Shown: positions 1 to 64,000 of the stretch, in pieces
How positions within the stretch are numbered: the first letter of the stretch is position 1
How the letters are laid out: each line of letters begins with the position of its first letter
DNA from: Aerococcus urinae
Lineage (GTDB): Bacteria > Bacillota > Bacilli > Lactobacillales > Aerococcaceae
Reading direction: 5' to 3'
Assembly: GCF_001543175.1 (NCBI RefSeq)
Contig: NZ_CP014161.1
Coordinates: 558,001 to 622,000, forward strand
DNA: 64,000 nucleotides
Notes under the pieces: generated by a model
Databases searched by the model: none
What the model was told of the DNA's origin: nothing
Seen by the model: only the letters and a program-made list of their open reading frames with translations
Position numbers and translations under genes: made by a program

Positions 1-516
1 TACTGGCGCTTAATTACGCCAATTTTTGTTCATATCGGTTTTTCTCATCTCTTATTCAATTCCATTACTCTCTGGTATTTAGGGAGTGAGGTGGAAGGGA
101 TTATTGGTTCCTGGCGCTTTTTGTTTATCTATCTTTATTCGGGAATTATGGGGAACTTATTTAGTTACCAATTCTCAACGAGCGTTTCAGCAGGAGCCAG
201 TACGGCACTATTTGGCTTGTTTGCTTTCTTCTTAGCCATGCGCTATCTCAACCCTCATGACCGCTATTTTCAGGCCATGGGCTACCAATACCAGACCCTA
301 ATTATCTTGAATATTGTTATGAATTTGTTCATGGCCAATGTAGATATGTCAGGGCATATTGGGGGCATTATCGGTGGTTTCTTAGCCACCCTCATTATCA
401 CCAATAACCCTAAACACCGTCTAAGCAGTATCCTCTTATCAATTCTTGTTTATTCAGTGATTGCTGGTATAATTATTGCGAATCATGGGGCCTTTAATAC
501 CCTATTTATACATTAG
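1..516 (+). CDS. Rhomboid family intramembrane serine protease, 5' end cut off by the window edge
   Basis: The reading frame is open from base 1 and runs to TAG at 514-516, so about 171 C-terminal residues are visible and the true start lies upstream. The family cleaves transmembrane segments of substrate proteins inside the membrane. The visible part carries WRLITPIFVHIGFSHLLFN, a typical first rhomboid segment, then GASTALFG, which matches the GxSxxxFG catalytic serine motif, and MSGHIGGIIGGF with the catalytic histidine. The remainder is hydrophobic helices. It is followed 9 bases later by glucokinase, the pairing seen for the B. subtilis GluP/GlcK neighbourhood. The family call is firm; the substrate is unknown. 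Confidence 0.9.
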   Translation, partial: YWRLITPIFVHIGFSHLLFNSITLWYLGSEVEGIIGSWRFLFIYLYSGIMGNLFSYQFSTSVSAGASTALFGLFAFFLAMRYLNPHDRYFQAMGYQYQTLIILNIVMNLFMANVDMSGHIGGIIGGFLATLIITNNPKHRLSSILLSILVYSVIAGIIIANHGAFNTLFIH

Positions 517-525
517 GAGGCAAGT

Positions 526-1491
526 ATGGCATTTATAGTTGGTATTGATTTAGGAGGAACAACCGCCAAGCTGGCTTTGTTTACTCCAGATCTTGAAAAA
601 ATCGATCAGTGGCAAATTCCTACGGATACGTCTGACCATGGGAGAAATATTGTTTCTAACCTGGCCAAAACCATCCAAGACCATGTTGAGGCGACCCATT
701 TAGACCTAAGGGACTGTATGGGGATCGGTATGGGGTCTCCTGGCGCTATAAATCGCGAGGGGGGAACGGTTACTGGTGCCTATAATCTGGGTTGGGAGAA
801 TGAGATTGCAGTTGTTGACCAATTTCAAAATCGCTTAGGCCAGCTTCCCGTTTATATTGAAAATGATGCCAACGTGGCTGCTCTGGGTGAACTCGCCAAA
901 GGAGCAGGAAGTAAGAGTCAAAATATGATCTTGGTTACCCTGGGAACGGGCGTGGGTGGCGGTATTATCTGCCAGGGTGAGCTCCTGCTAGGTCAAGGTT
1001 CTGCAGGGGAAATTGGCCATATGACTAGCGAAGTCGATGGCTACTTATGCACTTGCGGATCCAGAGGCTGTGTGGAAACCCTGGCTTCAGCGACAGGTAT
1101 TCTTCGCCTCAGCAAGGACTATGCTAGGGACTCGCGCTTTGATTCTTCCTTAGCCAAGCAGCTTCGTGGAGGCCAAGAGGTGGACGTCAAAAGCATTGTT
1201 GATGCGGCTAAGATGGGCGATTTATTAGCTGAGAAGGTGATGGAACGGTCTCTGAAAGCCTTGGCGCTTTGTTTGAGCCAGTTAACCTGCATCTTTAACC
1301 CTGAACAGATTGTTTTGGGAGGGGGAGTAGCTAATGCCGGCCAGTATCTGATCGACAAAATGACACCTATTCTTAAAGAATATACTTACCGCCCTAATCT
1401 CCGGCAAGTCAAAATTTCTTTAGCCCAATTGGGTAATGATGCGGGAGTGATTGGTGCGGCCAATTTAGTTAGACAGAAAAGTAAGGAGTAA
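526..1491 (+). CDS. glcK: ROK-family glucokinase
   Basis: Phosphorylates glucose with ATP in the cytoplasm, giving glucose 6-phosphate. The 321-residue protein begins with the phosphate-binding motif GIDLGGTTAKLALF. It has the sugar-binding segment ENDANVAALGE (about residues 112-122), the glycine-rich VTLGTGVGGGI, and the ROK zinc motif CTCGSRGCVE (about residues 178-187). Length is normal for Gram-positive GlcK. The ATG follows an AGGAGG ribosome site in the gap after the rhomboid gene, and the rhodanese gene starts 4 bases after its stop, so the genes are probably one transcript. Confidence 0.95.
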   Translation: MAFIVGIDLGGTTAKLALFTPDLEKIDQWQIPTDTSDHGRNIVSNLAKTIQDHVEATHLDLRDCMGIGMGSPGAINREGGTVTGAYNLGWENEIAVVDQFQNRLGQLPVYIENDANVAALGELAKGAGSKSQNMILVTLGTGVGGGIICQGELLLGQGSAGEIGHMTSEVDGYLCTCGSRGCVETLASATGILRLSKDYARDSRFDSSLAKQLRGGQEVDVKSIVDAAKMGDLLAEKVMERSLKALALCLSQLTCIFNPEQIVLGGGVANAGQYLIDKMTPILKEYTYRPNLRQVKISLAQLGNDAGVIGAANLVRQKSKE

Positions 1492-1494
1492 TTT

Positions 1495-1917
1495 ATGTTA
1501 TTAGCACAAACAATTGGTGGTTTTACTTTAATTTATCTATTACTAGTCGTGGCCCTATTAGCTTTCTTGATTTATCAAGCTTATTTTTGGATCAAAAGAA
1601 AGCAATCAGCAAGTATGATTGACCAAGCAGATTTTCAAGTTACCATGCACCAAGCCCAAATTATTGATGTTAGGGAAGCCCAAGAATTCCGTTCATCCCA
1701 TATCCTTGGTGCCCGTAATATTCCTTATAGTGAAGTTCGTCAAATGAAAAAAGCCCCTGGTCTCAACCGGTCACAAAAGATTTACCTCTATGACAATGGG
1801 GTAAATATTGCCACGCGGATGGCCTCAGTTTTAAAGAAGGAAGGCTATGAAGATATTTATATCTTAAAGGGTGGCTTCAATGAATGGGAAGGTAAAACTA
1901 AAGGAACGGCTGACTAA
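1495..1917 (+). CDS. Membrane-anchored rhodanese-like protein, catalytic Cys absent
   Basis: A 140-residue protein with one N-terminal membrane helix (about residues 10-32) and a cytoplasmic rhodanese domain (about residues 45-135, with IIDVREAQEFRSSHILGARN). In active rhodaneses the loop after the central strand reads CxxGxR and the Cys carries the sulfur. Here the loop reads LYDNGVNIATRMA, with Asp at the Cys position and no loop Arg. Sulfurtransferase activity is therefore unlikely; a binding or scaffold role is inferred. It resembles YqhL-type proteins that follow glucokinase in Firmicutes. Its stop codon overlaps the ATG of the next gene by one base. Confidence 0.85.
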   Translation: MLLAQTIGGFTLIYLLLVVALLAFLIYQAYFWIKRKQSASMIDQADFQVTMHQAQIIDVREAQEFRSSHILGARNIPYSEVRQMKKAPGLNRSQKIYLYDNGVNIATRMASVLKKEGYEDIYILKGGFNEWEGKTKGTAD

Positions 1918-2543
1918 TGGCTGAACTTTTCTATAAAGATCCTGATTTATCCACGTCAGAAATTGCCCAAAAATTATTAGGCTGTCGCCTAAGAAGGAAA
2001 TCCTCTGATGGAGTGACTAGTGGCATTATTGTTGAAACGGAAGCTTATCTGGGGGAAAGTGACCAAGCAGCCCATGTTTATGGTGGCAAGCGGACCGCCA
2101 GTTTAGAAGCCTTTTACCAGGAGGCGGGGATTTTTTATATCTATAATATTCACGGCCATTGGTGTGTGAATATGATTACCCAAAGTAAAGATGAACCCCA
2201 AGGGGTATTGATCCGGGCCTTGGAACCTGTGGAAGGCATTGATTTGATGAAGAGTCGGCGCAAACAAGACCAGCGCAGGCTCTTAACCAATGGGCCGGGC
2301 AAATTATCTCAAGCTTTAGGGGTTGAAAAGGAAGTCGACTACGGAACGTCGGTTTTACAGTACCCCTTGACCATTGACTTTCATGAGCCTAAAGCCGTAG
2401 CAGAGATTGCGCAAGGTCCTCGTATCGGTATTCCCAATAAGGGCGAGTGGACCCATAAGCCGCTACGTTTTTACGTTAAAGGCAATCCCTATGTTTCCTC
2501 GCCCAAGGGGAGGACTCAGGCAGACCATGGTTGGTTAGCCTAG
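1917..2543 (+). CDS. DNA-3-methyladenine glycosylase (AAG/MPG family)
   Basis: Base-excision repair enzyme that removes alkylated purines such as 3-methyladenine from DNA. The 208-residue protein matches the AAG/MPG fold family: AQKLLGCRL near the N terminus, the catalytic region IIVETEAYLGESDQAAH with the active-site Glu, the DNA-intercalating segment FYIYNIHGHWCVN, and LLTNGPGKLSQALG. The start codon overlaps the stop of the rhodanese gene, so the two are translationally coupled. It is the last gene of the glcK run; the downstream gap carries a separate promoter for valS. Confidence 0.93.
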   Translation: MAELFYKDPDLSTSEIAQKLLGCRLRRKSSDGVTSGIIVETEAYLGESDQAAHVYGGKRTASLEAFYQEAGIFYIYNIHGHWCVNMITQSKDEPQGVLIRALEPVEGIDLMKSRRKQDQRRLLTNGPGKLSQALGVEKEVDYGTSVLQYPLTIDFHEPKAVAEIAQGPRIGIPNKGEWTHKPLRFYVKGNPYVSSPKGRTQADHGWLA

Positions 2544-2557
2544 ACCTTGAAATTAAA

Positions 2558-2586
2558 TTGCTTTTTCCTAGCTTTCTTGTTAAACT
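2558..2586 (+). promoter_or_regulatory. Promoter of the valS T-box leader
   Basis: TTGCTT at 2558-2563 and TAAACT at 2581-2586 are separated by exactly 17 bases. A TG lies just before the -10. It stands immediately upstream of the T-box RNA. Confidence 0.55.
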
Positions 2587-2594
2587 AGATTGAA

Positions 2595-2797
2595 AATAAG
2601 TAAAGGTAATGCGTAAGAGGTTGTTTTTGAATCAGTGAAGCGAGTGGCGTTTGGTGAGAGGCCATCAAGAGAAAAAAGCATGGTTGCTTACAAACTGAAC
2701 TGTCCGGTCGATGCCGTTATCATCCAGTCATAAATATAGGTGGCACCGTGCACTTAGCGCCCTATCTTCCCTAATCAGGAAGCTAGGGCTTTTTTAC
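2595..2797 (+). promoter_or_regulatory. T-box riboswitch controlling valS (tRNA-Val)
   Basis: A T-box leader senses uncharged tRNA and prevents premature termination. The T-box sequence AGGTGGCACCGTG is at 2738-2750. The terminator follows: arms GCCCTATCTTCC (2759-2770) and GGAAGCTAGGGC (2778-2789), then a T run. Stem I lies within about 2600-2710 and includes the GTGAAGCGAG-type segment. A GTC (Val) triplet at 2702-2704, in GAACTGTCC, is a candidate specifier, but I did not fold stem I. Specificity for tRNA-Val is inferred mainly from the downstream gene. Confidence 0.88.
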
Positions 2798-2847
2798 TTA
2801 TTTCTAATAAACTTAAGAAATCATTCCATAAAGAGAGGTGCTTTTTA

Positions 2848-5493
2848 GTGCAAGAAATTGATATGCCCAAAAAATATAATCCTAATGAGGTAGAAATAGG
2901 CCGTTATGACCAATGGCTCGATGAAAAAGTCTTTGAACCCAATGGAGATGCTTCAGTCGAAGCCTATTCCGTGGTGATTCCTCCACCCAATGTTACTGGT
3001 AAACTCCACCTCGGCCATGCCTGGGACGTGACCCTTCAAGACATGATCGTCCGCCAAAAACGCATGCAAGGCTATGATACCTTGTGGTTACCTGGGATGG
3101 ACCATGCGGGGATTGCTACCCAAGCCAAGGTTGAAGAAAAGTTACGTAAAGAGGAGAATCTCTCCCGTTATGACTTAGGACGAGAAAAATTCATCGACAA
3201 AACCTGGGAATGGAAAGAGGAATATGCCCAAACCATTCGTAACCAATGGGCCAAAATGGGGATTTCTGTGGACTATAAGCGGGAACGTTTTACCCTAGAT
3301 GATGGCTTATCAGAAGCAGTACGTAAAGTTTTTGTGACCTTGTATGAAAAGGGGCTTATATACCGGGGTGAGTACATTATTAATTGGGACCCCGTCTTCC
3401 AAACCGCCTTATCAGATATTGAAGTGGTCTACAAAGATGACAAGGGAGCTTTCTATCATTTGGAATACCCTCTGGCTGATGGGTCAGGCTCCTTGCGCCT
3501 AGCTACTACCCGTCCAGAAACCCTGTTAGGGGACACAGCCGTTGCGGTCCACCCTGATGATGAACGCTACCAAGACTACATCGGTAAGACCGTTATCCTA
3601 CCAATTGTGGGTAGAGAAATTCCTGTGATTAGTGATGACTATGTCGACCGTGACTTTGGTACTGGTGTGGTTAAAATCACCCCAGCCCATGATCCCAATG
3701 ACTTTGCAGTGGGCAACCGCCACAATTTAGAGCGGATTAACGTCATGAATGATGACGGTACAATGAACGAAAATGCCGGCAAGTACCAAGGCATGACCCG
3801 GGATGAATGCCGTCAAGCCATTGTTGAAGACTTAAAAGCTGATGGTAGCTTGGTAGACATTGAAGAGATTGTCCATAGTGTGGGTCATTCCGAACGCTCT
3901 GACGCTGTAGTGGAACCCCGGCTTTCGACCCAATGGTTTGTGAAGATGGCTCCCTTAGCTAAGCAAGCCCTAGACAATCAAAATACCGAAAACCGTGTCG
4001 ACTTTTACCCACCACGTTTCGAGCAAACCTTTGTTTCCTGGATGGAAAATGTTCATGACTGGGTGATTTCCCGCCAACTCTGGTGGGGACACCAAATTCC
4101 TGCTTGGTACCATAAGGATAGTGGGGAAGTCTATGTTGGGATGGAAGCTCCTGAGGATGAAGAAAATTGGGTGCAAGATCCTGATGTCTTAGATACCTGG
4201 TTTTCAAGTGCTCTCTGGCCATTCTCTACCATGGGTTGGCCAGATGAAGAGGCTAGCGACTATAAGCGTTACTTCCCAACAGATACCTTGGTAACCGGTT
4301 ATGATATTATTTTCTTCTGGGTCAGTCGGATGATCTTCCAATCATTAGAATTTACCGGAGAACGTCCTTTTAAAAATGTTCTCATCCACGGTTTGATTCG
4401 CGACTCCCAAGGGCGAAAAATGTCTAAGTCACTGGGCAACGGAGTGGACCCCATGGACGTTGTTGATCAATATGGGGCTGACGCTTTACGCTGGTTCTTA
4501 GCTACAGGGTCAACGCCAGGCCAAGATATCCGCTACTATCCAGAAAAATTGGAAGCTGCATGGAACTTTATCAATAAAATTTGGAATGCTTCCCGCTATG
4601 CCTTGATGAACTTGGATGGAATGACCTATGATGACATTGATCTAAGTAACGTCACTTCCATTGTTGACCAGTGGATTTTGACCCGCTTAAATGAAACCAT
4701 TGCCAAGGTGACTGACCGTTTTGATGCCTTTGAATTTGGTGAAGCTGGCCGGGCCCTCTATCACTTTATTTGGAATGACTTCTGCGACTGGTATATTGAA
4801 ATGAGTAAAGAAGTCCTACAAGGTGATGATGAAGAGGCCAAACATACGACACGGAGTGTGCTCAGCTATGTCCTTGAACAAATGCTAGCTTTACTCCACC
4901 CCATTATGCCTTTTGTTACCGAAGAAATTTGGCAACATATTCCTCACCAAGGCAATTCTATTGTGACGGCTAAGTACCCTGAAGTCGATGAAAGTCAAAT
5001 CCACCAAGAAGCTGCTCGCCATATGGAGGCTTTGATTTCCTTTATTCGAGCTATCCGTACGGCACGGAATGAAAACAATGTCGCACCTTCCAAACCGATT
5101 GCCATTCATGTCAAAGCTAATTCCCAAGAGATTTTGACCATGTTAGAGGAAAACAAAGAATATATTAATCGCTTTGCTAATCCAAGTGAATTAGAAATGG
5201 CCCTGGATACGGAAGTCCCTGACCAAGCCATGACCCTATTCTTTAGTGATGGTGAAATTTACCTGCCTTTAGCTGGTTTTATTGACATCGATGAAGAAAT
5301 TCAACGCTTAGAAGCTGAACTAGACAAATGGGCTAGTGAAGTTGAACGGGTAGAGAAGAAATTAGCCAACCAAGGCTTTGTGAATAATGCTCCCGCTGAT
5401 CTGGTAGAGAAAGAGCGTCAAAAAGGCCAGGATTACCAACAAAAATACCAAGCCACTAAAGAACGTTTAGCTGATTTAAAAGCTACGAATTAG
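2848..5493 (+). CDS. valS: Valine--tRNA ligase
   Basis: Charges tRNA-Val with valine; class Ia synthetase, 881 residues, full length. The HIGH-type motif lies in [13 protein letters not shown] (about residues 49-61) and the KMSKS motif in [14 protein letters not shown] (about residues 525-538). The CP1 editing domain lies between them, with [17 protein letters not shown]. The C terminus is the usual coiled-coil arm. The start is GTG at 2848 behind an AGAGAGG site; ATG at 2863 ([10 protein letters not shown]) is an alternative. Expression is controlled by the T-box leader. folC, the common downstream neighbour in Firmicutes, is absent here. Confidence 0.97.
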
Positions 5494-5588
5494 TGGATGA
5501 ATTTGTATTCTTTATTGATTTACTGTTGATGATTAATTATTTACCAGTTTTGATCTCTAAATAGTTTTGAGCAGTAGTGGCGCTTTTA

Positions 5589-5822
5589 ATTTGGTTGTTA
5601 GCCATGAATAAGCAAGCGATGTGAAATACGGATAGTAGGCATTAGCCGTACTATCCGTTTGAAGCTCGCTAGGCGAGAGACCTTGTGCTCGAGCCGGTGC
5701 CATGGCTCTTCAACTACCAAATCCAAAAGCAGAACGAAGGCTCATCAATAGTAAAAATAAAAGAAGCTAAGGATGTTTTAATTTATAAGAAGAGGCTAGG
5801 GTTAAAGTCCTAGCCTTTTTAA
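5589..5822 (+). ncRNA. Candidate structured non-coding RNA with intrinsic terminator
   Basis: No credible ORF occupies 5494-5822, but pairing is dense. ATTTGGT (5589-5595) pairs perfectly with ACCAAAT (5716-5722) and encloses several hairpins. These are CGGATAGT (5629-5636) with ACTATCCG (5650-5657), continued by GGC/GCC around an ATTA loop; CTCGC (5665-5669) with GCGAG (5673-5677); and GAGCC (5691-5695) with GGCTC (5704-5708). A terminator with arms GGCTAGG (5794-5800) and CCTAGCC (5809-5815) plus five T residues ends the unit. I do not recognise the class. I saw no SRP, RNase P, tmRNA or T-box signature. The 5' end is uncertain. Confidence 0.45.
5794..5822 (+). terminator. Rho-independent terminator of the candidate RNA
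   Basis: GGCTAGG at 5794-5800 pairs with CCTAGCC at 5809-5815 around an 8-base loop and is followed by TTTTT. It stands about 300 bases past the valS stop, so it probably ends a separate transcript or a long valS tail. Confidence 0.8.
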
Positions 5823-5888
5823 TTTATGTCGCACTCTTTTCTTTTTTATAAATTTTACTTAATTTTGTTAACAGGGGCTCTGCCTATA

Positions 5889-5917
5889 TTGACAAGCTTT
5901 TAACAATGGCCTAGGAT
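5889..5917 (+). promoter_or_regulatory. Promoter of the glmS ribozyme leader
   Basis: A perfect -35 box TTGACA at 5889-5894 is followed after 17 bases by TAGGAT at 5912-5917. The spacing and position, about 47 bases before the ribozyme cleavage site, fit a transcript that includes the whole ribozyme. Confidence 0.65.
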
Positions 5918-5963
5918 GTAATTACTACTTAAATGTTATTAATAAAATCTGTTGTTGACAGAT

Positions 5964-6110
5964 AGCGCCTGACTGATTAAAGCGATTTTTTCAGTGACGA
6001 GGACTAGGTTTATCGAAGATTCGGCGGGTGGCCTAGGGGTTGCACAATCCATAGAAAAGCACAAAAATCATTTTTAGCAAATGAAACAAAATCCTTTTCT
6101 CGTGCTTAAG
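5964..6110 (+). ncRNA. glmS self-cleaving ribozyme-riboswitch
   Basis: This RNA cleaves itself when bound to glucosamine 6-phosphate, which lowers glmS expression when product is plentiful. The 5' end reads AGCGCC at 5964-5969; family cleavage falls between A5964 and G5965. P2 is ACTGA (5971-5975) with TCAGT (5991-5995). The conserved core GACGAGG, GGTTTATCG and TCGGCGGGTG follows at 5997-6030. A distal helix is AAGCAC (6057-6062) with GTGCTT (6102-6107). These core blocks match the well-described ribozyme of Bacillus and Thermoanaerobacter. The 3' boundary is approximate. Confidence 0.93.
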
Positions 6111-6165
6111 TAGTTAATATCAGTGTGCCCATTAAGTGATGGGTATTTTTAGGAGGAAACTATTT

Positions 6166-7974
6166 ATGTGTGGAATTGTAGGATTTATTGGCGAAATGCG
6201 GGCTCAAGAGGTGCTTTTGAAGGGCTTAGAACGCCTAGAATACCGGGGCTATGACTCAGCGGGAATTTATGTGGTCGATGAAGAGGACCAAGGACACCTC
6301 TTTAAAGTCAAAGGGCGGATTGCTCAATTACGCGAAGAAGTCGATCTGTCTATCCCGGCTCATTTAGGGATAGGTCATACACGCTGGGCCACCCATGGGG
6401 TGCCATCAGTCCCTAACGCCCATCCTCATTTATCCCACGATGGCCGCTTTGCCTTGGTTCATAATGGGGTGATTGAAAACTACCAAGCCTTAAAAAATGA
6501 CTATTTAGCCGATGTTGAATTTTATTCGGATACCGATACCGAAGTTGTCGTGGAATTGCTTGCTAAATTTAGCCGGGAAGAAGACCTTGATGCGATTAGC
6601 GCCCTAAGAAAAACTGTCGGTCTTTTGGAAGGGTCCTATGCTTTAGGTTTGATTGATACTGAAGATCCTGACCATCTTTATGCAGCTAAGAATAAGAGCC
6701 CGCTCTTAATTGGCAAAGGACAAGGTTATAATACCATCGCTTCTGATGCCATGGCTTCGATTGCCTATACTGACCAATATATTGAAATTCATGATGGTGA
6801 ATTAGTCACCCTAAGTAAAGACCAAGTTAAAATTGAGAATTTAGCGGGTGAAGTCGTAAGCAGAGAGCCTTATACTGCTAGTTTGGACGCTGACGATTTA
6901 GAAAAAGGCACCTTTGATTACTACATGGAGAAAGAAATTGTTGAACAACCAGCAGCTATCCGTAAGATTATTCAAGCCTATGAAGATGACAAGGGGCAAT
7001 TAAGTATCGACCATGACTTGCTGGAAACCATTACTGCTAGTGACCGTATCTTTATTGTAGCTGCTGGGACCAGTATGCATGCTGGCTTAGTTGGTAAAGT
7101 GCTTCTGGAGAGAATTGCTAAGGTTCCTACAGAGGTCCATGTGGCTTCGGAATTTTCTTATAATCCGCCGCTTTTACCTGAGAAACCTTTCTTTATTTAC
7201 TTAACCCAATCAGGGGAAACAGCGGATAGTCGCCAAGTCCTAGTCCAAACCAATGCCCAAGCTTATCCTTCCTTAACCATTACCAATGTGCCAGGATCCA
7301 CCTTATCACGGGAGGCTGACTATACTTTACTCTTGCATGTTGGCCCTGAAATTGCGGTGGCTTCCACCAAGGCCTATACTGGACAAATAACAGTTTTAGC
7401 AATTATTGCTGATCAAATTGCCCGTAAGAAGGGCTTGGACCTTCCCTTTGACTTAAAACATGAATTATCAATTGCTGCCCAAGCCATGGATGAAGTGGTT
7501 GGACAAGCGGATTATTTCCATCAATTGGCAACCGATTACTTTAAAGACCAAAGATCAGCCTTTTATATTGGTCGTGGCCTAGATTATGCGGTTTCTGTTG
7601 AAGCGGCTTTGAAATTAAAAGAGGTCTCTTATATTCAAACAGAAGGTTTTGCTTCTGGAGAATTAAAACATGGTACCATTTCATTGATCGAAGATGGCGT
7701 CCCTGTTGTGGCGATCATTAGCCAAGCCAACACCGCCCTGTTAACTCGTGGTAATGTGGAAGAGACTCGCTCACGTGGCGCCCATAATTTAATTATTGCT
7801 ATGGAAGGACTAGACCAAGAAGGGGACCAAATTGTCCTGCCTCATGTGCATGATTTGTTAACGCCATTGATTACAGTCATCCCCGCGCAACTCCTCGCTT
7901 ACTATGCGACCATTGATCGCGGCTTAGATGTCGATAAACCCAGAAACCTGGCTAAATCGGTAACAGTAGAATAG
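6166..7974 (+). CDS. glmS: Glutamine--fructose-6-phosphate aminotransferase (isomerizing)
   Basis: Makes glucosamine 6-phosphate from fructose 6-phosphate and glutamine, the first step to UDP-GlcNAc and peptidoglycan. ATG at 6166 is chosen because the mature enzyme needs Cys1 as glutaminase nucleophile (MCGIVGFIG), and AGGAGG at 6151-6156 is well spaced. An in-frame ATG at 6136 would bury the Cys and is rejected. The 602-residue protein has the class II glutaminase domain (HTRWATHG, HNGVIENY) and two SIS sugar-isomerase domains (VAAGTSMHAG, TQSGETADS, STKAYTGQ). It ends in DKPRNLAKSVTVE as usual for GlmS. It is controlled by the upstream ribozyme. Confidence 0.97.
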   Translation: MCGIVGFIGEMRAQEVLLKGLERLEYRGYDSAGIYVVDEEDQGHLFKVKGRIAQLREEVDLSIPAHLGIGHTRWATHGVPSVPNAHPHLSHDGRFALVHNGVIENYQALKNDYLADVEFYSDTDTEVVVELLAKFSREEDLDAISALRKTVGLLEGSYALGLIDTEDPDHLYAAKNKSPLLIGKGQGYNTIASDAMASIAYTDQYIEIHDGELVTLSKDQVKIENLAGEVVSREPYTASLDADDLEKGTFDYYMEKEIVEQPAAIRKIIQAYEDDKGQLSIDHDLLETITASDRIFIVAAGTSMHAGLVGKVLLERIAKVPTEVHVASEFSYNPPLLPEKPFFIYLTQSGETADSRQVLVQTNAQAYPSLTITNVPGSTLSREADYTLLLHVGPEIAVASTKAYTGQITVLAIIADQIARKKGLDLPFDLKHELSIAAQAMDEVVGQADYFHQLATDYFKDQRSAFYIGRGLDYAVSVEAALKLKEVSYIQTEGFASGELKHGTISLIEDGVPVVAIISQANTALLTRGNVEETRSRGAHNLIIAMEGLDQEGDQIVLPHVHDLLTPLITVIPAQLLAYYATIDRGLDVDKPRNLAKSVTVE

Positions 7975-8007
7975 ACATAGCTAACTTATAAAAGAAATCA
8001 TAAAAAG

Positions 8008-8041
8008 AAGATCAGGATTTTAAGGATTCTGATCTTTTTAT
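8008..8041 (+). terminator. Terminator after glmS
   Basis: AAGATCAG at 8008-8015 pairs with CTGATCTT at 8029-8036 and runs into a T-rich tail. Confidence 0.8.
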
Positions 8042-8112
8042 GTTTTTAACTCTTCGCTGTTTGATGAATTCAATGGGGCTTCGCGGCTATATAGGGTGGA
8101 GGTGGCTTAGAT

Positions 8113-8808
8113 ATGGATAGTAAAAAAACATGTATTCCTATTAAAACCTTGCCCGAATCGGCTAGACCGCGGGAGCGTTTAATGGAATATGGGGCCAATA
8201 GTTTGCCAACTTATGAATTGCTGGCTATTATTTTACGATCAGGGGGCAAATATGGGTCAGCCATCCAGTTAGCCCATAAACTCTTGAACCATTTTGAAGA
8301 CTTATATCAATTGAAAATGGCTGCTACGGAAGAATTACTGGCCATTGAAGGCATTGGTAGGGCTAAGGCAGTGGAACTCCAGGCTATTTTTGAGTTCTCC
8401 AAGCGTTTACACCAAGCTCGGTTAATAAAATTGGGAACCATTCATTCAAGTCAGGAAGCAGGGGACTATTATCTCAGTGAATTGGCGGATAGCCATCAGG
8501 AGAAGGTCTTGGTTTTTTACTTAAATACTAAAAATGAAGTGATCAAAAAACAGATTATCTTTATCGGCGGCTTAAATATGTCGGTGGCCCATCCTCGGGA
8601 AATCTATAAAGAGGCGATCAGGGTATCGGCGGCCCGGATCATGGTAGGTCACAATCACCCTTCAGGAAATCCAGAACCCTCCCCAGAAGATATCGAATTC
8701 ACTCGCCGATTAAAGGAAGCAGGAAAAATAATCGGGATTGAACTTTTGGACCATTTAGTGGTGGGGCATAGCTCTTTTATCAGTTTAAGAGAACAAAATT
8801 TGCTGTGA
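8113..8808 (+). CDS. radC: RadC family protein with JAB/MPN metal-binding domain
   Basis: The 231-residue protein has an N-terminal helix-hairpin-helix region (AIEGIGRAKAVELQAIFE, about residues 76-93) and a C-terminal JAB domain. The metal motif is VGHNHPSGNPEPSPED (about residues 178-193), the HxHPSG signature with a downstream Asp. RadC was once linked to DNA repair, but its biochemical role remains unproven, so only the family is asserted. The ATG sits behind a GGAGGTGG-rich stretch. It stands alone between the glmS terminator and a converging minus-strand pair. Confidence 0.93.
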   Translation: MDSKKTCIPIKTLPESARPRERLMEYGANSLPTYELLAIILRSGGKYGSAIQLAHKLLNHFEDLYQLKMAATEELLAIEGIGRAKAVELQAIFEFSKRLHQARLIKLGTIHSSQEAGDYYLSELADSHQEKVLVFYLNTKNEVIKKQIIFIGGLNMSVAHPREIYKEAIRVSAARIMVGHNHPSGNPEPSPEDIEFTRRLKEAGKIIGIELLDHLVVGHSSFISLREQNLL

Positions 8809-8844
8809 TACAAGCAGCTTTGGCTAAATCTTACGATATTAAAA

Positions 8845-8878
8845 GCCCTCTTGCCGAGAGCAAAGAGGATTAGTTTTC
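8845..8878. terminator. Weak hairpin between convergent radC and the minus-strand membrane gene
   Basis: CCTCTTGC at 8847-8854 pairs with GCAAAGAGG at 8860-8868 (one bulged A). The T tail on the plus side is poor, so termination is possible but not certain. Confidence 0.35.
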
Positions 8879-9568
8879 ATGATGGTTATTTTTTTCTTGG
8901 TAATGTTTACTGATGGAGCAGACAATACTTAAGAGGATCAGTCCGACCACTAGTGAGACTTGATCTTGTCTGAAGAAAATGGCGGCTGGAATCGCCGCAA
9001 TAAGGAGCAAGGCTCCCCAGAGGACCAAGCTTTTCTTAACTTTTGTGATTAATTGGGTCAAACAGGCCAGAAATCCTAGGTAAACCAGCCAATAGCTTAG
9101 GCTAAATGCGGTAAGAAAAGTCGAAAAATTTAAATATTCTAACAGGTTATTCATTAACAATAATTGCCCGGAATAGACGATGATAGGTAGATAAGGGCTC
9201 CACTGCTGGCTGATCATATGGCTATGAGTTAAAAGCCAGATAAGAATACTTAGAACTAGGGCCAACCAACCAAAAGAAAAAGCCAGTAAAAAAATGATTA
9301 TAAAGCATAGACATTCGATGAAGAGTAAAGCCTTAGCCTGGCCGATCAGGGAATGCTTTTCACCAAAGCTAAAGAGTAAAAAGAGTTCCTGGGTAAGCCA
9401 TTGAAAGATAAAAGCCAGGCCTAGGCCGTAAAAATTGATGATTTCGGTTGACCCGATGGCTTTTAATCCAGGAAGGAAGGCTAATAAAAGCAAAGAAAAT
9501 TGAAAACAAAAATTCGACCAAGAAAAGGACTGCTGGAAGCTTTTTAACAGGGATTTCACTCTATTCAT
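8870..9568 (-). CDS. Polytopic membrane protein of unknown function
   Basis: I do not recognise this 232-residue protein. It is very hydrophobic, with about seven or eight predicted membrane helices rich in Leu, Phe and Ile, and a short basic N terminus. The C-terminal tail is charged (KHYQEKNNHHEN). The start at 9568 (MNRVKSLL) is preferred because GAGAGGAGA lies just upstream inside the end of mnmM; a longer frame extends to 9631 without a better ribosome site. The ATG begins two bases after the mnmM stop, so the two genes are coupled. No transporter signature is visible. Confidence 0.7.
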   Translation of the reverse strand: MNRVKSLLKSFQQSFSWSNFCFQFSLLLLAFLPGLKAIGSTEIINFYGLGLAFIFQWLTQELFLLFSFGEKHSLIGQAKALLFIECLCFIIIFLLAFSFGWLALVLSILIWLLTHSHMISQQWSPYLPIIVYSGQLLLMNNLLEYLNFSTFLTAFSLSYWLVYLGFLACLTQLITKVKKSLVLWGALLLIAAIPAAIFFRQDQVSLVVGLILLSIVCSISKHYQEKNNHHEN

Positions 9569-9569
9569 A

Positions 9570-10136
9570 CTAGGATCTCCTCTCGACAAGAAATAATTTT
9601 GGGGGGAGGTGTTTTTGGTTAAGGAATTCAAAGTGACTAGCGCTATACTTATCCTGGTTGATTTGACTGAGGTAGTCCTGAATGGCTTGAGCTTCTTCTC
9701 TTCCTCCAGGATGGCCCAAGTAGGCCGCTACTAAGAGGATTCCCTCGGGTTTTAACCGTGAAAGACTAGCCTCGATAGCCGGGATTGTCGACTCGGGCTT
9801 GGTAATAATGCTTTTATCTCCCTTAGGGAGGTAACCCAAGTTAAAAATAACCAGGTCCAAGTAGTCATCAGCCTTAAGATACTGAGAAATTTTAGCGTGA
9901 GAGTCATGGTAAAGACTCACCTGCTTTTGACAGTGGTGTTTTTCTAATAAAGCTTCAGTGTTTTCAATGGCTTGTTCTTGGAGGTCAAAGCCATAAACCT
10001 GGCCTGACTGGCCGACGATTTGAGCTAAGAGTAAGGTGTCATGGCCATTGCCGATAGTGGCATCTAAGGCGGTCATGCCGGTTTGTAAATGTCCTTTGAT
10101 AATGTGATGGCTGACTTCGATCACATTTTTAAACAT
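9570..10136 (-). CDS. mnmM: SAM-dependent methyltransferase, MnmM (YtqB) family
   Basis: Class I methyltransferase of 188 residues. The SAM-binding motif ALDATIGNGHDTLLLAQ is at about residues 24-40 and is followed by an acidic strand end, VYGFDLQEQAI. LVIFNLGYLPKGDKSI resembles the catalytic NPPY-like region of YtqB proteins. In Bacillus and Staphylococcus this family methylates nm5s2U34 of tRNA to mnm5s2U; the same role is inferred here. The start at 10136 (MFKNVIEVSHH) is chosen over an ATG five codons upstream because GCGAGGA is the ribosome site and the earlier ATG lies within it. Confidence 0.88.
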   Translation of the reverse strand: MFKNVIEVSHHIIKGHLQTGMTALDATIGNGHDTLLLAQIVGQSGQVYGFDLQEQAIENTEALLEKHHCQKQVSLYHDSHAKISQYLKADDYLDLVIFNLGYLPKGDKSIITKPESTIPAIEASLSRLKPEGILLVAAYLGHPGGREEAQAIQDYLSQINQDKYSASHFEFLNQKHLPPKLFLVERRS

Positions 10137-10306
10137 AAATTTTCCTCGCATTCTATCGAATTGCTTCTATTATACGCTAGCAATGTTACAAAATTATTAC
10201 GAATATTAAGAATCCCCTCTTTTGTTAAAAGGCATTTTTTTCCTTGCAATTTATACTATAATTATTAATGAGTAATTCTAGATAATGAGAGGGGATTTCT
10301 AATATT

Positions 10307-12028
10307 ATGACAGGTCATCAAGAAAAGTCCAAGAAACTTATTAAGACCAGTGCGGTTTTATTGAGCTCCGTAGTTGCTATTGCTGGGGCAGATGCATTGG
10401 CAAACTATACACCCGTCCAAGCAACGACTTTGGCACCCACTAGCAATAATTTTCTTAATAAAATTTTACCTTACGCCTATGACTTAGCCAATCAAAATGA
10501 CCTTTATGCTTCCGTGATGATGGCACAAGCTGCCTTAGAATCAGGCTGGGGATCTAGTCGCTTATCTCAAGCACCCTATAATAATCTCTTTGGTATCAAG
10601 GGAAATTATAAAGGAAAAACGGCTAATTTTAACACCCTAGAGGATGATGGTCGCGGAAATTATTATCAAATTAATGATGGCTTTCGGATGTATCCATCTT
10701 ACCGGGAATCCCTCATCGATTATGTTGGCGTATTAAAGAATGGGACTTCCTGGAACCCTAATTTCTATAGCGGGGCCTGGAAGAGCAAGACTAATTCCTA
10801 TAAGGATGCCACGGCTTGGTTAACCGGTCGCTATGCAACCGATACTTCCTATGGCAGTAAATTAAATAGCATTATCGCTAAGAATAATTTAAGCCAATAC
10901 GATACGCCAGGGAAAACCATTAGTAACAATCAAAGAAATTCCAGCCAAGTAAGCACGCCTACAGCTCAACCTGGGGGACGGTCCTATGTAGTGAAACCTG
11001 GTGACGGTCTATGGACAGTAGCTCGCCAACTCGGAACCAGTATTGAGGCAGTCAAACAAGCTAACGGCCTCAGTTCCAACCTGATATACCCTGGTCAAGT
11101 CCTTTACGCCGGGGCAAGCTCATCCAGTCCAGCTAAGGCAAATACGAGCTCACCAGTAAGGACTTCTAGCCCTGCTGCTAAGCCCGCTCAGTCTGCAAAA
11201 CAATCCTATCGGGTCCAGGCTGGGGATGGTTTGTGGACGGTTGCTAAGAACTTGGGAACGACCATTGAAGCAGTTAAAGCTGCTAATGGCTTAACTTCTA
11301 ACTTTATCTACCCTGGTCAGGTTCTCTATGCTCCTGGACAAAAACAAAACTCAGCTAGCCCAGCAGGCACAACTACCAATCAGCAATCTCAAGGTCAAAG
11401 CCATGCAGGCTACAAGTCTTACACCGTCCAAGCTGGGGACGGCTTGTGGACAGTGGCACGGCACTTGGGTATGACTGTGGATACTTTAAAGGCTAAGTAT
11501 GGCTTAACTTCGAATTTCATTTATCCTGGTCAAGTCTTTACTAACCAAACTAGCCAAGGCAGTCATAAGCCATCTAACAATAGCCCAGCTGCCAATAACC
11601 CAAGACCAAGTCATAATGGTAGTCAGGCAGGGGTCTACCAAGTCCAAGCTGGGGACACCCTCTACCGCATTGCCCGTAACCAAGGCCTGACTGTGAATCA
11701 GTTAAAAGAAATGAACGGCTTAACTTCTAATGCGATTTATGTAGGGCAAAAATTGAATTTAGCGGCTAAAGCTGCTTATCAACCCACAGCTAAATCAGGA
11801 GTAAGTGCTAGTCAAGAAATTACTGCACCAACCCCTAGTCAAAGGCCAGCCAGCCCTAAGCCAGTCAGTCAAGTTCAAGCGGCCAATACTTATCAAATTA
11901 AGGCCGGCGATAACTTATATCGAATTGCACTTAACCATGGGGTGTCCTTAAACCAATTACTGGCAGCCAATCAATTAAAGGCCAACTCATTGATTTTACC
12001 TGGTCAACAATTGGTTATTCCACAATAA
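10307..12028 (+). CDS. Secreted glucosaminidase (GH73) with five LysM repeats; autolysin
   Basis: A 573-residue peptidoglycan hydrolase. Residues 1-40 form a signal peptide with basic start, hydrophobic core and VQATTLA. The GH73 N-acetylglucosaminidase domain covers about residues 45-200, with AQAALESGWGSSRL holding the likely catalytic Glu and NNLFGIKG. Five LysM modules follow at about 226-268, 300-343, 371-414, 444-488 and 528-573, separated by Ser/Thr/Pro/Gln-rich linkers. Modules 1-3 share GDGLWTVA, while 4-5 share GDxLYRIA, so two LysM types are present. It probably acts in cell separation. No LPxTG anchor is present; LysM binding holds it to the wall. Confidence 0.93.
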   Translation: MTGHQEKSKKLIKTSAVLLSSVVAIAGADALANYTPVQATTLAPTSNNFLNKILPYAYDLANQNDLYASVMMAQAALESGWGSSRLSQAPYNNLFGIKGNYKGKTANFNTLEDDGRGNYYQINDGFRMYPSYRESLIDYVGVLKNGTSWNPNFYSGAWKSKTNSYKDATAWLTGRYATDTSYGSKLNSIIAKNNLSQYDTPGKTISNNQRNSSQVSTPTAQPGGRSYVVKPGDGLWTVARQLGTSIEAVKQANGLSSNLIYPGQVLYAGASSSSPAKANTSSPVRTSSPAAKPAQSAKQSYRVQAGDGLWTVAKNLGTTIEAVKAANGLTSNFIYPGQVLYAPGQKQNSASPAGTTTNQQSQGQSHAGYKSYTVQAGDGLWTVARHLGMTVDTLKAKYGLTSNFIYPGQVFTNQTSQGSHKPSNNSPAANNPRPSHNGSQAGVYQVQAGDTLYRIARNQGLTVNQLKEMNGLTSNAIYVGQKLNLAAKAAYQPTAKSGVSASQEITAPTPSQRPASPKPVSQVQAANTYQIKAGDNLYRIALNHGVSLNQLLAANQLKANSLILPGQQLVIPQ

Positions 12029-12046
12029 AATATAAAAATATTTGAA

Positions 12047-12104
12047 AAGTCTGACCACTGTCTCTAAGTCATCGCTGACCTAGCCAGTTTGGTCAGGCTT
12101 TTTT
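12047..12104 (+). terminator. Terminator after the LysM glucosaminidase
   Basis: AGTCTGACCA at 12048-12057 pairs with TGGTCAGGCT at 12090-12099 (one G/T wobble), followed by a T run. An inner hairpin involving CTGACCTAGCCAG lies within the loop. Confidence 0.75.
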
Positions 12105-12138
12105 AATCATTGGCTTTTATTTTTCCTAGCTAGGCTTT

Positions 12139-12167
12139 TTGTCAACTGGGTCTGCTTTTGCTAAAAT
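12139..12167 (+). promoter_or_regulatory. Promoter of the MaoC-polA transcript
   Basis: TTGTCA at 12139-12144, 17-base spacer, TAAAAT at 12162-12167, with the extended -10 TG at 12159-12160. Confidence 0.7.
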
Positions 12168-12208
12168 AAAAGAAATACTTAAAATATAAGGGAGAAGAGT
12201 GGTGGCTA

Positions 12209-12625
12209 ATGGAAGAAAAGCAAAATCAGAAAAGAAGGTTTCAAGTGGGCGATACTTTTTCCACAACGGAATCTTTTCGTGAACGCGATATCATGCTCTA
12301 CATGGGGGTAACGGATGATCATAATCCGCTTTATTTACCTGGTAGGGAGGGGGCCCAGATTCCGCCCATTGCTCTGATTGGAGCTGTAACACGGACAGTT
12401 TCAGGTCAATTCCCTGGTCCTAATTCAGACCTGGTGGAATTGAATTTTACGATTAATAATCCCATCTATCATCATGTGACCCTGACCTTTCATTTTGAAA
12501 TTTTAAGAGTTGATGAATTAAAGGGTTACCTCACTATTCATGTCATTACTAATAATGAAACGACGGGAGAAAAAAATGTGATGGATGCCATGATAACCGT
12601 TCTTCCCCAATATATGGACCATTAA
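12209..12625 (+). CDS. MaoC-like hot-dog fold protein
   Basis: A 138-residue single hot-dog domain. MaoC-type hydratases add water to enoyl-CoA and use an Asp and a His in a D-x-N-P-x-H/Y segment. Here the segment VTDDHNPLYLPG (about residues 30-41) keeps Asp and Asn-Pro, while the usual His after Pro-Leu is Tyr, so catalysis is uncertain. The N terminus, FQVGDTFSTTESFRERDI, is family typical. It is 20 bases upstream of polA and shares its promoter; a functional link with polA is not evident. Confidence 0.78.
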   Translation: MEEKQNQKRRFQVGDTFSTTESFRERDIMLYMGVTDDHNPLYLPGREGAQIPPIALIGAVTRTVSGQFPGPNSDLVELNFTINNPIYHHVTLTFHFEILRVDELKGYLTIHVITNNETTGEKNVMDAMITVLPQYMDH

Positions 12626-12645
12626 GAGTGTAAAGGAGAATCAAC

Positions 12646-15312
12646 TTGTCAAAGCAAGAAAAATTATTGCTATTCGATGGCTCATCATTAGCCTTTCGGG
12701 CTTTTTTTGCCATGCATGATTTAAATCGTTTTAAAAATAATAAAGGGCTACATACCAATGCACTATATGCTTTTCACTTGATGTTGACCCACGTCTTAGA
12801 AAAAGAAAAGCCTAGCCATGCCCTGGTGGCTTGGGATGCTGGTAAGACCACTTTTCGAACCGAGTATTATCCTGAATATAAGGGTGGTCGGGATAAAACG
12901 CCACAAGAATTTGTAGAACAGATGCCTTATTTTAATAAATTGCTGGATGCATTTGGTATTGCCCACTATGAATTAGCGAATTACGAAGCGGATGATATCA
13001 TCGGTACCCTGTCCCAAAGAGGCGCAGAGGCCGGGATGGATGTGGTCATTATTTCAGGGGACAAGGACTTGATTCAACTAGCTAGAGACCAGGTTAGGGT
13101 AGATATTAACCGCAAGGGGGTTACTAATATCGATTCCTATACCCCCCAATCCATCCAAGCAGACCAAGGGATAAGCCCTGAACAGCTCATTGATGTTAAG
13201 GGATTGATGGGCGATAATTCCGATAATTATCCTGGCGTGACTGGGATTGGGGAGAAGACTGCCTTGAAATTAATTCAGGAATTTGGTTCCATGGAAGAGG
13301 TCTATGCCAATATCGACCAAGTCTCCGGGAAAAAACGTAAGGAAAACTTAGTCAAGGATAAGGACCAGGCCTTTTTATCCAAAAAATTAGCCCGAATTAT
13401 TCTTGATGCCCCAGTTGAAAAATCTCTGACAGACTTAAAATGCCAAGGCATTCAGGCTCAAGATTTGGTTAACTTTTATCGTGAGATGAACTTCAAGCAA
13501 TTTATGGAAAAATTCTTAGCTAACTCTGGGGCTGACGCTGACTTTGAATTAGAGGATTCCAGCTGGCAAGTCCCTGAGTATCAAGTCCTTGACCAGCTTG
13601 AAGCTAAGCACTTCACCCAAGACCAAACAGCCCTCTACCTAGAAATGTTCGAAAATAATTACCATGAAGGGGAGTTAATCTACGTTGTTTGGGGGAATAA
13701 GGATAATATCTACTTGGCCTCTCCAGACCTGGTGAGGGAAAGCCAAGCTTTCAAAAATTGGATTGAAGATCCCCATGCTAAAAAGGTCCTCTATGATGCT
13801 AAGCGCAGCCAAGTGATCTTAAAAGACTTGGGGATGGACTTAGAGGGGGTTAGTGATGATGTCCTTATCGCTTCCTATCTCATCCATGCACGTGATTTAA
13901 GTGGCGATGTGGCTAATGTGGCACGAGAATTCAATTTGGATTATCTAGCCTATGATAGTGAAGTCTATGGGAAAGGCAAGAAAGTGGCGGTTCCTGAAGA
14001 TAAAACCCGTCTTTATGACCACCTGGTGGCTAAGGTATCCGTCATTAATGACCTACTACCCATTATTAAAGACCGTCTCGAAGCGGATGAGATGGTCGAA
14101 CTTTACCAAAAAATTGAACTCCCTCTAGCCCAAGTTCTAGCTAAAATGGAAATTATGGGGATTTCCGTTGACCGCAGCAGGCTGGTAGGTTTATCCCAGT
14201 CTTATGAAGAGCAACTTGACCAGCTGCAAGAAGAAATCTACCGAGAAGCCGGGGTTGAATTTAATATTAATTCTACCCAACAGTTGAGCAAGATTCTCTT
14301 CGAAGATATGGGCCTAAAGGGTGGCAAGAAAACCAAGTCCGGTAATTATTCAACGGCCCAATCGGAATTGGAAAAATTACAAGGGGTGCCCATCATTGAT
14401 TTGATCCTAGCCTATCGCCAATTAGCTAAGCTCCAATCCACTTATGTTCAAGGAATCCTCGATTACATCCACCAAGATGGCAAGGTACACAGTCGTTTCA
14501 TTCAAACCCTAACGACGACCGGGCGCTTAAGTTCAGCCGATCCGAACTTACAAAATATTCCTATCCGTACCGAAGAGGGGCGTAAAATTCGCCAAGCCTT
14601 TGTGCCTTCTCATACGGACTGGGTCATTTTCTCATCGGACTATTCGCAAATTGAATTACGTGTCCTTGCCCATGTTTCTGGTGACCCCCATCTCCAAGAA
14701 GCCTTTAAAGAAAATAAGGATATCCACACCGCTACAGCGGCCAAAGTCTTCCATAAAGATGAAAAGGACATTAGTAAGGATGAAAGACGTCAAGCCAAGG
14801 CAGTTAATTTTGGAATTGTTTACGGGATTAGTGACTATGGTCTCAGTCAAAACCTCTCGATTTCTCGTCAAGAGGCCAAGGCCTTTATTGATAAATATTT
14901 TGAAATTTACCCTAAAGTGGCCGAATATATGGACAAGAGTGTGGAAATTGCCCGTGAGGCCGGTTACGCTAAGACTCTCTTTAACCGTCGCCGTTACCTC
15001 CCTGACTTAAAGGCTAAAAATTATAATGTTCGGTCCTTTGCCGAAAGAACCGCAATGAATTCGCCAATTCAAGGAACGGCAGCCGATATTATTAAGGTAG
15101 CCATGGTTGAGATGGATCAAGCCTTAAAGGAACATCAACTTCAAGCGAATCTTCTCCTCCAAGTCCACGATGAGTTAATTTTTGAAGTAGCCAAAGAGGA
15201 CTTAGAAGACTTAGCTGCCTTAGTTAAAGAGGTCATGGAAAATGCAGTTTCCTTAGACGTCCCATTAATTGTTGATAGTAACTACGGGTCCACTTGGTAT
15301 GATGCCAAGTAG
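12646..15312 (+). CDS. polA: DNA polymerase I
   Basis: Repair polymerase that fills gaps and removes RNA primers. It has 888 residues and a TTG start at 12646 behind AAAGGAGA. The 5'-3' nuclease domain spans about residues 1-290 (LLFDGSSLAFRAFFA, YEADDIIGTL, DVKGLMGDNSDNYPGV). The middle domain lacks the DxE motif of 3'-5' exonucleases; the corresponding stretch reads ALYLEMFE, so proofreading is probably lost, as in many Gram-positive Pol I enzymes. The polymerase domain holds FSSDYSQIELRVLAH, RRQAKAVNFGIVYG, and LLLQVHDELIFE. It heads the conserved polA-mutM-coaE-nrdR-dnaB-dnaI block. Confidence 0.97.
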   Translation: MSKQEKLLLFDGSSLAFRAFFAMHDLNRFKNNKGLHTNALYAFHLMLTHVLEKEKPSHALVAWDAGKTTFRTEYYPEYKGGRDKTPQEFVEQMPYFNKLLDAFGIAHYELANYEADDIIGTLSQRGAEAGMDVVIISGDKDLIQLARDQVRVDINRKGVTNIDSYTPQSIQADQGISPEQLIDVKGLMGDNSDNYPGVTGIGEKTALKLIQEFGSMEEVYANIDQVSGKKRKENLVKDKDQAFLSKKLARIILDAPVEKSLTDLKCQGIQAQDLVNFYREMNFKQFMEKFLANSGADADFELEDSSWQVPEYQVLDQLEAKHFTQDQTALYLEMFENNYHEGELIYVVWGNKDNIYLASPDLVRESQAFKNWIEDPHAKKVLYDAKRSQVILKDLGMDLEGVSDDVLIASYLIHARDLSGDVANVAREFNLDYLAYDSEVYGKGKKVAVPEDKTRLYDHLVAKVSVINDLLPIIKDRLEADEMVELYQKIELPLAQVLAKMEIMGISVDRSRLVGLSQSYEEQLDQLQEEIYREAGVEFNINSTQQLSKILFEDMGLKGGKKTKSGNYSTAQSELEKLQGVPIIDLILAYRQLAKLQSTYVQGILDYIHQDGKVHSRFIQTLTTTGRLSSADPNLQNIPIRTEEGRKIRQAFVPSHTDWVIFSSDYSQIELRVLAHVSGDPHLQEAFKENKDIHTATAAKVFHKDEKDISKDERRQAKAVNFGIVYGISDYGLSQNLSISRQEAKAFIDKYFEIYPKVAEYMDKSVEIAREAGYAKTLFNRRRYLPDLKAKNYNVRSFAERTAMNSPIQGTAADIIKVAMVEMDQALKEHQLQANLLLQVHDELIFEVAKEDLEDLAALVKEVMENAVSLDVPLIVDSNYGSTWYDAK

Positions 15313-15505
15313 GAAAATCTAAGAAAGGTTTTAATGGAGAAGATAGGCTGGGACAGGAGTTCAAAGCCCTTCAAATAAAGGGAGTAAAACCTGATTTAAA
15401 AATTAGCTTTGCTGGCATTTTCATAAACGAAGGGAGACTATTGAATACGGTTTTCTCTTCGTTTTTGTTTTAGCTGTCCAAATCTGAGGATATAGTATGA
15501 CTAGC
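15313..15505 (+). other. Intergenic stretch after polA, with small hairpins
   Basis: Part of a 625-base gap without a credible gene. A hairpin of CCCTT (15367-15371) and AAGGG (15378-15382) and a terminator at 15425-15467 are visible. A GGCTGGGACA-type sequence at about 15346 may pair with TGTCC near 15475. The hairpin repeat array begins at 15506. Confidence 0.5.
15425..15467 (+). terminator. Terminator downstream of polA
   Basis: AACGAAGGGAGA pairs with TCTCTTCGTT across a loop of about 16 bases, then TTTTTGTTTT follows. Confidence 0.6.
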
Positions 15506-15540
15506 GTTTTCGTCCTTTGGCGCACCCGTCGCACTCTTTT
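15506..15540 (+). repeat. Truncated copy (3' arm only) of the bulged-hairpin repeat, H0
   Basis: The segment reads TTTTCGTCC, then TTTGG, CGCACC and the tail TCGCACTCTTTT (15529-15540). This is the 3' arm of the family, including its 5-base T-rich bulge, but no matching 5' arm is found upstream. It is therefore a half element at the edge of the array. Confidence 0.6.
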
Positions 15541-15544
15541 AAAC

Positions 15545-15661
15545 GTGCACTGGTCACAGGACGAACGTCCACTTCAAAAAGCTGGTAACGCTCAGTTCCA
15601 CTGAGCTTATTCCAGTTTTCTCCAGTGTTTTCATCCTTTGATGTGATCATCGCACTCTTTT
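15545..15661 (+). repeat. Bulged-hairpin repeat, copy H1
   Basis: Long imperfect hairpin. The clamp GTGC (15545-15548) pairs with GCAC (15652-15655), followed by a 2x2 internal loop. TCACA (15554-15558) pairs with TGTGA (15642-15646). GGACGAA (15559-15565) pairs with TTCATCC (15630-15636) except one C/A mismatch. The 5-base bulge TTTGA lies on the 3' arm. CACT (15570-15573) pairs with AGTG (15624-15627), and the apex is GCTCAGT (15590-15596) with ACTGAGC (15600-15606). The tail TCGCACTCTTTTT starts at 15650. The next copy starts its tail 77 bases later. Confidence 0.75.
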
Positions 15662-15667
15662 TAAACC

Positions 15668-15738
15668 TGTTCCAAGCGCGAGGTGAGCTCCACTTCTTCC
15701 AATGGTCTCCCCTCTTTTTGCGCTTGTCGCACTCTTTT
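15668..15738 (+). repeat. Bulged-hairpin repeat, short copy H2
   Basis: CAAGCGC (15673-15679) pairs with GCGCTTG (15720-15726). GAGG (15680-15683) pairs with CCTC (15711-15714), leaving the 5-base bulge TTTTT (15715-15719) on the 3' arm. Outside this, TC opposes TC as a 2x2 loop and TGT (15668-15670) faces GCA. The conserved TCCACTTC lies at 15689-15696. The tail TCGCACTCTTTT is at 15727-15738. The apical part is shorter than in H1 and H3. Confidence 0.7.
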
Positions 15739-15742
15739 AAAC

Positions 15743-15859
15743 GTGCTCCTGGTGCAAGGCAAGCATCCACTTCACTAAAGGACGATGAATTCTTTTTAGA
15801 ATTCTTACGCCCTTTAGTTCCAGTGCTCTTGCCTTTCTGTGCACCTGTCGCACTCTTTT
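15743..15859 (+). repeat. Bulged-hairpin repeat, copy H3
   Basis: Clamp GTGC (15743-15746) with GCAC (15850-15853), then a 2x2 loop. GGTGCA (15751-15756) pairs with TGCACC (15840-15845). AGGCAAG (15757-15763) pairs perfectly with CTTGCCT (15828-15834), with the 5-base bulge TTCTG between. CACT and AGTG pair as in H1, then ACTAAAGG (15774-15781) with CCTTTAGT (15811-15818), and GAATTC (15787-15792) with GAATTC (15799-15804) at the apex. The tail TCGCACTCTTTT is at 15848-15859. Its length equals H1 (121-base period), but the arm sequences differ. Confidence 0.78.
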
Positions 15860-15937
15860 TCTTTATTTATGGTTATTGTTTGATTAGAATAGGTTAGACT
15901 GCTAACAGTATTTTAGCGGGATGAAGGAGGCTAGTTA

Positions 15938-16750
15938 ATGCCAGAGTTACCTGAAGTAGAAAATGTGAGACGGGGGCTTAATAGAGTCCTTCCTCAAGCC
16001 CAAATACAGGATGTGGAAGTAAAATGGGCAAAGATTATTAATTGTCCAGCCCAAGTCTTTCGCCAAGCCATGCAAGGGGAGACCTTTGAACGAGTCGACC
16101 GTTATGGAAAATACCTGTTTTTTTATTGGAGCGATTACGCCTGGATTAGCCATCTGCGGATGGAAGGCAAGTATTTTGTCTGCGCTAGGCAGACACCGGT
16201 TTTAAAGCATAGTCACCTCATCTGTCACTTGCGTGATGGCAGGGACTTACGCTATCATGATGTGCGTAAATTTGGTCGGATATCCTTATTTTCTCGCCAA
16301 GATATGCCCCAAGCTATTAAAAATTTAAAACTCGGTCCAGAACCCTGGGATATCAGCTTGGATCAATTCCAAAAAATATTAGCGGCATCCAAGCGACCCA
16401 TTAAATCATTATTACTGGACCAGCAAAAGATTGCCGGAATTGGTAATATTTATGCTGATGAATCTCTATTTCAAGCGGGAATTTATCCAGGTCGGCTAGC
16501 CAATTCGTTGACTGACCAAGAGACCTTGCTCCTATTAGAAGCTATGCGAGATATACTGAGTCGAGCGGTAGACTTAGGCGGCTCTAGTGTGCGGACCTAT
16601 CAGAACACCTTAGGGGAGGACGGTCAATATCAAAATTATCTCAAAGTTTACCAGCGCCAGGGCCAAGCCTGTTTAAATTGTGGAAGAACCATTGAGAAAA
16701 TTAAGTTAGGACAGCGAGGGACGCATTTTTGTCCCAATTGTCAGAAATAA
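15938..16750 (+). CDS. mutM: Formamidopyrimidine-DNA glycosylase
   Basis: Excises 8-oxoguanine and formamidopyrimidines from DNA and nicks the strand. The 270-residue protein starts MPELPEVE; after Met removal Pro1 is the nucleophile and Glu2 assists. The helix-two-turn-helix region is KSLLLDQQKIAGIGNIYADE (about residues 152-171). A C-terminal zinc finger has CLNC and CPNC. The ATG follows a good GAAGGAGG site. It is the second gene of the repair and replication block and is 13 bases upstream of coaE. The hairpin repeat array lies just ahead of it. Confidence 0.96.
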   Translation: MPELPEVENVRRGLNRVLPQAQIQDVEVKWAKIINCPAQVFRQAMQGETFERVDRYGKYLFFYWSDYAWISHLRMEGKYFVCARQTPVLKHSHLICHLRDGRDLRYHDVRKFGRISLFSRQDMPQAIKNLKLGPEPWDISLDQFQKILAASKRPIKSLLLDQQKIAGIGNIYADESLFQAGIYPGRLANSLTDQETLLLLEAMRDILSRAVDLGGSSVRTYQNTLGEDGQYQNYLKVYQRQGQACLNCGRTIEKIKLGQRGTHFCPNCQK

Positions 16751-16763
16751 AGGGAGTGTATGA

Positions 16764-17372
16764 ATGACTTTTCGCTTAGGATTAACAGGGTCAATTGCTA
16801 CAGGAAAATCTACTGTTTCTAATTATTTTAAAAAAGTTGGTTTTCCGGTAGTGGATGCAGACCTGGGGGCTCGAGCTGTGGTTGAGCCGGGAACACAGGG
16901 TTTACAAGCTATAAAAGAGCATTTTGGAGAGGATTTTCTCTTTCCCAATGGCACCCTTAACCGGAAGAAACTAGGGGATGTGGTCTTTACCGATAAGGAT
17001 CAACTCACAGCGCTTAATCAACTGCTCTTGCCTTATATCTATGACTGGGTCAACGACCAAGCCCAGTCTTACCAAGACCAGGGCCATCAATTGATTGTTT
17101 TGGATATTCCTTTACTCTATGAGACCAAGTACCAGGACGCTTGTGATGCGGTGATGTTGGTCTATGTTCCAGAAAGCATTCAATTGCAACGACTGATGGA
17201 CCGGGATAATTTAAGTGAAGACGAGGCCTTTGACCGCATGCTGTCTCAATATAATATTGAACAGAAACTTCGCTGGGCAGATATTGTGATTGATAACCAG
17301 GGCAGCATCCATCAAACGGAAAAGCAAGTCGAGGCCTGGTTGAGCATCCAAGGCTTTCAAGCCATAAAATAA
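16764..17372 (+). CDS. coaE: Dephospho-CoA kinase
   Basis: Last step of coenzyme A synthesis: ATP-dependent 3'-phosphorylation of dephospho-CoA. The 202-residue P-loop kinase has GLTGSIATGKST (about residues 6-17), the substrate segment VDADLGARAVVEPG, and VLDIPLLYE (about residues 112-120). Length is normal. It directly follows mutM, the common Gram-positive order. A separate promoter lies between it and nrdR. Confidence 0.96.
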   Translation: MTFRLGLTGSIATGKSTVSNYFKKVGFPVVDADLGARAVVEPGTQGLQAIKEHFGEDFLFPNGTLNRKKLGDVVFTDKDQLTALNQLLLPYIYDWVNDQAQSYQDQGHQLIVLDIPLLYETKYQDACDAVMLVYVPESIQLQRLMDRDNLSEDEAFDRMLSQYNIEQKLRWADIVIDNQGSIHQTEKQVEAWLSIQGFQAIK

Positions 17373-17418
17373 GCTGACCAAGCTGGATTTTGCCCCTTAT
17401 CCTTCCGCCTTTAAACTG

Positions 17419-17427
17419 TGCTATAAT
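17419..17427 (+). promoter_or_regulatory. Extended -10 promoter of nrdR
   Basis: TG at 17419-17420, one base, then a perfect TATAAT at 17422-17427. No good -35 box is found at the right distance, which is usual for extended -10 promoters. Confidence 0.6.
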
Positions 17428-17472
17428 TAATAAAAGAAATATTTTAGAAAATGTCCAAGGAAGGTGAATATT

Positions 17473-17994
17473 GTGCGCTGCCCCAGATGTCAAGATAATA
17501 ATACGAAGGTAATCGATAGTCGGCCTGTGGAGGAAAATACATCGATAAGAAGGCGACGCCTATGTACGCAATGTGATTTTCGCTTCACGACCTTTGAACG
17601 GGTAGAAAAGATGCCTTTACTGGTTATCAAGCGGGACGGTACCCGGGAAGAATTTTCCAAAGAAAAATTATTACGGGGCTTAGTGAGATCCTGTGAAAAA
17701 CGGCCAATTGCCCTAGAAACCTTAGAAGAAGTGGTTAAGAATATCGAATCGGACATTCGGCAAAAAGGACAAAACGAGGTGCCTTCAACCCTAATAGGGG
17801 AAATGGTCATGGATATTTTGCCCAAGATCGATGAAGTTGCCTATATTCGCTATGCCAGTGTCTACCGTCACTTCGAAGATCCTACCGTCTTTTTGCAAGA
17901 AATTGAGCAGTTGAAGCAAATGCAAAAAAATAACGCGGAGGGGCAAACGAATTTAGACTTAGAAGCCAATAACGCGGAGGAAGATCAGTCTTGA
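17473..17994 (+). CDS. nrdR: Transcriptional repressor NrdR
   Basis: Represses ribonucleotide reductase genes in response to bound ATP or dATP. The N-terminal zinc ribbon has CPRC and CTQCDFRF; the ATP-cone domain follows from about residue 48 ([22 protein letters not shown]). GTG at 17473 gives the family's usual MRCPRC start and is spaced 8 bases from AAGGAAGG (17457-17464). A GTG three codons earlier overlaps that ribosome site and is rejected. The 173-residue product is slightly longer than most because of an acidic, Asn-rich tail. The stop overlaps the dnaB start. Confidence 0.95.
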
Positions 17995-19394
17995 ATCCAT
18001 GGGAAAAGTTAAATCCACGTGAACCTCTCAAAATTATCCTCACACAAATTGTTTCCAATGTTAATCTGGAAGTTCTAACCTATCTCTATCAACCAATTAT
18101 TGGGGCCGAAGCCTTTGCACTCTATATGACTCTCTATGCCTATATTGACCGTTCAGACTATCAATCAGAAGTGATTAACCATGGGGAAATCATGGACCAA
18201 TTGGTTTTTTCTAAAGAACGCTATGTTAGAAGTAGGCGCCGCTTAGAAGCCATTGGCCTCTTACGTAGCTACACCCAGCAAAGTGGTCAAGCTCCAGTGC
18301 AGGCCCTCTATCAGTTGTTAGCACCGGTTTCTTCTGAGCAGTTTTTTAAGGATAGCTTAATGACTAGCTTGCTTTTGGACCATGTGGGGGAAGAGCGGTT
18401 TAATCGCTTATTAGACCGCTTTAGCTTTGAAAAAATCACCGATAGTCAGGAAAATGACTGGCAGGAGGTCACAGCGACTTTTCAGGATGTTTTTCACCTG
18501 TCTCAAAGCAGTCGCCAATTGAGTGAAAGCGAAAAGCAAAGCTTGTTAAAGAAGCCAAGTAAAACCTCTTTAAAAACTAGTCTGGTCAGTGATTTTGATA
18601 TGGCTTATTTTACCGAGTTGGTTCAAAGGTCTTTCCTTAGTGAGCGGGCGGTTAGTCAAGAAGTGAAGGAGATGACCCAGACTCTCCATGCCCTCTATGG
18701 TTTGGATGAAGTAGCCCTGTCTCAGTTTGCCATTAAGGCAAGTAATGTAAGAACCAACCAAGTGGACATTAATTACTACCAAGGCCTAGTGATCAAGGCC
18801 ATGGCGGACCAACCGGTAAATAAACGACCTGACTATCAAATGGACCAAGTCAAGCAGCAGACCGAGAGTCAGGGTCAGGATTTACCTAAAGAAAATCAAG
18901 ATGAAGCTAGTCTAGCCTTGATCAAGGCAGCTAAGGCTTATCCGCCCCTAACCTTTGCTAAGACTATCAAAGAACAAAAAAACGGCTATCTAACTACCAA
19001 CGAGATAAAAACCTTAGAGATGGTCATGAATAAGGGCCTTATCGATGGACCTACCTTGAACATCATGATTCACTATTATTTGATCAGCCAGGAAAGTTCA
19101 AGTATCATCCGGTCGACCTTTGAGCGGACAGTGGATGATTGGAGTCAAAAAAATATTCAAAGTCCGGAACAGGCGCTGACCTATCTCAACAAACGGACTA
19201 AACGGATTCAAAAACAAAGACAAAGCAAAAATAAGCGACAAAATACCAAACGTAAGACTTACCAAGAATTACAGCCCGCTTGGTTTAATCAAAAACAAGA
19301 GGTGGCAGATAAAGAGGAAAAAATGGACCATGAAAGTGTCCAAGCCTTAGCCGATCGAATTCGGGCGTTGAATAGTGAGGAGGGAGACGAATGA
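17991..19394 (+). CDS. dnaB: Replication initiation and membrane attachment protein DnaB (helicase loader)
   Basis: Firmicutes DnaB works with DnaD and DnaI to load the replicative helicase at oriC and restart sites. The 467-residue protein has the N-terminal winged-helix region ([20 protein letters not shown]) and a C-terminal DnaB/DnaD domain (about residues 320-400, [13 protein letters not shown]). The tail is very basic ([17 protein letters not shown]). The TTG start at 17991 overlaps the nrdR stop and is served by GGAGGA. The stop overlaps the dnaI ATG, so nrdR-dnaB-dnaI are translationally coupled. Confidence 0.93.
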
Positions 19395-20320
19395 GAAATA
19401 TTGGGGAAGATATCAGCCATGAGCTCAATAAAGGCAACTTTCGCCAACGCTTAGACCAAACCAAGGCCCAAGTCTTGAGTGATCCGGATGTTAGACAATT
19501 TATTGATAAGCATAAAGAAGACTTAGACCAAGAAACGATTGACCGTTCGATATCGAAACTCTATGAATTTGTTCAAGAAAAAGAACGGATAAGGGCGGGG
19601 AAAAGACCCAAATTTCCTAATTTCTATCCCAAGCTCATTATGAATTTTAATTATATTGATATTGAATACCAGGCGACTGATGAATTCCTCGCCGCCCAAA
19701 AAGAGCGGGAGAAGAAGCAACGGGTCACTTTACTGGAAATGCCTAAGGATTTAAAGGAAGCCTCCTTCCAAAACTTTGACCTGACCGATCCCAAACGGCA
19801 AGCTGCCTTGGAGAAGGCTATTGATTTTGTCGAAGCCATGCAGTCTAAGCCCAAGCAATTTCACCAAGGCCTTTACTTACATGGCCCCTTTGGCGTGGGG
19901 AAGTCCTTTTTAGCGGCAGCTGTGGCTAATCACTTGGCTGAACATGGTTTCACGACTACCTTGTTCCACTATCCTACTTTTATTAGTGAGATCAAGAGTG
20001 CCATCAAAGATAATCGTGTTAACCAGCGACTCAAGAGCCTCCAAGACGCCCAAGTATTAATGATTGATGATATTGGTGCTGAAAGTAATTCGGCCTGGGT
20101 CCGTGATGAAGTCCTAGGGGTTCTCTTGCAGAACCGTATGAGTCAAAGCCAGGCTACCTTTTTCACTTCTAATTTTTCCATGAAGGAATTAGAAAATCAT
20201 TTGGCCCATACTAATCAAGGAGATTCGGAAACCGTCAAGGCGCAGCGGATTATGGAAAGGGTTCGTTATTTGAGCGAGGAAGTAACTATGTCCGGGCGCA
20301 ACCGTCGCTATTCGGATTAG
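19391..20320 (+). CDS. dnaI: Primosomal protein DnaI (helicase loader ATPase)
   Basis: AAA+ ATPase that delivers the replicative helicase. In the 309-residue protein, residues 1-120 form the helicase-binding N-terminal domain. Walker A is GPFGVGKSF (about residues 165-173) and Walker B is VLMIDDIGAE (about residues 225-234), with sensor FFTSNFSM. The C terminus RYLSEEVTMSGRNRR is the usual DnaI ending. Its ATG overlaps the dnaB stop. It ends the replication block. Confidence 0.95.
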   Translation: MRNIGEDISHELNKGNFRQRLDQTKAQVLSDPDVRQFIDKHKEDLDQETIDRSISKLYEFVQEKERIRAGKRPKFPNFYPKLIMNFNYIDIEYQATDEFLAAQKEREKKQRVTLLEMPKDLKEASFQNFDLTDPKRQAALEKAIDFVEAMQSKPKQFHQGLYLHGPFGVGKSFLAAAVANHLAEHGFTTTLFHYPTFISEIKSAIKDNRVNQRLKSLQDAQVLMIDDIGAESNSAWVRDEVLGVLLQNRMSQSQATFFTSNFSMKELENHLAHTNQGDSETVKAQRIMERVRYLSEEVTMSGRNRRYSD

Positions 20321-20347
20321 AGTCACTTCACTTTCCTAAATAAAAGC

Positions 20348-20376
20348 TTGAATTGTTTCATAAAAAGTGCTTTAAT
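20348..20376 (+). promoter_or_regulatory. Promoter of the thrS T-box leader
   Basis: TTGAAT at 20348-20353, 17-base spacer, TTTAAT at 20371-20376, immediately upstream of the T-box RNA. Confidence 0.55.
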
Positions 20377-20384
20377 TAAAGCAA

Positions 20385-20604
20385 GTCAATGATAGAAGAC
20401 TGAATATAATCAACTTGTATAAGAGACAGGCTAGATGGTGCAAATGCCTGACAGGTTTTATAGGATACCACTTCTTAGACTTTCTATTATGACGTTAGCG
20501 CAACGTTATCAGCGTACTAGAGACACAATCGGTGTAAACTAGGGTGGAACCACGATATCAATTTGTAATCGTCCCTTCTGAGTATTCTCAGAAGGGATTT
20601 TTTT
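20385..20604 (+). promoter_or_regulatory. T-box riboswitch controlling thrS (tRNA-Thr)
   Basis: The T-box AGGGTGGAACCACGA is at 20541-20555. The terminator has arms CCCTTCTGAG (20573-20582) and CTCAGAAGGG (20587-20596), then seven T residues. Stem I lies in about 20390-20490; an ACC (Thr) triplet at 20467-20469 is a plausible specifier. Uncharged tRNA-Thr would favour the antiterminator and let thrS be read. Confidence 0.92.
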
Positions 20605-20623
20605 ATAGGAGGAATTTGATAAA

Positions 20624-22579
20624 ATGATACAGTTAACTTTTCCTGATCAAAGTGTAAAAGAATTTGAAGCCGGTGTGAGTGGCCGCGATGTGGCTAAATC
20701 CATTAGTAATTCTTTAGCCAAACGGGTGGTGGCTTACACCTTAAACGATGAATTAAAAGGCTTAGATGAAGCCATTGACAGTGATGGCAGCATTCGGTTA
20801 ATCGACCCTAAGAATAAAGAAACTGAACAAGAAGCCTTAGATATTCTCCGCCATTCCAGTGCCCATTTACTGGCTCAAGCCCTACGCCGTCTCTATCCTA
20901 ATATTAAATTTGGGGTCGGCCCAGCCATTGAAAACGGCTTCTACTATGACACCGATAATGGTCAAGGCCAACAAGTGAGTGAGGAAGACTTGCCACGGGT
21001 TGAAGCTGAGATGGAAAAGATTGTTAAAGAAGACTACCCAGTGGAAGGTAAGGAAGTAAGCCGTGAAGAAGCCAAGGAAATCTTTAAAAATGACCCTTAT
21101 AAGTTAGAAATTATTGCTGATTTACCTGAAGATGCTACCCTTACCACCTATAGCCAAGGAGAATTTACTGACCTCTGCCGGGGTGGTCATGTTCCATCAA
21201 CAGGCTATATTAAACACTTTAAATTACTTTCCTTAGCAGGAGCTTACTGGCGAGGGAACTCTGACAATGCTATGATGCAAAGGGTTTATGGAACCAGTTA
21301 CTTCAATGAAAAAGACCTTAAAGAGGATCTTAAACGTCGCGAAGAAGCTAAGGAACGTGACCACCGTAAAATTGGTAAAGAATTAGATCTCTTTATGATT
21401 GATCCTAAAACTGGACAAGGCCTGCCATTCTGGTTACCAAACGGAGCAACCATTCGCCGTCAAGTTGAACGCTATATTGTCGACAAGGAAGTTCAAGCCG
21501 GTTACCAACACGTCTATACCCCAATCATGGCTGATGTAGACTTATACAAGACGTCTGGTCACTGGGACCATTATAGTGACGACATGTTTCCAACCATGGA
21601 TTTTGAAGATGGTGAAAGCTTTGTCTTACGTCCAATGAACTGCCCTCACCACATCCGGGTTTACCAAAATAAGGTGCATTCTTACCGGGAATTACCTATC
21701 CGCATTGCCGAACTAGGCATGATGCACCGTTATGAAAAATCAGGCGCTCTATCTGGTTTACAACGGGTAAGAGAAATGACCCTGAATGACTCCCATATCT
21801 TTGTGCGTTTAGACCAAATTAAGGACGAATTCAAGAGCATTTTACGCTTCATGCAAGATGCTTACCATGACTTCAATATTACTGACTACCGCTATCGTTT
21901 AAGCTACCGCGACCCTAAAGATACCAAGAAATACTTTGATGATGATGAAATGTGGGAAAAAGCCCAATCCATGTTAAAGGAAGCTATGGATGAATTAGGC
22001 TTGGACTACTTTGAAGCAGAAGGGGAAGCCGCTTTCTACGGACCTAAGTTAGATGTTCAAGTGAAAACTGCCCTAGGCAATGAAGAAACCCTTTCAACCA
22101 TCCAATTAGACTTCCTCCTACCGGAAAAATTCGATGTGACCTATGTCGGTGAAGATGGTCAAAATACCCACCGTCCAGTGATGATTCACCGGGGAATTGT
22201 TTCCACTATGGAACGTTTTGTAGCTTACTTAATTGAAGAATATAAGGGGGCCTTCCCAACTTGGTTAGCTCCACAACAAGCCATTTTAATCCCAGTGAAT
22301 GAAAACCAACATGCGGATTATGTCTACCAAGTGGCTAACCGCATGCGCAGTGAAGGACTACGGATTGAAGTCGATGACCGCAATGAAAAAATGGGTTACA
22401 AGATTCGTGAAGCCCAAACCCGCAAGGTACCTTATCAATTAGTCTTTGGTGACAATGAAATTGAAAATGGCACGGTAACTGTCCGTTGTTATGGGTCTAA
22501 GAAAACGGAAACTGTTGATTTAGATGAATTTCTCAGCATGATCCATGCAGAAATTGAAAGTTATGGTGTAAAAGACTAG
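20624..22579 (+). CDS. thrS: Threonine--tRNA ligase
   Basis: Charges tRNA-Thr. The 651-residue class II synthetase has the usual domain order: TGS (about residues 1-62), second additional editing domain with [10 protein letters not shown] (about residues 76-85) and [12 protein letters not shown], catalytic core with LRPMNCPHH and [18 protein letters not shown], and an anticodon-binding domain from about residue 545. Length is typical. The ATG follows TAGGAGG directly behind the T-box terminator. A strong terminator follows the gene. Confidence 0.97.
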
Positions 22580-22589
22580 TTAAGTTGAC

Positions 22590-22654
22590 AACGTGCTTAT
22601 GCTTTTAAGCTAATGATTTAGAGACCGATTAGCTTAAAGCTGGCACGTTTTTTA
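22590..22654 (+). terminator. Terminator after thrS
   Basis: ACGTGC at 22591-22596 pairs with GCACGT at 22643-22648, with an inner TTAAGCTAAT/ATTAGCTTAA helix, and a run of six T residues follows. Confidence 0.85.
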
Positions 22655-22700
22655 TCAGCTAAAAGCAAGTGACTTCAAAAAAGAAAAGTGGTGGGAAAAG

Positions 22701-23081
22701 ATGATCAGGCAAATTATGCGCTTTATCCTGGTAGGTGGGCTAAGCACGCTTCTTGATTTTTTCGTCTTTAGCTTATTAATCAGCTGTCAAGTCCATTACT
22801 TAGGGGCTAATGTGTGTGCCTTTATGCTTTCCTTAGTCTTTAACTATTGGGCCAGTATGCGCTTTGTCTTTCAGTCTAGCTTTTCTAAGGAGGAGCGCTG
22901 GCAGGAATTTCTCCTGTTTTTAGTCTTAGCTCTTTCAGGCTTGCTGATTCAAGAACTGATCTTATACCTACTGATAGAGCAACTAAGCCTGGACGCCCAT
23001 CTGGCTAAATTAGCTGGCATCCTTGTGGTCATGGTTTATAATTTTCTTAGCCGAAAAGCATTATTAGAAAGCGAGCAGTGA
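22701..23081 (+). CDS. GtrA-family membrane protein
   Basis: A 126-residue protein with about four membrane helices. The N terminus [20 protein letters not shown] and the segment [13 protein letters not shown] match the GtrA family, whose members are thought to move polyprenyl-linked sugars across the membrane during surface glycan modification. No glycosyltransferase partner is adjacent, so the substrate is unknown. Its stop is one base before the ATG of the macro-domain gene. Confidence 0.85.
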
Positions 23082-23082
23082 T

Positions 23083-23547
23083 ATGACATTTCAAGTCATT
23101 CATGGGGATATTACCCAAGTGGAAGTAGAAGCCATTGTCAATGCAGCCAACTCCTCCCTGCTAGGAGGTGGAGGTGTCGATGGGGCCATTCACCAGGCGG
23201 CTGGCCCTGAACTTTTGGCTGAATGCAAGCAATTAGGGGGCTGTCCAACTGGTCAGGCCAAATTAACCCGCGGTTATCAATTACCCGCTGATTATGTTAT
23301 TCACACGGTAGGGCCAGTTTGGCAGGGTGGCGACCAGGAAGAAGAAGCCCTATTAACTTCTTGCTACCTAGAGTCTCTCCAGCTAGCTGCTAGTATCCCG
23401 GTAAAGTCGCTGGCCTTTCCTTTAATATCCGCTGGGGTATATGGCTATCCCAAGGACCAAGCTTTGTCAGTGGCAAAAAGTACCATTCAAAGTTTTTTAG
23501 CCACTTATCCCAAAGACCTCGACGTCTTTCTGGTCCTCTATCCCTAA
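23083..23547 (+). CDS. Macro-domain protein (O-acetyl-ADP-ribose deacetylase type)
   Basis: A 154-residue single macro domain. The ADP-ribose site motifs are clear: [20 protein letters not shown] near the N terminus, [17 protein letters not shown], and [12 protein letters not shown]. The conserved Asn-Ala-Ala-Asn and the glycine-rich loop suggest the MacroD-type hydrolase that removes acetyl from O-acetyl-ADP-ribose or ADP-ribose from proteins. No sirtuin or ADP-ribosyltransferase gene is in this window, so the cellular substrate cannot be named. Confidence 0.92.
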
Positions 23548-23575
23548 TAACTCACAGAGAGAAGGTAAAGCATTA

Positions 23576-24784
23576 ATGAAAGATGAGCAAAAAATCACCG
23601 CCCTTCATGATCATGTGCGACAAAAAGTTAAAGCAAATTTTCCGCAAATTCTTGATATCAGTCAGTTCATTTTCCAACATCCAGAATTAGGCGACCAGGA
23701 ATACGTGTCTTCGGACTATCTTGTCAAGCTCCTCCAAGAAGCTGGTTTTCAGGTAGACCGAGCCTATCAGGGGATTGAAACCGCCTTCCGAGCAGAATTC
23801 CGCTTGGGAGATGGGCCTAAGATTGCCTTTTTAGCGGAATATGATGCCTTGCCGGGTTTCGGACCCGATAAAAAACCAGGTCACGCTTGTGGCCACAATT
23901 GGATCTCAGCTTCGACTGTAGGGGCAGGAATTGTCTTAAGTCAAATGAAGAAGTTCTTCCAAGGAACGGTGGTCGTGATTGGTACGCCAGCGGAAGAAAA
24001 TTTTGGCCGCAAGGTTGATTTAGCTCGGAGCGGAGCTTTTGATGATATTGATACCTGTATGCAGATGCACCTCTATGAAAGTACCAACCTCAAGGCCAGT
24101 GCCCTAGCCATGAATGCCGTCAACTTTCACTTTATCGGCCGGGCCGCCCATGCCGCCATGAGTCCCGAATTGGGAATCAACGCCTTGGATGCTGTCAACT
24201 TGACATTTACTGGGATCTCTTACCTCAGGCAACAACTGCCCAGTGATGTTCGCATCCATGGCATTATTAAAGAAGGGGGCCAGGCCGCCAATGTTATTCC
24301 TGAATCGGCGACGGCTTTCTTCTATGTGCGGGCACCTAAATTAGCCACTTATCGTCATGCCATGGATCGGGTCATTAATTGTGCCCGCGGCGCGGCCTTG
24401 ATGACAGGCTGTCAATTGGAAATCAGCTATCCAGAAAATGAATTCTATGACCTCTTAGTTAATCCAGTTTTGGCCGACCGCATGGAAGATCACATGCGCC
24501 TGAGTGGTTTTGACGATATTAGCGAGGAAGAGGAAAAACCTGGGTCTACCGATATTGGTAATGTGAGCTATGCTTGCCCAACTTTTTATGGCAATGTGGG
24601 CGTTGGCCAGGGTAAGGTTTTCGTTCATGAAGAAGGCTTTCTCCAAGTGGCTGATAGTCCAGAAGCCCACCAGCAACTTAAGCGAGCCGTGGAAGCCTTT
24701 GTCGCTTTAGCTATTGAACTTGATCAAGATCCTGACTTGCTCTTAAAAGTGAAAGAAGCCTTTAAAGCACAAATTAAAGAATAA
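23576..24784 (+). CDS. M20 family metallo-amidohydrolase (M20D, AbgB/HipO-like)
   Basis: A 402-residue zinc-dependent hydrolase of N-acyl or peptide substrates. Metal-binding elements include FLAEYDALPGFG, HACGHN (about residues 103-108), PAEENFGRK and MQMHLYES. The dimerisation domain occupies about residues 180-290. The amidohydrolase/aminoacylase subgroup fits best; true peptidases differ in the HACGHN segment. The substrate cannot be read from sequence. Its ATG follows a GAGAAGG site 28 bases after the macro-domain gene. A promoter and leader for infC follow its stop. Confidence 0.87.
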   Translation: MKDEQKITALHDHVRQKVKANFPQILDISQFIFQHPELGDQEYVSSDYLVKLLQEAGFQVDRAYQGIETAFRAEFRLGDGPKIAFLAEYDALPGFGPDKKPGHACGHNWISASTVGAGIVLSQMKKFFQGTVVVIGTPAEENFGRKVDLARSGAFDDIDTCMQMHLYESTNLKASALAMNAVNFHFIGRAAHAAMSPELGINALDAVNLTFTGISYLRQQLPSDVRIHGIIKEGGQAANVIPESATAFFYVRAPKLATYRHAMDRVINCARGAALMTGCQLEISYPENEFYDLLVNPVLADRMEDHMRLSGFDDISEEEEKPGSTDIGNVSYACPTFYGNVGVGQGKVFVHEEGFLQVADSPEAHQQLKRAVEAFVALAIELDQDPDLLLKVKEAFKAQIKE

Positions 24785-24788
24785 TGTC

Positions 24789-24817
24789 TTGACAAGGTGA
24801 AAGCTTTATAGTAATCT
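24789..24817 (+). promoter_or_regulatory. Promoter of the infC-rpmI-rplT leader
   Basis: A perfect TTGACA at 24789-24794, 17-base spacer, TAATCT at 24812-24817, ahead of a structured leader. Confidence 0.6.
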
Positions 24818-24819
24818 AT

Positions 24820-24966
24820 AAAAGTTGAGAAAAGAAGCAGAAACACCCGTTTCTCGCCTGAGTTGACAAGGACGTCCTCGGGCCGATAGATACAGTGACA
24901 CAATGGTCTCTAGGGACTATTGTGCAAGTACGGCGGGTATAGTGTTTTATATTCGCCGTTTTTCTA
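24820..24966 (+). promoter_or_regulatory. L20-type autoregulatory leader with attenuator upstream of infC
   Basis: In Firmicutes, ribosomal protein L20 binds the infC leader and promotes early termination. Here the leader shows GCCTGAG paired with CTCGGGC (about 24856-24882), and CACAATGGTC with GGACTATTGTG (about 24898-24924). A terminator follows with arms CGGCG (24931-24935) and CGCCG (24954-24958) and a T run. Position, structure and downstream operon fit; L20 binding itself is inferred. Confidence 0.75.
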
Positions 24967-25017
24967 TGCCGAAATCTCATTTATTGTTGTCACTTTAACA
25001 TTCGGAGGTGAAGGTAT

Positions 25018-25542
25018 ATCGCTAAGAATAAATTTAACGAATTATTTACTAATGAAGATATTCGTGCAAAAGAATTACGCGTTATCGATCCAGAAGGAGA
25101 ACAGCTAGGGGTTATTTCAAAAAGAGATGCCTTAGACCGGGCTGAGGAAGCAGGACTCGATTTAGTTCTGGTCTCACCTAATGCTAAGCCGCCTGTTGCT
25201 CGGATCATGGATTATGGTAAATATCGTTATCAACAGCAACGTAAAGCGCGTGAACAACGTAAAAATCAAAAGACGATTCAAGTGAAAGAAATCCGTTTAA
25301 GCCCAACGATTGATGAAAACGACTTTCAAACTAAAGTACGTCAAGGAAAGAAATTCATTGATAAAGGGGACAAGGTGAAGGTTTCTATTCGCTTTAGAGG
25401 TCGCGCCATTACCCACAAAGATTTAGGTCGCGAGGTTTTGGAACGCTTTGCCAGCGAACTTGCTGATGTAGCTACTGTAGAGCAAAAGCCTAAAATGGAA
25501 GGACGCTCTATGCAACTACAATTAGCACCAAAAGAAGATTAA
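25018..25542 (+). CDS. infC: Translation initiation factor IF-3, start codon AUC
   Basis: IF-3 binds the 30S subunit and rejects incorrect start codons. The frame reads back from the obvious body ([39 protein letters not shown]) to a stop at 25009-25011. No ATG, GTG or TTG gives a complete N terminus. ATC at 25018 stands 9 bases after GGAGG (25004-25008) and yields [19 protein letters not shown], a typical IF-3 start and 174 residues. The first in-frame ATG, at 25207, would delete about a third of the protein. A rare start codon on infC is known from E. coli (AUU) and makes the gene self-regulating. It is the first gene of infC-rpmI-rplT. Confidence 0.93.
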
Positions 25543-25559
25543 TTTCAGGAGGATATATT

Positions 25560-25760
25560 ATGCCAAAACAAAAAACACATCGTGCGTCAGCTAAACGTTT
25601 TAAACGTACTGCTTCAGGAAAATTAAAACGTAGCCATTCAGAACGTTCACACCGTTTTCACGGTAAAACCAAGAAACAACGTCGTCAACACAAACAACCA
25701 GCAATGGTGCATGTTTCCGACCAAAGACGTATTAAACAAATGCTTGACACTTACAAGTAA
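25560..25760 (+). CDS. rpmI: 50S ribosomal protein L35
   Basis: A 66-residue, very basic protein with the L35 signature [20 protein letters not shown] and the ending RIKQMLDTY. It assembles into the large ribosomal subunit. The ATG follows CAGGAGG. It lies between infC and rplT in the standard operon order, under the upstream L20-type leader. Confidence 0.97.
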
Positions 25761-25816
25761 GATCAGTTAAGTAGGACGCATCGATAGAGAACTAAGTATA
25801 ATCAAGGAGGAATAAC

Positions 25817-26176
25817 ATGGCACGTGTTAAAGGTGGAACGGTTACACGCCGTCGTCGTAAAAAATATTTAAAATTAGCAAAAGGTTACTTTGGTAGCAAA
25901 TCAACCAACTATAAAGTAGCTAAACAAGCGGTTATGAAATCCTATTCATACGCTTACCGTGACCGTCGTCAAAGAAAACGTGACTTCCGTCGTTTATGGA
26001 TTACCCGTATTAATGCGGCTGCACGTTTAAATGGCTTAAGCTATAGCCGTTTAATGAACGGTTTACACCAAGCTAACGTGGATATCAACCGTAAAATGTT
26101 AGCAGATATCGCTGTTAACGATGCTGAAGCTTTCACTGCAATCTGTGACCAAGCCAAGGCTGCACTTGAAAAATAA
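25817..26176 (+). CDS. rplT: 50S ribosomal protein L20
   Basis: A 119-residue basic protein that binds 23S rRNA early in large-subunit assembly. The sequence [38 protein letters not shown] and [12 protein letters not shown] is diagnostic. It is preceded by AAGGAGG and followed by a compact terminator. It is the presumed repressor of its own operon through the leader at 24820-24966. Confidence 0.98.
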
Positions 26177-26182
26177 GTATTA

Positions 26183-26208
26183 AAAAAGGACCCACAGCGG
26201 TCCTTTTT
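26183..26208. terminator. Terminator between rplT and the convergent dps
   Basis: AAAGGACC pairs with GGTCCTTT across a short CACAGC loop, with A residues on one side and T residues on the other, so it can work in both directions. Confidence 0.85.
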
Positions 26209-26234
26209 ATGTTTATAAGTAAAATTTATTGGCC

Positions 26235-26705
26235 TTAGTCTTTGTCAATATTAGGCGCTTGGCCCAGTTCCGCTTCAACCATCCATAGGGTTTTTTGAGC
26301 GTCACGGAGGTAGCCAGTACAGATGTCCTCACTAGCGACGTCGCCTTCCTTACTTGCTGCGTCGACCCCTAATTGATAGTCGTCTGCTAAGATGCGGATA
26401 ACATCAGCCACCCGATGCATATCTTCTTGGATACTGGTATTCCACTCGCCCTTATGGTCGGGAATGCGGGTATGGTCAGAAAATTCCTTAAGGGTTGAGA
26501 AGGGGGAACCATCGATAGTAATTATACGTTCAGAAACAACATCGAGCTGTTCAAGAATATCATCCATAAAGCTATCGAGTTTTGGATGATAGAAAAGAAA
26601 ACCTTCCCCACGCATATACCAGTGAATTTGATGGATAACGGTGTGGGCTTGAACCAGGTCAGCAACTAATTGATTAAGTGCTTTTTTTGTTTCTGTGTAT
26701 GCCAT
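26235..26705 (-). CDS. dps: Dps/Dpr family ferritin-like protein
   Basis: A 156-residue protein that forms a hollow dodecamer, oxidises and stores iron, and protects against peroxide. The inter-subunit ferroxidase ligands are visible in IHQIHWYMRGEGFLFYHPK and the following DDILEQLDVVSERI (His, Asp, Glu). Length and helices fit the family. The start is the ATG just after an AAAGGATATGA stretch. A PerR-like operator lies 38-52 bases upstream, matching the peroxide regulation of Dps in other Firmicutes. Confidence 0.93.
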   Translation of the reverse strand: MAYTETKKALNQLVADLVQAHTVIHQIHWYMRGEGFLFYHPKLDSFMDDILEQLDVVSERIITIDGSPFSTLKEFSDHTRIPDHKGEWNTSIQEDMHRVADVIRILADDYQLGVDAASKEGDVASEDICTGYLRDAQKTLWMVEAELGQAPNIDKD

Positions 26706-26742
26706 TATGTATCATATCCTTTCTCTAGCATTACTTTCTACT

Positions 26743-26757
26743 TTAGAATAATTATAA
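26743..26757 (-). promoter_or_regulatory. PerR-box-like operator upstream of dps
   Basis: TTAGAATAATTATAA differs from the PerR consensus TTATAATNATTATAA at one position only (G for T at position 4). It lies in the dps promoter region. PerR control is inferred from the match and from the gene type; no perR gene is in the window. Confidence 0.65.
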
Positions 26758-26835
26758 AATTAATGTTTTTGAAAGTAAAGCAAGAGCCTTGTAGGACGAT
26801 TTAACTTTGCTATCGATAAAAACGATCAAGTGTAA

Positions 26836-26841
26836 TATAAT
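26836..26841 (+). promoter_or_regulatory. Possible -10 box of metNIQ
   Basis: A perfect TATAAT lies about 75 bases before metN, but no good -35 or TG extension is present. No T-box or SAM riboswitch is recognisable in the 170 bases before metN. Confidence 0.35.
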
Positions 26842-26914
26842 AGAAGCCATGCTGAAAAGGCAAAAAAATGTTAGAATAATGTTTATGAAAGTGATAGAAA
26901 GGTAGGCGGTCGTT

Positions 26915-27970
26915 TTGATTGAATTAAAAAATGTATCCGTTACTTTTGAGAGTGATGATAAAGCCGTTCATGCCGTTAAGGATGTGTCCTTATCCATCCA
27001 ATCAGGAGAAATTTTTGGTGTGATTGGCTACTCTGGCGCTGGAAAAAGTACCTTAGTCAGAACCATTAATTGCCTGCAAAGACCAAGTAGTGGACAGGTT
27101 TTTGTTAATGATCAAGAAATTACAGCGCTATCTGAAAAAGATCTACGTCTAGCCCGTAAAAAAATTGGAATGATTTTCCAACATTTTAACTTAATGAAAT
27201 CCCGGACAGTTGCCGAAAATGTTGCCTATCCCTTAAAGGGGTCCGGCTTATCTAAAGAAGAAAGTCAAAAGAGAGTCCAACACTTACTGGACCTGGTAGG
27301 CTTGGGTAACCGGGGCGATTCTTATCCTAGTCAATTATCCGGCGGTCAAAAGCAAAGGGTCGCTATTGCGCGGGCCTTGGCCAATGACCCCCATGTCCTT
27401 CTCTGTGATGAAGCTACCAGTGCCTTAGACCCTAAGACAACTAGCCAAATCTTAGACTTGCTCAAGCAGGTTAACCGCGAATTGGGAATTACCATTGTCA
27501 TTATTACCCATGAAATGGCTGTTATCAAACAAATCTGTGACCGGGTAGCGGTTATGGAAGCTGGCTCTGTGGTTGAACAAGACAGTATTTTAAATATCTT
27601 CTCAAACCCGCATGAAGAATTAACCCAAGACTTCATTAGTTCAGCTAGTCCGACTGAAAAAGGTATTGAAACTATCCTGGACAATCCTGATCTATTAAAT
27701 ATTGAGCCGGGTGACCGCCTCTTACGGATTGACTTTACCGGAGCTTCTACTGGGGAGCCTTTGATTGCCTCCTTGACTAAGAAGTATGATTTATTAGCTA
27801 ATATCCTTTATGCCAATATTGAAATTCTTCAAGGAACGCCGGTGGGGACGCTTCTGATTTCCTTAAATGGAGAACCTAGCCGAGTCCAAGAAGCCATTGA
27901 CTTTGTCCATAGCAGTGGGTCTCATACTAAGGAGTATACATTCGATCATATAGAGAAGGGGGATAAATAA
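26915..27970 (+). CDS. metN: Methionine ABC transporter, ATP-binding protein
   Basis: Powers uptake of methionine with MetI and MetQ. The 351-residue protein has Walker A GYSGAGKST (about residues 38-46), signature LSGGQKQR, and Walker B VLLCDEATSALD. A C-terminal NIL/ACT-type domain (about residues 265-345, FTGASTGEPLIASL) is characteristic of MetN and allows feedback inhibition by methionine in E. coli. The start is TTG at 26915 behind GAAAGGTAGG. metI follows after two bases. Confidence 0.94.
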   Translation: MIELKNVSVTFESDDKAVHAVKDVSLSIQSGEIFGVIGYSGAGKSTLVRTINCLQRPSSGQVFVNDQEITALSEKDLRLARKKIGMIFQHFNLMKSRTVAENVAYPLKGSGLSKEESQKRVQHLLDLVGLGNRGDSYPSQLSGGQKQRVAIARALANDPHVLLCDEATSALDPKTTSQILDLLKQVNRELGITIVIITHEMAVIKQICDRVAVMEAGSVVEQDSILNIFSNPHEELTQDFISSASPTEKGIETILDNPDLLNIEPGDRLLRIDFTGASTGEPLIASLTKKYDLLANILYANIEILQGTPVGTLLISLNGEPSRVQEAIDFVHSSGSHTKEYTFDHIEKGDK

Positions 27971-27972
27971 GC

Positions 27973-28650
27973 ATGGAATTCTTAGAAAAAATCATGCCAA
28001 ATGTGGTGGCTATTTCCGACCAATTCGTTGAAGCCACTTGGGAAACCTTATTTATGACGGTTATTACCTGCCTCTTTGCCTTTGCTATTGGTTTAGTGGT
28101 CGGCGTCTTCCTAGTTCTCTATATGCCAGGAGGTCTTAAAGAAAATAAGGCAGTTTATAATGTCTTAGATAAGGTTGTTAACATCGGTCGGTCGATTCCC
28201 TTCGTTATTTTAATAGCGCTTTTAGGGGGCTTTACCCGCCTAATTATGGGGACAGCCATCGGGACAGCAGGAGCTCTAGTTCCCTTAATTGTTGGAACGA
28301 TTCCTTTCTATGCCCGCCAAGTCCAAAACGCCTTATTAGAAATTGATCCTGGTGTCATCGAAGCAGCCCTAGCCATGGGATCTACCACAACTGAAATTGT
28401 TAGCCGGGTTTACTTGAAAGAAGCTATCCCAGGTTTGATTCGGGTATCTGCCCTAACCGTCATTAACGTGATTGGTTTAACCGCTATGGCAGGTGTCGTT
28501 GGTGGCGGTGGTCTTGGGGACTTAGCCATTAACCGTGGTTACCAACGCTACCAAAATGATGTAATCCTAGTTGCTACCTTATTGATTTTAATTATGGTCT
28601 TCATCAGTCAAGCTGTTGCTGACCGTTTAGTAAAACATTTCGAACATTAA
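27973..28650 (+). CDS. metI: Methionine ABC transporter, permease
   Basis: A 225-residue inner-membrane permease with five to six helices. The MetI hallmark SIPFVILIALL and the cytoplasmic coupling motif EAALAMGSTTTEIVSRVYLKEA are present. It begins two bases after the metN stop and is followed 26 bases later by metQ. Confidence 0.95.
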   Translation: MEFLEKIMPNVVAISDQFVEATWETLFMTVITCLFAFAIGLVVGVFLVLYMPGGLKENKAVYNVLDKVVNIGRSIPFVILIALLGGFTRLIMGTAIGTAGALVPLIVGTIPFYARQVQNALLEIDPGVIEAALAMGSTTTEIVSRVYLKEAIPGLIRVSALTVINVIGLTAMAGVVGGGGLGDLAINRGYQRYQNDVILVATLLILIMVFISQAVADRLVKHFEH

Positions 28651-28676
28651 ACGAATTATAAAAGGGGAGAATTTTT

Positions 28677-29552
28677 ATGAAGAAATGGAATGTTGTTTTA
28701 GCCTCAGCCTTATCCTTATTATTACTAGGAGGCTGTTCAAAAGAAGCCAAAGCGCCAGAAGAGGGCGGTACTGTCACTGTTGGGGTTGCTGGTGAAAATG
28801 AAGAAAAAATTTGGACCGAAGTCTCTGAAAAATTGAAAGATGAAAATATTGACTTAAAAGTTCAACTATTCTCTGATTATGTGCAACCTAACCGTGCCGT
28901 TCAAGAAGGCGAAATTGACATGAATGCTATGCAACATGTGGCTTATTTATTGGACTATAATAAGAACAATAATGCTGACTTAGTGCCGATTGGTTATACT
29001 TATATTTCAGCCATGGTGGTCTACTCCGATACGGTTAAAGACCTCAAAGACCTTCCTCAAAATGCTAAAGTAGCTATCCCTAATGACGCTACTAATGGGG
29101 GCCGGGCCTTACTCTTATTAGAACAAGCTGGTGTCTTAGAAATTGACGATAATGCAGGGATTACTCCTACTGTTAATGATATTACCTCGAATCCTAAAAA
29201 TATTGAGCTGGTTGAAATGGATGCTGCCCAAGTGCCACGTGCCTTGAAAGACTCTGACGCTATTGTTGCTAATACCAACTACGCGGTTTCAGCAGGTTTT
29301 GATCCTAATGATGGTATTTTCTCTGATACCGATGACCTTGATAATTTAGGAACTCAATATAAGAATATTATTGCAGTGAAATCTGAAAATAAAGACAATG
29401 AAGTTTATAAGAAGATTGTGAAAGCCTACCAAAGTGAAGACGTTGAGAAGAAAATTAAAGAAATCTCTGGTAACGCTGACCAAAAAGCCTGGACCGACAA
29501 TGATCAACCAGAAGAAGACTTCCATAAACTTCAAGAAGAAGGGCAAAAATAG
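28677..29552 (+). CDS. metQ: Methionine-binding lipoprotein
   Basis: Surface lipoprotein that captures methionine for MetNI. The 291-residue precursor has a lipoprotein signal (LLLLGGCSKE, acylated Cys at about residue 20) and the NlpA/MetQ body: VGVAGENEEKIW, the FSDYVQPNRAVQEGEIDMNA ligand region and NTNYAVSAGFDP. Specificity for methionine is inferred from family and the MetN NIL domain. A strong terminator closes the operon. Confidence 0.93.
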   Translation: MKKWNVVLASALSLLLLGGCSKEAKAPEEGGTVTVGVAGENEEKIWTEVSEKLKDENIDLKVQLFSDYVQPNRAVQEGEIDMNAMQHVAYLLDYNKNNNADLVPIGYTYISAMVVYSDTVKDLKDLPQNAKVAIPNDATNGGRALLLLEQAGVLEIDDNAGITPTVNDITSNPKNIELVEMDAAQVPRALKDSDAIVANTNYAVSAGFDPNDGIFSDTDDLDNLGTQYKNIIAVKSENKDNEVYKKIVKAYQSEDVEKKIKEISGNADQKAWTDNDQPEEDFHKLQEEGQK

Positions 29553-29585
29553 TCCTAACTTCTTAATGATTACCTACTAAGCATT

Positions 29586-29642
29586 AAAAGCTTCTATCCA
29601 CATGAGACTTTAGAAATATCTGTGGATGGAAGCTTTTTTTAT
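29586..29642 (+). terminator. Terminator after metNIQ
   Basis: AAAAGCTTCTATCCACA pairs with TGTGGATGGAAGCTTTTTTT (one mismatch) across a loop of about 18 bases. Confidence 0.9.
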
Positions 29643-29724
29643 TTTGAGCTAAAGAATTTTCATTACTCATGCTAATGGACTTTATGGTAAAGTGGTAATG
29701 AACTTTTTACCGGGAGGAATTAGG

Positions 29725-30249
29725 ATGGAAAAAATGCGAATTCGCTTAGCTCAGAGTGAAGATTTACCAGCTATCCAGGCGATTATTAAGGCGGGGGCGG
29801 CCTATTTACGCCAACAAAATATTGATCAATGGCAGGATCCAACCGTCTACCAAGCGGACAGCTTATTAAAAGATATTGAAGGAAAAAACGCGTATTTAGG
29901 CTTAATCGAAGAGGATGTGGCCGGATTTTTTATTGCCCGGCCTATAGACAGGGATTATGACAACTATTCAATTTGGCAGGGCCAGGGAGACTACCTAGCT
30001 TTTCATCGGGTGGCCTTGGCGACTAAGTACCGCGGTCAGGGGCTTAGTTGGGCCTTATTTCAAGCCTTTGAAGACCTAGCCTATCACTTAAAGATTAATG
30101 ACTTAAGAATAGATACCCATCCCGATAACCTTGGCATGCAGAAGATTATCTTAAAAGCCGGTTATCAGTACTTAGGAGAGATTGAATTAGCGGGTAGTGG
30201 CAGACGCTATGCCTACGAAAAAATTATTCCAATAAAAAAATCCAGCTGA
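29725..30249 (+). CDS. GNAT family N-acetyltransferase
   Basis: A 174-residue acetyl-CoA-dependent acetyltransferase. The fold runs from MRIRLAQSEDLPAIQ to the acetyl-CoA loop VALATKYRGQGLSWALFQ (about residues 92-109), with NLGMQKIILKAGYQYLGE at the C-terminal end. The start at 29725 (MEKMRIRL) follows GGGAGGA; a longer frame from 29692 places the ribosome site inside the gene and is rejected. Substrate unknown. It converges on mecA and shares a terminator with it. Confidence 0.88.
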   Translation: MEKMRIRLAQSEDLPAIQAIIKAGAAYLRQQNIDQWQDPTVYQADSLLKDIEGKNAYLGLIEEDVAGFFIARPIDRDYDNYSIWQGQGDYLAFHRVALATKYRGQGLSWALFQAFEDLAYHLKINDLRIDTHPDNLGMQKIILKAGYQYLGEIELAGSGRRYAYEKIIPIKKSS

Positions 30250-30266
30250 TGAGCTGGATTTTTTTA
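30235..30266. terminator. Bidirectional terminator between the acetyltransferase and mecA
   Basis: TCCAGC at 30241-30246 pairs with GCTGGA at 30253-30258. A-rich and T-rich flanks allow termination on both strands. Confidence 0.85.
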
Positions 30267-30911
30267 TTGGAATAATTGAGCGACCTGGTTAATTGATTCT
30301 GGATGAATTAATAATTGGCCATGCTCGCGGAGTAGGGCAGGAGCAAAGGGACTCAGCTGACCAAACTCTAAGGCATAGCTAGTCAGATCTGCTTGTCTAG
30401 CCTGGGTTAGGTCTTCTTTTTCAAATCTTATAATCACTTGAAAAAGCTCTTGGTAGACATAGACTTCTAGGCTGGCCTCATCCACTTGGTAGGATTTCAG
30501 AAAAGTCAGAACTTGGTCCCAGGACTTAAAGGCTAAAGCAAGTTCAGGCCGACCTCCCTTTGTGTCTGCTTCACTAGGGTTTGTAGAGGAGTTTTCCTCC
30601 TCGGGACTCATATTTTGTGTAATATTTTCAAGTAGATTTTCCAAGCCATCCTTGTCCATATATTGGCCATCTGCTGTGGCTTTACTAATATAGAGGTCGA
30701 TACCGCCATTTTTAGGAAGGACTTGAAAAGTTAAAGCTTCTGAATCTTGAAAGCGCTTTGAAACATCTGCTTCTTCTAAGATACTCATAAAGAAGTTTTC
30801 AACTTGGCTTTGATCTTTCATGAGGTCTAAGAGGGTAATTCCGCGCGATTCGAGATCATCTTTGGCAATGAATACGCGCATGGTATTATCATTAAGATAC
30901 TCCATTTCCAT
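30264..30911 (-). CDS. mecA: Adaptor protein MecA
   Basis: Adaptor that hands substrates such as ComK or ComX-type regulators to ClpC-ClpP. The 215-residue protein has the conserved N-terminal substrate-binding domain (MEMEYLNDNTMRVFIAKDDL) and the C-terminal Clp-binding domain (about residues 120-215, ALAFKSWDQVLTFLKSY), joined by an acidic linker. The ATG at 30911 follows GGAGGTGA with 6-base spacing; a GTG one codon earlier is less likely. It is a neighbour of spx, and both act in Clp proteolysis control. Confidence 0.93.
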   Translation of the reverse strand: MEMEYLNDNTMRVFIAKDDLESRGITLLDLMKDQSQVENFFMSILEEADVSKRFQDSEALTFQVLPKNGGIDLYISKATADGQYMDKDGLENLLENITQNMSPEEENSSTNPSEADTKGGRPELALAFKSWDQVLTFLKSYQVDEASLEVYVYQELFQVIIRFEKEDLTQARQADLTSYALEFGQLSPFAPALLREHGQLLIHPESINQVAQLFQ

Positions 30912-31000
30912 CACAAATCACCTCCGAATATTTAGTGATTATCTTTTCTTTAAGCATATTTTGTTTCAACGATTATTTTACCATAAATCAGCTAAAATGA

Positions 31001-31050
31001 AAAAAGGCATCTTCACCCTCCATTCAAAAAGCTAGAGGATGAACATGCCA
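31001..31050 (-). terminator. Terminator of spx
   Basis: On the minus strand, GGCATGTTCATCCTC pairs with GAGGGTGAAGATGCC (few mismatches) and is followed by TTTTTTC. The arms occupy 31035-31049 and 31006-31020. Confidence 0.85.
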
Positions 31051-31072
31051 TCGATTTAAAAAGTAAGGGATC

Positions 31073-31468
31073 TTATCCCATTTTTCTTAAAGCTTCGTGA
31101 AGTTCGATCGTTCTTACTTCTCTTGGCAAGAAGCGACGAATTTCATCTTCATTATAGCCTACTTGCAGACGTTTTTCGTCCATGATGATTGGGCGACGCA
31201 ATAGTCCTGGGTTTTCTTGGATAAGATCGAATAATTCATTTAAACTGATTTCATTTAAATCAATATGTAATTCTTGAAAGGCTTTTGAACGCGTAGAAAT
31301 AATCTCTTCAGTACCATCTTCTGTCATTCTTAAGATTTCTTTAATCTCATCGCGGCTTAGAGGTTCTTGGAATATATTACGTTCCACATAGGCAATGTTG
31401 TGTTCTTCTAGCCAAGCCCGAGCTTTTCGGCAAGAAGTACAACTAGGGGAAGTATATAATTTAACCAT
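31073..31468 (-). CDS. spx: Transcriptional regulator Spx
   Basis: ArsC-like regulator that binds the RNA polymerase alpha subunit and switches on thiol-stress genes. With the start at 31468 ([10 protein letters not shown]) the redox pair falls exactly at Cys10 and Cys13, and Gly52 and Arg60, needed for polymerase contact in B. subtilis, are also in register. The [20 protein letters not shown] segment is family typical; total 131 residues. AAAGGAGA precedes the ATG; the 14-codon upstream extension is rejected. Its adaptor SpxH is encoded 2.5 kb away. Confidence 0.97.
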
Positions 31469-32828
<1,360 letters not shown>

Positions 32829-32901
32829 AAAGAATTGATCATGCATTAATCAGCTAATTTTAACCCTGATTACGGATATATTCCTATGAGGGGGAATAAT
32901 C

Positions 32902-33948
32902 ATGTATTATGCAAAATTAGCTAATGGCCAGTTGATTAGTTCTTATGAGGTCGATGACCGCATTCAAAGAAAACTATTAGCCCTTAACCAGCAGAGCTTC
33001 TACTGCCCAAATTGCGGGCAAGAATTAGTTTATCGTTGTCATTCAAGGAAGAAGCCACATTTTGCCCACCAAAATAATCAATTAAGTCTCAAATATTGGC
33101 GCCGGGAATCCCACTGGCACTTGAATAATAAAGAGCAGATCAGGCAAATCTTAGTAGCTAAGGGCTATCAGGCCCATGTAGAAGTAGCTAGTTACACGCC
33201 TGACCATCGTTCAGATATCCTCTTTCAAGCAGGAGATGTGGTGGTAAGTATTGAACTTCAGGCTAGCCTACTGACCAAAGAAGCTGTCATCAGTCGCGAG
33301 CAGGATTATCACCGAGCAAAAGTGCAGGTTTTGTGGCTACTCAATCCTAAACAAAGAGACTTACGCTTGACGTCTAACAATTTAAATCGCTTAGCCCCGT
33401 TTTTTCAGTATTTGCCCTGCTTTGGCACTTATTTGCCTTATTGGGTGGAGGAGACACGCTTAGTTGAAATTCAAAGTTTTAACGATTATGGTCATCTCTT
33501 ATGCCGTTATCACTTAAGTATTGATGATTATCTCTATTTATTTTCTTACCCCAGGCAAGTTGGCTTACTTAATCAAGAGGGGACTAGCGGACCCGGGATT
33601 AGTCAGTTGTTAAAAGTAAGGGAGACCCGGTCTTTAAGGCACAAAATTCGTCAACGACCGCTTAAGGCCGAGAAAAAGCTCCTAGAGCAGCTCTATTTTC
33701 GAAAATTGTCCTTAGACGACTTACCGGATACTTGTTTTTTCTTTAGGGGAGAGTCTATCTATATCAAAGAAAAACTCTGGTTATTAGCTGCCTATGTTTT
33801 CCTACTTAAAGAAGAAAATTTACTTGATTCAGAGATCTATACTTTTTTACTGAATTACCTTAATCCGCGTCCCTTTAGGCCCCAATTGAGCTTTGCTTAT
33901 GAGAACTGGTTATGGCAGGTCAGTCAAGCCATGGTAAAATTGCTATAA
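32902..33948 (+). CDS. coiA: Competence protein CoiA
   Basis: CoiA-family protein needed for natural transformation in streptococci, with a nuclease-like core. The 348-residue protein has a zinc-binding N terminus (SFYCPNCGQELVYRC, KPHFAHQNN) and the restriction-enzyme-like segment with Asp and Glu-x-Gln (HRSDILFQAGDVVVSIELQA, about residues 104-123). Other late competence genes are not in this window, so transformability cannot be judged. A bidirectional terminator separates it from spxH. Confidence 0.9.
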   Translation: MYYAKLANGQLISSYEVDDRIQRKLLALNQQSFYCPNCGQELVYRCHSRKKPHFAHQNNQLSLKYWRRESHWHLNNKEQIRQILVAKGYQAHVEVASYTPDHRSDILFQAGDVVVSIELQASLLTKEAVISREQDYHRAKVQVLWLLNPKQRDLRLTSNNLNRLAPFFQYLPCFGTYLPYWVEETRLVEIQSFNDYGHLLCRYHLSIDDYLYLFSYPRQVGLLNQEGTSGPGISQLLKVRETRSLRHKIRQRPLKAEKKLLEQLYFRKLSLDDLPDTCFFFRGESIYIKEKLWLLAAYVFLLKEENLLDSEIYTFLLNYLNPRPFRPQLSFAYENWLWQVSQAMVKLL

Positions 33949-33980
33949 AAAAGCGATCCGTTTTTGCGGATCGCTTTTTA
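33947..33980. terminator. Bidirectional terminator between coiA and spxH
   Basis: AAAAAGCGATCCG pairs with CGGATCGCTTTTT across a TTTTTG loop, a perfect stem usable on both strands. Confidence 0.92.
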
Positions 33981-34006
33981 TATGGAAAAAGGTTGCCAAA
34001 TTGACT

Positions 34007-34744
34007 TCAATGGCGGATTAATTTGAGACTGTCCTTATCTAAGGAGCGGTATTGTGATTTTTTCTTTGACTGGCTCTTGTTTTCTCTCTCTAAATGAGCA
34101 GGCTCGCTAATTTTTTTTTCTGCTTGGGGCAACATTTGAGTGGTCAATTCTTCCAGATCTTGGGCTGTGAAGGCATCTTCGATTCTAAGACCGTATTGGT
34201 AGTTTAAGTTATCAAAGATAACTAAAGAAGGGTAGTTCACAATTTCCATTTGATGGGCCAATTGTAAATCCTCTAGAACATCTTCACGGGTTTGCTTAGA
34301 ATAGAGATCTTCCATCCACATATCAAAGTCAAGGCCAATCTTTTTAGCATATTTCTCCATACGCTTTAAGCTGTAGGATTTCTTTTGACAGCCAAAGACT
34401 TCTTGCATGGTCATTAGGAAAGTGCGTCCTCGCTTCTTACCTTGGCAGAGAGCGGCCTTGTATCCCAAAGACACCTTATACATGCATTGGTAAAGTTCAT
34501 TTCTCTCTTCTAAGCTTTGCTTGTTTTTGGCTAAATTCTTGAAATAGTTCCAAAAGAAGTGGTGGTCCACACAGGAGACGAGGCGGAAGTAGATTTTTTT
34601 ATCACTGTTGGCAACAAAACGCAATAACTCTTCTTCCAACTCTAGACAAAACGGGTCAATTGGATTAACAAATAAAAAGATTTCAAAGATATGATTATTA
34701 TGATGTTTATTTGCCATGCTATGACAATTATAGTCCGATTTCAT
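34007..34744 (-). CDS. spxH: ClpXP adaptor SpxH (YjbH), thioredoxin-like
   Basis: SpxH binds Spx and delivers it to ClpXP for destruction. The 245-residue protein has the DsbA-like fold with FLFVNPIDPFCLELEEELL at about residues 25-43. B. subtilis YjbH has CPEC after IDPL; here only the first Cys remains and the second is Leu (CLEL), so redox chemistry at this site is unlikely. The C terminus is basic and Ser/Lys rich. Start at 34744 (MKSDYN) behind GGGGGAGA. It forms a minus-strand pair with the CYTH gene, as in the B. subtilis yjbH region. Confidence 0.88.
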   Translation of the reverse strand: MKSDYNCHSMANKHHNNHIFEIFLFVNPIDPFCLELEEELLRFVANSDKKIYFRLVSCVDHHFFWNYFKNLAKNKQSLEERNELYQCMYKVSLGYKAALCQGKKRGRTFLMTMQEVFGCQKKSYSLKRMEKYAKKIGLDFDMWMEDLYSKQTREDVLEDLQLAHQMEIVNYPSLVIFDNLNYQYGLRIEDAFTAQDLEELTTQMLPQAEKKISEPAHLERENKSQSKKKSQYRSLDKDSLKLIRH

Positions 34745-34783
34745 TGTATTCTCCCCCAATTAATGATGATCAAACTGTATAAA

Positions 34784-35380
34784 TTATTCGAATGGATATA
34801 ATGGTTTATCTAATTGCATCCGGGCAATTTTTGGCTTGGAAGGTCGACGAGTAATATGATAGCTAGATAAAAATTCATTAAAATAACGCTTTGGATCGTC
34901 TTCTCCAGGCTCAACTTCTAATTCTAATTCATAATCATTGTAAGTGTAAAAAGAGCAAGCGTCTAATACAAGCTTTTGCTTTTTCCAATTTTTTTCCAAG
35001 CGAGTGGTTTTAAATTGACCAATGGGTCGTAATTCGCTAGCGTCTAAACCAATTTCTTGGAATAAGGCGCTTAAGTGTGTTCCAGGCTGAAATTGCCCTG
35101 TCTCCATCATCGCTTGTGCACTTTCACGGCTGACCTTATCAGTGACTTCCAAGGATTTGGCGCTAGTCAGTGACTGCTTATAGGTGAGATGGGCATAAGT
35201 ATCACTTAGCCGAATCCTTAAGGCACTGTGGTTTGCTTTCAAACGAAGAGACTCGGTATCAAAGTACATATTATGTTGGTGCTTGGCTTCATTTAAATGA
35301 AGATCAAATAAAGATAAGAGCTTTTGATATTCTTCTGGACTAAGAATATTTTTATATTCTGTTTCAATGCCCTTGTGCAT
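34784..35380 (-). CDS. CYTH domain protein (YjbK-like)
   Basis: A 198-residue CYTH domain, a tunnel fold that binds triphosphates with paired acidic and basic residues. It starts with the family ExExK motif in GIETEYKNIL. Further charged strands include LRLKANHSALRIR, LEVTDKVSR, and YELELEVEPGEDDP. Members hydrolyse inorganic or organic triphosphates; the substrate here is unknown. The start at 35380 (MHKGIETEY) follows AGGAGAG. The usual neighbour, the small alarmone synthetase gene yjbM, is missing between this gene and nadK. Confidence 0.88.
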   Translation of the reverse strand: MHKGIETEYKNILSPEEYQKLLSLFDLHLNEAKHQHNMYFDTESLRLKANHSALRIRLSDTYAHLTYKQSLTSAKSLEVTDKVSRESAQAMMETGQFQPGTHLSALFQEIGLDASELRPIGQFKTTRLEKNWKKQKLVLDACSFYTYNDYELELEVEPGEDDPKRYFNEFLSSYHITRRPSKPKIARMQLDKPLYPFE

Positions 35381-35608
35381 AAATTCACTCTCCTCTTTTC
35401 TCCAAGTATTATAACAAGCATTCAAGGCCTTGCCAAAAAACTTGCCTTTAAAGTCAGTAATCGCTGCCTAAAGCAAGAAAAATATGTTTTAATAGTAGGG
35501 TAAGGATTATAGTTAAGTTAATATAATTACTTAATAAAATAGGCCAAAAGAATTATTTTTTCAAGTTAAAATTTTATCATAATATGGATGTAAAAGGAGA
35601 ATCAACCA

Positions 35609-36427
35609 ATGCGTATCGCAATAGTAAGTAACGACAATGAATCATCTAAGGATGTCCAAGCGAGGCTGCTTTCTGCGTGTAAACAGGCTGATTTCAGCAT
35701 TGACCAAGACCATCCAGATATTGTGGTATCCATTGGTGGGGACGGCACCTTATTGGAAGCCTTCCACCACTATGAAAAACAGCTCGACCATGTCCGTTTT
35801 GTCGGCGTTCATACTGGGCACTTAGGTTTTTATACCGACTGGACAGTTGATGAATTGGACCAGTTTATTGATTTTCTCCTCAATGATTCGGGTGAGAGTG
35901 TCTCTTACCCGCTCTTAGAAGTAGCTTTAGAAAAGGTGGATGGCGAAAAAAATCACCTGATTGCGCTTAACGAAGCGACCTTGCGCCGTTTTGAAGGGAC
36001 GATGACTGGGGAAGTCTTTATAAAGGAAGAAAAGTTTGAACTCTTTAAAGGGGACGGCTTATGTGTATCGACACCGACTGGGTCAACAGGTTTGAACAAG
36101 TCTCTAGGAGGCGCGGTGGTTCATCCCCGCTTGGATACCCTGCAAGTCACAGAGATTGCTTCTTTAAATAACCGGGTCTACCGCACCATCTCTAGTCCTA
36201 TCCTGATTGCTGGAGATGAGTGGATCCGGGTAAAATTGGATGATGAATTTTTAGCAGGAGTCTTTATGACCCTGGATCACTTATCTTTTTCCCTAAAAGG
36301 AGTGAAAAATATAGAGTTCCGAATTGCTAAATCACGGGTTCACTTTGCCAGGTACCGTCATATGCATTTCTGGGACCGGGTGGAAAATGCCTTTATTGGC
36401 CTAGGCGACCGCGATAAGAAAGGATAA
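35609..36427 (+). CDS. nadK: NAD kinase
   Basis: Phosphorylates NAD to NADP. The 272-residue protein has the hallmark GGDGTLLEAFH (about residues 44-54), the NAD-binding NEATLRRFEG and the CVSTPTGSTGLNKSLGGAVV loop. Length is normal for Gram-positive NadK. AAAGGAGA precedes the ATG. It begins a plus-strand run nadK, pseudouridine synthase, mgtE with very short gaps, and is divergent from the CYTH-spxH pair, as in Bacillus. Confidence 0.96.
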   Translation: MRIAIVSNDNESSKDVQARLLSACKQADFSIDQDHPDIVVSIGGDGTLLEAFHHYEKQLDHVRFVGVHTGHLGFYTDWTVDELDQFIDFLLNDSGESVSYPLLEVALEKVDGEKNHLIALNEATLRRFEGTMTGEVFIKEEKFELFKGDGLCVSTPTGSTGLNKSLGGAVVHPRLDTLQVTEIASLNNRVYRTISSPILIAGDEWIRVKLDDEFLAGVFMTLDHLSFSLKGVKNIEFRIAKSRVHFARYRHMHFWDRVENAFIGLGDRDKKG

Positions 36428-36437
36428 TTGACGACTT

Positions 36438-37340
36438 ATGTTATTTTTCTCATGGACTTGTGACCAGAAAGTATATGTGAAGACTTTTCTTAGGCAAAAA
36501 GGCGTTTCCCGCCGTCAACTGGCTAAAATCAAATACCATGGGGGGACTATTTTAGTTAATAATAAGCGAGTTGGGAGTAAATACTTCCTTTCTTTGGGAG
36601 ACCAAGTGACCATCATCTACCCGCCTGAGGGGAGTCAAGATCAAATTATGGCGGTGGATTTTCCTTTGGAGATTCTTTATGAAGACCGCGATTATTTAAT
36701 TGTTAATAAACCGGCCGGCTACACCTCCATTCCTTCACAATTTAAGGATGAATACTCCATGGCTAATTTTGTTAAAGGTTACTTTGTTAGAAAAAATTAT
36801 GAAAACCAAGTCATCCATGTCGTGACCCGTTTAGACCGCTTTACGAGTGGAGCGATGATCTTTGCTAAGCACAAGTATGCCCATTCACAAATTGACCAAT
36901 TAATGCAGTCAGGCGGTATCAATAAGCAGTATTTAGCTTTTACCCATTCTGCTATCGACTCAGACCAGCATGGTCTGATTGAAGCGCCGATTGGTCGCAA
37001 GGAGGGCTCAATTATCGAACGCTGTGTCAGAGCGGATGGTCAACACGCTAAGACAGAGTACTGGTTGGAGGATAGCCAGGCTGGACTCTACCGCTATCGG
37101 GTTCAACTCCATACCGGACGTACCCATCAAATTAGAGTCCACTTTGCTTATCTAGGCGCCCCTCTTTGTGGGGATGATCTCTACGGTGGTAGTCAGGAAG
37201 CCGGGCTGGCTGGCCAGGCTTTACACTGTCAGCGCCTGGCCTTCAAGCAGCCTTTAACCCAGGAAGATTTAGTGATTGAAGCACCTTTATCCCAAGACTT
37301 TAAAACTTGGTTAGCTAGTTATCAAAAGGGGGACGCCTAA
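36438..37340 (+). CDS. RluA/RluD family 23S rRNA pseudouridine synthase
   Basis: Converts specific uridines of rRNA to pseudouridine. The 300-residue protein has an S4-like N terminus (VSRRQLAKIKYHGGTILVNN) and a catalytic domain with VVTRLDRFTSGAMIFAKH (about residues 128-145), whose Asp is the catalytic residue. LHTGRTHQIRVHFAYLGAPL is also diagnostic. It corresponds to YjbO of Bacillus by context. The ATG has only a distant AAAGGA in the end of nadK, so coupling to nadK is likely. Confidence 0.93.
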   Translation: MLFFSWTCDQKVYVKTFLRQKGVSRRQLAKIKYHGGTILVNNKRVGSKYFLSLGDQVTIIYPPEGSQDQIMAVDFPLEILYEDRDYLIVNKPAGYTSIPSQFKDEYSMANFVKGYFVRKNYENQVIHVVTRLDRFTSGAMIFAKHKYAHSQIDQLMQSGGINKQYLAFTHSAIDSDQHGLIEAPIGRKEGSIIERCVRADGQHAKTEYWLEDSQAGLYRYRVQLHTGRTHQIRVHFAYLGAPLCGDDLYGGSQEAGLAGQALHCQRLAFKQPLTQEDLVIEAPLSQDFKTWLASYQKGDA

Positions 37341-38750
37341 ATGAAGGATCAAGAACAAAAAAGACTTAGCAGCTCTAAGCCAGAACAAGAAGTGGAATTG
37401 ACTCCTGAAGAAATTGTTGACCGCGTTAAAGAAGCCTTAGCTAAACATGATCAGTCGGCTTTGCGTTATGAATTTTTTAAGAACCATCCCTATGACCAAG
37501 CCAAAATTTATATCAAACTAAGTGATGAAGAACGTCGTCTGCTTTACCAATATATCTCAGCTAGGGAATTAGCCGATGTTTATGACGTTTTGGATGAGGA
37601 TGAGCAAGAAGATATTATTGATTATTTAGAGGCCATGGATGACCAATATGCAGCCAATATGCTGGGAGAAATGTACCGGGATAATGCAGCGGATATCCTG
37701 AAAAAGTTTTCTCCTAATAAAATTGTCCATTATATGCGCCTAATTCCCATCGAACAAGCGGAAAAGATTAAGACCTTGATGGATTATGAAGATGAAACTG
37801 CTGGGGCGATTATGACAACCGAATTCGTCCAGATTAAGGCCAATCAAACCATTAAATCGGCCATGACTCTAGTGAGGGCCAAAGCTGAGAATGCTGAAAC
37901 CATTTATTATCTCTATGTTGTGGATGATGATTCCCGTTTAGTCGGGGTTCTCACCCTGAGAGATTTAATCACCTCTGATGCTAACCGGCTAGTTTCTGAA
38001 GCCATGTCGCCGCGGGTGGTGACGGTGTCGGTTGATGATAACCAACAAGATGTGGCTAGAACCATTCAAGACTATGACTTCCTAGCTATTCCCGTTATTG
38101 AAGCGACCGGGGAGTTACTAGGGATCATTACGGTTGATGATATCTTGGATGTTATGGATGAAGAAGCCGTGGCTGACTACTCTGGATTGGCTGGGGTGTC
38201 GGTTGACGAACCTTATCAAACACCCGTCAAATCAGCTCAGTCACGGTTACCCTGGTTAATTACTCTCTTGTTTTTGGGGATGGGGACTTCTACCTTGATT
38301 GGTCATTTTGAGGATATGATTTCTGAAGTGGCCACTTTATCTTTATTTATTACCTTAATTACCGGGACCTCAGGTAATGCAGGCACCCAGTCCTTAGCGG
38401 TTGCTGTGAGAAAAATTGCTAATCCAGATAATGAAGAGTCTACCTTTCTTCAATTGATCTTTCGCGAATTGTTTACGGGTTTAATTTGTGGACTAATTAC
38501 TGGGGGAACGATTTTCCTAATTATTACCCTCTGGCAAAAGAATATGGTCTTGGGTTTGGTCGTTGGGGTAGCTATGCTATGCGCGATTACAGTGGCTAAT
38601 TTAGCGGGAAGTATCATTCCCCTCCTTATGGACCGACTTGGCTTTGACCCGGCAGTGGCTTCTGGTCCTTTTATTACCACCTTAAGTGACTTGACCAGTG
38701 TTTTAATCTATTTTTCAATTGCTTCTCAGTTTCTGCTTTACTTATCCTAG
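37341..38750 (+). CDS. mgtE: Magnesium transporter MgtE
   Basis: Channel-like Mg2+ importer gated by cytosolic Mg2+. The 469-residue protein has the acidic N domain (about residues 20-140), a CBS pair (about residues 150-275, MTTEFVQIKANQTI and MSPRVVTVSVDDN), a connecting helix, and five membrane helices (about residues 300-469). GTSGNAGTQSLAVAVR and the Asp-containing PFITTLSDLTSVLIYF are the pore signatures. The ATG begins at the base after the upstream stop codon. Confidence 0.95.
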   Translation: MKDQEQKRLSSSKPEQEVELTPEEIVDRVKEALAKHDQSALRYEFFKNHPYDQAKIYIKLSDEERRLLYQYISARELADVYDVLDEDEQEDIIDYLEAMDDQYAANMLGEMYRDNAADILKKFSPNKIVHYMRLIPIEQAEKIKTLMDYEDETAGAIMTTEFVQIKANQTIKSAMTLVRAKAENAETIYYLYVVDDDSRLVGVLTLRDLITSDANRLVSEAMSPRVVTVSVDDNQQDVARTIQDYDFLAIPVIEATGELLGIITVDDILDVMDEEAVADYSGLAGVSVDEPYQTPVKSAQSRLPWLITLLFLGMGTSTLIGHFEDMISEVATLSLFITLITGTSGNAGTQSLAVAVRKIANPDNEESTFLQLIFRELFTGLICGLITGGTIFLIITLWQKNMVLGLVVGVAMLCAITVANLAGSIIPLLMDRLGFDPAVASGPFITTLSDLTSVLIYFSIASQFLLYLS

Positions 38751-38757
38751 TCCTATC

Positions 38758-38786
38758 TTGACAAAGATAGTTACAACCGATAAAAT
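38758..38786 (+). promoter_or_regulatory. Promoter of the metA T-box leader
   Basis: A perfect TTGACA at 38758-38763, 17-base spacer, and TAAAAT at 38781-38786. Confidence 0.75.
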
Positions 38787-38799
38787 GAGATCAATAATA

Positions 38800-39067
38800 T
38801 AAAAAAGTAAGCTTTGAATAGATAAGTAAGTCAGTTAATCATTTGAGCGAGCTCTGTTTGGTGAAAGAGAGTATGAGGCGTTGACTGAAGATGGTCTATG
38901 AGCAACTAATTGTGAGCAATAGTGAACACTTAGCGCTTGGTAATCGATAACTTACCACTACATGATAGTGTAGATGGAGAGGTAATCAAACGATTACGAA
39001 GTAGGGTGGTAACACGGTGAAGCGTCCTTATAGTATGAATATTCATGCTGTAGGGACTTTTTTTATG
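38800..39067 (+). promoter_or_regulatory. T-box riboswitch controlling metA (probably tRNA-Met)
   Basis: The T-box AGGGTGGTAACACGGTG is at 39003-39019. A terminator follows with arms starting GTCCTTATAG (39024-39033) and ending CTGTAGGGAC (39048-39057), then a run of T residues. Stem I occupies about 38805-38925; ATG triplets occur in it, such as in CTATGAGC, but I cannot fix the specifier by eye. The methionine gene downstream supports tRNA-Met. Confidence 0.9.
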
Positions 39068-39086
39068 GAATGGAGGAATGGGGATC

Positions 39087-40013
39087 ATGCCCATAAAAGT
39101 ACAAGAAAATTTACCTGCTTTAAAGAAATTGGCTAGTGAGAATATCTTTGTCATGGATGAACGTCGCGCGGCCATGCAAGACTTTCGTTCACTGGAAGTC
39201 ATTATCGTCAATTTAATGCCGACCAAAGAGGCAACTGAAGAGCAATTGTTGCGGCTATTAAGCAATTCTGCCCTACAGGTTAATGTCACCTTCATTCACA
39301 TGCAGTCTCATAAGGCAAAAAACACCTCAGCTAAACACCTGGATACTTTTTATCGGACCTTTGCCGATATTAAAGATCGTTACTTTGATGGCATGATTAT
39401 CACCGGTGCGCCAGTAGAGCAATTGGACTTTGAAGAAGTCAATTATTGGGAAGAATTGGTTGAAATTATGGAATGGAGCTCTAACCATGTCTTCTCCACC
39501 CTCCATATTTGTTGGGGAGCCCAGGCTGGTCTATACCATCACTTTGGCATTAAGAAACATTCCCTGGACCATAAGCTTTTTGGAGTTTACCCCCAATACA
39601 TGGACCATCCGGAAATTTCCTTACTCCGAGGCTTAGATGATGTCTTCTATATCCCTCATTCCCGCTATACTGAAGTCCGTCGCGAGGATATCGAGGCCAA
39701 TCCCGACCTGGAAGTGCTTATTTCCTCACCAGAAACGGGAATCACCGCTGTCCATAGTAAGGACCAACGTTTTGTCTTTATCTTTGGTCATGTGGAATAT
39801 GACGCTGATACGCTAGACCGGGAATATAAGCGAGATATCAATGAAGGGATAAATATCAAGGTGCCATTAAATTATTACCCCGAGGATAATCCCAATAAAA
39901 AACCTTTATTGAGATGGCGGTCAACCTCAAATATGTTATTTACCAATTGGTTAAACTATTATGTTTACCAAGAAACACCCTTTGTTATTGAACGCATTGA
40001 TAAAGAAAAATAG
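39087..40013 (+). CDS. metA: Homoserine O-acyltransferase MetA, predicted acetyl-CoA type
   Basis: Activates homoserine for methionine synthesis. The start at 39087 (MPIKVQENLPAL) is the family start; the ATG at 39078 lies too close to GGAGG (39072-39076). With this start the nucleophile is exactly Cys142 (STLHICWGAQAG), and residue 111 is Glu in TGAPVEQLDF. In this family Glu111 goes with acetyl-CoA use and Gly with succinyl-CoA, so the predicted product is O-acetylhomoserine. Length is 308 residues. It is controlled by a T-box. hom, which makes homoserine, begins at the right edge of the window. Confidence 0.95.
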   Translation: MPIKVQENLPALKKLASENIFVMDERRAAMQDFRSLEVIIVNLMPTKEATEEQLLRLLSNSALQVNVTFIHMQSHKAKNTSAKHLDTFYRTFADIKDRYFDGMIITGAPVEQLDFEEVNYWEELVEIMEWSSNHVFSTLHICWGAQAGLYHHFGIKKHSLDHKLFGVYPQYMDHPEISLLRGLDDVFYIPHSRYTEVRREDIEANPDLEVLISSPETGITAVHSKDQRFVFIFGHVEYDADTLDREYKRDINEGINIKVPLNYYPEDNPNKKPLLRWRSTSNMLFTNWLNYYVYQETPFVIERIDKEK

Positions 40014-40018
40014 TTTTT

Positions 40019-40456
40019 TTATCTTAAGGCATAAGCCATCTTGCGGTGCTTAATCCCTGCTTCTAAAAAGAGTTCGCTTTCAATTTGAAAGCCGAGTTTT
40101 AAATAGAAGGGGACGGCTGTTTCTTGGGCATCAAGGATGCAGCTTGAGTAATGACGGTCTTTAGCAAATTTTAGGCAGGCTTCCATTAAAGCTTGCCCGT
40201 AGCCTAAATGGCGGGCGTTTTTAGAGACAGCAACTCGTTGCATTTTTATTTCTTCTCGGTTCAAAGGATAGAGTCGACATGTCGCAAGCGCTTGGCCATT
40301 TCGATAGAGGCAGAAGTGGAAGCAAAGCGATTCAAAGTCATCAATTTCAATTTGGGGGTCGACACCTTGCTCCTCAATAAAGACTTGCTTTCTAATGGTA
40401 AGAGCGTCATGGTATAGCTTAGAATTGAGCGCTTGACTCATATGAATAGTGATCAC
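40019..40456 (-). CDS. GNAT family N-acetyltransferase
   Basis: A 145-residue acetyltransferase. The N-terminal RKQVFIEEQGVDPQIEIDDF segment is typical of a common Firmicutes GNAT group. The acetyl-CoA site is QRVAVSKNARHLGYGQALME (about residues 73-92), and AVPFYLKLGFQIESE closes the fold. The substrate is unknown. It converges on metA with only 5 bases between stop codons and no clear terminator. Confidence 0.87.
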   Translation of the reverse strand: MITIHMSQALNSKLYHDALTIRKQVFIEEQGVDPQIEIDDFESLCFHFCLYRNGQALATCRLYPLNREEIKMQRVAVSKNARHLGYGQALMEACLKFAKDRHYSSCILDAQETAVPFYLKLGFQIESELFLEAGIKHRKMAYALR

Positions 40457-40533
40457 GGGGAAGGGCTCCTTTATTTGTAATGATTTTATTATAGGTAAAA
40501 TCGTTCAGTCTGAAAAGAATCCTTATCTTTTTA

Positions 40534-40562
40534 TTGCTGTTCCATAAAAAGGAGCTTATAAT
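40534..40562 (+). promoter_or_regulatory. Candidate promoter of the V-ATPase operon
   Basis: TATAAT at 40557-40562 with TTGCTG at 40534-40539, a 17-base spacing; the -35 is weak. The 301-base gap 40457-40757 otherwise holds a leader of about 190 bases with no ORF, AT-rich, with no structure I recognise. Confidence 0.5.
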
Positions 40563-40757
40563 ATATACATAAAGGGTATCGATTGACCCTTTGTTAACAA
40601 ATGTGGTATCTTTTTATTGTAGTACATTAGTTATATACGCCAAAGTCTGTCTTGGTCAAAAATATATAAAAAATAGTTGTGGGAAGTTTGGTCACGTCGA
40701 ACTTCCCTTTTTTCGAAGATTTTGCTAGATAGGCTAGGTATGTGAGGGGGTGAAAGT

Positions 40758-41084
40758 ATGGAAAATCAGACATTGGCGCAAGTCTTAGCTGTTGATGAGC
40801 AAGCCAATCAATTAAGTGAAGCAACCCAAGCAAAAATTCAAGAGCTAGAAGACGAAAAAGACAGCCAAATTGAGCAATTTGAGCAAGAAGCCAAAGCGGA
40901 ATATCGCCAATATGTCGAATCTTTAAAAAGCTCTAATCAAGAAGCGCTGGAAAGCTATAAGCGTGAAGGTGATGAGAAGAATCAGAAAAGAATCGCTAAG
41001 CTGGTTGAGCATTATCAAGCCCAAGAGGCAAGTATTGTTGACTATATTGTAGAGGAGGTGAAAAAGGTATATGTCAATTGCTAA
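40758..41084 (+). CDS. ntpF: V-type ATPase peripheral-stalk subunit (NtpF, subunit G/H type)
   Basis: A 108-residue, almost entirely helical protein rich in Glu, Gln and Lys, consistent with the coiled-coil stator that pairs with NtpE. Its position as first gene of the operon matches Enterococcus hirae ntpF. The ATG follows GAGGGGGTGAAAG. The 3' end overlaps the ntpI start by 14 bases. Confidence 0.88.
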   Translation: MENQTLAQVLAVDEQANQLSEATQAKIQELEDEKDSQIEQFEQEAKAEYRQYVESLKSSNQEALESYKREGDEKNQKRIAKLVEHYQAQEASIVDYIVEEVKKVYVNC

Positions 41085-43044
41085 AATGCAAAAAATTTCA
41101 TTGATCACCAAGCCTACAGATAAAGAAAAATTAATTCAATCCCTGCAAGGTGTACAAAATGTGGAAATTAGCGACTTAAGTAGTGAAGACCAGGAGCTTT
41201 CAAGTCAAGAACTTGCCAAGAAAAATAACCGCCAATATGACTATTATCAAAGTTGGTATCGGCGTTCAGAGCAAGCTTTAACGACCTTGTCACGCTACCT
41301 AACCATTCAGCCGCTCTTAAGTCGATTGACGACCAAGCGTCCCACATATACCATGAGTGAGTTAATTAAAGCGGTTGACGTTGATCAAGCCCAATCCCTT
41401 ATTCAAGAGATTGAACAATTATCTAAGGACCGTCAAGAGCTCATTGATCAAAGGCAAAAAGTTGAACAAGCTCAAAATACCATTAGTAACTGGCGAGCTT
41501 TGTCAATAAATCCTAGCGACTTATTGGCAAGTAAACACTTTAAAGCTTTCTTAGGCTACTTGCCTAATGATGAAGACCGGTCCTATTTTAATAAGATTAA
41601 AGCAGCTGATGGATTAGCGATTGAGGAAGTTTTTTCTACTCAAGAACATATTGGTGTGGTCCTGCTTCAAGATGAAAGGAACGACAATTCCTATAGTGAA
41701 CTTCTAAATAATAGTCACTTTGAAGAATGGGACTACCCTTACCATGAAGCCCCCGACAAGGTGTATGATGCCTTAGAAGACCACCGCTTATGGCTTAATG
41801 GCACTGAACAAGAATTAGTGGAAAACTTTAGGAGCTTGGAAGCGCAGATTTTCAATTTACAGCTTGCTTCGGAGACCTTCTATAATCGCAGTCAGCGGGC
41901 TTTGGTTGAAGATTTAGCTCATGATACCAACTATCTCACCTATATTAAAGGTTGGGTGAGTGTCCAAGACCTGGAAAAATTGGAGCAGCAACTTGCTCTT
42001 GATTTGGATGACAATCAATATGCGCTCATTAAAGAGGAAATTAGTCAAAAAGAAATTGATGATGACCAAGTTCCGATTAAGTTAGAGAATAATGCCTTAG
42101 TGGAACCCTTTGAAGCCATCACTTTAATGTATGCCACACCTAATTATCGTGAGACGGACCCGACGCCCTATCTCACCCCATTTTATATGCTGTTTTTCGG
42201 TATGATGATGGGAGACTTAGGTTATGGTTTGGTCATGTGGATTGTCACCTTCCTGGCTTTAAGGTTTGTGGATATGAAAGACTCCATGCGTAGCACCATG
42301 AAAATGGGGCATTTACTAAGTTATACGACGATGTTGGTAGGGCTAGCTTATGGATCATTCTTCGGGGCTTCATTACCTTTTAAATTAATTGACCCCTTGA
42401 ATCAAGCCATGCAATTATTGATTATTTCGATTGCTTTTGGTTTTGTTCACATGATGGTTGCTTTAATTATTAAGGCAGTGACGGAATGGCGCCGTGGCGA
42501 CTTCCAGGAAATGTATAGTGAAAGCGGTGGCTGGCTACTGATGTTCTTGAGTTTAGCCTTAGTCATTGCTGGTTATGTTTTCAATTACCCCATGCTGATG
42601 ACGATAGCGGGTGTGATTGCGATTATAGCGGCTATCGGTATGATTATTGTTCCCATGGTTTATGCTGATAAGAAAATTGTCGGTTTTGCCAGTGGGTTAT
42701 ATAACTTATATGGCGTAAGTTCCTATTTAGGTGACTTTGTTTCCTATTCAAGACTAATGGCCTTAGGGCTATCTGGGGGCAGTATCGCCATGGCCTTCAA
42801 TATGATTGTGGGCTTGTTACCCGTCCCACTTCGTTTTACAGTGGGGATCGTATTGATTGTTGCCCTGCACGGCTTTAACATGTTCCTTTCACTCTTAAGT
42901 GCTTATGTGCACGGACTCAGACTTACTTTCGTGGAATTCTTTGGTAAGTTTGTTGAAGGTGGGGGACGTCGCTTTAAGCCGATTGACACCTTACAAAAGT
43001 ATATTCATTTATCGGATGTTAATGAAAATGTAGAAAATAAATAA
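41071..43044 (+). CDS. ntpI: V-type ATPase subunit I (stator a-subunit)
   Basis: Large membrane stator subunit that forms the ion half-channels. The 657-residue protein has a soluble N-terminal half (about residues 1-345) with coiled coils, and a C-terminal membrane half with about seven or eight helices (TPFYMLFFGMMMGDLGYGLV, SRLMALGLSGGSIAMAFN, FFGKFVEGGGRRFKPI). The GDLGYG and SRLMALGL segments are diagnostic; the Arg in the latter faces the rotor. The ATG follows GAGGAGG inside the end of ntpF. Confidence 0.95.
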   Translation: MSIAKMQKISLITKPTDKEKLIQSLQGVQNVEISDLSSEDQELSSQELAKKNNRQYDYYQSWYRRSEQALTTLSRYLTIQPLLSRLTTKRPTYTMSELIKAVDVDQAQSLIQEIEQLSKDRQELIDQRQKVEQAQNTISNWRALSINPSDLLASKHFKAFLGYLPNDEDRSYFNKIKAADGLAIEEVFSTQEHIGVVLLQDERNDNSYSELLNNSHFEEWDYPYHEAPDKVYDALEDHRLWLNGTEQELVENFRSLEAQIFNLQLASETFYNRSQRALVEDLAHDTNYLTYIKGWVSVQDLEKLEQQLALDLDDNQYALIKEEISQKEIDDDQVPIKLENNALVEPFEAITLMYATPNYRETDPTPYLTPFYMLFFGMMMGDLGYGLVMWIVTFLALRFVDMKDSMRSTMKMGHLLSYTTMLVGLAYGSFFGASLPFKLIDPLNQAMQLLIISIAFGFVHMMVALIIKAVTEWRRGDFQEMYSESGGWLLMFLSLALVIAGYVFNYPMLMTIAGVIAIIAAIGMIIVPMVYADKKIVGFASGLYNLYGVSSYLGDFVSYSRLMALGLSGGSIAMAFNMIVGLLPVPLRFTVGIVLIVALHGFNMFLSLLSAYVHGLRLTFVEFFGKFVEGGGRRFKPIDTLQKYIHLSDVNENVENK

Positions 43045-43539
<495 letters not shown>

Positions 43540-43560
43540 GCATGATAAAGGAGGACGGAT

Positions 43561-44142
43561 ATGGCTACAATTAAGCAACTAACTGAAGAAGTGTACAAAG
43601 AAGTCCGTTCAGAAAATGAAGCCAAGCTGGATCATGCCAAAGCAACATTCGAAAAAGACATAAGTGATGCCAAGGAGCAAAGCCAGGCCAAATGGCAAAA
43701 ACAAAAAGAAAAAGCTGAACGTGACTATCATGATAATCTAGAAAGACAAAAGCAAAGTTATAGTAATCAATTAAATCAAGACCTCTTAGCGAAGAAGCAA
43801 GAATTAATTCAGCAGGCTTTTAAAGAAGCTCAGCTGGCCTTAAGCCAACTCAGTCAAGCGGACTTTGTCAGTATGCTGGACCAGGCGCTTTCAGCAATTC
43901 CACAAGCGGAAAATACCCAGATTGTGGTTGGAGAATTGAGTCAAAAGCAACTAGACCAAGAAGCTAAGGTAAGCCTGCAAGAAAAATATCCCCACATTGG
44001 CTTTAGTCAAGACTCGCTTAAAGGCCACGGTGGGGTAGTGATCGAGCAAGAAACCATGAACTATGATCTGACTTTTGACCAATTGATTCGTGAACAAGAA
44101 GATCATCTATCTGTCTACGTTGCTAAACAATTGAATGATTAG
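43561..44142 (+). CDS. ntpE: V-type ATPase subunit E
   Basis: Peripheral-stalk subunit that pairs with NtpF and holds the catalytic head. The 193-residue protein has a long charged N-terminal coiled coil (about residues 1-90) and a C-terminal globular domain (GHGGVVIEQETMNYDLTFD). The ATG follows AAGGAGG, 21 bases after ntpK. Its end overlaps an upstream in-frame ATG of ntpC but not the preferred GTG. Confidence 0.92.
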   Translation: MATIKQLTEEVYKEVRSENEAKLDHAKATFEKDISDAKEQSQAKWQKQKEKAERDYHDNLERQKQSYSNQLNQDLLAKKQELIQQAFKEAQLALSQLSQADFVSMLDQALSAIPQAENTQIVVGELSQKQLDQEAKVSLQEKYPHIGFSQDSLKGHGGVVIEQETMNYDLTFDQLIREQEDHLSVYVAKQLND

Positions 44143-44158
44143 AAGGGAGAAGATAGCT

Positions 44159-45181
44159 GTGACTAAAACAAGTTATGCGAGTTTAAATGTCACTGTACGT
44201 ATCCATGAAGAAGAATTCCTGGATAAGAGCGACTATCAAGCCTTACTAAGCGCCAAAAACTTGGAAGACGCTATCGCTCAATTACAGCATAGTGCTTATC
44301 GGATTCCTGATGACATTCTATCAAGTCGTGATTTTGATGGTTTCTTAATCGACCGGCTCATGCAGGCGATGCAAGAAGTTTATCAAAACATTCCTGACCA
44401 AAAGGTTGTCGATCTTTTAGGTCTGCGTTATAGCTATCATAACGCCAAGGTTATTTTTAAAGAGTTATTTAGTGACCAAGACTTTCATCATATGTATTTG
44501 CCAGCTGGCCCCTATCAAATCGATAGTTTGAGGCAGGCGATAAAAACTGGAAAATCATCGGTTATTGACCAGCGCATGATTGAAGCCATTGATACGGTGA
44601 GAAATTATGTTGAGGACACCGAACAAATTAATGACATTTCGGTGATGCTCGATGATGCCTATTTATCCCACATTCACTATCTGGCTTTAGCCATTGATGA
44701 TGACCAAGTGACTGAATGGGTGGCTTTACGGATTGATTTAGAGAATTTATCTCTTTTACTACGTGCCATGCAACAGAAGCGGTCGAGTTCCTTCATTCGT
44801 TCATTACTCAATGAACACGGCTCTATTTCGCTTTCTTCACTCTTAGAATGGGCTGAGAATAAGGATTATTCCAGTATTTTTAAAGCCTATGAAGTGAAGG
44901 ATTATGGGGAACATTTTAGCCAAGTCCTATCTGAAACGGAAAGTGAACTATCCAATCAGCAGAGGATTTCACTAGATGGCTTAGATGCGGCTATTGAAGG
45001 CGTCATTAGTGACCACTTGCGTGAGGCGCGTTTACAAGCCTTTGGTCCCCTACCAGTCTTGGCTTATCTCTACTTTTTAAATAACGAAGTGACCAATTTG
45101 CGCTTGATACTCGTTGGTAAGAGTAACCAAATTGATGAAAATAAGCTAAAAGAAAGGATGCGGCCGATATATGACGAGTAA
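44159..45181 (+). CDS. ntpC: V-type ATPase subunit C (d-subunit type)
   Basis: Socket that joins the central stalk to the rotor ring. The 340-residue protein fits the NtpC/AC39 family: YASLNVTVRIHE, LGLRYSYHNAKVIFKEL, LRIDLENLSLLLRAMQQKR and FLNNEVTNLRLIL. GTG at 44159 is preferred because AAGGGAGA (44143-44150) is 8 bases upstream; an ATG at 44135 would overlap ntpE and lie before that site. Its stop overlaps the ntpG ATG. Confidence 0.92.
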   Translation: MTKTSYASLNVTVRIHEEEFLDKSDYQALLSAKNLEDAIAQLQHSAYRIPDDILSSRDFDGFLIDRLMQAMQEVYQNIPDQKVVDLLGLRYSYHNAKVIFKELFSDQDFHHMYLPAGPYQIDSLRQAIKTGKSSVIDQRMIEAIDTVRNYVEDTEQINDISVMLDDAYLSHIHYLALAIDDDQVTEWVALRIDLENLSLLLRAMQQKRSSSFIRSLLNEHGSISLSSLLEWAENKDYSSIFKAYEVKDYGEHFSQVLSETESELSNQQRISLDGLDAAIEGVISDHLREARLQAFGPLPVLAYLYFLNNEVTNLRLILVGKSNQIDENKLKERMRPIYDE

Positions 45182-45482
45182 AATAGGAGTAGTTGGTGAA
45201 AAACAAGTTGTCACTGCTTTTCAACTCATTGGTTTTGACGCTTATCCTGTGGTGAGTGGCGACGAAGCTCGCCGCACCATCCATCATTTAGCTGAAAACA
45301 ATTATGGGATTATTTATTTGACAGAAACCCTTGCCAAAGAAATCCCAGAAACCATTTCTTTTTACGATTCCCAAGTCACTCCAGCAATTATTCTTATTCC
45401 AACAAATAATGGCAGCTTGGGAATTGGTAAGAAACGTGTGAATGATAATGTCGAAAAAGCTGTTGGACAAAATATTTTATAG
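45171..45482 (+). CDS. ntpG: V-type ATPase subunit F (NtpG)
   Basis: Small central-stalk subunit, 103 residues. It starts MTSKIGVVGEKQVVTAFQLI and has PAIILIPTNNGSLGIGKKRV near the C terminus, both typical of archaeal/V-type subunit F. In Enterococcus naming this is NtpG. It overlaps ntpC by 11 bases and is 18 bases upstream of ntpA. Confidence 0.93.
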   Translation: MTSKIGVVGEKQVVTAFQLIGFDAYPVVSGDEARRTIHHLAENNYGIIYLTETLAKEIPETISFYDSQVTPAIILIPTNNGSLGIGKKRVNDNVEKAVGQNIL

Positions 45483-45500
45483 GATGAAGGAGGAAACTAG

Positions 45501-47282
45501 TTGAAATCAGGAAAAATTATTGAAGTTTCTGGTCCTTTAGTAAAAGCCAAAGATATGGACGATGCAGCTGTTCAAGAAGTTTGCCGGGTAGGGAATTTAA
45601 ACCTAATCGGTGAAATTATTGAAATGCATCAAGACGTGGCTTATATTCAGGTTTATGAAGAAACCTCAGGAATTAAACCAGGCGAACCCGTTCACCCAAC
45701 GGGATCTCCACTCTCTGTAGAGTTGGGGCCTGGATTATTAACCAAAATGTTTGATGGGATCCAACGTCCCTTAGATGAATTTATGCAAGTCACTGAGTCG
45801 AATTACCTGGTTAGAGGATCAGAAGTCGACTCCCTAGACCACCAAGCGGTGTGGACTTTCCAAGCCACTAAATCAGTGGGTGATGAGGTAGTTAGTGGTG
45901 ATGTTGTAGGTACCGTTCAAGAAGGATCAGTGATTGAACATCGCATCCTCGTTCCTAACGGGGTGAGTGGGACCATTGAAAGCATTGAATCAGGTGACTA
46001 TACTCTCGATGATGATGTCTATTCGATTCGCTTAACAGACAGTGACCAAGTAAAATCCTTTGGTATGGCTCAACGTTGGCCTGTTCGTGTCGGAAGACCT
46101 TTTAAACAAAAATTCTTACCCCATGAAATCATGACGACAGGACAACGGGTCATTGATACCTTCTTCCCAATCACTAAGGGCGGTGCAGCAGCCATACCTG
46201 GGCCTTTCGGTGCTGGGAAAACCGTCTTGCAACACCAAATTGCCAAGTATGCTGACGCTGACATTGTGGTCTACGTTGGTTGTGGTGAACGTGGTAACGA
46301 GATGACCGAAGTTATTGACGAATTTCCTAAATTGATTGACCCCAAAACGGGTGAATCGATCATGGAACGGACGGTCTTGATTGCGAATACCTCTAACATG
46401 CCAGTGGCAGCCCGGGAAGCCTCGATCTATACAGGGATAACCATCGCTGAATATTTCCGTGATATGGGATATTCTGTCGCTATCATGGCTGACTCGACTT
46501 CTCGTTGGGCTGAAGCCTTGCGGGAAATGTCAGGTCGTTTGGAAGAAATGCCAGGGGACGAAGGTTATCCAGCTTATTTGGGCAGTCGTTTGGCCGAATA
46601 CTATGAACGTGCCGGAATGGTTGAGACTCTGGGCTCTGATGAACGCCGTGGGGCAGTTACCGCAGTGGGTGCGGTTTCACCTCCAGGGGGAGATACCTCA
46701 GAACCAGTTACCCAAAATACCATGCGGGTGATTAAGGTTTATTGGGGCTTGGATGCCAACCTCTCCCAACAAAGACACTTCCCAGCGGTTAACTGGCTGG
46801 ATTCTTATTCTCTCTATCAAAAAGAAGTGACTGAGGGAATTTCAAAAGAACTCGATGTGGATTGGACGGGTATGGTCACTAAGTCTATGGCGATTCTACA
46901 AGAAGAGGATAGTCTCCAAGAAATTGTCCGCTTAGTTGGTGTGGATGCCCTGTCTCAAGAAGACCGTCTGACTCTGGTTATCGCTCGTATGTTGAGAGAA
47001 GATTATTTACAACAAAACTCTTATGATGAAGTCGACACAAAGACTTCTTCAGAAAAGCAGTTTAAGATGTTAAGAAATATTCTAGCTTTCAATAGTGAAG
47101 CGCGTAAAGCCATGGAATTAGGGGCTTATTATGATGAGATTGTGGAAGGAACTTCAACCATTCGTGAGCAAATCGCCCGGATGAAATATGTTCCAGAAGC
47201 TGAAATTTCCAAGTTGGATGACTTGAACAATTCAATCAAACCGACTATGCAGGAAGTTGTTCAAAAAGGAGGCGTGAAATAG
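45501..47282 (+). CDS. ntpA: V-type ATPase catalytic subunit A
   Basis: Catalytic subunit that hydrolyses ATP. The 593-residue protein has the Walker A motif [17 protein letters not shown] (about residues 232-248), the non-homologous insert typical of V-type A subunits (about residues 120-190), and [15 protein letters not shown] with the catalytic Glu. [20 protein letters not shown] is also diagnostic. The start is TTG at 45501 behind AAGGAGGA. The stop overlaps the GTG start of ntpB. Confidence 0.96.
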
Positions 47283-48721
47283 TGCAAAGAGAATATAAAT
47301 CCATTGTTGATATTTCGGGCCCGTTAATGGTTGTCGATGACGTATCAGGTGTTGGCTATAACGAACTTGTTGAAATTAAAATGCAAAACGGTGAGTCTCG
47401 TATTGGTGAAGTGCTTGAAGTTCAAGAAGACAAGGCCATTGTCCAAATATATGGTGGTGGCTCAGGGATTAATATCCGTGACTCCCGGGTTCGTTTCCAA
47501 GGCCATCCTTTGGAATTCGGTGTGTCAGAGGACATTATTGGTCGAACTTTTGATGGCTTAGGGAATGTGGTTGATGGTGGCCCAACACCGATTCCAGAAC
47601 AATCCCGTGATGTTAATGGTCAGGTGATCAACCCCATGGCCCGGGAATACCCGGATGAATTTATCCAAACTGGGATTTCAACCATCGACCATATGAACTC
47701 CTTAGTCCGGGGGCAAAAATTACCTATCTTTTCTGGATCAGGTCTACCCCATAAGGAATTGGCTGCTCAAATTGCCCGCCAAGCGACTGTTTTAAACGAT
47801 GATGAAAACTTTGCGGTTGTTTTTGCTGCTATGGGGGTTACCTTCGAGGATGCCCAATTCTTTATTGACAGTTTTAAAGAAACTGGGGCCATTGACCGAT
47901 CAGTAATGTTTATCAACTTAGCCGATGATCCTTCCATTGAACGTTTAGCTACCCCTAAGGTGGCCTTAACGGCAGCTGAATATCTAGCTTATGAAAAGGA
48001 CATGCACGTCTTAGTGATCATGACCGACATGACTAACTATTGTGAAGCCTTGCGGGAAGTGTCTGCTGCTAGACGGGAAGTGCCGGGACGTCGTGGCTAT
48101 CCTGGTTATCTCTATACCGACTTGGCCGGAATTTATGAACGTGCCGGTCGGATTAAGGACGCTAAAGGTTCAGTGACTCAGATTCCAATTTTAACCATGC
48201 CTGAAGATGATATTACCCACCCAATTCCTGACTTAACCGGTTATATTACCGAAGGACAAATTATTTTGGATAAGGAATTGAACCACCAAGGGATTACCCC
48301 TCCGATTGATGTTTTACCCTCTTTGTCACGTCTAAAAGATGATGGGACTGGTGAAGGGAAAACTCGTGAAGACCATGCTGATACCATGAACCAACTCTTT
48401 GCAGCTTATGCCAAGGGGAAAGAAGCACGTGAATTAGCGGTTGTCTTAGGTGAATCAGCTCTTTCTGATACGGATAAACTTTACTTAAAATTTGCTGAGC
48501 GTTTTGAAAAAGAGTATGTCAACCAAGGTTTCGATACCAACCGAACCATCTATGAAACCTTAGACCTGGCTTGGCAATTATTAACCATCCTACCAAAATC
48601 AGAATTAACTCGGATTAATGATAAGTATATTGAAAAATACTATCCGAAATCTGATCAGAGAACGGAAGACCAAGAATCCGACAATAATCAAGCTGATCAA
48701 GAAAGTCATGAAGAGGCCTAG
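47282..48721 (+). CDS. ntpB: V-type ATPase regulatory subunit B
   Basis: Non-catalytic partner of NtpA in the head. The 479-residue protein has [19 protein letters not shown] in place of a true P-loop, and the family segments [21 protein letters not shown] and [11 protein letters not shown]. The GTG start at 47282 overlaps the ntpA stop (GGAGG just upstream). The C-terminal tail after about residue 455 is unusually acidic and Gln-rich, with no family counterpart I recall. Confidence 0.95.
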
Positions 48722-48741
48722 TGAAGAAGGGGTGATATTTT

Positions 48742-49380
48742 ATGGCAAATGCTTTAAATGTTAAGCCTACTCGGATGGAATTGCAAAAACTCCAAGGCAA
48801 TCTTTCCATAGCAACTCGCGGCCATAAATTGTTAAAAGATAAGCAAGATGAGCTAATGCGTCAGTTTATTGACCTCATTCGAAAAAATAATGAGCTTCGT
48901 CAAGAGGTTGAAGCGGACCTATCCTTAGCTCTGGAAAACTTTGTGCTTGCATCTGCCCTGGTTAACGAGGCTTACATTGATGAATTAGTGGCCATACCTA
49001 GTCAGAGTGTGGAACTTGAAATTCGTCATGAAAATATTATGAGTGTCGATGTTCCTAAGATGAATTTCCACTATTCAGATGAATATCAAGAAGGTAAGGA
49101 CCGTAACACTTATAGTTTCTTAAATACTGCTAGTGAGTTAGATGACGCGATTGCAACCTTAAATCAAGTCATGCCTAAGTTATTAGAACTCAGTGAAATT
49201 GAAAAGACCTGTCAGTTAATGGCTGACGATATTGAATCAACCAGACGACGGGTGAATGCCTTGGAATATCGGGTTATTCCTGATACCAAGGAAACGATCG
49301 CTTATATTCAAAGTAAATTAGAAGAGAATGAGCGGTCGACTAAGACCCGGATGATCAAAATTAAAGACATGAACGGGTAA
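48742..49380 (+). CDS. ntpD: V-type ATPase subunit D
   Basis: Central rotor shaft. The 212-residue protein has the family start NVKPTRMELQKLQGNLSIA, the following LLKDKQDELM, and the C-terminal helix RRVNALEYRVIPDTKETI, forming a long antiparallel coiled coil. It ends the operon: the ntpH and ntpJ genes that follow ntpD in E. hirae are absent, and a terminator lies right after the stop. Confidence 0.95.
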   Translation: MANALNVKPTRMELQKLQGNLSIATRGHKLLKDKQDELMRQFIDLIRKNNELRQEVEADLSLALENFVLASALVNEAYIDELVAIPSQSVELEIRHENIMSVDVPKMNFHYSDEYQEGKDRNTYSFLNTASELDDAIATLNQVMPKLLELSEIEKTCQLMADDIESTRRRVNALEYRVIPDTKETIAYIQSKLEENERSTKTRMIKIKDMNG

Positions 49381-49387
49381 TAGTGAT

Positions 49388-49430
49388 GAAGTCCCTGCTT
49401 TTGGTCTAGTTAGACCTAGCAGGGCTTTTT
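49388..49430 (+). terminator. Terminator of the V-ATPase operon
   Basis: TCCCTGCT near 49392 pairs with AGCAGGG near 49418 around an inner GGTCTA/TAGACC helix, then TTTTTA. Confidence 0.85.
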
Positions 49431-49452
49431 ATTTGGATATTTTTTGCTATTC

Positions 49453-49482
49453 TTGAACTATGGACTTCCTTTGGTCTATAAT
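49453..49482 (+). promoter_or_regulatory. Promoter of the amino-acid ABC transporter
   Basis: TTGAAC at 49453-49458, 18-base spacer, perfect TATAAT at 49477-49482. Confidence 0.7.
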
Positions 49483-49581
49483 AGAGAAATGTTCTATCAA
49501 TAAGGGAGTAGAGAGCTTTGTGAATATTACTTTTATTTCTTATTTTAGAACCACTCAAATAGAAGATTGGAGCGAAGATAT

Positions 49582-51228
49582 ATGTCAAAGAGATTTGGAG
49601 CAGCGCTTTCTTTTCTCTTGTTAACCTTATCCCTTTTGGTTGGTTTAGCTAGTCCGCTAAGGGTAGATGCTGCTGAAAATCAGCCAAGGATTGAGGTTGA
49701 TCAAGAAGCTCTTAACCAGGGATTAGAGACACCTGGTGTATTAAGAGTAGGGATGGAAGCAAATTATGCTCCCTATAATTGGAGTCAAACGACAGACGCT
49801 AATGGCGCCATCGAAATTTCTAATGCTAGCGGGGAATATGCTAATGGTTACGATGTGCAAATAGCCAAGCAAATTGCTGATGCTCTAGGGTTAAAGCTAG
49901 AAATCGTAAAGATGGAATGGGATGGTTTGCCACCTGCCTTACAATCAGCAAAAATTGATGCCATTGTAGCGGGGATGTCACCGACACCTGAACGGGAAAA
50001 ACAAATCGATTTTACCGATGAATATTATGGCTCAGACATGGTTGTAGTGACCCTTAAGGACGGTCCTTATGCCAATGCCCAATCCATTAATGACTTTAAT
50101 GGGGCCAAGGTAACTGCACAATTAAATACCTTCCACGTTGATTTACTCGATCAAATGCAAGGGATTGACAAACAAACCCCAATGGATTCTTTCCCGACTA
50201 TGATCTCTTCCTTGCTAAGTAATAAGATTGATGCCTATATTTCAGACCGGCCTGGTGCCCTCTCAGCTGTCGCTGCTAATCCAGATTTAAAGATTGTTTC
50301 CTTTGAAGAAGGGAAAGGCTTTGATACGGGGGATATTGCTAACTGGTCATCCGTTGGGCTCCGCAAAGATTCGCCTTTAATGGAACCGATTAACCAAGCC
50401 TTAGCGACCATTCCAGATAAAGATCGGGAAAATCTGATGCAAGAAATGGTTGACTTAAATAATCGCGGCGAAGATATTGGCTTTTGGGGTGAAGTGGCCA
50501 GCATCTGGTCCACATACAAGGGCCAATTACTTAAAGGTGCTGCAACGACCATGTATATTGCCTTAATATCTACCCTTGTTGGTTTTTTAATTGGTTTATT
50601 GATTGCGATTTATCGGTCGATGCCAATTGCTGAAAGTAGCGGTATTGTATCTATTTTATACAAAGTTGTTGAATTCTTGATTACGGCTTATATTGAAGTC
50701 TTCCGGGGGACCCCAATGATGGTCCAAGCCATGATGATTTTCTATGGGTCGAAATTATTCCTAGGGATTGATATGAGTTCCATGTTCGCTGCCTTACTCA
50801 TTGTTTCAGTGAATACCGGTGCCTATCTCGCTGAAGTTATCCGGGGTGGGATTATTGGTGTCGATGACGGCCAGTCAGAAGCTGCTAAAGCAATTGGGAT
50901 GAACCACTTCCAAACCATGACCTATGTGGTTTTACCCCAAGCTATCCGTAGTATATTACCTGCTTTGGGTAATGAGTTTGTGATTAATATCAAGGACACC
51001 TCAGTCTTAAACGTCATTGCTGTTACTGAACTATTCTTTGTGTCCAAATCGGCAGCAGGGACTACCTATCTCACCTTCCAAACCTTCTTCATCACAGCGA
51101 TTATTTACTTTGTACTAACCTTTACCACTACCCGTTTACTACGCTTGGTGGAAAGGAAGATGTCGGGAAGCGATACTTATACGGTTTATCAATCATCGAC
51201 TAGTGAGGTGAATATTCATGAAAAATGA
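49582..51228 (+). CDS. Amino-acid ABC transporter, fused substrate-binding and permease protein (GlnP-type)
   Basis: A 548-residue fusion. A signal peptide (about residues 1-30) leads to a family 3 solute-binding domain (about residues 45-290; [51 protein letters not shown]). The His/Glu/Gln permease domain follows (about residues 310-525; [32 protein letters not shown]). Such fusions import glutamine, glutamate or related amino acids in Lactobacillales; the exact ligand is not certain. Start ATG at 49582 rather than an upstream TTG. It overlaps the ATPase gene by 11 bases. Confidence 0.93.
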
Positions 51229-51961
51229 GATTTTAACAATTTCTCACTTAGAGAAGAAGTTTGGCGATAATTTGGTTTTAAAGGATATTGACTTTGCGGT
51301 TAGCCCTGGCGATGTTATCTCTATTATTGGTTCATCAGGATCAGGGAAGTCAACCTTATTACGCTGTATGAATTTGCTGGAACAACCCACTTCTGGTGAT
51401 ATTATCTACCATGGACAGTCTATCCTAGCTAAAAACTTTGATAAGAATAAATATCGGGCCAAGGTGGGTATGGTTTTCCAACAGTTCAACTTATTTAAGA
51501 ATATGAATGTGCTGGAAAACTGTGTTATCGGCCAAGAAAAAATTCTGAAAAGAAATAAAAAAGAAGCTGAGAAAACCGCTTTGAAAAACCTAGAAAAAGT
51601 CGGTATGGCCCCTTACCGTGATGCCCGTCCTGATCAACTTTCCGGTGGGCAACAACAACGGGTCGCTATTGCCCGGGCCCTATCCATGGATCCGGAAATC
51701 TTACTCTTTGATGAACCGACCTCGGCTCTGGACCCGGAGATGGTCGGTGAGGTTCTAGGAACCATGACTGAACTCGCCAAAGAAGGCTTAACTATGATTG
51801 TGGTGACTCATGAAATGGCCTTTGCTCGTGATGTTTCTTCGCGGATTTGCTTTATGGACCAAGGGGTCATTGTTGAAGACGGGGAACCTGACCAAGTGAT
51901 TAACCACCCTCAACATGAACGGACCAAGGCCTTCTTGTCACGCTATTTAGCAGAAAAATAA
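51218..51961 (+). CDS. Amino-acid ABC transporter, ATP-binding protein (GlnQ-type)
   Basis: ATPase partner of the upstream fused permease. The 247-residue protein has Walker [14 protein letters not shown] (about residues 37-49), signature [15 protein letters not shown] and Walker [20 protein letters not shown], the last being typical of polar amino-acid transporters. It starts inside the end of the permease gene. A hairpin terminator follows. Confidence 0.94.
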
Positions 51962-51971
51962 GATCTACTAG

Positions 51972-51999
51972 GAGCTGGGACTTGTTTCCAGCTCTTTTT
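51972..51999 (+). terminator. Terminator after the ABC transporter
   Basis: GAGCTGG at 51972-51978 pairs with CCAGCTC at 51988-51994, then TTTTTA. Confidence 0.88.
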
Positions 52000-52063
52000 A
52001 ACACGAACTTAGAAAGAAAATGTGCTCCAGTCACAGGACGAACGTACGCTTCATATAGGGTGT

Positions 52064-52163
52064 GAGACTTGGCGTCTAGGCTTGGATGATTGGAGCAAGC
52101 CAGAATAAAAGCGAAAGATTCGCTTGTTTCTGACTTGTGAAATCACTCCAAGTCTTCCAAGTC
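52064..52163 (+). repeat. Nested hairpin A
   Basis: GACTTGG (52066-52072) pairs with CCAAGTC (52157-52163). Inside, TGGAG (52091-52095) pairs with CTCCA (52146-52150), CAAG (52096-52099) with CTTG (52134-52137), CAGAA (52101-52105) with TTCTG (52128-52132). The apex is AAGCGA (52109-52114) with TCGCTT (52120-52125). Confidence 0.65.
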
Positions 52164-52177
52164 GAACCCAACTAAAA

Positions 52178-52449
52178 ATTGCCAACGCACAGACTAGCTG
52201 AGCTCGGAAGGGGCAGGGGATGTCCTTTCAGAAAAGTTGAACGATCAAGCAAGTTGAGTTCGAATGCCAGCCTTGAAGTCGCTTCAGAAAATTCCAACGC
52301 ACAGACTAGCTGTGCTTATGGTATTTTCCTCCAGCGATTCAAGGCTTTGTTGGCATCCTCACATCCTTATAGTTGATCTTATCAACTTTTCCTCCAAGGA
52401 ATCTCCCTCCCTGATCCTTCCTCACATCCTTATAGCTGTGCTTATGGTA
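52178..52449 (+). repeat. Nested long stem B enclosing hairpin C
   Basis: GCACAG (52187-52192) pairs with CTGTGC (52436-52441), GGAAGG (52206-52211) with CCTTCC (52416-52421), CAGGG (52214-52218) with CCCTG (52409-52413), and TCCTT (52223-52227) with AAGGA (52396-52400). GAAAAGTTGA (52231-52240) pairs with TCAACTTTTC (52382-52391), and GATCAA (52243-52248) with TTGATC (52373-52378). Hairpin C fills the loop. Confidence 0.65.
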
Positions 52450-52465
52450 TTTTCCTCCAGCGATT
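52184..52465 (+). repeat. Direct repeats inside the nested element
   Basis: Three perfect direct repeats show internal duplication. A 32-base unit beginning AGCTGTGCTTATGG lies at 52308-52339 and 52434-52465. AACGCACAGACTAGCTG lies at 52184-52200 and 52296-52312. TCCTCACATCCTTATAG lies at 52356-52372 and 52419-52435. Confidence 0.9.
52264..52356 (+). repeat. Nested bulged hairpin C
   Basis: ATGCCA (52264-52269) pairs with TGGCAT (52351-52356). GCCTTGAA (52270-52277) pairs perfectly with TTCAAGGC (52338-52345), leaving the 5-base bulge TTTGT (52346-52350) on the 3' arm as in the other copies. CGCT (52280-52283) pairs with AGCG (52333-52336), GAAAAT (52287-52292) with ATTTTC (52323-52328), and GCACAG (52299-52304) with CTGTGC (52310-52315). 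Confidence 0.75.
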
Positions 52466-52597
52466 TCGCCCTCTAATGTGACTGTCGCACTCTTTTTTTA
52501 AAGAAAACTTTCTTAGCTTTATGGGGTTATGATATGATAAATAAGCAAGTTTTTTACTAAACCATAGAAATAAGAACTCATAAAAAGGATGTCATGC

Positions 52598-54169
52598 ATG
52601 AATAGAGCAGAAGAAGTAAAAAAAAGAAGGACCTTTGCCATTATTTCCCACCCCGATGCTGGGAAAACGACCATTACTGAACAATTACTCCTATATTCAG
52701 GAGCTATTCGTCAGGCAGGGACGGTTAAGGGGAAGAAAAGTGGTCACTTTGCCAAGTCTGACTGGATGAAGATTGAACAACAGCGTGGGATCTCAGTGAC
52801 TAGTTCGGTCATGCAGGTGGACTACGACGGCTATCAAATTAACATTGTAGATACTCCGGGACACGAGGACTTTTCCGAGGATACCTATCGAACTCTTATG
52901 GCCGTGGATGCTGCAGTTATGGTGGTTGACTCCGGTAAGGGGATTGAGGCCCAAACCAAGAGATTGTTTGAAGTGGCTAGCCATCGGGGCATTCCGATTT
53001 TCACCTTTATGAATAAATTAGACCGTGATGGCCGTGAACCTATGGAACTGATTAGTGAACTAGAGGAAGTCTTAGGTATCGATGCCTATGCCATGAACTG
53101 GCCCATGGGAATGGGAAAGACCTACCAAGGAAACTACGATCTTTTTAATAATCGCTTAGAATTAACTCACCCTGAAGCTAATGGCGGTAATGATTTCTTA
53201 CCTTTAAATGAAGCTGGTGAACTTGAGGGAAATTATGAAGTGAAAAATTCTCCTTGGTATGAGGAGGCCGTGGAGAATGCACAACTCTTAAATGAGGCTG
53301 GAAATCCTTTTGACGCTGAGGCTATCCAAGCTGGTAAGTTAACTCCGGTTTTCTTTGGTTCTGCCTTAACCGGTTTTGGCGTTCAAACTTTTTTAGACGC
53401 CTTTGTCGATTTTGCCCCCGCACCTCAAGCGGTCGAAACAGTGGAAGAGGACTTAGTCAACCCTCTCGATGAGCAATTAACCGGCTTTATCTTTAAGATT
53501 CAAGCTAACATGGATCCCCGACATCGTGACCGGATTGCCTTTGTGCGGATTTGCTCGGGTGAGTTTCATGAAGGCATGGATGTCACTGTAGCTAGAACGG
53601 ATAAGAAGTTGAAGCTGAATAATACCACCCGCTTTATGGCCGATACTCGTGAACATGCCAGTTTAGCAGTGGCGGGAGATATTATTGGCCTTTATGATAC
53701 CGGAAACTTTCAAATTGGAGACTCCATCTATTCAGGCAAGCACAAGGTAAGCTTTAAACCTCTTCCACAATTTACTCCGGAATTATTTATGAAAGTGAGT
53801 CCTAAGAATGTCATGAAGCAAAAATCCTTCCATAAGGGGATTAAACAACTGGTTGAAGAAGGGGCTATCCAACTTTATAAAACTTGGCACACCGAAGAGT
53901 ATATCTTAGGGGCAGTGGGGCAACTCCAGTTCGAAGTCTTCCAGTACCGTTTGTTAAATGAATATAATTCAGAAGTAGAAATGACACCCCTGGGAAATAA
54001 AATTGCTCGTTGGATTTCCAAAGACCAACTGGATCCGTCCATGTCATCGAGTCGTAACTTGCTATGTAAAGACCGCTTCGACCAACCTGTCTTTCTCTTT
54101 GAAAACCAATTTGCCGAAAATTGGTTCCAACAAAAATATCCTGATGTGCAATTAGAATCCTTGTTATAG
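52598..54169 (+). CDS. prfC: Peptide chain release factor 3
   Basis: GTPase that recycles RF1 and RF2 after termination. The 523-residue protein has G1 [17 protein letters not shown] (about residues 17-33), G2 region [11 protein letters not shown]3 [12 protein letters not shown] and G4 [10 protein letters not shown], then domains II and III. Start ATG at 52598 ([11 protein letters not shown]) is spaced 8 bases from AAAAAGGA. The ATG three codons earlier abuts that site. A weak extended -10 (TG-A-TATGAT, 52530-52538) precedes it. The nested hairpin repeat lies just upstream. Confidence 0.95.
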
Positions 54170-54271
54170 GAATCGAACAAGTGGCCTAAAAGGCAAAGGT
54201 AGTCCCAATAGGCTATTTATCAGCCTGTTAGTTTTTGAATAGTTGAACAGTTATAGTTAGTTCGTTAATGA

Positions 54272-54318
54272 CCCTTTTTCACCAAAAACACTGAATTTTG
54301 GTGGAAAGGGGCTTTATT
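54272..54318 (+). terminator. Terminator after prfC
   Basis: CCCTTTTTCACCAAAA pairs with TTTTGGTGGAAAGGG (one mismatch) across a short loop, followed by a T-rich tail. Confidence 0.85.
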
Positions 54319-54393
54319 TTCTGTTAAATTGCTTATAAAGCGTATATTCAAATCGATATTTGCTAAAAATGTATGTATTTTTCCCTTTACTTG

Positions 54394-54402
54394 TGCTATA
54401 TT
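54394..54402 (+). promoter_or_regulatory. Extended -10 promoter of guaB
   Basis: TG at 54394-54395, one base, TATATT at 54397-54402. No purine riboswitch is visible in the 41 bases to the start codon. Confidence 0.55.
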
Positions 54403-54416
54403 AGGAATCAATATAA

Positions 54417-55925
<1,509 letters not shown>

Positions 55926-55982
55926 ACCGGCTAAATCTTTGATTGATTAATCTTTTAATAAATATTCTATTAATTAGACAGA

Positions 55983-56021
55983 CAAAAAGGAGTTGGGACA
56001 AATCCCAACTCCTTTTTAAAA
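55983..56021. terminator. Bidirectional terminator between guaB and clpE
   Basis: AAAAAGGAGTTGGGA pairs perfectly with TCCCAACTCCTTTTT across a CAAA loop and can serve both convergent genes. Confidence 0.92.
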
Positions 56022-56033
56022 AGAACTATTTGA

Positions 56034-58220
56034 TCAATCGACGTCTGCTTCTTCAATGGCCTGACTATTTTCACTTTCATTAACAACAATGTTGCCAGAA
56101 TCATCCACGGTAAAGTGGACATAGGAAATACTTGGGTCCTTTAAGTATAGGTCCGCAACTTGGTTTTCAATTTGTTCTTGGATGACCCGTCTTAATGGGC
56201 GGGCACCCAGTTTGGGGTCATAGCCTAGTTCAACAATAGCTTCTTTCACTTGGTCGTCAATGGCAATGCTGATTTTTTGTCCCTTGAGTAACTTGTTCAT
56301 GCTGGTGAGCATGTGGTCGACAATTTGAATTAATTCTTCCTTGGTCAGCGGTTGGAATTCGATGATGCCGTCAAAACGGTTCATGAATTCAGGTTTAAAG
56401 TAATTATCCAATTGGTCCAAGACAGATTGGTTTTTTCCTTGTTGACTAGCGGCAAAACCGACGCTAGCTTCAACGTTACCTGTTCCGGCATTGGAAGTCA
56501 TGATGATAAGGGTATCTTTAAAGGAAACCGTCCGACCTTGTGCATCAGTAAGTCGACCGTCTTCCATGATTTGTAGGAAGAGGTTGAGAACATCAGGGTG
56601 GGCCTTCTCCACTTCATCTAAGAGAATGAGGGAATAAGGTTGCCGTCTGACTTGCTCAGTTAATTGGCCAGCTTCGTCATAGCCGACATAGCCGGGTGGT
56701 GAACCGATCATCTTAGAGACACTGTGTTTTTCCATGTATTCAGACATGTCAAAGCGGATCATGGCTTCTTCACTACCAAAGAGTTGCTTAGCAAGCTGAC
56801 GGGCTAATTCTGTCTTGCCGACACCTGTTGGCCCCACAAATAGGAAGGAAGCAATAGGTTTATTACCTGGGTGGAAACCCACACGGTTACGGCGGATTGC
56901 TGCTGATACTTTTTCGACAGCAGGATCTTGGCCGATAATTGTCTCCTTGAGTTCATCCTCAAGTTGCAATAAATTGCTTTGTTCTTGGTCTTGTAACTGG
57001 CCAACGGGGATACCGGTTTTAGCTTCCACTAATTTTTCGATGTCTTCGACGGTGATCGTTGGGACTTGTTCAACAACAGCTTCATTATTAGCGGCCATAT
57101 CCTTATACTTCTTTAATTGGTCGCGGTAATAGGCTGCCTTCTCATAGTCTTCAGCATCGGTAGCCATTTCCTTTAATTTTTCTAATTCTTGAATCTGATC
57201 TTCTAAGGCCTCCTTATCCAAGAAGGGAATGGTTAAGTTTTTCTTGGAGCCCGCTTCATCAAGTAGGTCGATGGCCTTATCAGGTAATTGTCGGTCTTGG
57301 ATATAACGATTAGACAGGGTAACCGTTGCTTCTAAGGCTTGGTCAGTAAAGTGAACATGGTGGAATTTTTGGTATTGGTCGGCTAGGCCCTTGATAATAG
57401 TGATGGCTTCTTCTACCGAAGGTTCATCCACTTGAACTGGTTGTAAGCGGCGAGCCAGAGCGCCATCTTTTTCGATACGACGGAATTCATTTAAGGTTGT
57501 TGCTCCGACTAATTGCATTTCACCCCGAGCCAAGGCAGGTTTTAAGATATTGCCAGCATCCATTGATGAATTATCGGCTGTTCCTGCCCCCACGATTTCA
57601 TGGATTTCATCAATAAATAGAATGATTGATTGATTTGAGCTGACTTCTTTGATTAGGGCTTGCATTTTTTCTTCAAATTGGCCCCGAACCCCAGTCCCTT
57701 GGACTAGAGAAGCCACATCTAAACTAATAACTTCTTTATTTTGTAGCTTTTCAGGAACTTCTTTAGCTACTATTTTTTGGGCTAAACCTTCTACAACTGC
57801 CGTCTTACCAACACCGGCTTCTCCGATGAGGACAGGATTATTTTTGGTTCGACGGTTAAGAATTTCGATCACCCGATTTATTTCTTGGTCACGGCCAATT
57901 ACCGGGTCGTACTTGCCTTGGCGAGCTAACTCTGTCATGTTGGTTCCATAATTAGCTAATAAGCTATTTCCTTGACCATCATTAGGATGGTGTGGGGGTT
58001 CTTGGCCGCTATTATTGGAGCCTCTATCTTGCATTTGTCTAAGTAGTTCATAGAGATTTCCCCATGAACTATTGTCATTATTACTTTTTCCAGCTTGAGA
58101 TTGGTTGCGAATAATCTCTGCATAGCAGGGTTGGCAAAGGTTAATGGCCTGCCTTTGTCCATTAATATTCGCATACATATGAATGGCAGCTTCGCGTTGG
58201 TTACAACGTTGGCATTTCAA
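56034..58220 (-). CDS. clpE: ATP-dependent Clp protease ATPase subunit ClpE
   Basis: Hsp100 unfoldase that works with ClpP in stress. The N-terminal zinc finger CQRC...CQPC (about residues 3-35) identifies ClpE rather than ClpC. Two AAA+ modules follow, with Walker [14 protein letters not shown] and [13 protein letters not shown], and a UVR-type coiled coil between them ([16 protein letters not shown]). The TTG at 58220 (MKCQRCN) is preferred: GTG at 58229 is only one base from AAAGGAG. Length is 728 residues. The promoter overlaps a CtsR-like operator, so heat and protein stress should induce it. Confidence 0.94.
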
Positions 58221-58315
58221 TAGTGCCACGCTCCTTTCTTAAGAAATTGGCCAATATTTTTAATATACATATATTGTAAAAACACCTTTTTGATAAACAT
58301 TGACCTTCAATTGTT

Positions 58316-58344
58316 ATTATACATTGACCATGTTTGACATTCAA
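58316..58344 (-). promoter_or_regulatory. Promoter of clpE
   Basis: On the minus strand TTGAAT (58344-58339) and a perfect TATAAT (58321-58316) are separated by 17 bases. Confidence 0.75.
58323..58339 (-). promoter_or_regulatory. CtsR-type operator inside the clpE promoter
   Basis: The plus-strand reading ATTGACCATGTTTGACA matches the reverse of the CtsR heptad repeat, TTTGACY-NTN-TTTGACY, with one mismatch in each heptad. It lies across the -35/-10 spacer, where a repressor would block polymerase. A weaker ATTGACC half site lies near 58299. Confidence 0.75.
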
Positions 58345-58398
58345 GTCATAAAGCTTGTTTTCCCATGCTAAAGCCAAGGAGAATTTAATTAAGTAGTT

Positions 58399-58427
58399 GT
58401 CACCATGCTTAAAAAATGGTACATTAT
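58399..58427 (+). promoter_or_regulatory. Promoter of ptsHI
   Basis: TTGTCA at 58399-58404, 17-base spacer, TACATT at 58422-58427. Confidence 0.55.
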
Positions 58428-58510
58428 TAATGTAACGGTTTTCTTTTCTTTTAAGCGATAGTTGGGAAAGTCGTCAAATTACGTAGATTTAAAAAAAGGA
58501 GATTATAATA

Positions 58511-58777
58511 ATGAAAACTCAAGACTTTAATATTACTGCAGAAACTGGTATCCATGCTCGTCCAGCAACCTTACTTGTGCAAACTGCAAGCAAATTTAAA
58601 TCTGATATTAACTTAGAATATAAAGGTAAATCTGTTAACTTGAAATCCATCATGGGTGTAATGTCCTTAGGAGTAGGCCAAGGTGCAGATGTAACCATCT
58701 CTGTTGAAGGTGAAGATGAAGAAGAAGCAATGGCAGCTATCCAAGAAACCATGAAAAGTGAAGGGTTGTCAGAATAA
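58511..58777 (+). CDS. ptsH: Phosphocarrier protein HPr
   Basis: Carries phosphate from enzyme I to sugar-specific enzymes II and, when phosphorylated on serine, serves CcpA-mediated carbon repression. The 88-residue protein has the phosphorylated His exactly at residue 15 ([11 protein letters not shown]) and regulatory Ser at residue 46 ([12 protein letters not shown]). AAAGGAG precedes the ATG. The ptsI ATG follows one base after its stop. Confidence 0.98.
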
Positions 58778-58778
58778 C

Positions 58779-60503
58779 ATGGAAAAGTTGAAAGGAATTG
58801 GGGCTAGTGATGGTTACGCCATTGCTAAGGCCTTTCTTTTGGAACAACCTGACTTATCCTTTGAAGAAGGAAAAGTAGAAGATGCTGATGCGGAAATTGA
58901 ACGCTTAACTAAGGCTATTGATGATAGTCGTATTGAGATTGCTAAGATTAAAGTGATTGCTCAAGAACGTCTATCTGAAGAAGAAGCAGGCGTTTTTGAT
59001 GCGCATTTACAAATGCTAGATGACCCAGAAATGATCGCGACTTACCAACAAAAAATCAAAGATGAAAATCTTGATGCTCAAACTGCTGTGCGCCAAACGG
59101 CTGATGGCTTTATTGCTATCTTCAAGGCCATGGAAGATAATCCTTATATGCAAGAACGTGCAGCGGATATTAAAGATGTTACCGATCGCCTTATCGCGCA
59201 TTTAATTGGTGCAAAAATTCCTAACTTGAGTTTAATTGATGATGATGCAATTGTTATTGCTCCTGATTTAACTCCGAGTGATACGGCACAATTAAACAAA
59301 TATGTTAAAGGATTTGTTACTGATATTGGAGGACGGACATCCCACTCAGCAATTATGGCTCGTAGCTTAGAAGTTGCTGCTGTTGTTGGGACCACTTCTG
59401 CTTCTGAAGCGGTTAGTGATGGTGACTTAGTCATCGTCGACGGTTTTGAAGGGGAAGTTTTAATTAATCCAGACCAAGCCACTGTTGATAGCTATAAGGA
59501 CAAAGCTAAGGCTTATCAAAAACAAAAACTTGAATGGGAAAGCTTAAAAGATGCGGATTCTCTAACTAAAGATGGTAAACAGTTTGAAATTGTTGCCAAT
59601 ATCGGTTCACCAAAAGACTTACCTGGTGTCCATGAAAATGGGGCTGAAGGTGTGGGACTTTATCGGACAGAGTTCCTCTATATGGATTCAGACCACTTCC
59701 CAACTGAAGAAGAACAATTTGAAGCTTATAAGGAAGTTTTAGAATCTCTTAATGGTAAGAATGTGGTTATCCGGACTATGGATATTGGTGGGGATAAGAA
59801 ACTCCCTTATTTACCCTTACCAGAAGAGTTGAATCCTTTCTTGGGCTACCGTGCTATCCGGATTTGCTTAAGAGAAACGGATATGTTCCGGACCCAATTA
59901 CGGGCACTCCTACGTGCTTCTGCTTATGGGAAATTAAGTATTATGTTCCCAATGGTAGCTACCTTAGAAGAATGGCGTCAAGCTAAAGCCTTATATGAGG
60001 AAGAACGTCAAAAATTAATTGACGAAGGCGTTAAAGTTGCTGACAATATTCAAGTGGGGATTATGATCGAAATTCCAGCAGCAGCTGTTTTAGCTGATCA
60101 ATTTGCCAAAGAAGTTGACTTCTTTAGTATTGGAACCAACGACTTGATCCAATACACCATGGCTGCTGACCGGATGAATAATAATATCTCTTACCTCTAC
60201 CAACCCTATAATCCAGCCGTTCTACGCCTGATTAACTATGTGATTCAAGCTAGTCACAAAGAAGGTAAATGGACCGGTATGTGTGGGGAAGTAGCTGGTG
60301 ACCAAACTGCTATCCCACTCCTTGTTGGTATGGGCTTAGATGAATTCTCTATGAGCGCAACTTCAATTCTTAAATCGCGTTCCTTAATGGCTCGCTTAGA
60401 TTCTAAGGAATGTGAAGAATTAGCTCACAAAGCCATGAATGAAAAGACCAGTTCAGAAGAAGTGGCCGAAATGGTTCATGACTATGTCTCTAAGTTAGAC
60501 TAA
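58779..60503 (+). CDS. ptsI: Phosphoenolpyruvate--protein phosphotransferase (enzyme I)
   Basis: Starts the sugar phosphotransferase chain by taking phosphate from PEP. The 574-residue protein has the active-site His in [13 protein letters not shown] (about residues 184-196), the PEP-binding [12 protein letters not shown], and [15 protein letters not shown] plus MCGEVAGD with the C-terminal active-site Cys. The start at 58779 ([10 protein letters not shown]) is the family start; an upstream in-frame ATG overlaps ptsH and adds seven atypical residues. A strong terminator follows. Confidence 0.97.
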
Positions 60504-60518
60504 AAAAATAAACTGATT

Positions 60519-60584
60519 AAGTGCTGGTAATGAATACTGCCTTCAGTGAAGGAGAGTGATTCAATCATACCAGCACTTTTTTTC
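60519..60584 (+). terminator. Terminator after ptsHI
   Basis: AAGTGCTGGTA near 60519 pairs with TACCAGCACTT near 60568, with further pairing inside, followed by a T run. Confidence 0.88.
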
Positions 60585-60589
60585 TTGGA

Positions 60590-60618
60590 TTGGTATTCAC
60601 TCTGACCTGTGCTAAAAT
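60590..60618 (+). promoter_or_regulatory. Promoter of the glycosyltransferase gene
   Basis: TTGGTA at 60590-60595, 17-base spacer, TAAAAT at 60613-60618 with TG extension at 60610-60611. Confidence 0.65.
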
Positions 60619-60669
60619 AAAAGTACTTTGCACAACTTAATAGTAGATGATAAATGAGGGGAGAGGAAA

Positions 60670-61878
60670 ATGAAGATCGGCTTTTTTACGGATACTTATT
60701 TTCCACAAACTAGTGGGGTGGCTAGCTCAATTCAGACCTTAAGAGAAGAATTGACCAAGGCCGGCCACCAAGTTTATATTTTCACCACCACAGATCCTAA
60801 GGTAAAAGAGGATCAAGCGGAAGAAGGAATATTTAGGTACGAATCCATTCCCTTTCTCTTTTTTAAAGAACGTCGGGTGGCAGTGACGACTTTGCGACCG
60901 ATTTATAAAAAGGCCAAAGAACTAGACTTAGACATTATCCATACCCATACCGAATTTACCATGGGAATTTTTGGCGTCATGGTAGCCCACCGTTTGCGCT
61001 TACCAATTGTGCATACTTATCACACCTGGTATGAAAATTACCTGCATTATATCTTAAATGGTCACTTAGTGCCTAAGGCGGCGGTTAAGTCCTATACCCG
61101 TTATTTTTGTCAATTAGCCAATACGGTTATTGCCCCTAGCCAAATGATCCGCCAAGTTTTACAGGAATACGGTGTTGAGCGCCCGATTGAAGTTATTCCG
61201 TCCGGTGTCCGTTTCTCAAAGCAGCTAGCAGAGACAGACCGCCAACAATTGAAGGATGAGCTGGGGCTTGAGGATGACCAGCTGGTTCTTATCACGGTTA
61301 ACCGAATTGCCCAAGAAAAGAATTTAGACAGCTTAATTCAGCAGATGGCTAAGCTTCTGGAACTTATCCCCCAGGCTCGGCTCTTGATAGTCGGTGATGG
61401 GCCGGAAAAAGACCACCTAATGGCCCTTAGCCAAGAACTTAAGATAAATCATGCAGTTATTTTTACTGGGATGGTTCCCCATGAAGAAATTAACGGCTAT
61501 TATCAAATCGCTGATATTTATGTGAATTTATCCGTGACTGAGACCCAGGGAATTACCTTTATCGAGGCCATTGGCAATCATCTGCCTATCGTGGCTATGA
61601 AGAATGACTATTTACTTAACTTAAATCGGACAGCTCCGATTGGTAAATTACTCGACCAGGTTGACCAGTTCAGCCAGGCGGTGCTTACCTTAGCAGAGTC
61701 AACTTCTGAAAATTGTCAAGCCTTTAAGCATTTAGAGCAGGAAATTTCTGCCCAGACTTTTTATGAACGGGTCCATGCCTTGTATACTTCTTTAATAAGA
61801 AAGCAAGAAAGTCAGATGGAAGATGATGATACTAGCTTTTTTGAGAAAATTTCCGAAAATATCTGGCCCTTTCAATAA
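60670..61878 (+). CDS. GT4 family glycosyltransferase, probable diacylglycerol glucosyltransferase
   Basis: A 402-residue GT-B enzyme. The N-terminal Rossmann half starts MKIGFFTDTYFPQTSGVASS. IIHTHTEFTMGIFGVMVAHR and YHTWYENYLHYI resemble processive diacylglycerol glucosyltransferases of Lactobacillales, which make membrane glycolipids and lipoteichoic acid anchors. The donor-binding motif VTETQGITFIEAIGNHLPIV (about residues 290-309) holds the E-x7-E type pair. Many relatives have a second glycosyltransferase gene next to this one; here there is none, so the exact product is uncertain. Confidence 0.82.
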   Translation: MKIGFFTDTYFPQTSGVASSIQTLREELTKAGHQVYIFTTTDPKVKEDQAEEGIFRYESIPFLFFKERRVAVTTLRPIYKKAKELDLDIIHTHTEFTMGIFGVMVAHRLRLPIVHTYHTWYENYLHYILNGHLVPKAAVKSYTRYFCQLANTVIAPSQMIRQVLQEYGVERPIEVIPSGVRFSKQLAETDRQQLKDELGLEDDQLVLITVNRIAQEKNLDSLIQQMAKLLELIPQARLLIVGDGPEKDHLMALSQELKINHAVIFTGMVPHEEINGYYQIADIYVNLSVTETQGITFIEAIGNHLPIVAMKNDYLLNLNRTAPIGKLLDQVDQFSQAVLTLAESTSENCQAFKHLEQEISAQTFYERVHALYTSLIRKQESQMEDDDTSFFEKISENIWPFQ

Positions 61879-61907
61879 TTTTTCCTTTTCATTTCATGAC
61901 TTTTTGT

Positions 61908-61913
61908 TAAAAT
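61908..61913 (+). promoter_or_regulatory. Extended -10 of the YkuJ-like gene
   Basis: TAAAAT at 61908-61913 with TG at 61905-61906 and only a weak TTTTCA upstream. Confidence 0.4.
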
Positions 61914-61942
61914 GAAACAAGAGTAATGAAAGGGGACAGAAA

Positions 61943-62170
61943 ATGCAAGCTTCACAACTAAAAGCGATTATTTCTCGACTTGAGGCCATGCTTGAAGAGG
62001 GATCAGATATTGAAGTGAGACGATTTGAAAAAGAGGGCGAGGAACGATGCATGGTGCGCTATGATCGTGAAAGTGAAAGCTTTCTATTAATCGAGCATGG
62101 GGTAGATCAAACTTTTCAATTTGATGATATCGACCTAGCCGCTATGGAGATTTATGACCTCATTCAATAA
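61943..62170 (+). CDS. YkuJ-like small protein
   Basis: A 75-residue acidic protein. The order of segments SQLKAIISRLEAML, VRRFEKEGEERCMVRYD and FQFDDIDLAAMEIYDLIQ fits the YkuJ family of small Firmicutes proteins of unknown function. The ATG follows AAAGGGG. It stands alone between its own weak promoter and a terminator. Confidence 0.82.
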   Translation: MQASQLKAIISRLEAMLEEGSDIEVRRFEKEGEERCMVRYDRESESFLLIEHGVDQTFQFDDIDLAAMEIYDLIQ

Positions 62171-62184
62171 TTTGACTAACAAAC

Positions 62185-62211
62185 AGCCTGGAGATTGTCC
62201 AGGCTTTTTCT
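62185..62211 (+). terminator. Terminator after the YkuJ-like gene
   Basis: AGCCTGGA at 62185-62192 pairs with TCCAGGCT at 62198-62205, then TTTTTC. Confidence 0.88.
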
Positions 62212-62234
62212 GTAGATAGACAATTGGGCTGATC

Positions 62235-62264
62235 TTGTTAAACAAAGTTGACTTAGTGTATAAT
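62235..62264 (+). promoter_or_regulatory. Promoter of murE
   Basis: TTGTTA at 62235-62240, 18-base spacer, perfect TATAAT at 62259-62264. Confidence 0.7.
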
Positions 62265-62293
62265 GGGAATTCAGAAGAGAAAGTGAGGCAATT

Positions 62294-63808
62294 ATGAAAA
62301 AGACATTAAGGGAGATATGTCGCCTACTTGACGAACGAGGACAATTAAAGAGTCCGCGGCTAAAGAGCCAGGCGTCAGTCCAAAACTTAAGTTACAATTC
62401 TAAGGCGGTTTCTGAAGGAACATTATTCTTCTGCAAGGGAGCGCATTTTAAGCCTGCTTATTTAGAACAAGCCCAAGCTTTAGGAGCCATTGCCTATGTG
62501 AGTGAGCAGGACTATGGCCTGGATCTCCCCCTTATACAAGTGGAAGATATTCGTTTAGCCATGCCCATTATTGCGGATTTCTTTTACCAAGCCCCTTACC
62601 AAGCCTTTCACCTAACTGGGATTACGGGAACTAAGGGGAAGACAACGACTACCTTCTATTTAACTAAGATTCTTGATTTGTATCAGAAAAGCTTAGGAAA
62701 GGAGCCAACTGCCTATCTGTCTTCCTCAAGTTATTATGATGGAGTTGACCAAGGAGAATCCCACTTAACCACGCCCGAGTCCCTTGAACTTTTCTATCGC
62801 TTTAACCATGTCCGCGAGTCAGCAATCGACTTTATGACTATGGAAGTTTCCAGTCAGGCTCTCAAGTATCACCGGGTAGCAGAAGTTCCCTTTGAAGTCG
62901 GAGCTTTTCTGAATATTTCCACGGACCATATTTCACCAAGCGAGCATCCCAATTTCGAAGATTACTTCATGAGTAAGCTTAAGCTTTTTGATCAAAGTCA
63001 GTTGGCGGTGATTAACTTAGACGCTGACCATATCGATCGAATTTATCAAAGAGCAAGCGATTCGAAAACGGTCAAGGAAATTGTGACGGTTTCGACTAAG
63101 GATGAACAGGCCGATTATCTAGCTAAAAACATTGTGTCTGGGTCTGATCAACAACACTTTGTTTTACATGCTCCTGACTTTGAAGGAGAAATCCGGATGA
63201 AGATGCTGGGGCGGTTTAATGTAGAAAACGCCCTAGTCGCTATTGCGATTGCCCGCTACTACCAGGTTCCTTATGAAACCATAAAAAAAGCCTTACAAGA
63301 AGCACAAACTGAAGGTCGGATGGAAGTCTATCATTCTACGGATAAACGCATCCATGCTATCGTTGACTTCGCCCACAATAAATTGAGCCTAGAAAAACTT
63401 TTTGAAGCCAGCCGACAAATGTATCCTAAGGCCCATAGCATTGTGGTCTTTGGCTCTGCAGGGGACAAAGCAATTTCTAGACGCAAGGATTTAGGGGAAA
63501 TCGCCGCCCAATATGCGGATGAAATTATTCTCACCATGGATGACCCGGGGACTGAATCAGTGGAAAAAATATGCCAAGAAATCAACCAACCCATTCAAGC
63601 GGCTAAGCGCCAGGCGAAAATTATCCCTAATCGTCCCCAAGCGATTGACTATGCTTTTCAACAAGCTTCTGCTTATGATGGAGAGGTCGTGGTCTTGATT
63701 GCTGGTAAGGGGGATGAAGATACCATGAAAATTAATGGTGTCGACCAAGCTTACCCAACCGATCGCTATTATGTGAAGCAGGCTTTAGAAGAAATACCCA
63801 AGCATTAG
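62294..63808 (+). CDS. murE: UDP-N-acetylmuramoyl tripeptide synthetase MurE, predicted L-lysine type
   Basis: Adds the third residue to the peptidoglycan peptide. The 504-residue Mur ligase has the ATP site GITGTKGKTTTTFYL (about residues 113-127), EVSSQALKYHRV with the substrate-binding region, and VDFAHNKLSLEKLFEA. At the amino-acid selecting motif, DAP enzymes read DNPR; this protein reads MDDPGTES, lacking the Arg that binds DAP and resembling the DDP form of lysine enzymes. Lysine is therefore predicted. It is followed 17 bases later by hom. Confidence 0.92.
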   Translation: MKKTLREICRLLDERGQLKSPRLKSQASVQNLSYNSKAVSEGTLFFCKGAHFKPAYLEQAQALGAIAYVSEQDYGLDLPLIQVEDIRLAMPIIADFFYQAPYQAFHLTGITGTKGKTTTTFYLTKILDLYQKSLGKEPTAYLSSSSYYDGVDQGESHLTTPESLELFYRFNHVRESAIDFMTMEVSSQALKYHRVAEVPFEVGAFLNISTDHISPSEHPNFEDYFMSKLKLFDQSQLAVINLDADHIDRIYQRASDSKTVKEIVTVSTKDEQADYLAKNIVSGSDQQHFVLHAPDFEGEIRMKMLGRFNVENALVAIAIARYYQVPYETIKKALQEAQTEGRMEVYHSTDKRIHAIVDFAHNKLSLEKLFEASRQMYPKAHSIVVFGSAGDKAISRRKDLGEIAAQYADEIILTMDDPGTESVEKICQEINQPIQAAKRQAKIIPNRPQAIDYAFQQASAYDGEVVVLIAGKGDEDTMKINGVDQAYPTDRYYVKQALEEIPKH

Positions 63809-63825
63809 ATAAGAAGGAGGCAAGT

Positions 63826-64000
63826 ATGGTAAGTAAGAAGATAGCTATTTTAGGTTTAGGAACAGTTGGTCAGGGTGTATTCCGCGTTTTGCGCGATCAT
63901 CAGGCCAAAATTACCAGCCAACTCCACCATGCCCTTGAAGTAAAAAAGATCTTTGTCAGAAGCCCCGAAAAAGTCACCGAAGAATTTTCTAGTCAGGCTG
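63826..64000 (+). CDS. hom: Homoserine dehydrogenase, 3' end cut off by the window edge
   Basis: The first 58 codons are visible. MVSKKIAILGLGTVGQGVFR is the NAD(P)-binding Rossmann start of homoserine dehydrogenase, followed by VKKIFVRSPEKV. The ATG follows AAGGAGG. The enzyme reduces aspartate semialdehyde to homoserine, the substrate of MetA and of threonine synthesis. The short gap suggests co-transcription with murE. The family call from the N terminus alone is good but not complete. Confidence 0.85.
   Translation, partial: MVSKKIAILGLGTVGQGVFRVLRDHQAKITSQLHHALEVKKIFVRSPEKVTEEFSSQA

Follow-up and report, generated by a model that had tools for sequence, protein, structure and literature searches.

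A large family of structure-conserved, mobile hairpin units, often behind stop codons, in Aerococcus urinae and other Lactobacillales

The 64,000-nt stretch of Aerococcus urinae DNA analysed here (the window) carries, between polA and mutM, a row of hairpins for which a first-pass annotation, made from the letters alone, recognised no known family and proposed a role at mRNA 3' ends, a regulatory role or an origin as a non-autonomous mobile repeat. The locus raises the question of what these hairpins are, and of whether they are kept in place as RNA signals or have spread as elements. The unit is a single bulged hairpin of about 117 nt, and the polA-mutM spacer contains three intact copies and one decayed half-copy, as follows (R1 and R2 are the covariance models described below):

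15489..15540, + strand: decayed 3' half with its tail and a remnant of an optional side arm (ATATAGTATG...TAGCG), from the sequence, the arm motif being matched by eye.
15543..15661, + strand: intact unit w1 (R1 E 4.2e-26; R2 E 2.5e-20; fold z -5.49).
15665..15738, + strand: short unit w2, its apical part reduced to a minimum (R1 E 2.3e-16; R2 E 1.8e-12; fold z -3.23).
15741..15859, + strand: intact unit w3 (R1 E 2e-29; R2 E 1.2e-23; fold z -7.04).

The strand given for the window units is that of the first-pass annotation; copies anchored at stops elsewhere have its complement as the gene-sense strand. The RNA folds of w1, w2 and w3 agree with the architecture first proposed (a clamp, a 2x2 loop, a stem, a 5-base bulge on the 3' arm, a second stem and CRCT/AGYG), the CACT/AATG step of w2 being imperfectly paired. 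The exact tail TCGCACTCTTTT starts at 15529, 15650, 15727, 15848 and 52485, in agreement with the tail spacings of 121, 77 and 121 originally reported. Of the four tails of this array, three end intact hairpins, and the first (15529-15540) lies on the decayed half, where no family-type fold is found (RNA fold z 0.01). Two small ORFs that overlap the array gave no Pfam match at E<=1.

A further copy, O, had been placed at 52 kb. It is a whole unit, with its arms split by a stack of nested units:

52020..52498, + strand: outer unit (O), from the sequence; its arms fold as in the family when the nested units are left out.
52054..52171, - strand: nested unit C, reversed, at the base of the outer unit's stem 3 (R2 E 7.1e-19; R1 E 1.4e-9; fold).
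52195..52436 (approximate limits), + strand: nested unit D, inserted in the outer unit's apical loop and itself interrupted by B; it shows the family fold without B, and alone gives no model match.
52254..52370, + strand: nested unit B, within D's apical loop (R2 E 2.6e-21; fold).

The 5' arm of the outer unit occupies 52021-52053 and its 3' arm about 52454-52496, with some 400 nt of nested units between them. At the 52-kb junctions and at two other loci (L014 and L035), nested insertions come after AG on the 3' side of the apical loop, as judged by eye. At L014, in the own genome (G000:C1, about 1932100-1932200), TTATCCACA-like repeats adjoin the array, which suggests that the replication origin may lie nearby; the + strand holds 53 of the 68 own-genome matches between 0.96 and 1.97 Mb and 16 of the 26 elsewhere.

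R1 and R2 agree on five window units, all at E<=2e-9, and each adds one weak match:

5776..5840, + strand: possible deletion scar, a terminator-like hairpin and then a bare tail, with the hairpin body absent (R2 E 0.25 only; read from the sequence, by inference).

The exact tail at 5829 (5829-5840) is outside any intact hairpin (best model match E 0.25), directly after the terminator-like hairpin and upstream of the glmS ribozyme (5953-6109), and is perhaps the scar of a lost unit. Occurrences of the tail with at most two mismatches do not depart from chance in the window (10 against 6.79 expected, a number reached in 16 of 100 shuffles), and the broader tail TCRCAYYCT is enriched there (11 against 3.38 expected; 0 of 100 shuffles). 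Genome-wide, exact TCGCACTCTTTT occurs 14 times and its reversed control 0 times. The T-run of the TCTTTT type, which had been described as the tail, is not a steady feature, many copies ending in TCTACC, TCTATC, CCTGTT and similar; its reading as a terminator is ruled out, because tails vary and the tail end often abuts stop codons.

Covariance model R1 was built from ten own-genome copies aligned with MAFFT, two of the starting set of twelve having been left out because their short apical parts misaligned. The model-based search of the genus and its relatives that had been recommended as a check found further copies in abundance. In the own 1.97-Mb genome (G000), R1 gives 94 matches at E<=0.01 and 103 at E<=1 (150 of 1681 candidates scored), and it has matches in 11 of the 15 genomes of the genus, own included, among them G002 (27), G003 (128), G004 (108), G011 (15) and G012 (38). 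The remaining four genomes are without a match for R1 or the broader model R2 (117 positions), two of the four being only 85% complete. R2 gives 43 matches in G011, 43 in G013 and 46 in G014. At the family level, matches appear in 27 of 76 genomes and 7 of 21 genera (E<=0.001), and at the order level R2 has matches in 67 of 395 genomes and 27 of 80 genera (E<=1e-5; 9 candidates scored per genome). Carriers include Desemzia incerta, Atopococcus tabaci, Carnobacterium jeotgali and Aerococcus tenax.

A composite of the type found in genome G201, used as a single query, was without a match in phages, and one plasmid record, A. tenax CP127381, was matched both by this composite and by the window array. 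That record (CP127381.1; L151 and L152), the 591-kb 'plasmid unnamed1' of strain UMB3669, encodes hprK, lgt, galU and other housekeeping genes and holds 28 places resembling the window array; it could be a chromid or a chromosome fragment. Rfam 15 has no match over the units (window at the gathering threshold; nine loci at E<=1), and no description of the family was found in the literature searched, in which subscription journals are thinly covered, so the initial failure to recognise a known family still stands. The family is real and large; its mobile hairpin units are conserved in structure, and as far as the searches went it has no name.

The first-pass annotation had proposed that the arms change in sequence while keeping their pairing, and the alignments bear this out. 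Both sides change in 23 of the 29 predicted pairs of the ten-copy alignment, which was not fitted to any structure. In alignment A3 (121 distinct rows, 3558 cells), 92.3% of the cells are paired, against 59.5% after shuffling and 39-49% after sliding, with both-side changes in 29 of 30 pairs and a covariation score of 0.81 (0.20 shuffled, 0.07-0.15 slid). A6, which consists of the best 150 of 175 matches (126 distinct rows), comes entirely from genomes other than the own one, with loci partly shared with A3; 90.2% of its cells are paired against 56.9% after shuffling, 29 of 30 pairs change on both sides, and the score is 0.80 (0.20 shuffled, 0.06-0.21 slid). Both A3 and A6 lean toward the model because both were fitted to it, and the 'further pair types' counted in A6 are not above shuffles (183 of 500). 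A constraint on the fold, proposed initially as selection on structure, is supported; the proposal had been staked on covariation and further copies, and both are seen.

The unpaired parts are fixed. In a column profile of 124 rows, the conserved unpaired motifs are a TC adjoining each side of the clamp, a (CG)TC loop ahead of CRCT, a TC behind CRCT with TTCC opposite, a T before stem 2', the bulge of about 5 nt and TCRCAYYCT; the ends of the unit in this profile are TCGGGT or ACNTGC, and TCRCAYYCT. The aligned copies span 12 numbered genera, across which the bulge and loop pattern is constant and the stems vary. Some copies carry an optional side arm, about 48-53 nt long, that follows TCCAGT (or TCCAAT, TCTAGT) and has TATGCG close to its 3' foot. 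Its position is the same in 17 of the 17 copies recognised as having the arm (own genome, A. tenax and G201); the side-arm pattern has 26 matches, 9 of them unrelated by context.

The units are also placed in a polar manner with respect to genes. For 57 of 117 tail-exposed units, a stop codon of the other strand lies at most 20 nt from the tail TCRCAYYCT, whereas the same is true of 3 of 116 heads and of 854 of 13920 random positions outside long frames (6.1%). A stop was counted when a frame of at least 80 codons on the complementary strand ended within -20..+3 of the tail; the rows came from A3 and A6, excluding near-duplicates, units less than 300 nt from the edge of a locus and units whose nearest neighbour on the tested side is at most 150 nt away. 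An earlier count with other limits gave 57 of 122, and in about ten of those 57 the stop is supplied by the unit itself. One example is a sugar transferase gene of A. tenax, which in the deposited annotation ends at L151:4587, with a unit beginning at 4590. The 60 of 117 tail-exposed units that are not at a stop by this test include the window array, an exception to the rule in that its tail faces the start of mutM. Among the 60 units not at stops, 25 have a TAA within the 12 nt before the unit, while two control windows give 17 of 60 each, and on these counts a TAA target is weak as the whole cause of stop anchoring.

Because the tail end abuts stops on the other strand, the transcribed strand is usually the complement of the one first read. 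Of the proposed role at mRNA 3' ends, the link to mRNA 3' ends is supported, while the orientation assumed for it is usually reversed. A gene-length frame is present both to the left and to the right of 106 clusters, out of 118 distinct ones, with an overlap between cluster and frame in 7 of the 106. Neighbours within clusters have the same orientation in 78 cases and opposite orientations in 5, and all 22 abutting pairs of the own genome are same-oriented, with gaps of 3-4 nt in 15 of them. Of the 55 stop-anchored arrays, 21 have a terminator-like site no more than 220 nt further along the gene strand, as called by a simple ad hoc rule that finds none in the other 34; base-shuffled sequences have such a site in 2 of 1100 cases.

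Two further observations concern the arrays. On the strand first read, a terminator-like hairpin (GAGGCTGGGACAAAAGTCCC type) with a short leader stands ahead of the heads of many units, at loci from several genera (L045, L046, L055, L065, L066, L122-L130, L138 and L139); this hairpin is common to the near-identical copies of G201, and its stem varies in L129 with pairing kept. In G014 (C1:1615344-1615919; L165), one stop is followed by five tandem units that recur every 115-116 nt, which looks like amplification through copying of the repeat.

Comparison of near relatives revealed three presence/absence differences of unit length (118, 118 and 117 nt), all located between a stop codon and an older unit. 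At gene Y, an extra 118-nt unit is present in G014 and absent in G011 and G013. At gene Z, the older unit lies directly at the stop in G006, an extra unit of 117 nt is found in G013, and a different extra unit of 118 nt in G014; the latter is present in decayed form in G011, so the event predates the split between G011 and G014. At the mutM locus, these four genomes are 93.9-97.3% identical, G011 and G014 being the closest pair. Of 14 mutM loci compared across the genus, two hold units (own genome and G003), and the polA-mutM spacers of G003 and G004 are too divergent for comparison.

The direct repeat, or ambiguity, at the join is 2 nt long for gene Y; for gene Z it is 1 nt in G013 and 7 nt in G014. 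In these three joins only, this argues against a constant target duplication. To the right of the join there are no mismatches in the first 12 nt at Z and one in 60 at Y. The Y and Z joins suggest that new units come in next to the stop, at least at these two genes, and by parsimony the differences would be insertions rather than exact losses elsewhere. Loss of hairpins is also seen, in one of five aligned loci and in the decay at gene Z in G011. These five other locus comparisons among close relatives (G014, G013 and G011; linear mapping) showed no clean unit insertion; they comprise one hairpin deletion, two indels of other DNA and two complex cases. Of further locus pairs, two share a unit without a break and one is unalignable. 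At gene X, the array is in a different state in each of three genomes, without a clean join, and gene V has two units in both G011 and G013 (by eye). In G201, 16 copies, out of 23 matches, align with 140 nt or more of the composite (95-100% identity) and lie in different places. The idea that they had inserted into palindromes was dropped, since the complementarity of their flanks was not significant (1128 of 20000 permutations; 14 of 16 copies usable).

According to these data, the suggestion of a non-autonomous mobile repeat is supported, and the units are probably REP-like, structure-recognised mobile hairpins of about 117 nt that reside in 3' UTRs and often insert behind stops. Their fold would be conserved through mainly Watson-Crick compensatory change around fixed unpaired motifs. 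Units would insert singly, often just behind a stop, between the stop and older units, and this stop-proximal insertion would make head-to-tail arrays grow in the 3' UTR; units would likewise insert into the apical loops of other units. A putative trans-acting recombinase or transposase may recognise the folded strand, with the unit boundary AGRGTGYGA (gene-sense strand) as its candidate target. Once inserted, the hairpins may act as REP-like 3'-UTR structures with roles in mRNA end protection, termination or stop-codon effects. Both this working in the cell and the putative enzyme are what we infer from the pattern.

A possible, if unlikely, alternative is that the units are cis-acting RNA elements, in which host selection keeps 3'-UTR hairpins for termination, mRNA stability or translation ending and recombination spreads them slowly. 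The stop-codon anchoring and the downstream terminator-like sites are in its favour, as is the kind of wobble observed. In A6 (3759 cells), GT is found in 41 cells (1.1%) and its mirror AC, which is wobble on the gene-sense strand, in 89 (2.4%); without the two wobble-richest pairs the counts are 26 and 43, and in A3 they are 43 and 95, with 37 of the 95 in one pair. This mild excess on the gene-sense strand would allow for an RNA. Wobble is still rare, however, in comparison with the glmS ribozyme and T-box of the window, which hold 5 GU and 1 AC in 69 pairs; pairing that is almost purely Watson-Crick fits folded DNA or strong RNA hairpins. Against the RNA account also stand the four genus genomes without a match, and the nesting, the same-gene differences between close relatives and the sixteen near-identical copies of G201, which point to spread.

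Doubtful, in our estimate, is a gene-free counterpart of integrons, in which hairpin 'cassettes' would be recombined via their folded strand by a putative enzyme, with the stop region as the entry site. Integron arrays gain units at one end, and their attC sites, partners of an IntI integrase, have R'/R'' boxes with a core of the GTTRRRY type. The attC site acts as a folded strand in which some bases are extrahelical, a spacer is left unpaired and the terminal part varies, and its sequence is little conserved (PMC2727003). The family resembles integrons in these features of the fold, in the low sequence conservation and in arrays that seem to gain units at one end. In contrast, it has no cassette gene, and no GTTRRRY-type core was seen in the 124-row profile.

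It is improbable that the covariation reflects mutation rather than selection, through template switching between the arms (quasipalindrome correction). Such a process would account for changes that are nearly always two-sided, with few one-sided intermediates, but copying of one arm from the other should erase asymmetry, and the asymmetric parts (the 5-nt bulge, unequal loops and unpaired TTC, TTCC and TC) are kept in the own and other genomes; unit-length insertions would, in addition, require another process.

Single-strand transposition of the IS200/IS605 or RAYT type by a Y1 transposase, as for REPs and REPINs, is disfavoured as very improbable: a hairpin with extrahelical bases, the lack of a constant target duplication and orientation-fixed arrays agree with it, but at E<=1e-5 no Y1 transposase (PF01797) was found in six copy-bearing genomes (G000, G002, G003, G004, G011 and G012, with 94, 27, 128, 108, 15 and 38 R1 matches), which rules it out as the shared enzyme for the genomes listed. 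It was found in G005, G006, G010, G013 and G014. A reverse transcriptase (PF00078), which would imply a SINE-like spread, is ruled out as the shared enzyme for the genomes listed by its own absence from six (G002, G010, G011, G012, G013 and G014, at E<=1e-5), being found in G000, G003, G004, G005 and G006. The own genome has three reverse transcriptase matches of near-equal score (G000:C1:452210, 467130 and 702827; L224), perhaps group II introns.

Among known repeats, the favoured reading of REP-like mobile units places the family closest to the REP/BIME/REPIN elements and their RAYTs, with which it shares short intergenic imperfect hairpins, many copies, composite arrangements and a non-autonomous nature. 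REPs are often near stop codons, a typical though not defining trait, and one that the tail counts reproduce for this family. The family differs from REPs in that its consensus has, by inspection, no GTAG or CGTC end tag, its arrays are same-oriented, its stems covary freely while its loops are fixed, and several copy-rich genomes lack a Y1 transposase match. Its units are 117 nt long, whereas REPs are given as 20-40 bp (PMC3733652). Derivatives of DDE transposons (MITEs) have a constant-length target duplication, which is not seen here, on three joins only.

The first-pass annotation had also compared the design to pneumococcal BOX elements, a likeness that holds for modularity only, BOX being judged by description. 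The hosts of the pneumococcal BOX, RUP and SPRITE elements are Lactobacillales. All three are structured and mostly <200 bp, BOX is modular (boxA-boxB(n)-boxC), BOX and RUP have terminal inverted repeats and target duplications, and SPRITE lies near gene 3' ends (PMC3049150). To that extent the family is alike in structure, size, order of host, modularity (BOX) and location near 3' ends (SPRITE), but its unit is one hairpin without constant duplication, a separation from BOX and RUP drawn from these descriptions. Similarly, the Efa-1 family of E. faecalis, 163 long and formed by a pair of adjacent stem-loops (PMC2267715), is set against the present units by description only.

Small hairpin repeats are common, and few bacterial families of them show fold, insertion site and recent insertions together. 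This family offers a ready set of natural compensatory variants and of presence/absence differences for finding the enzyme, and its covariance model would help annotators to recognise and mask such repeats. It also makes it possible to ask, in Gram-positives, what effect a strong hairpin located only a few bases after a stop has on mRNA ends and on translation ending. If the counterpart to integrons were true, the 3' ends of Lactobacillales genes would be built stepwise from tandem and nested hairpins.
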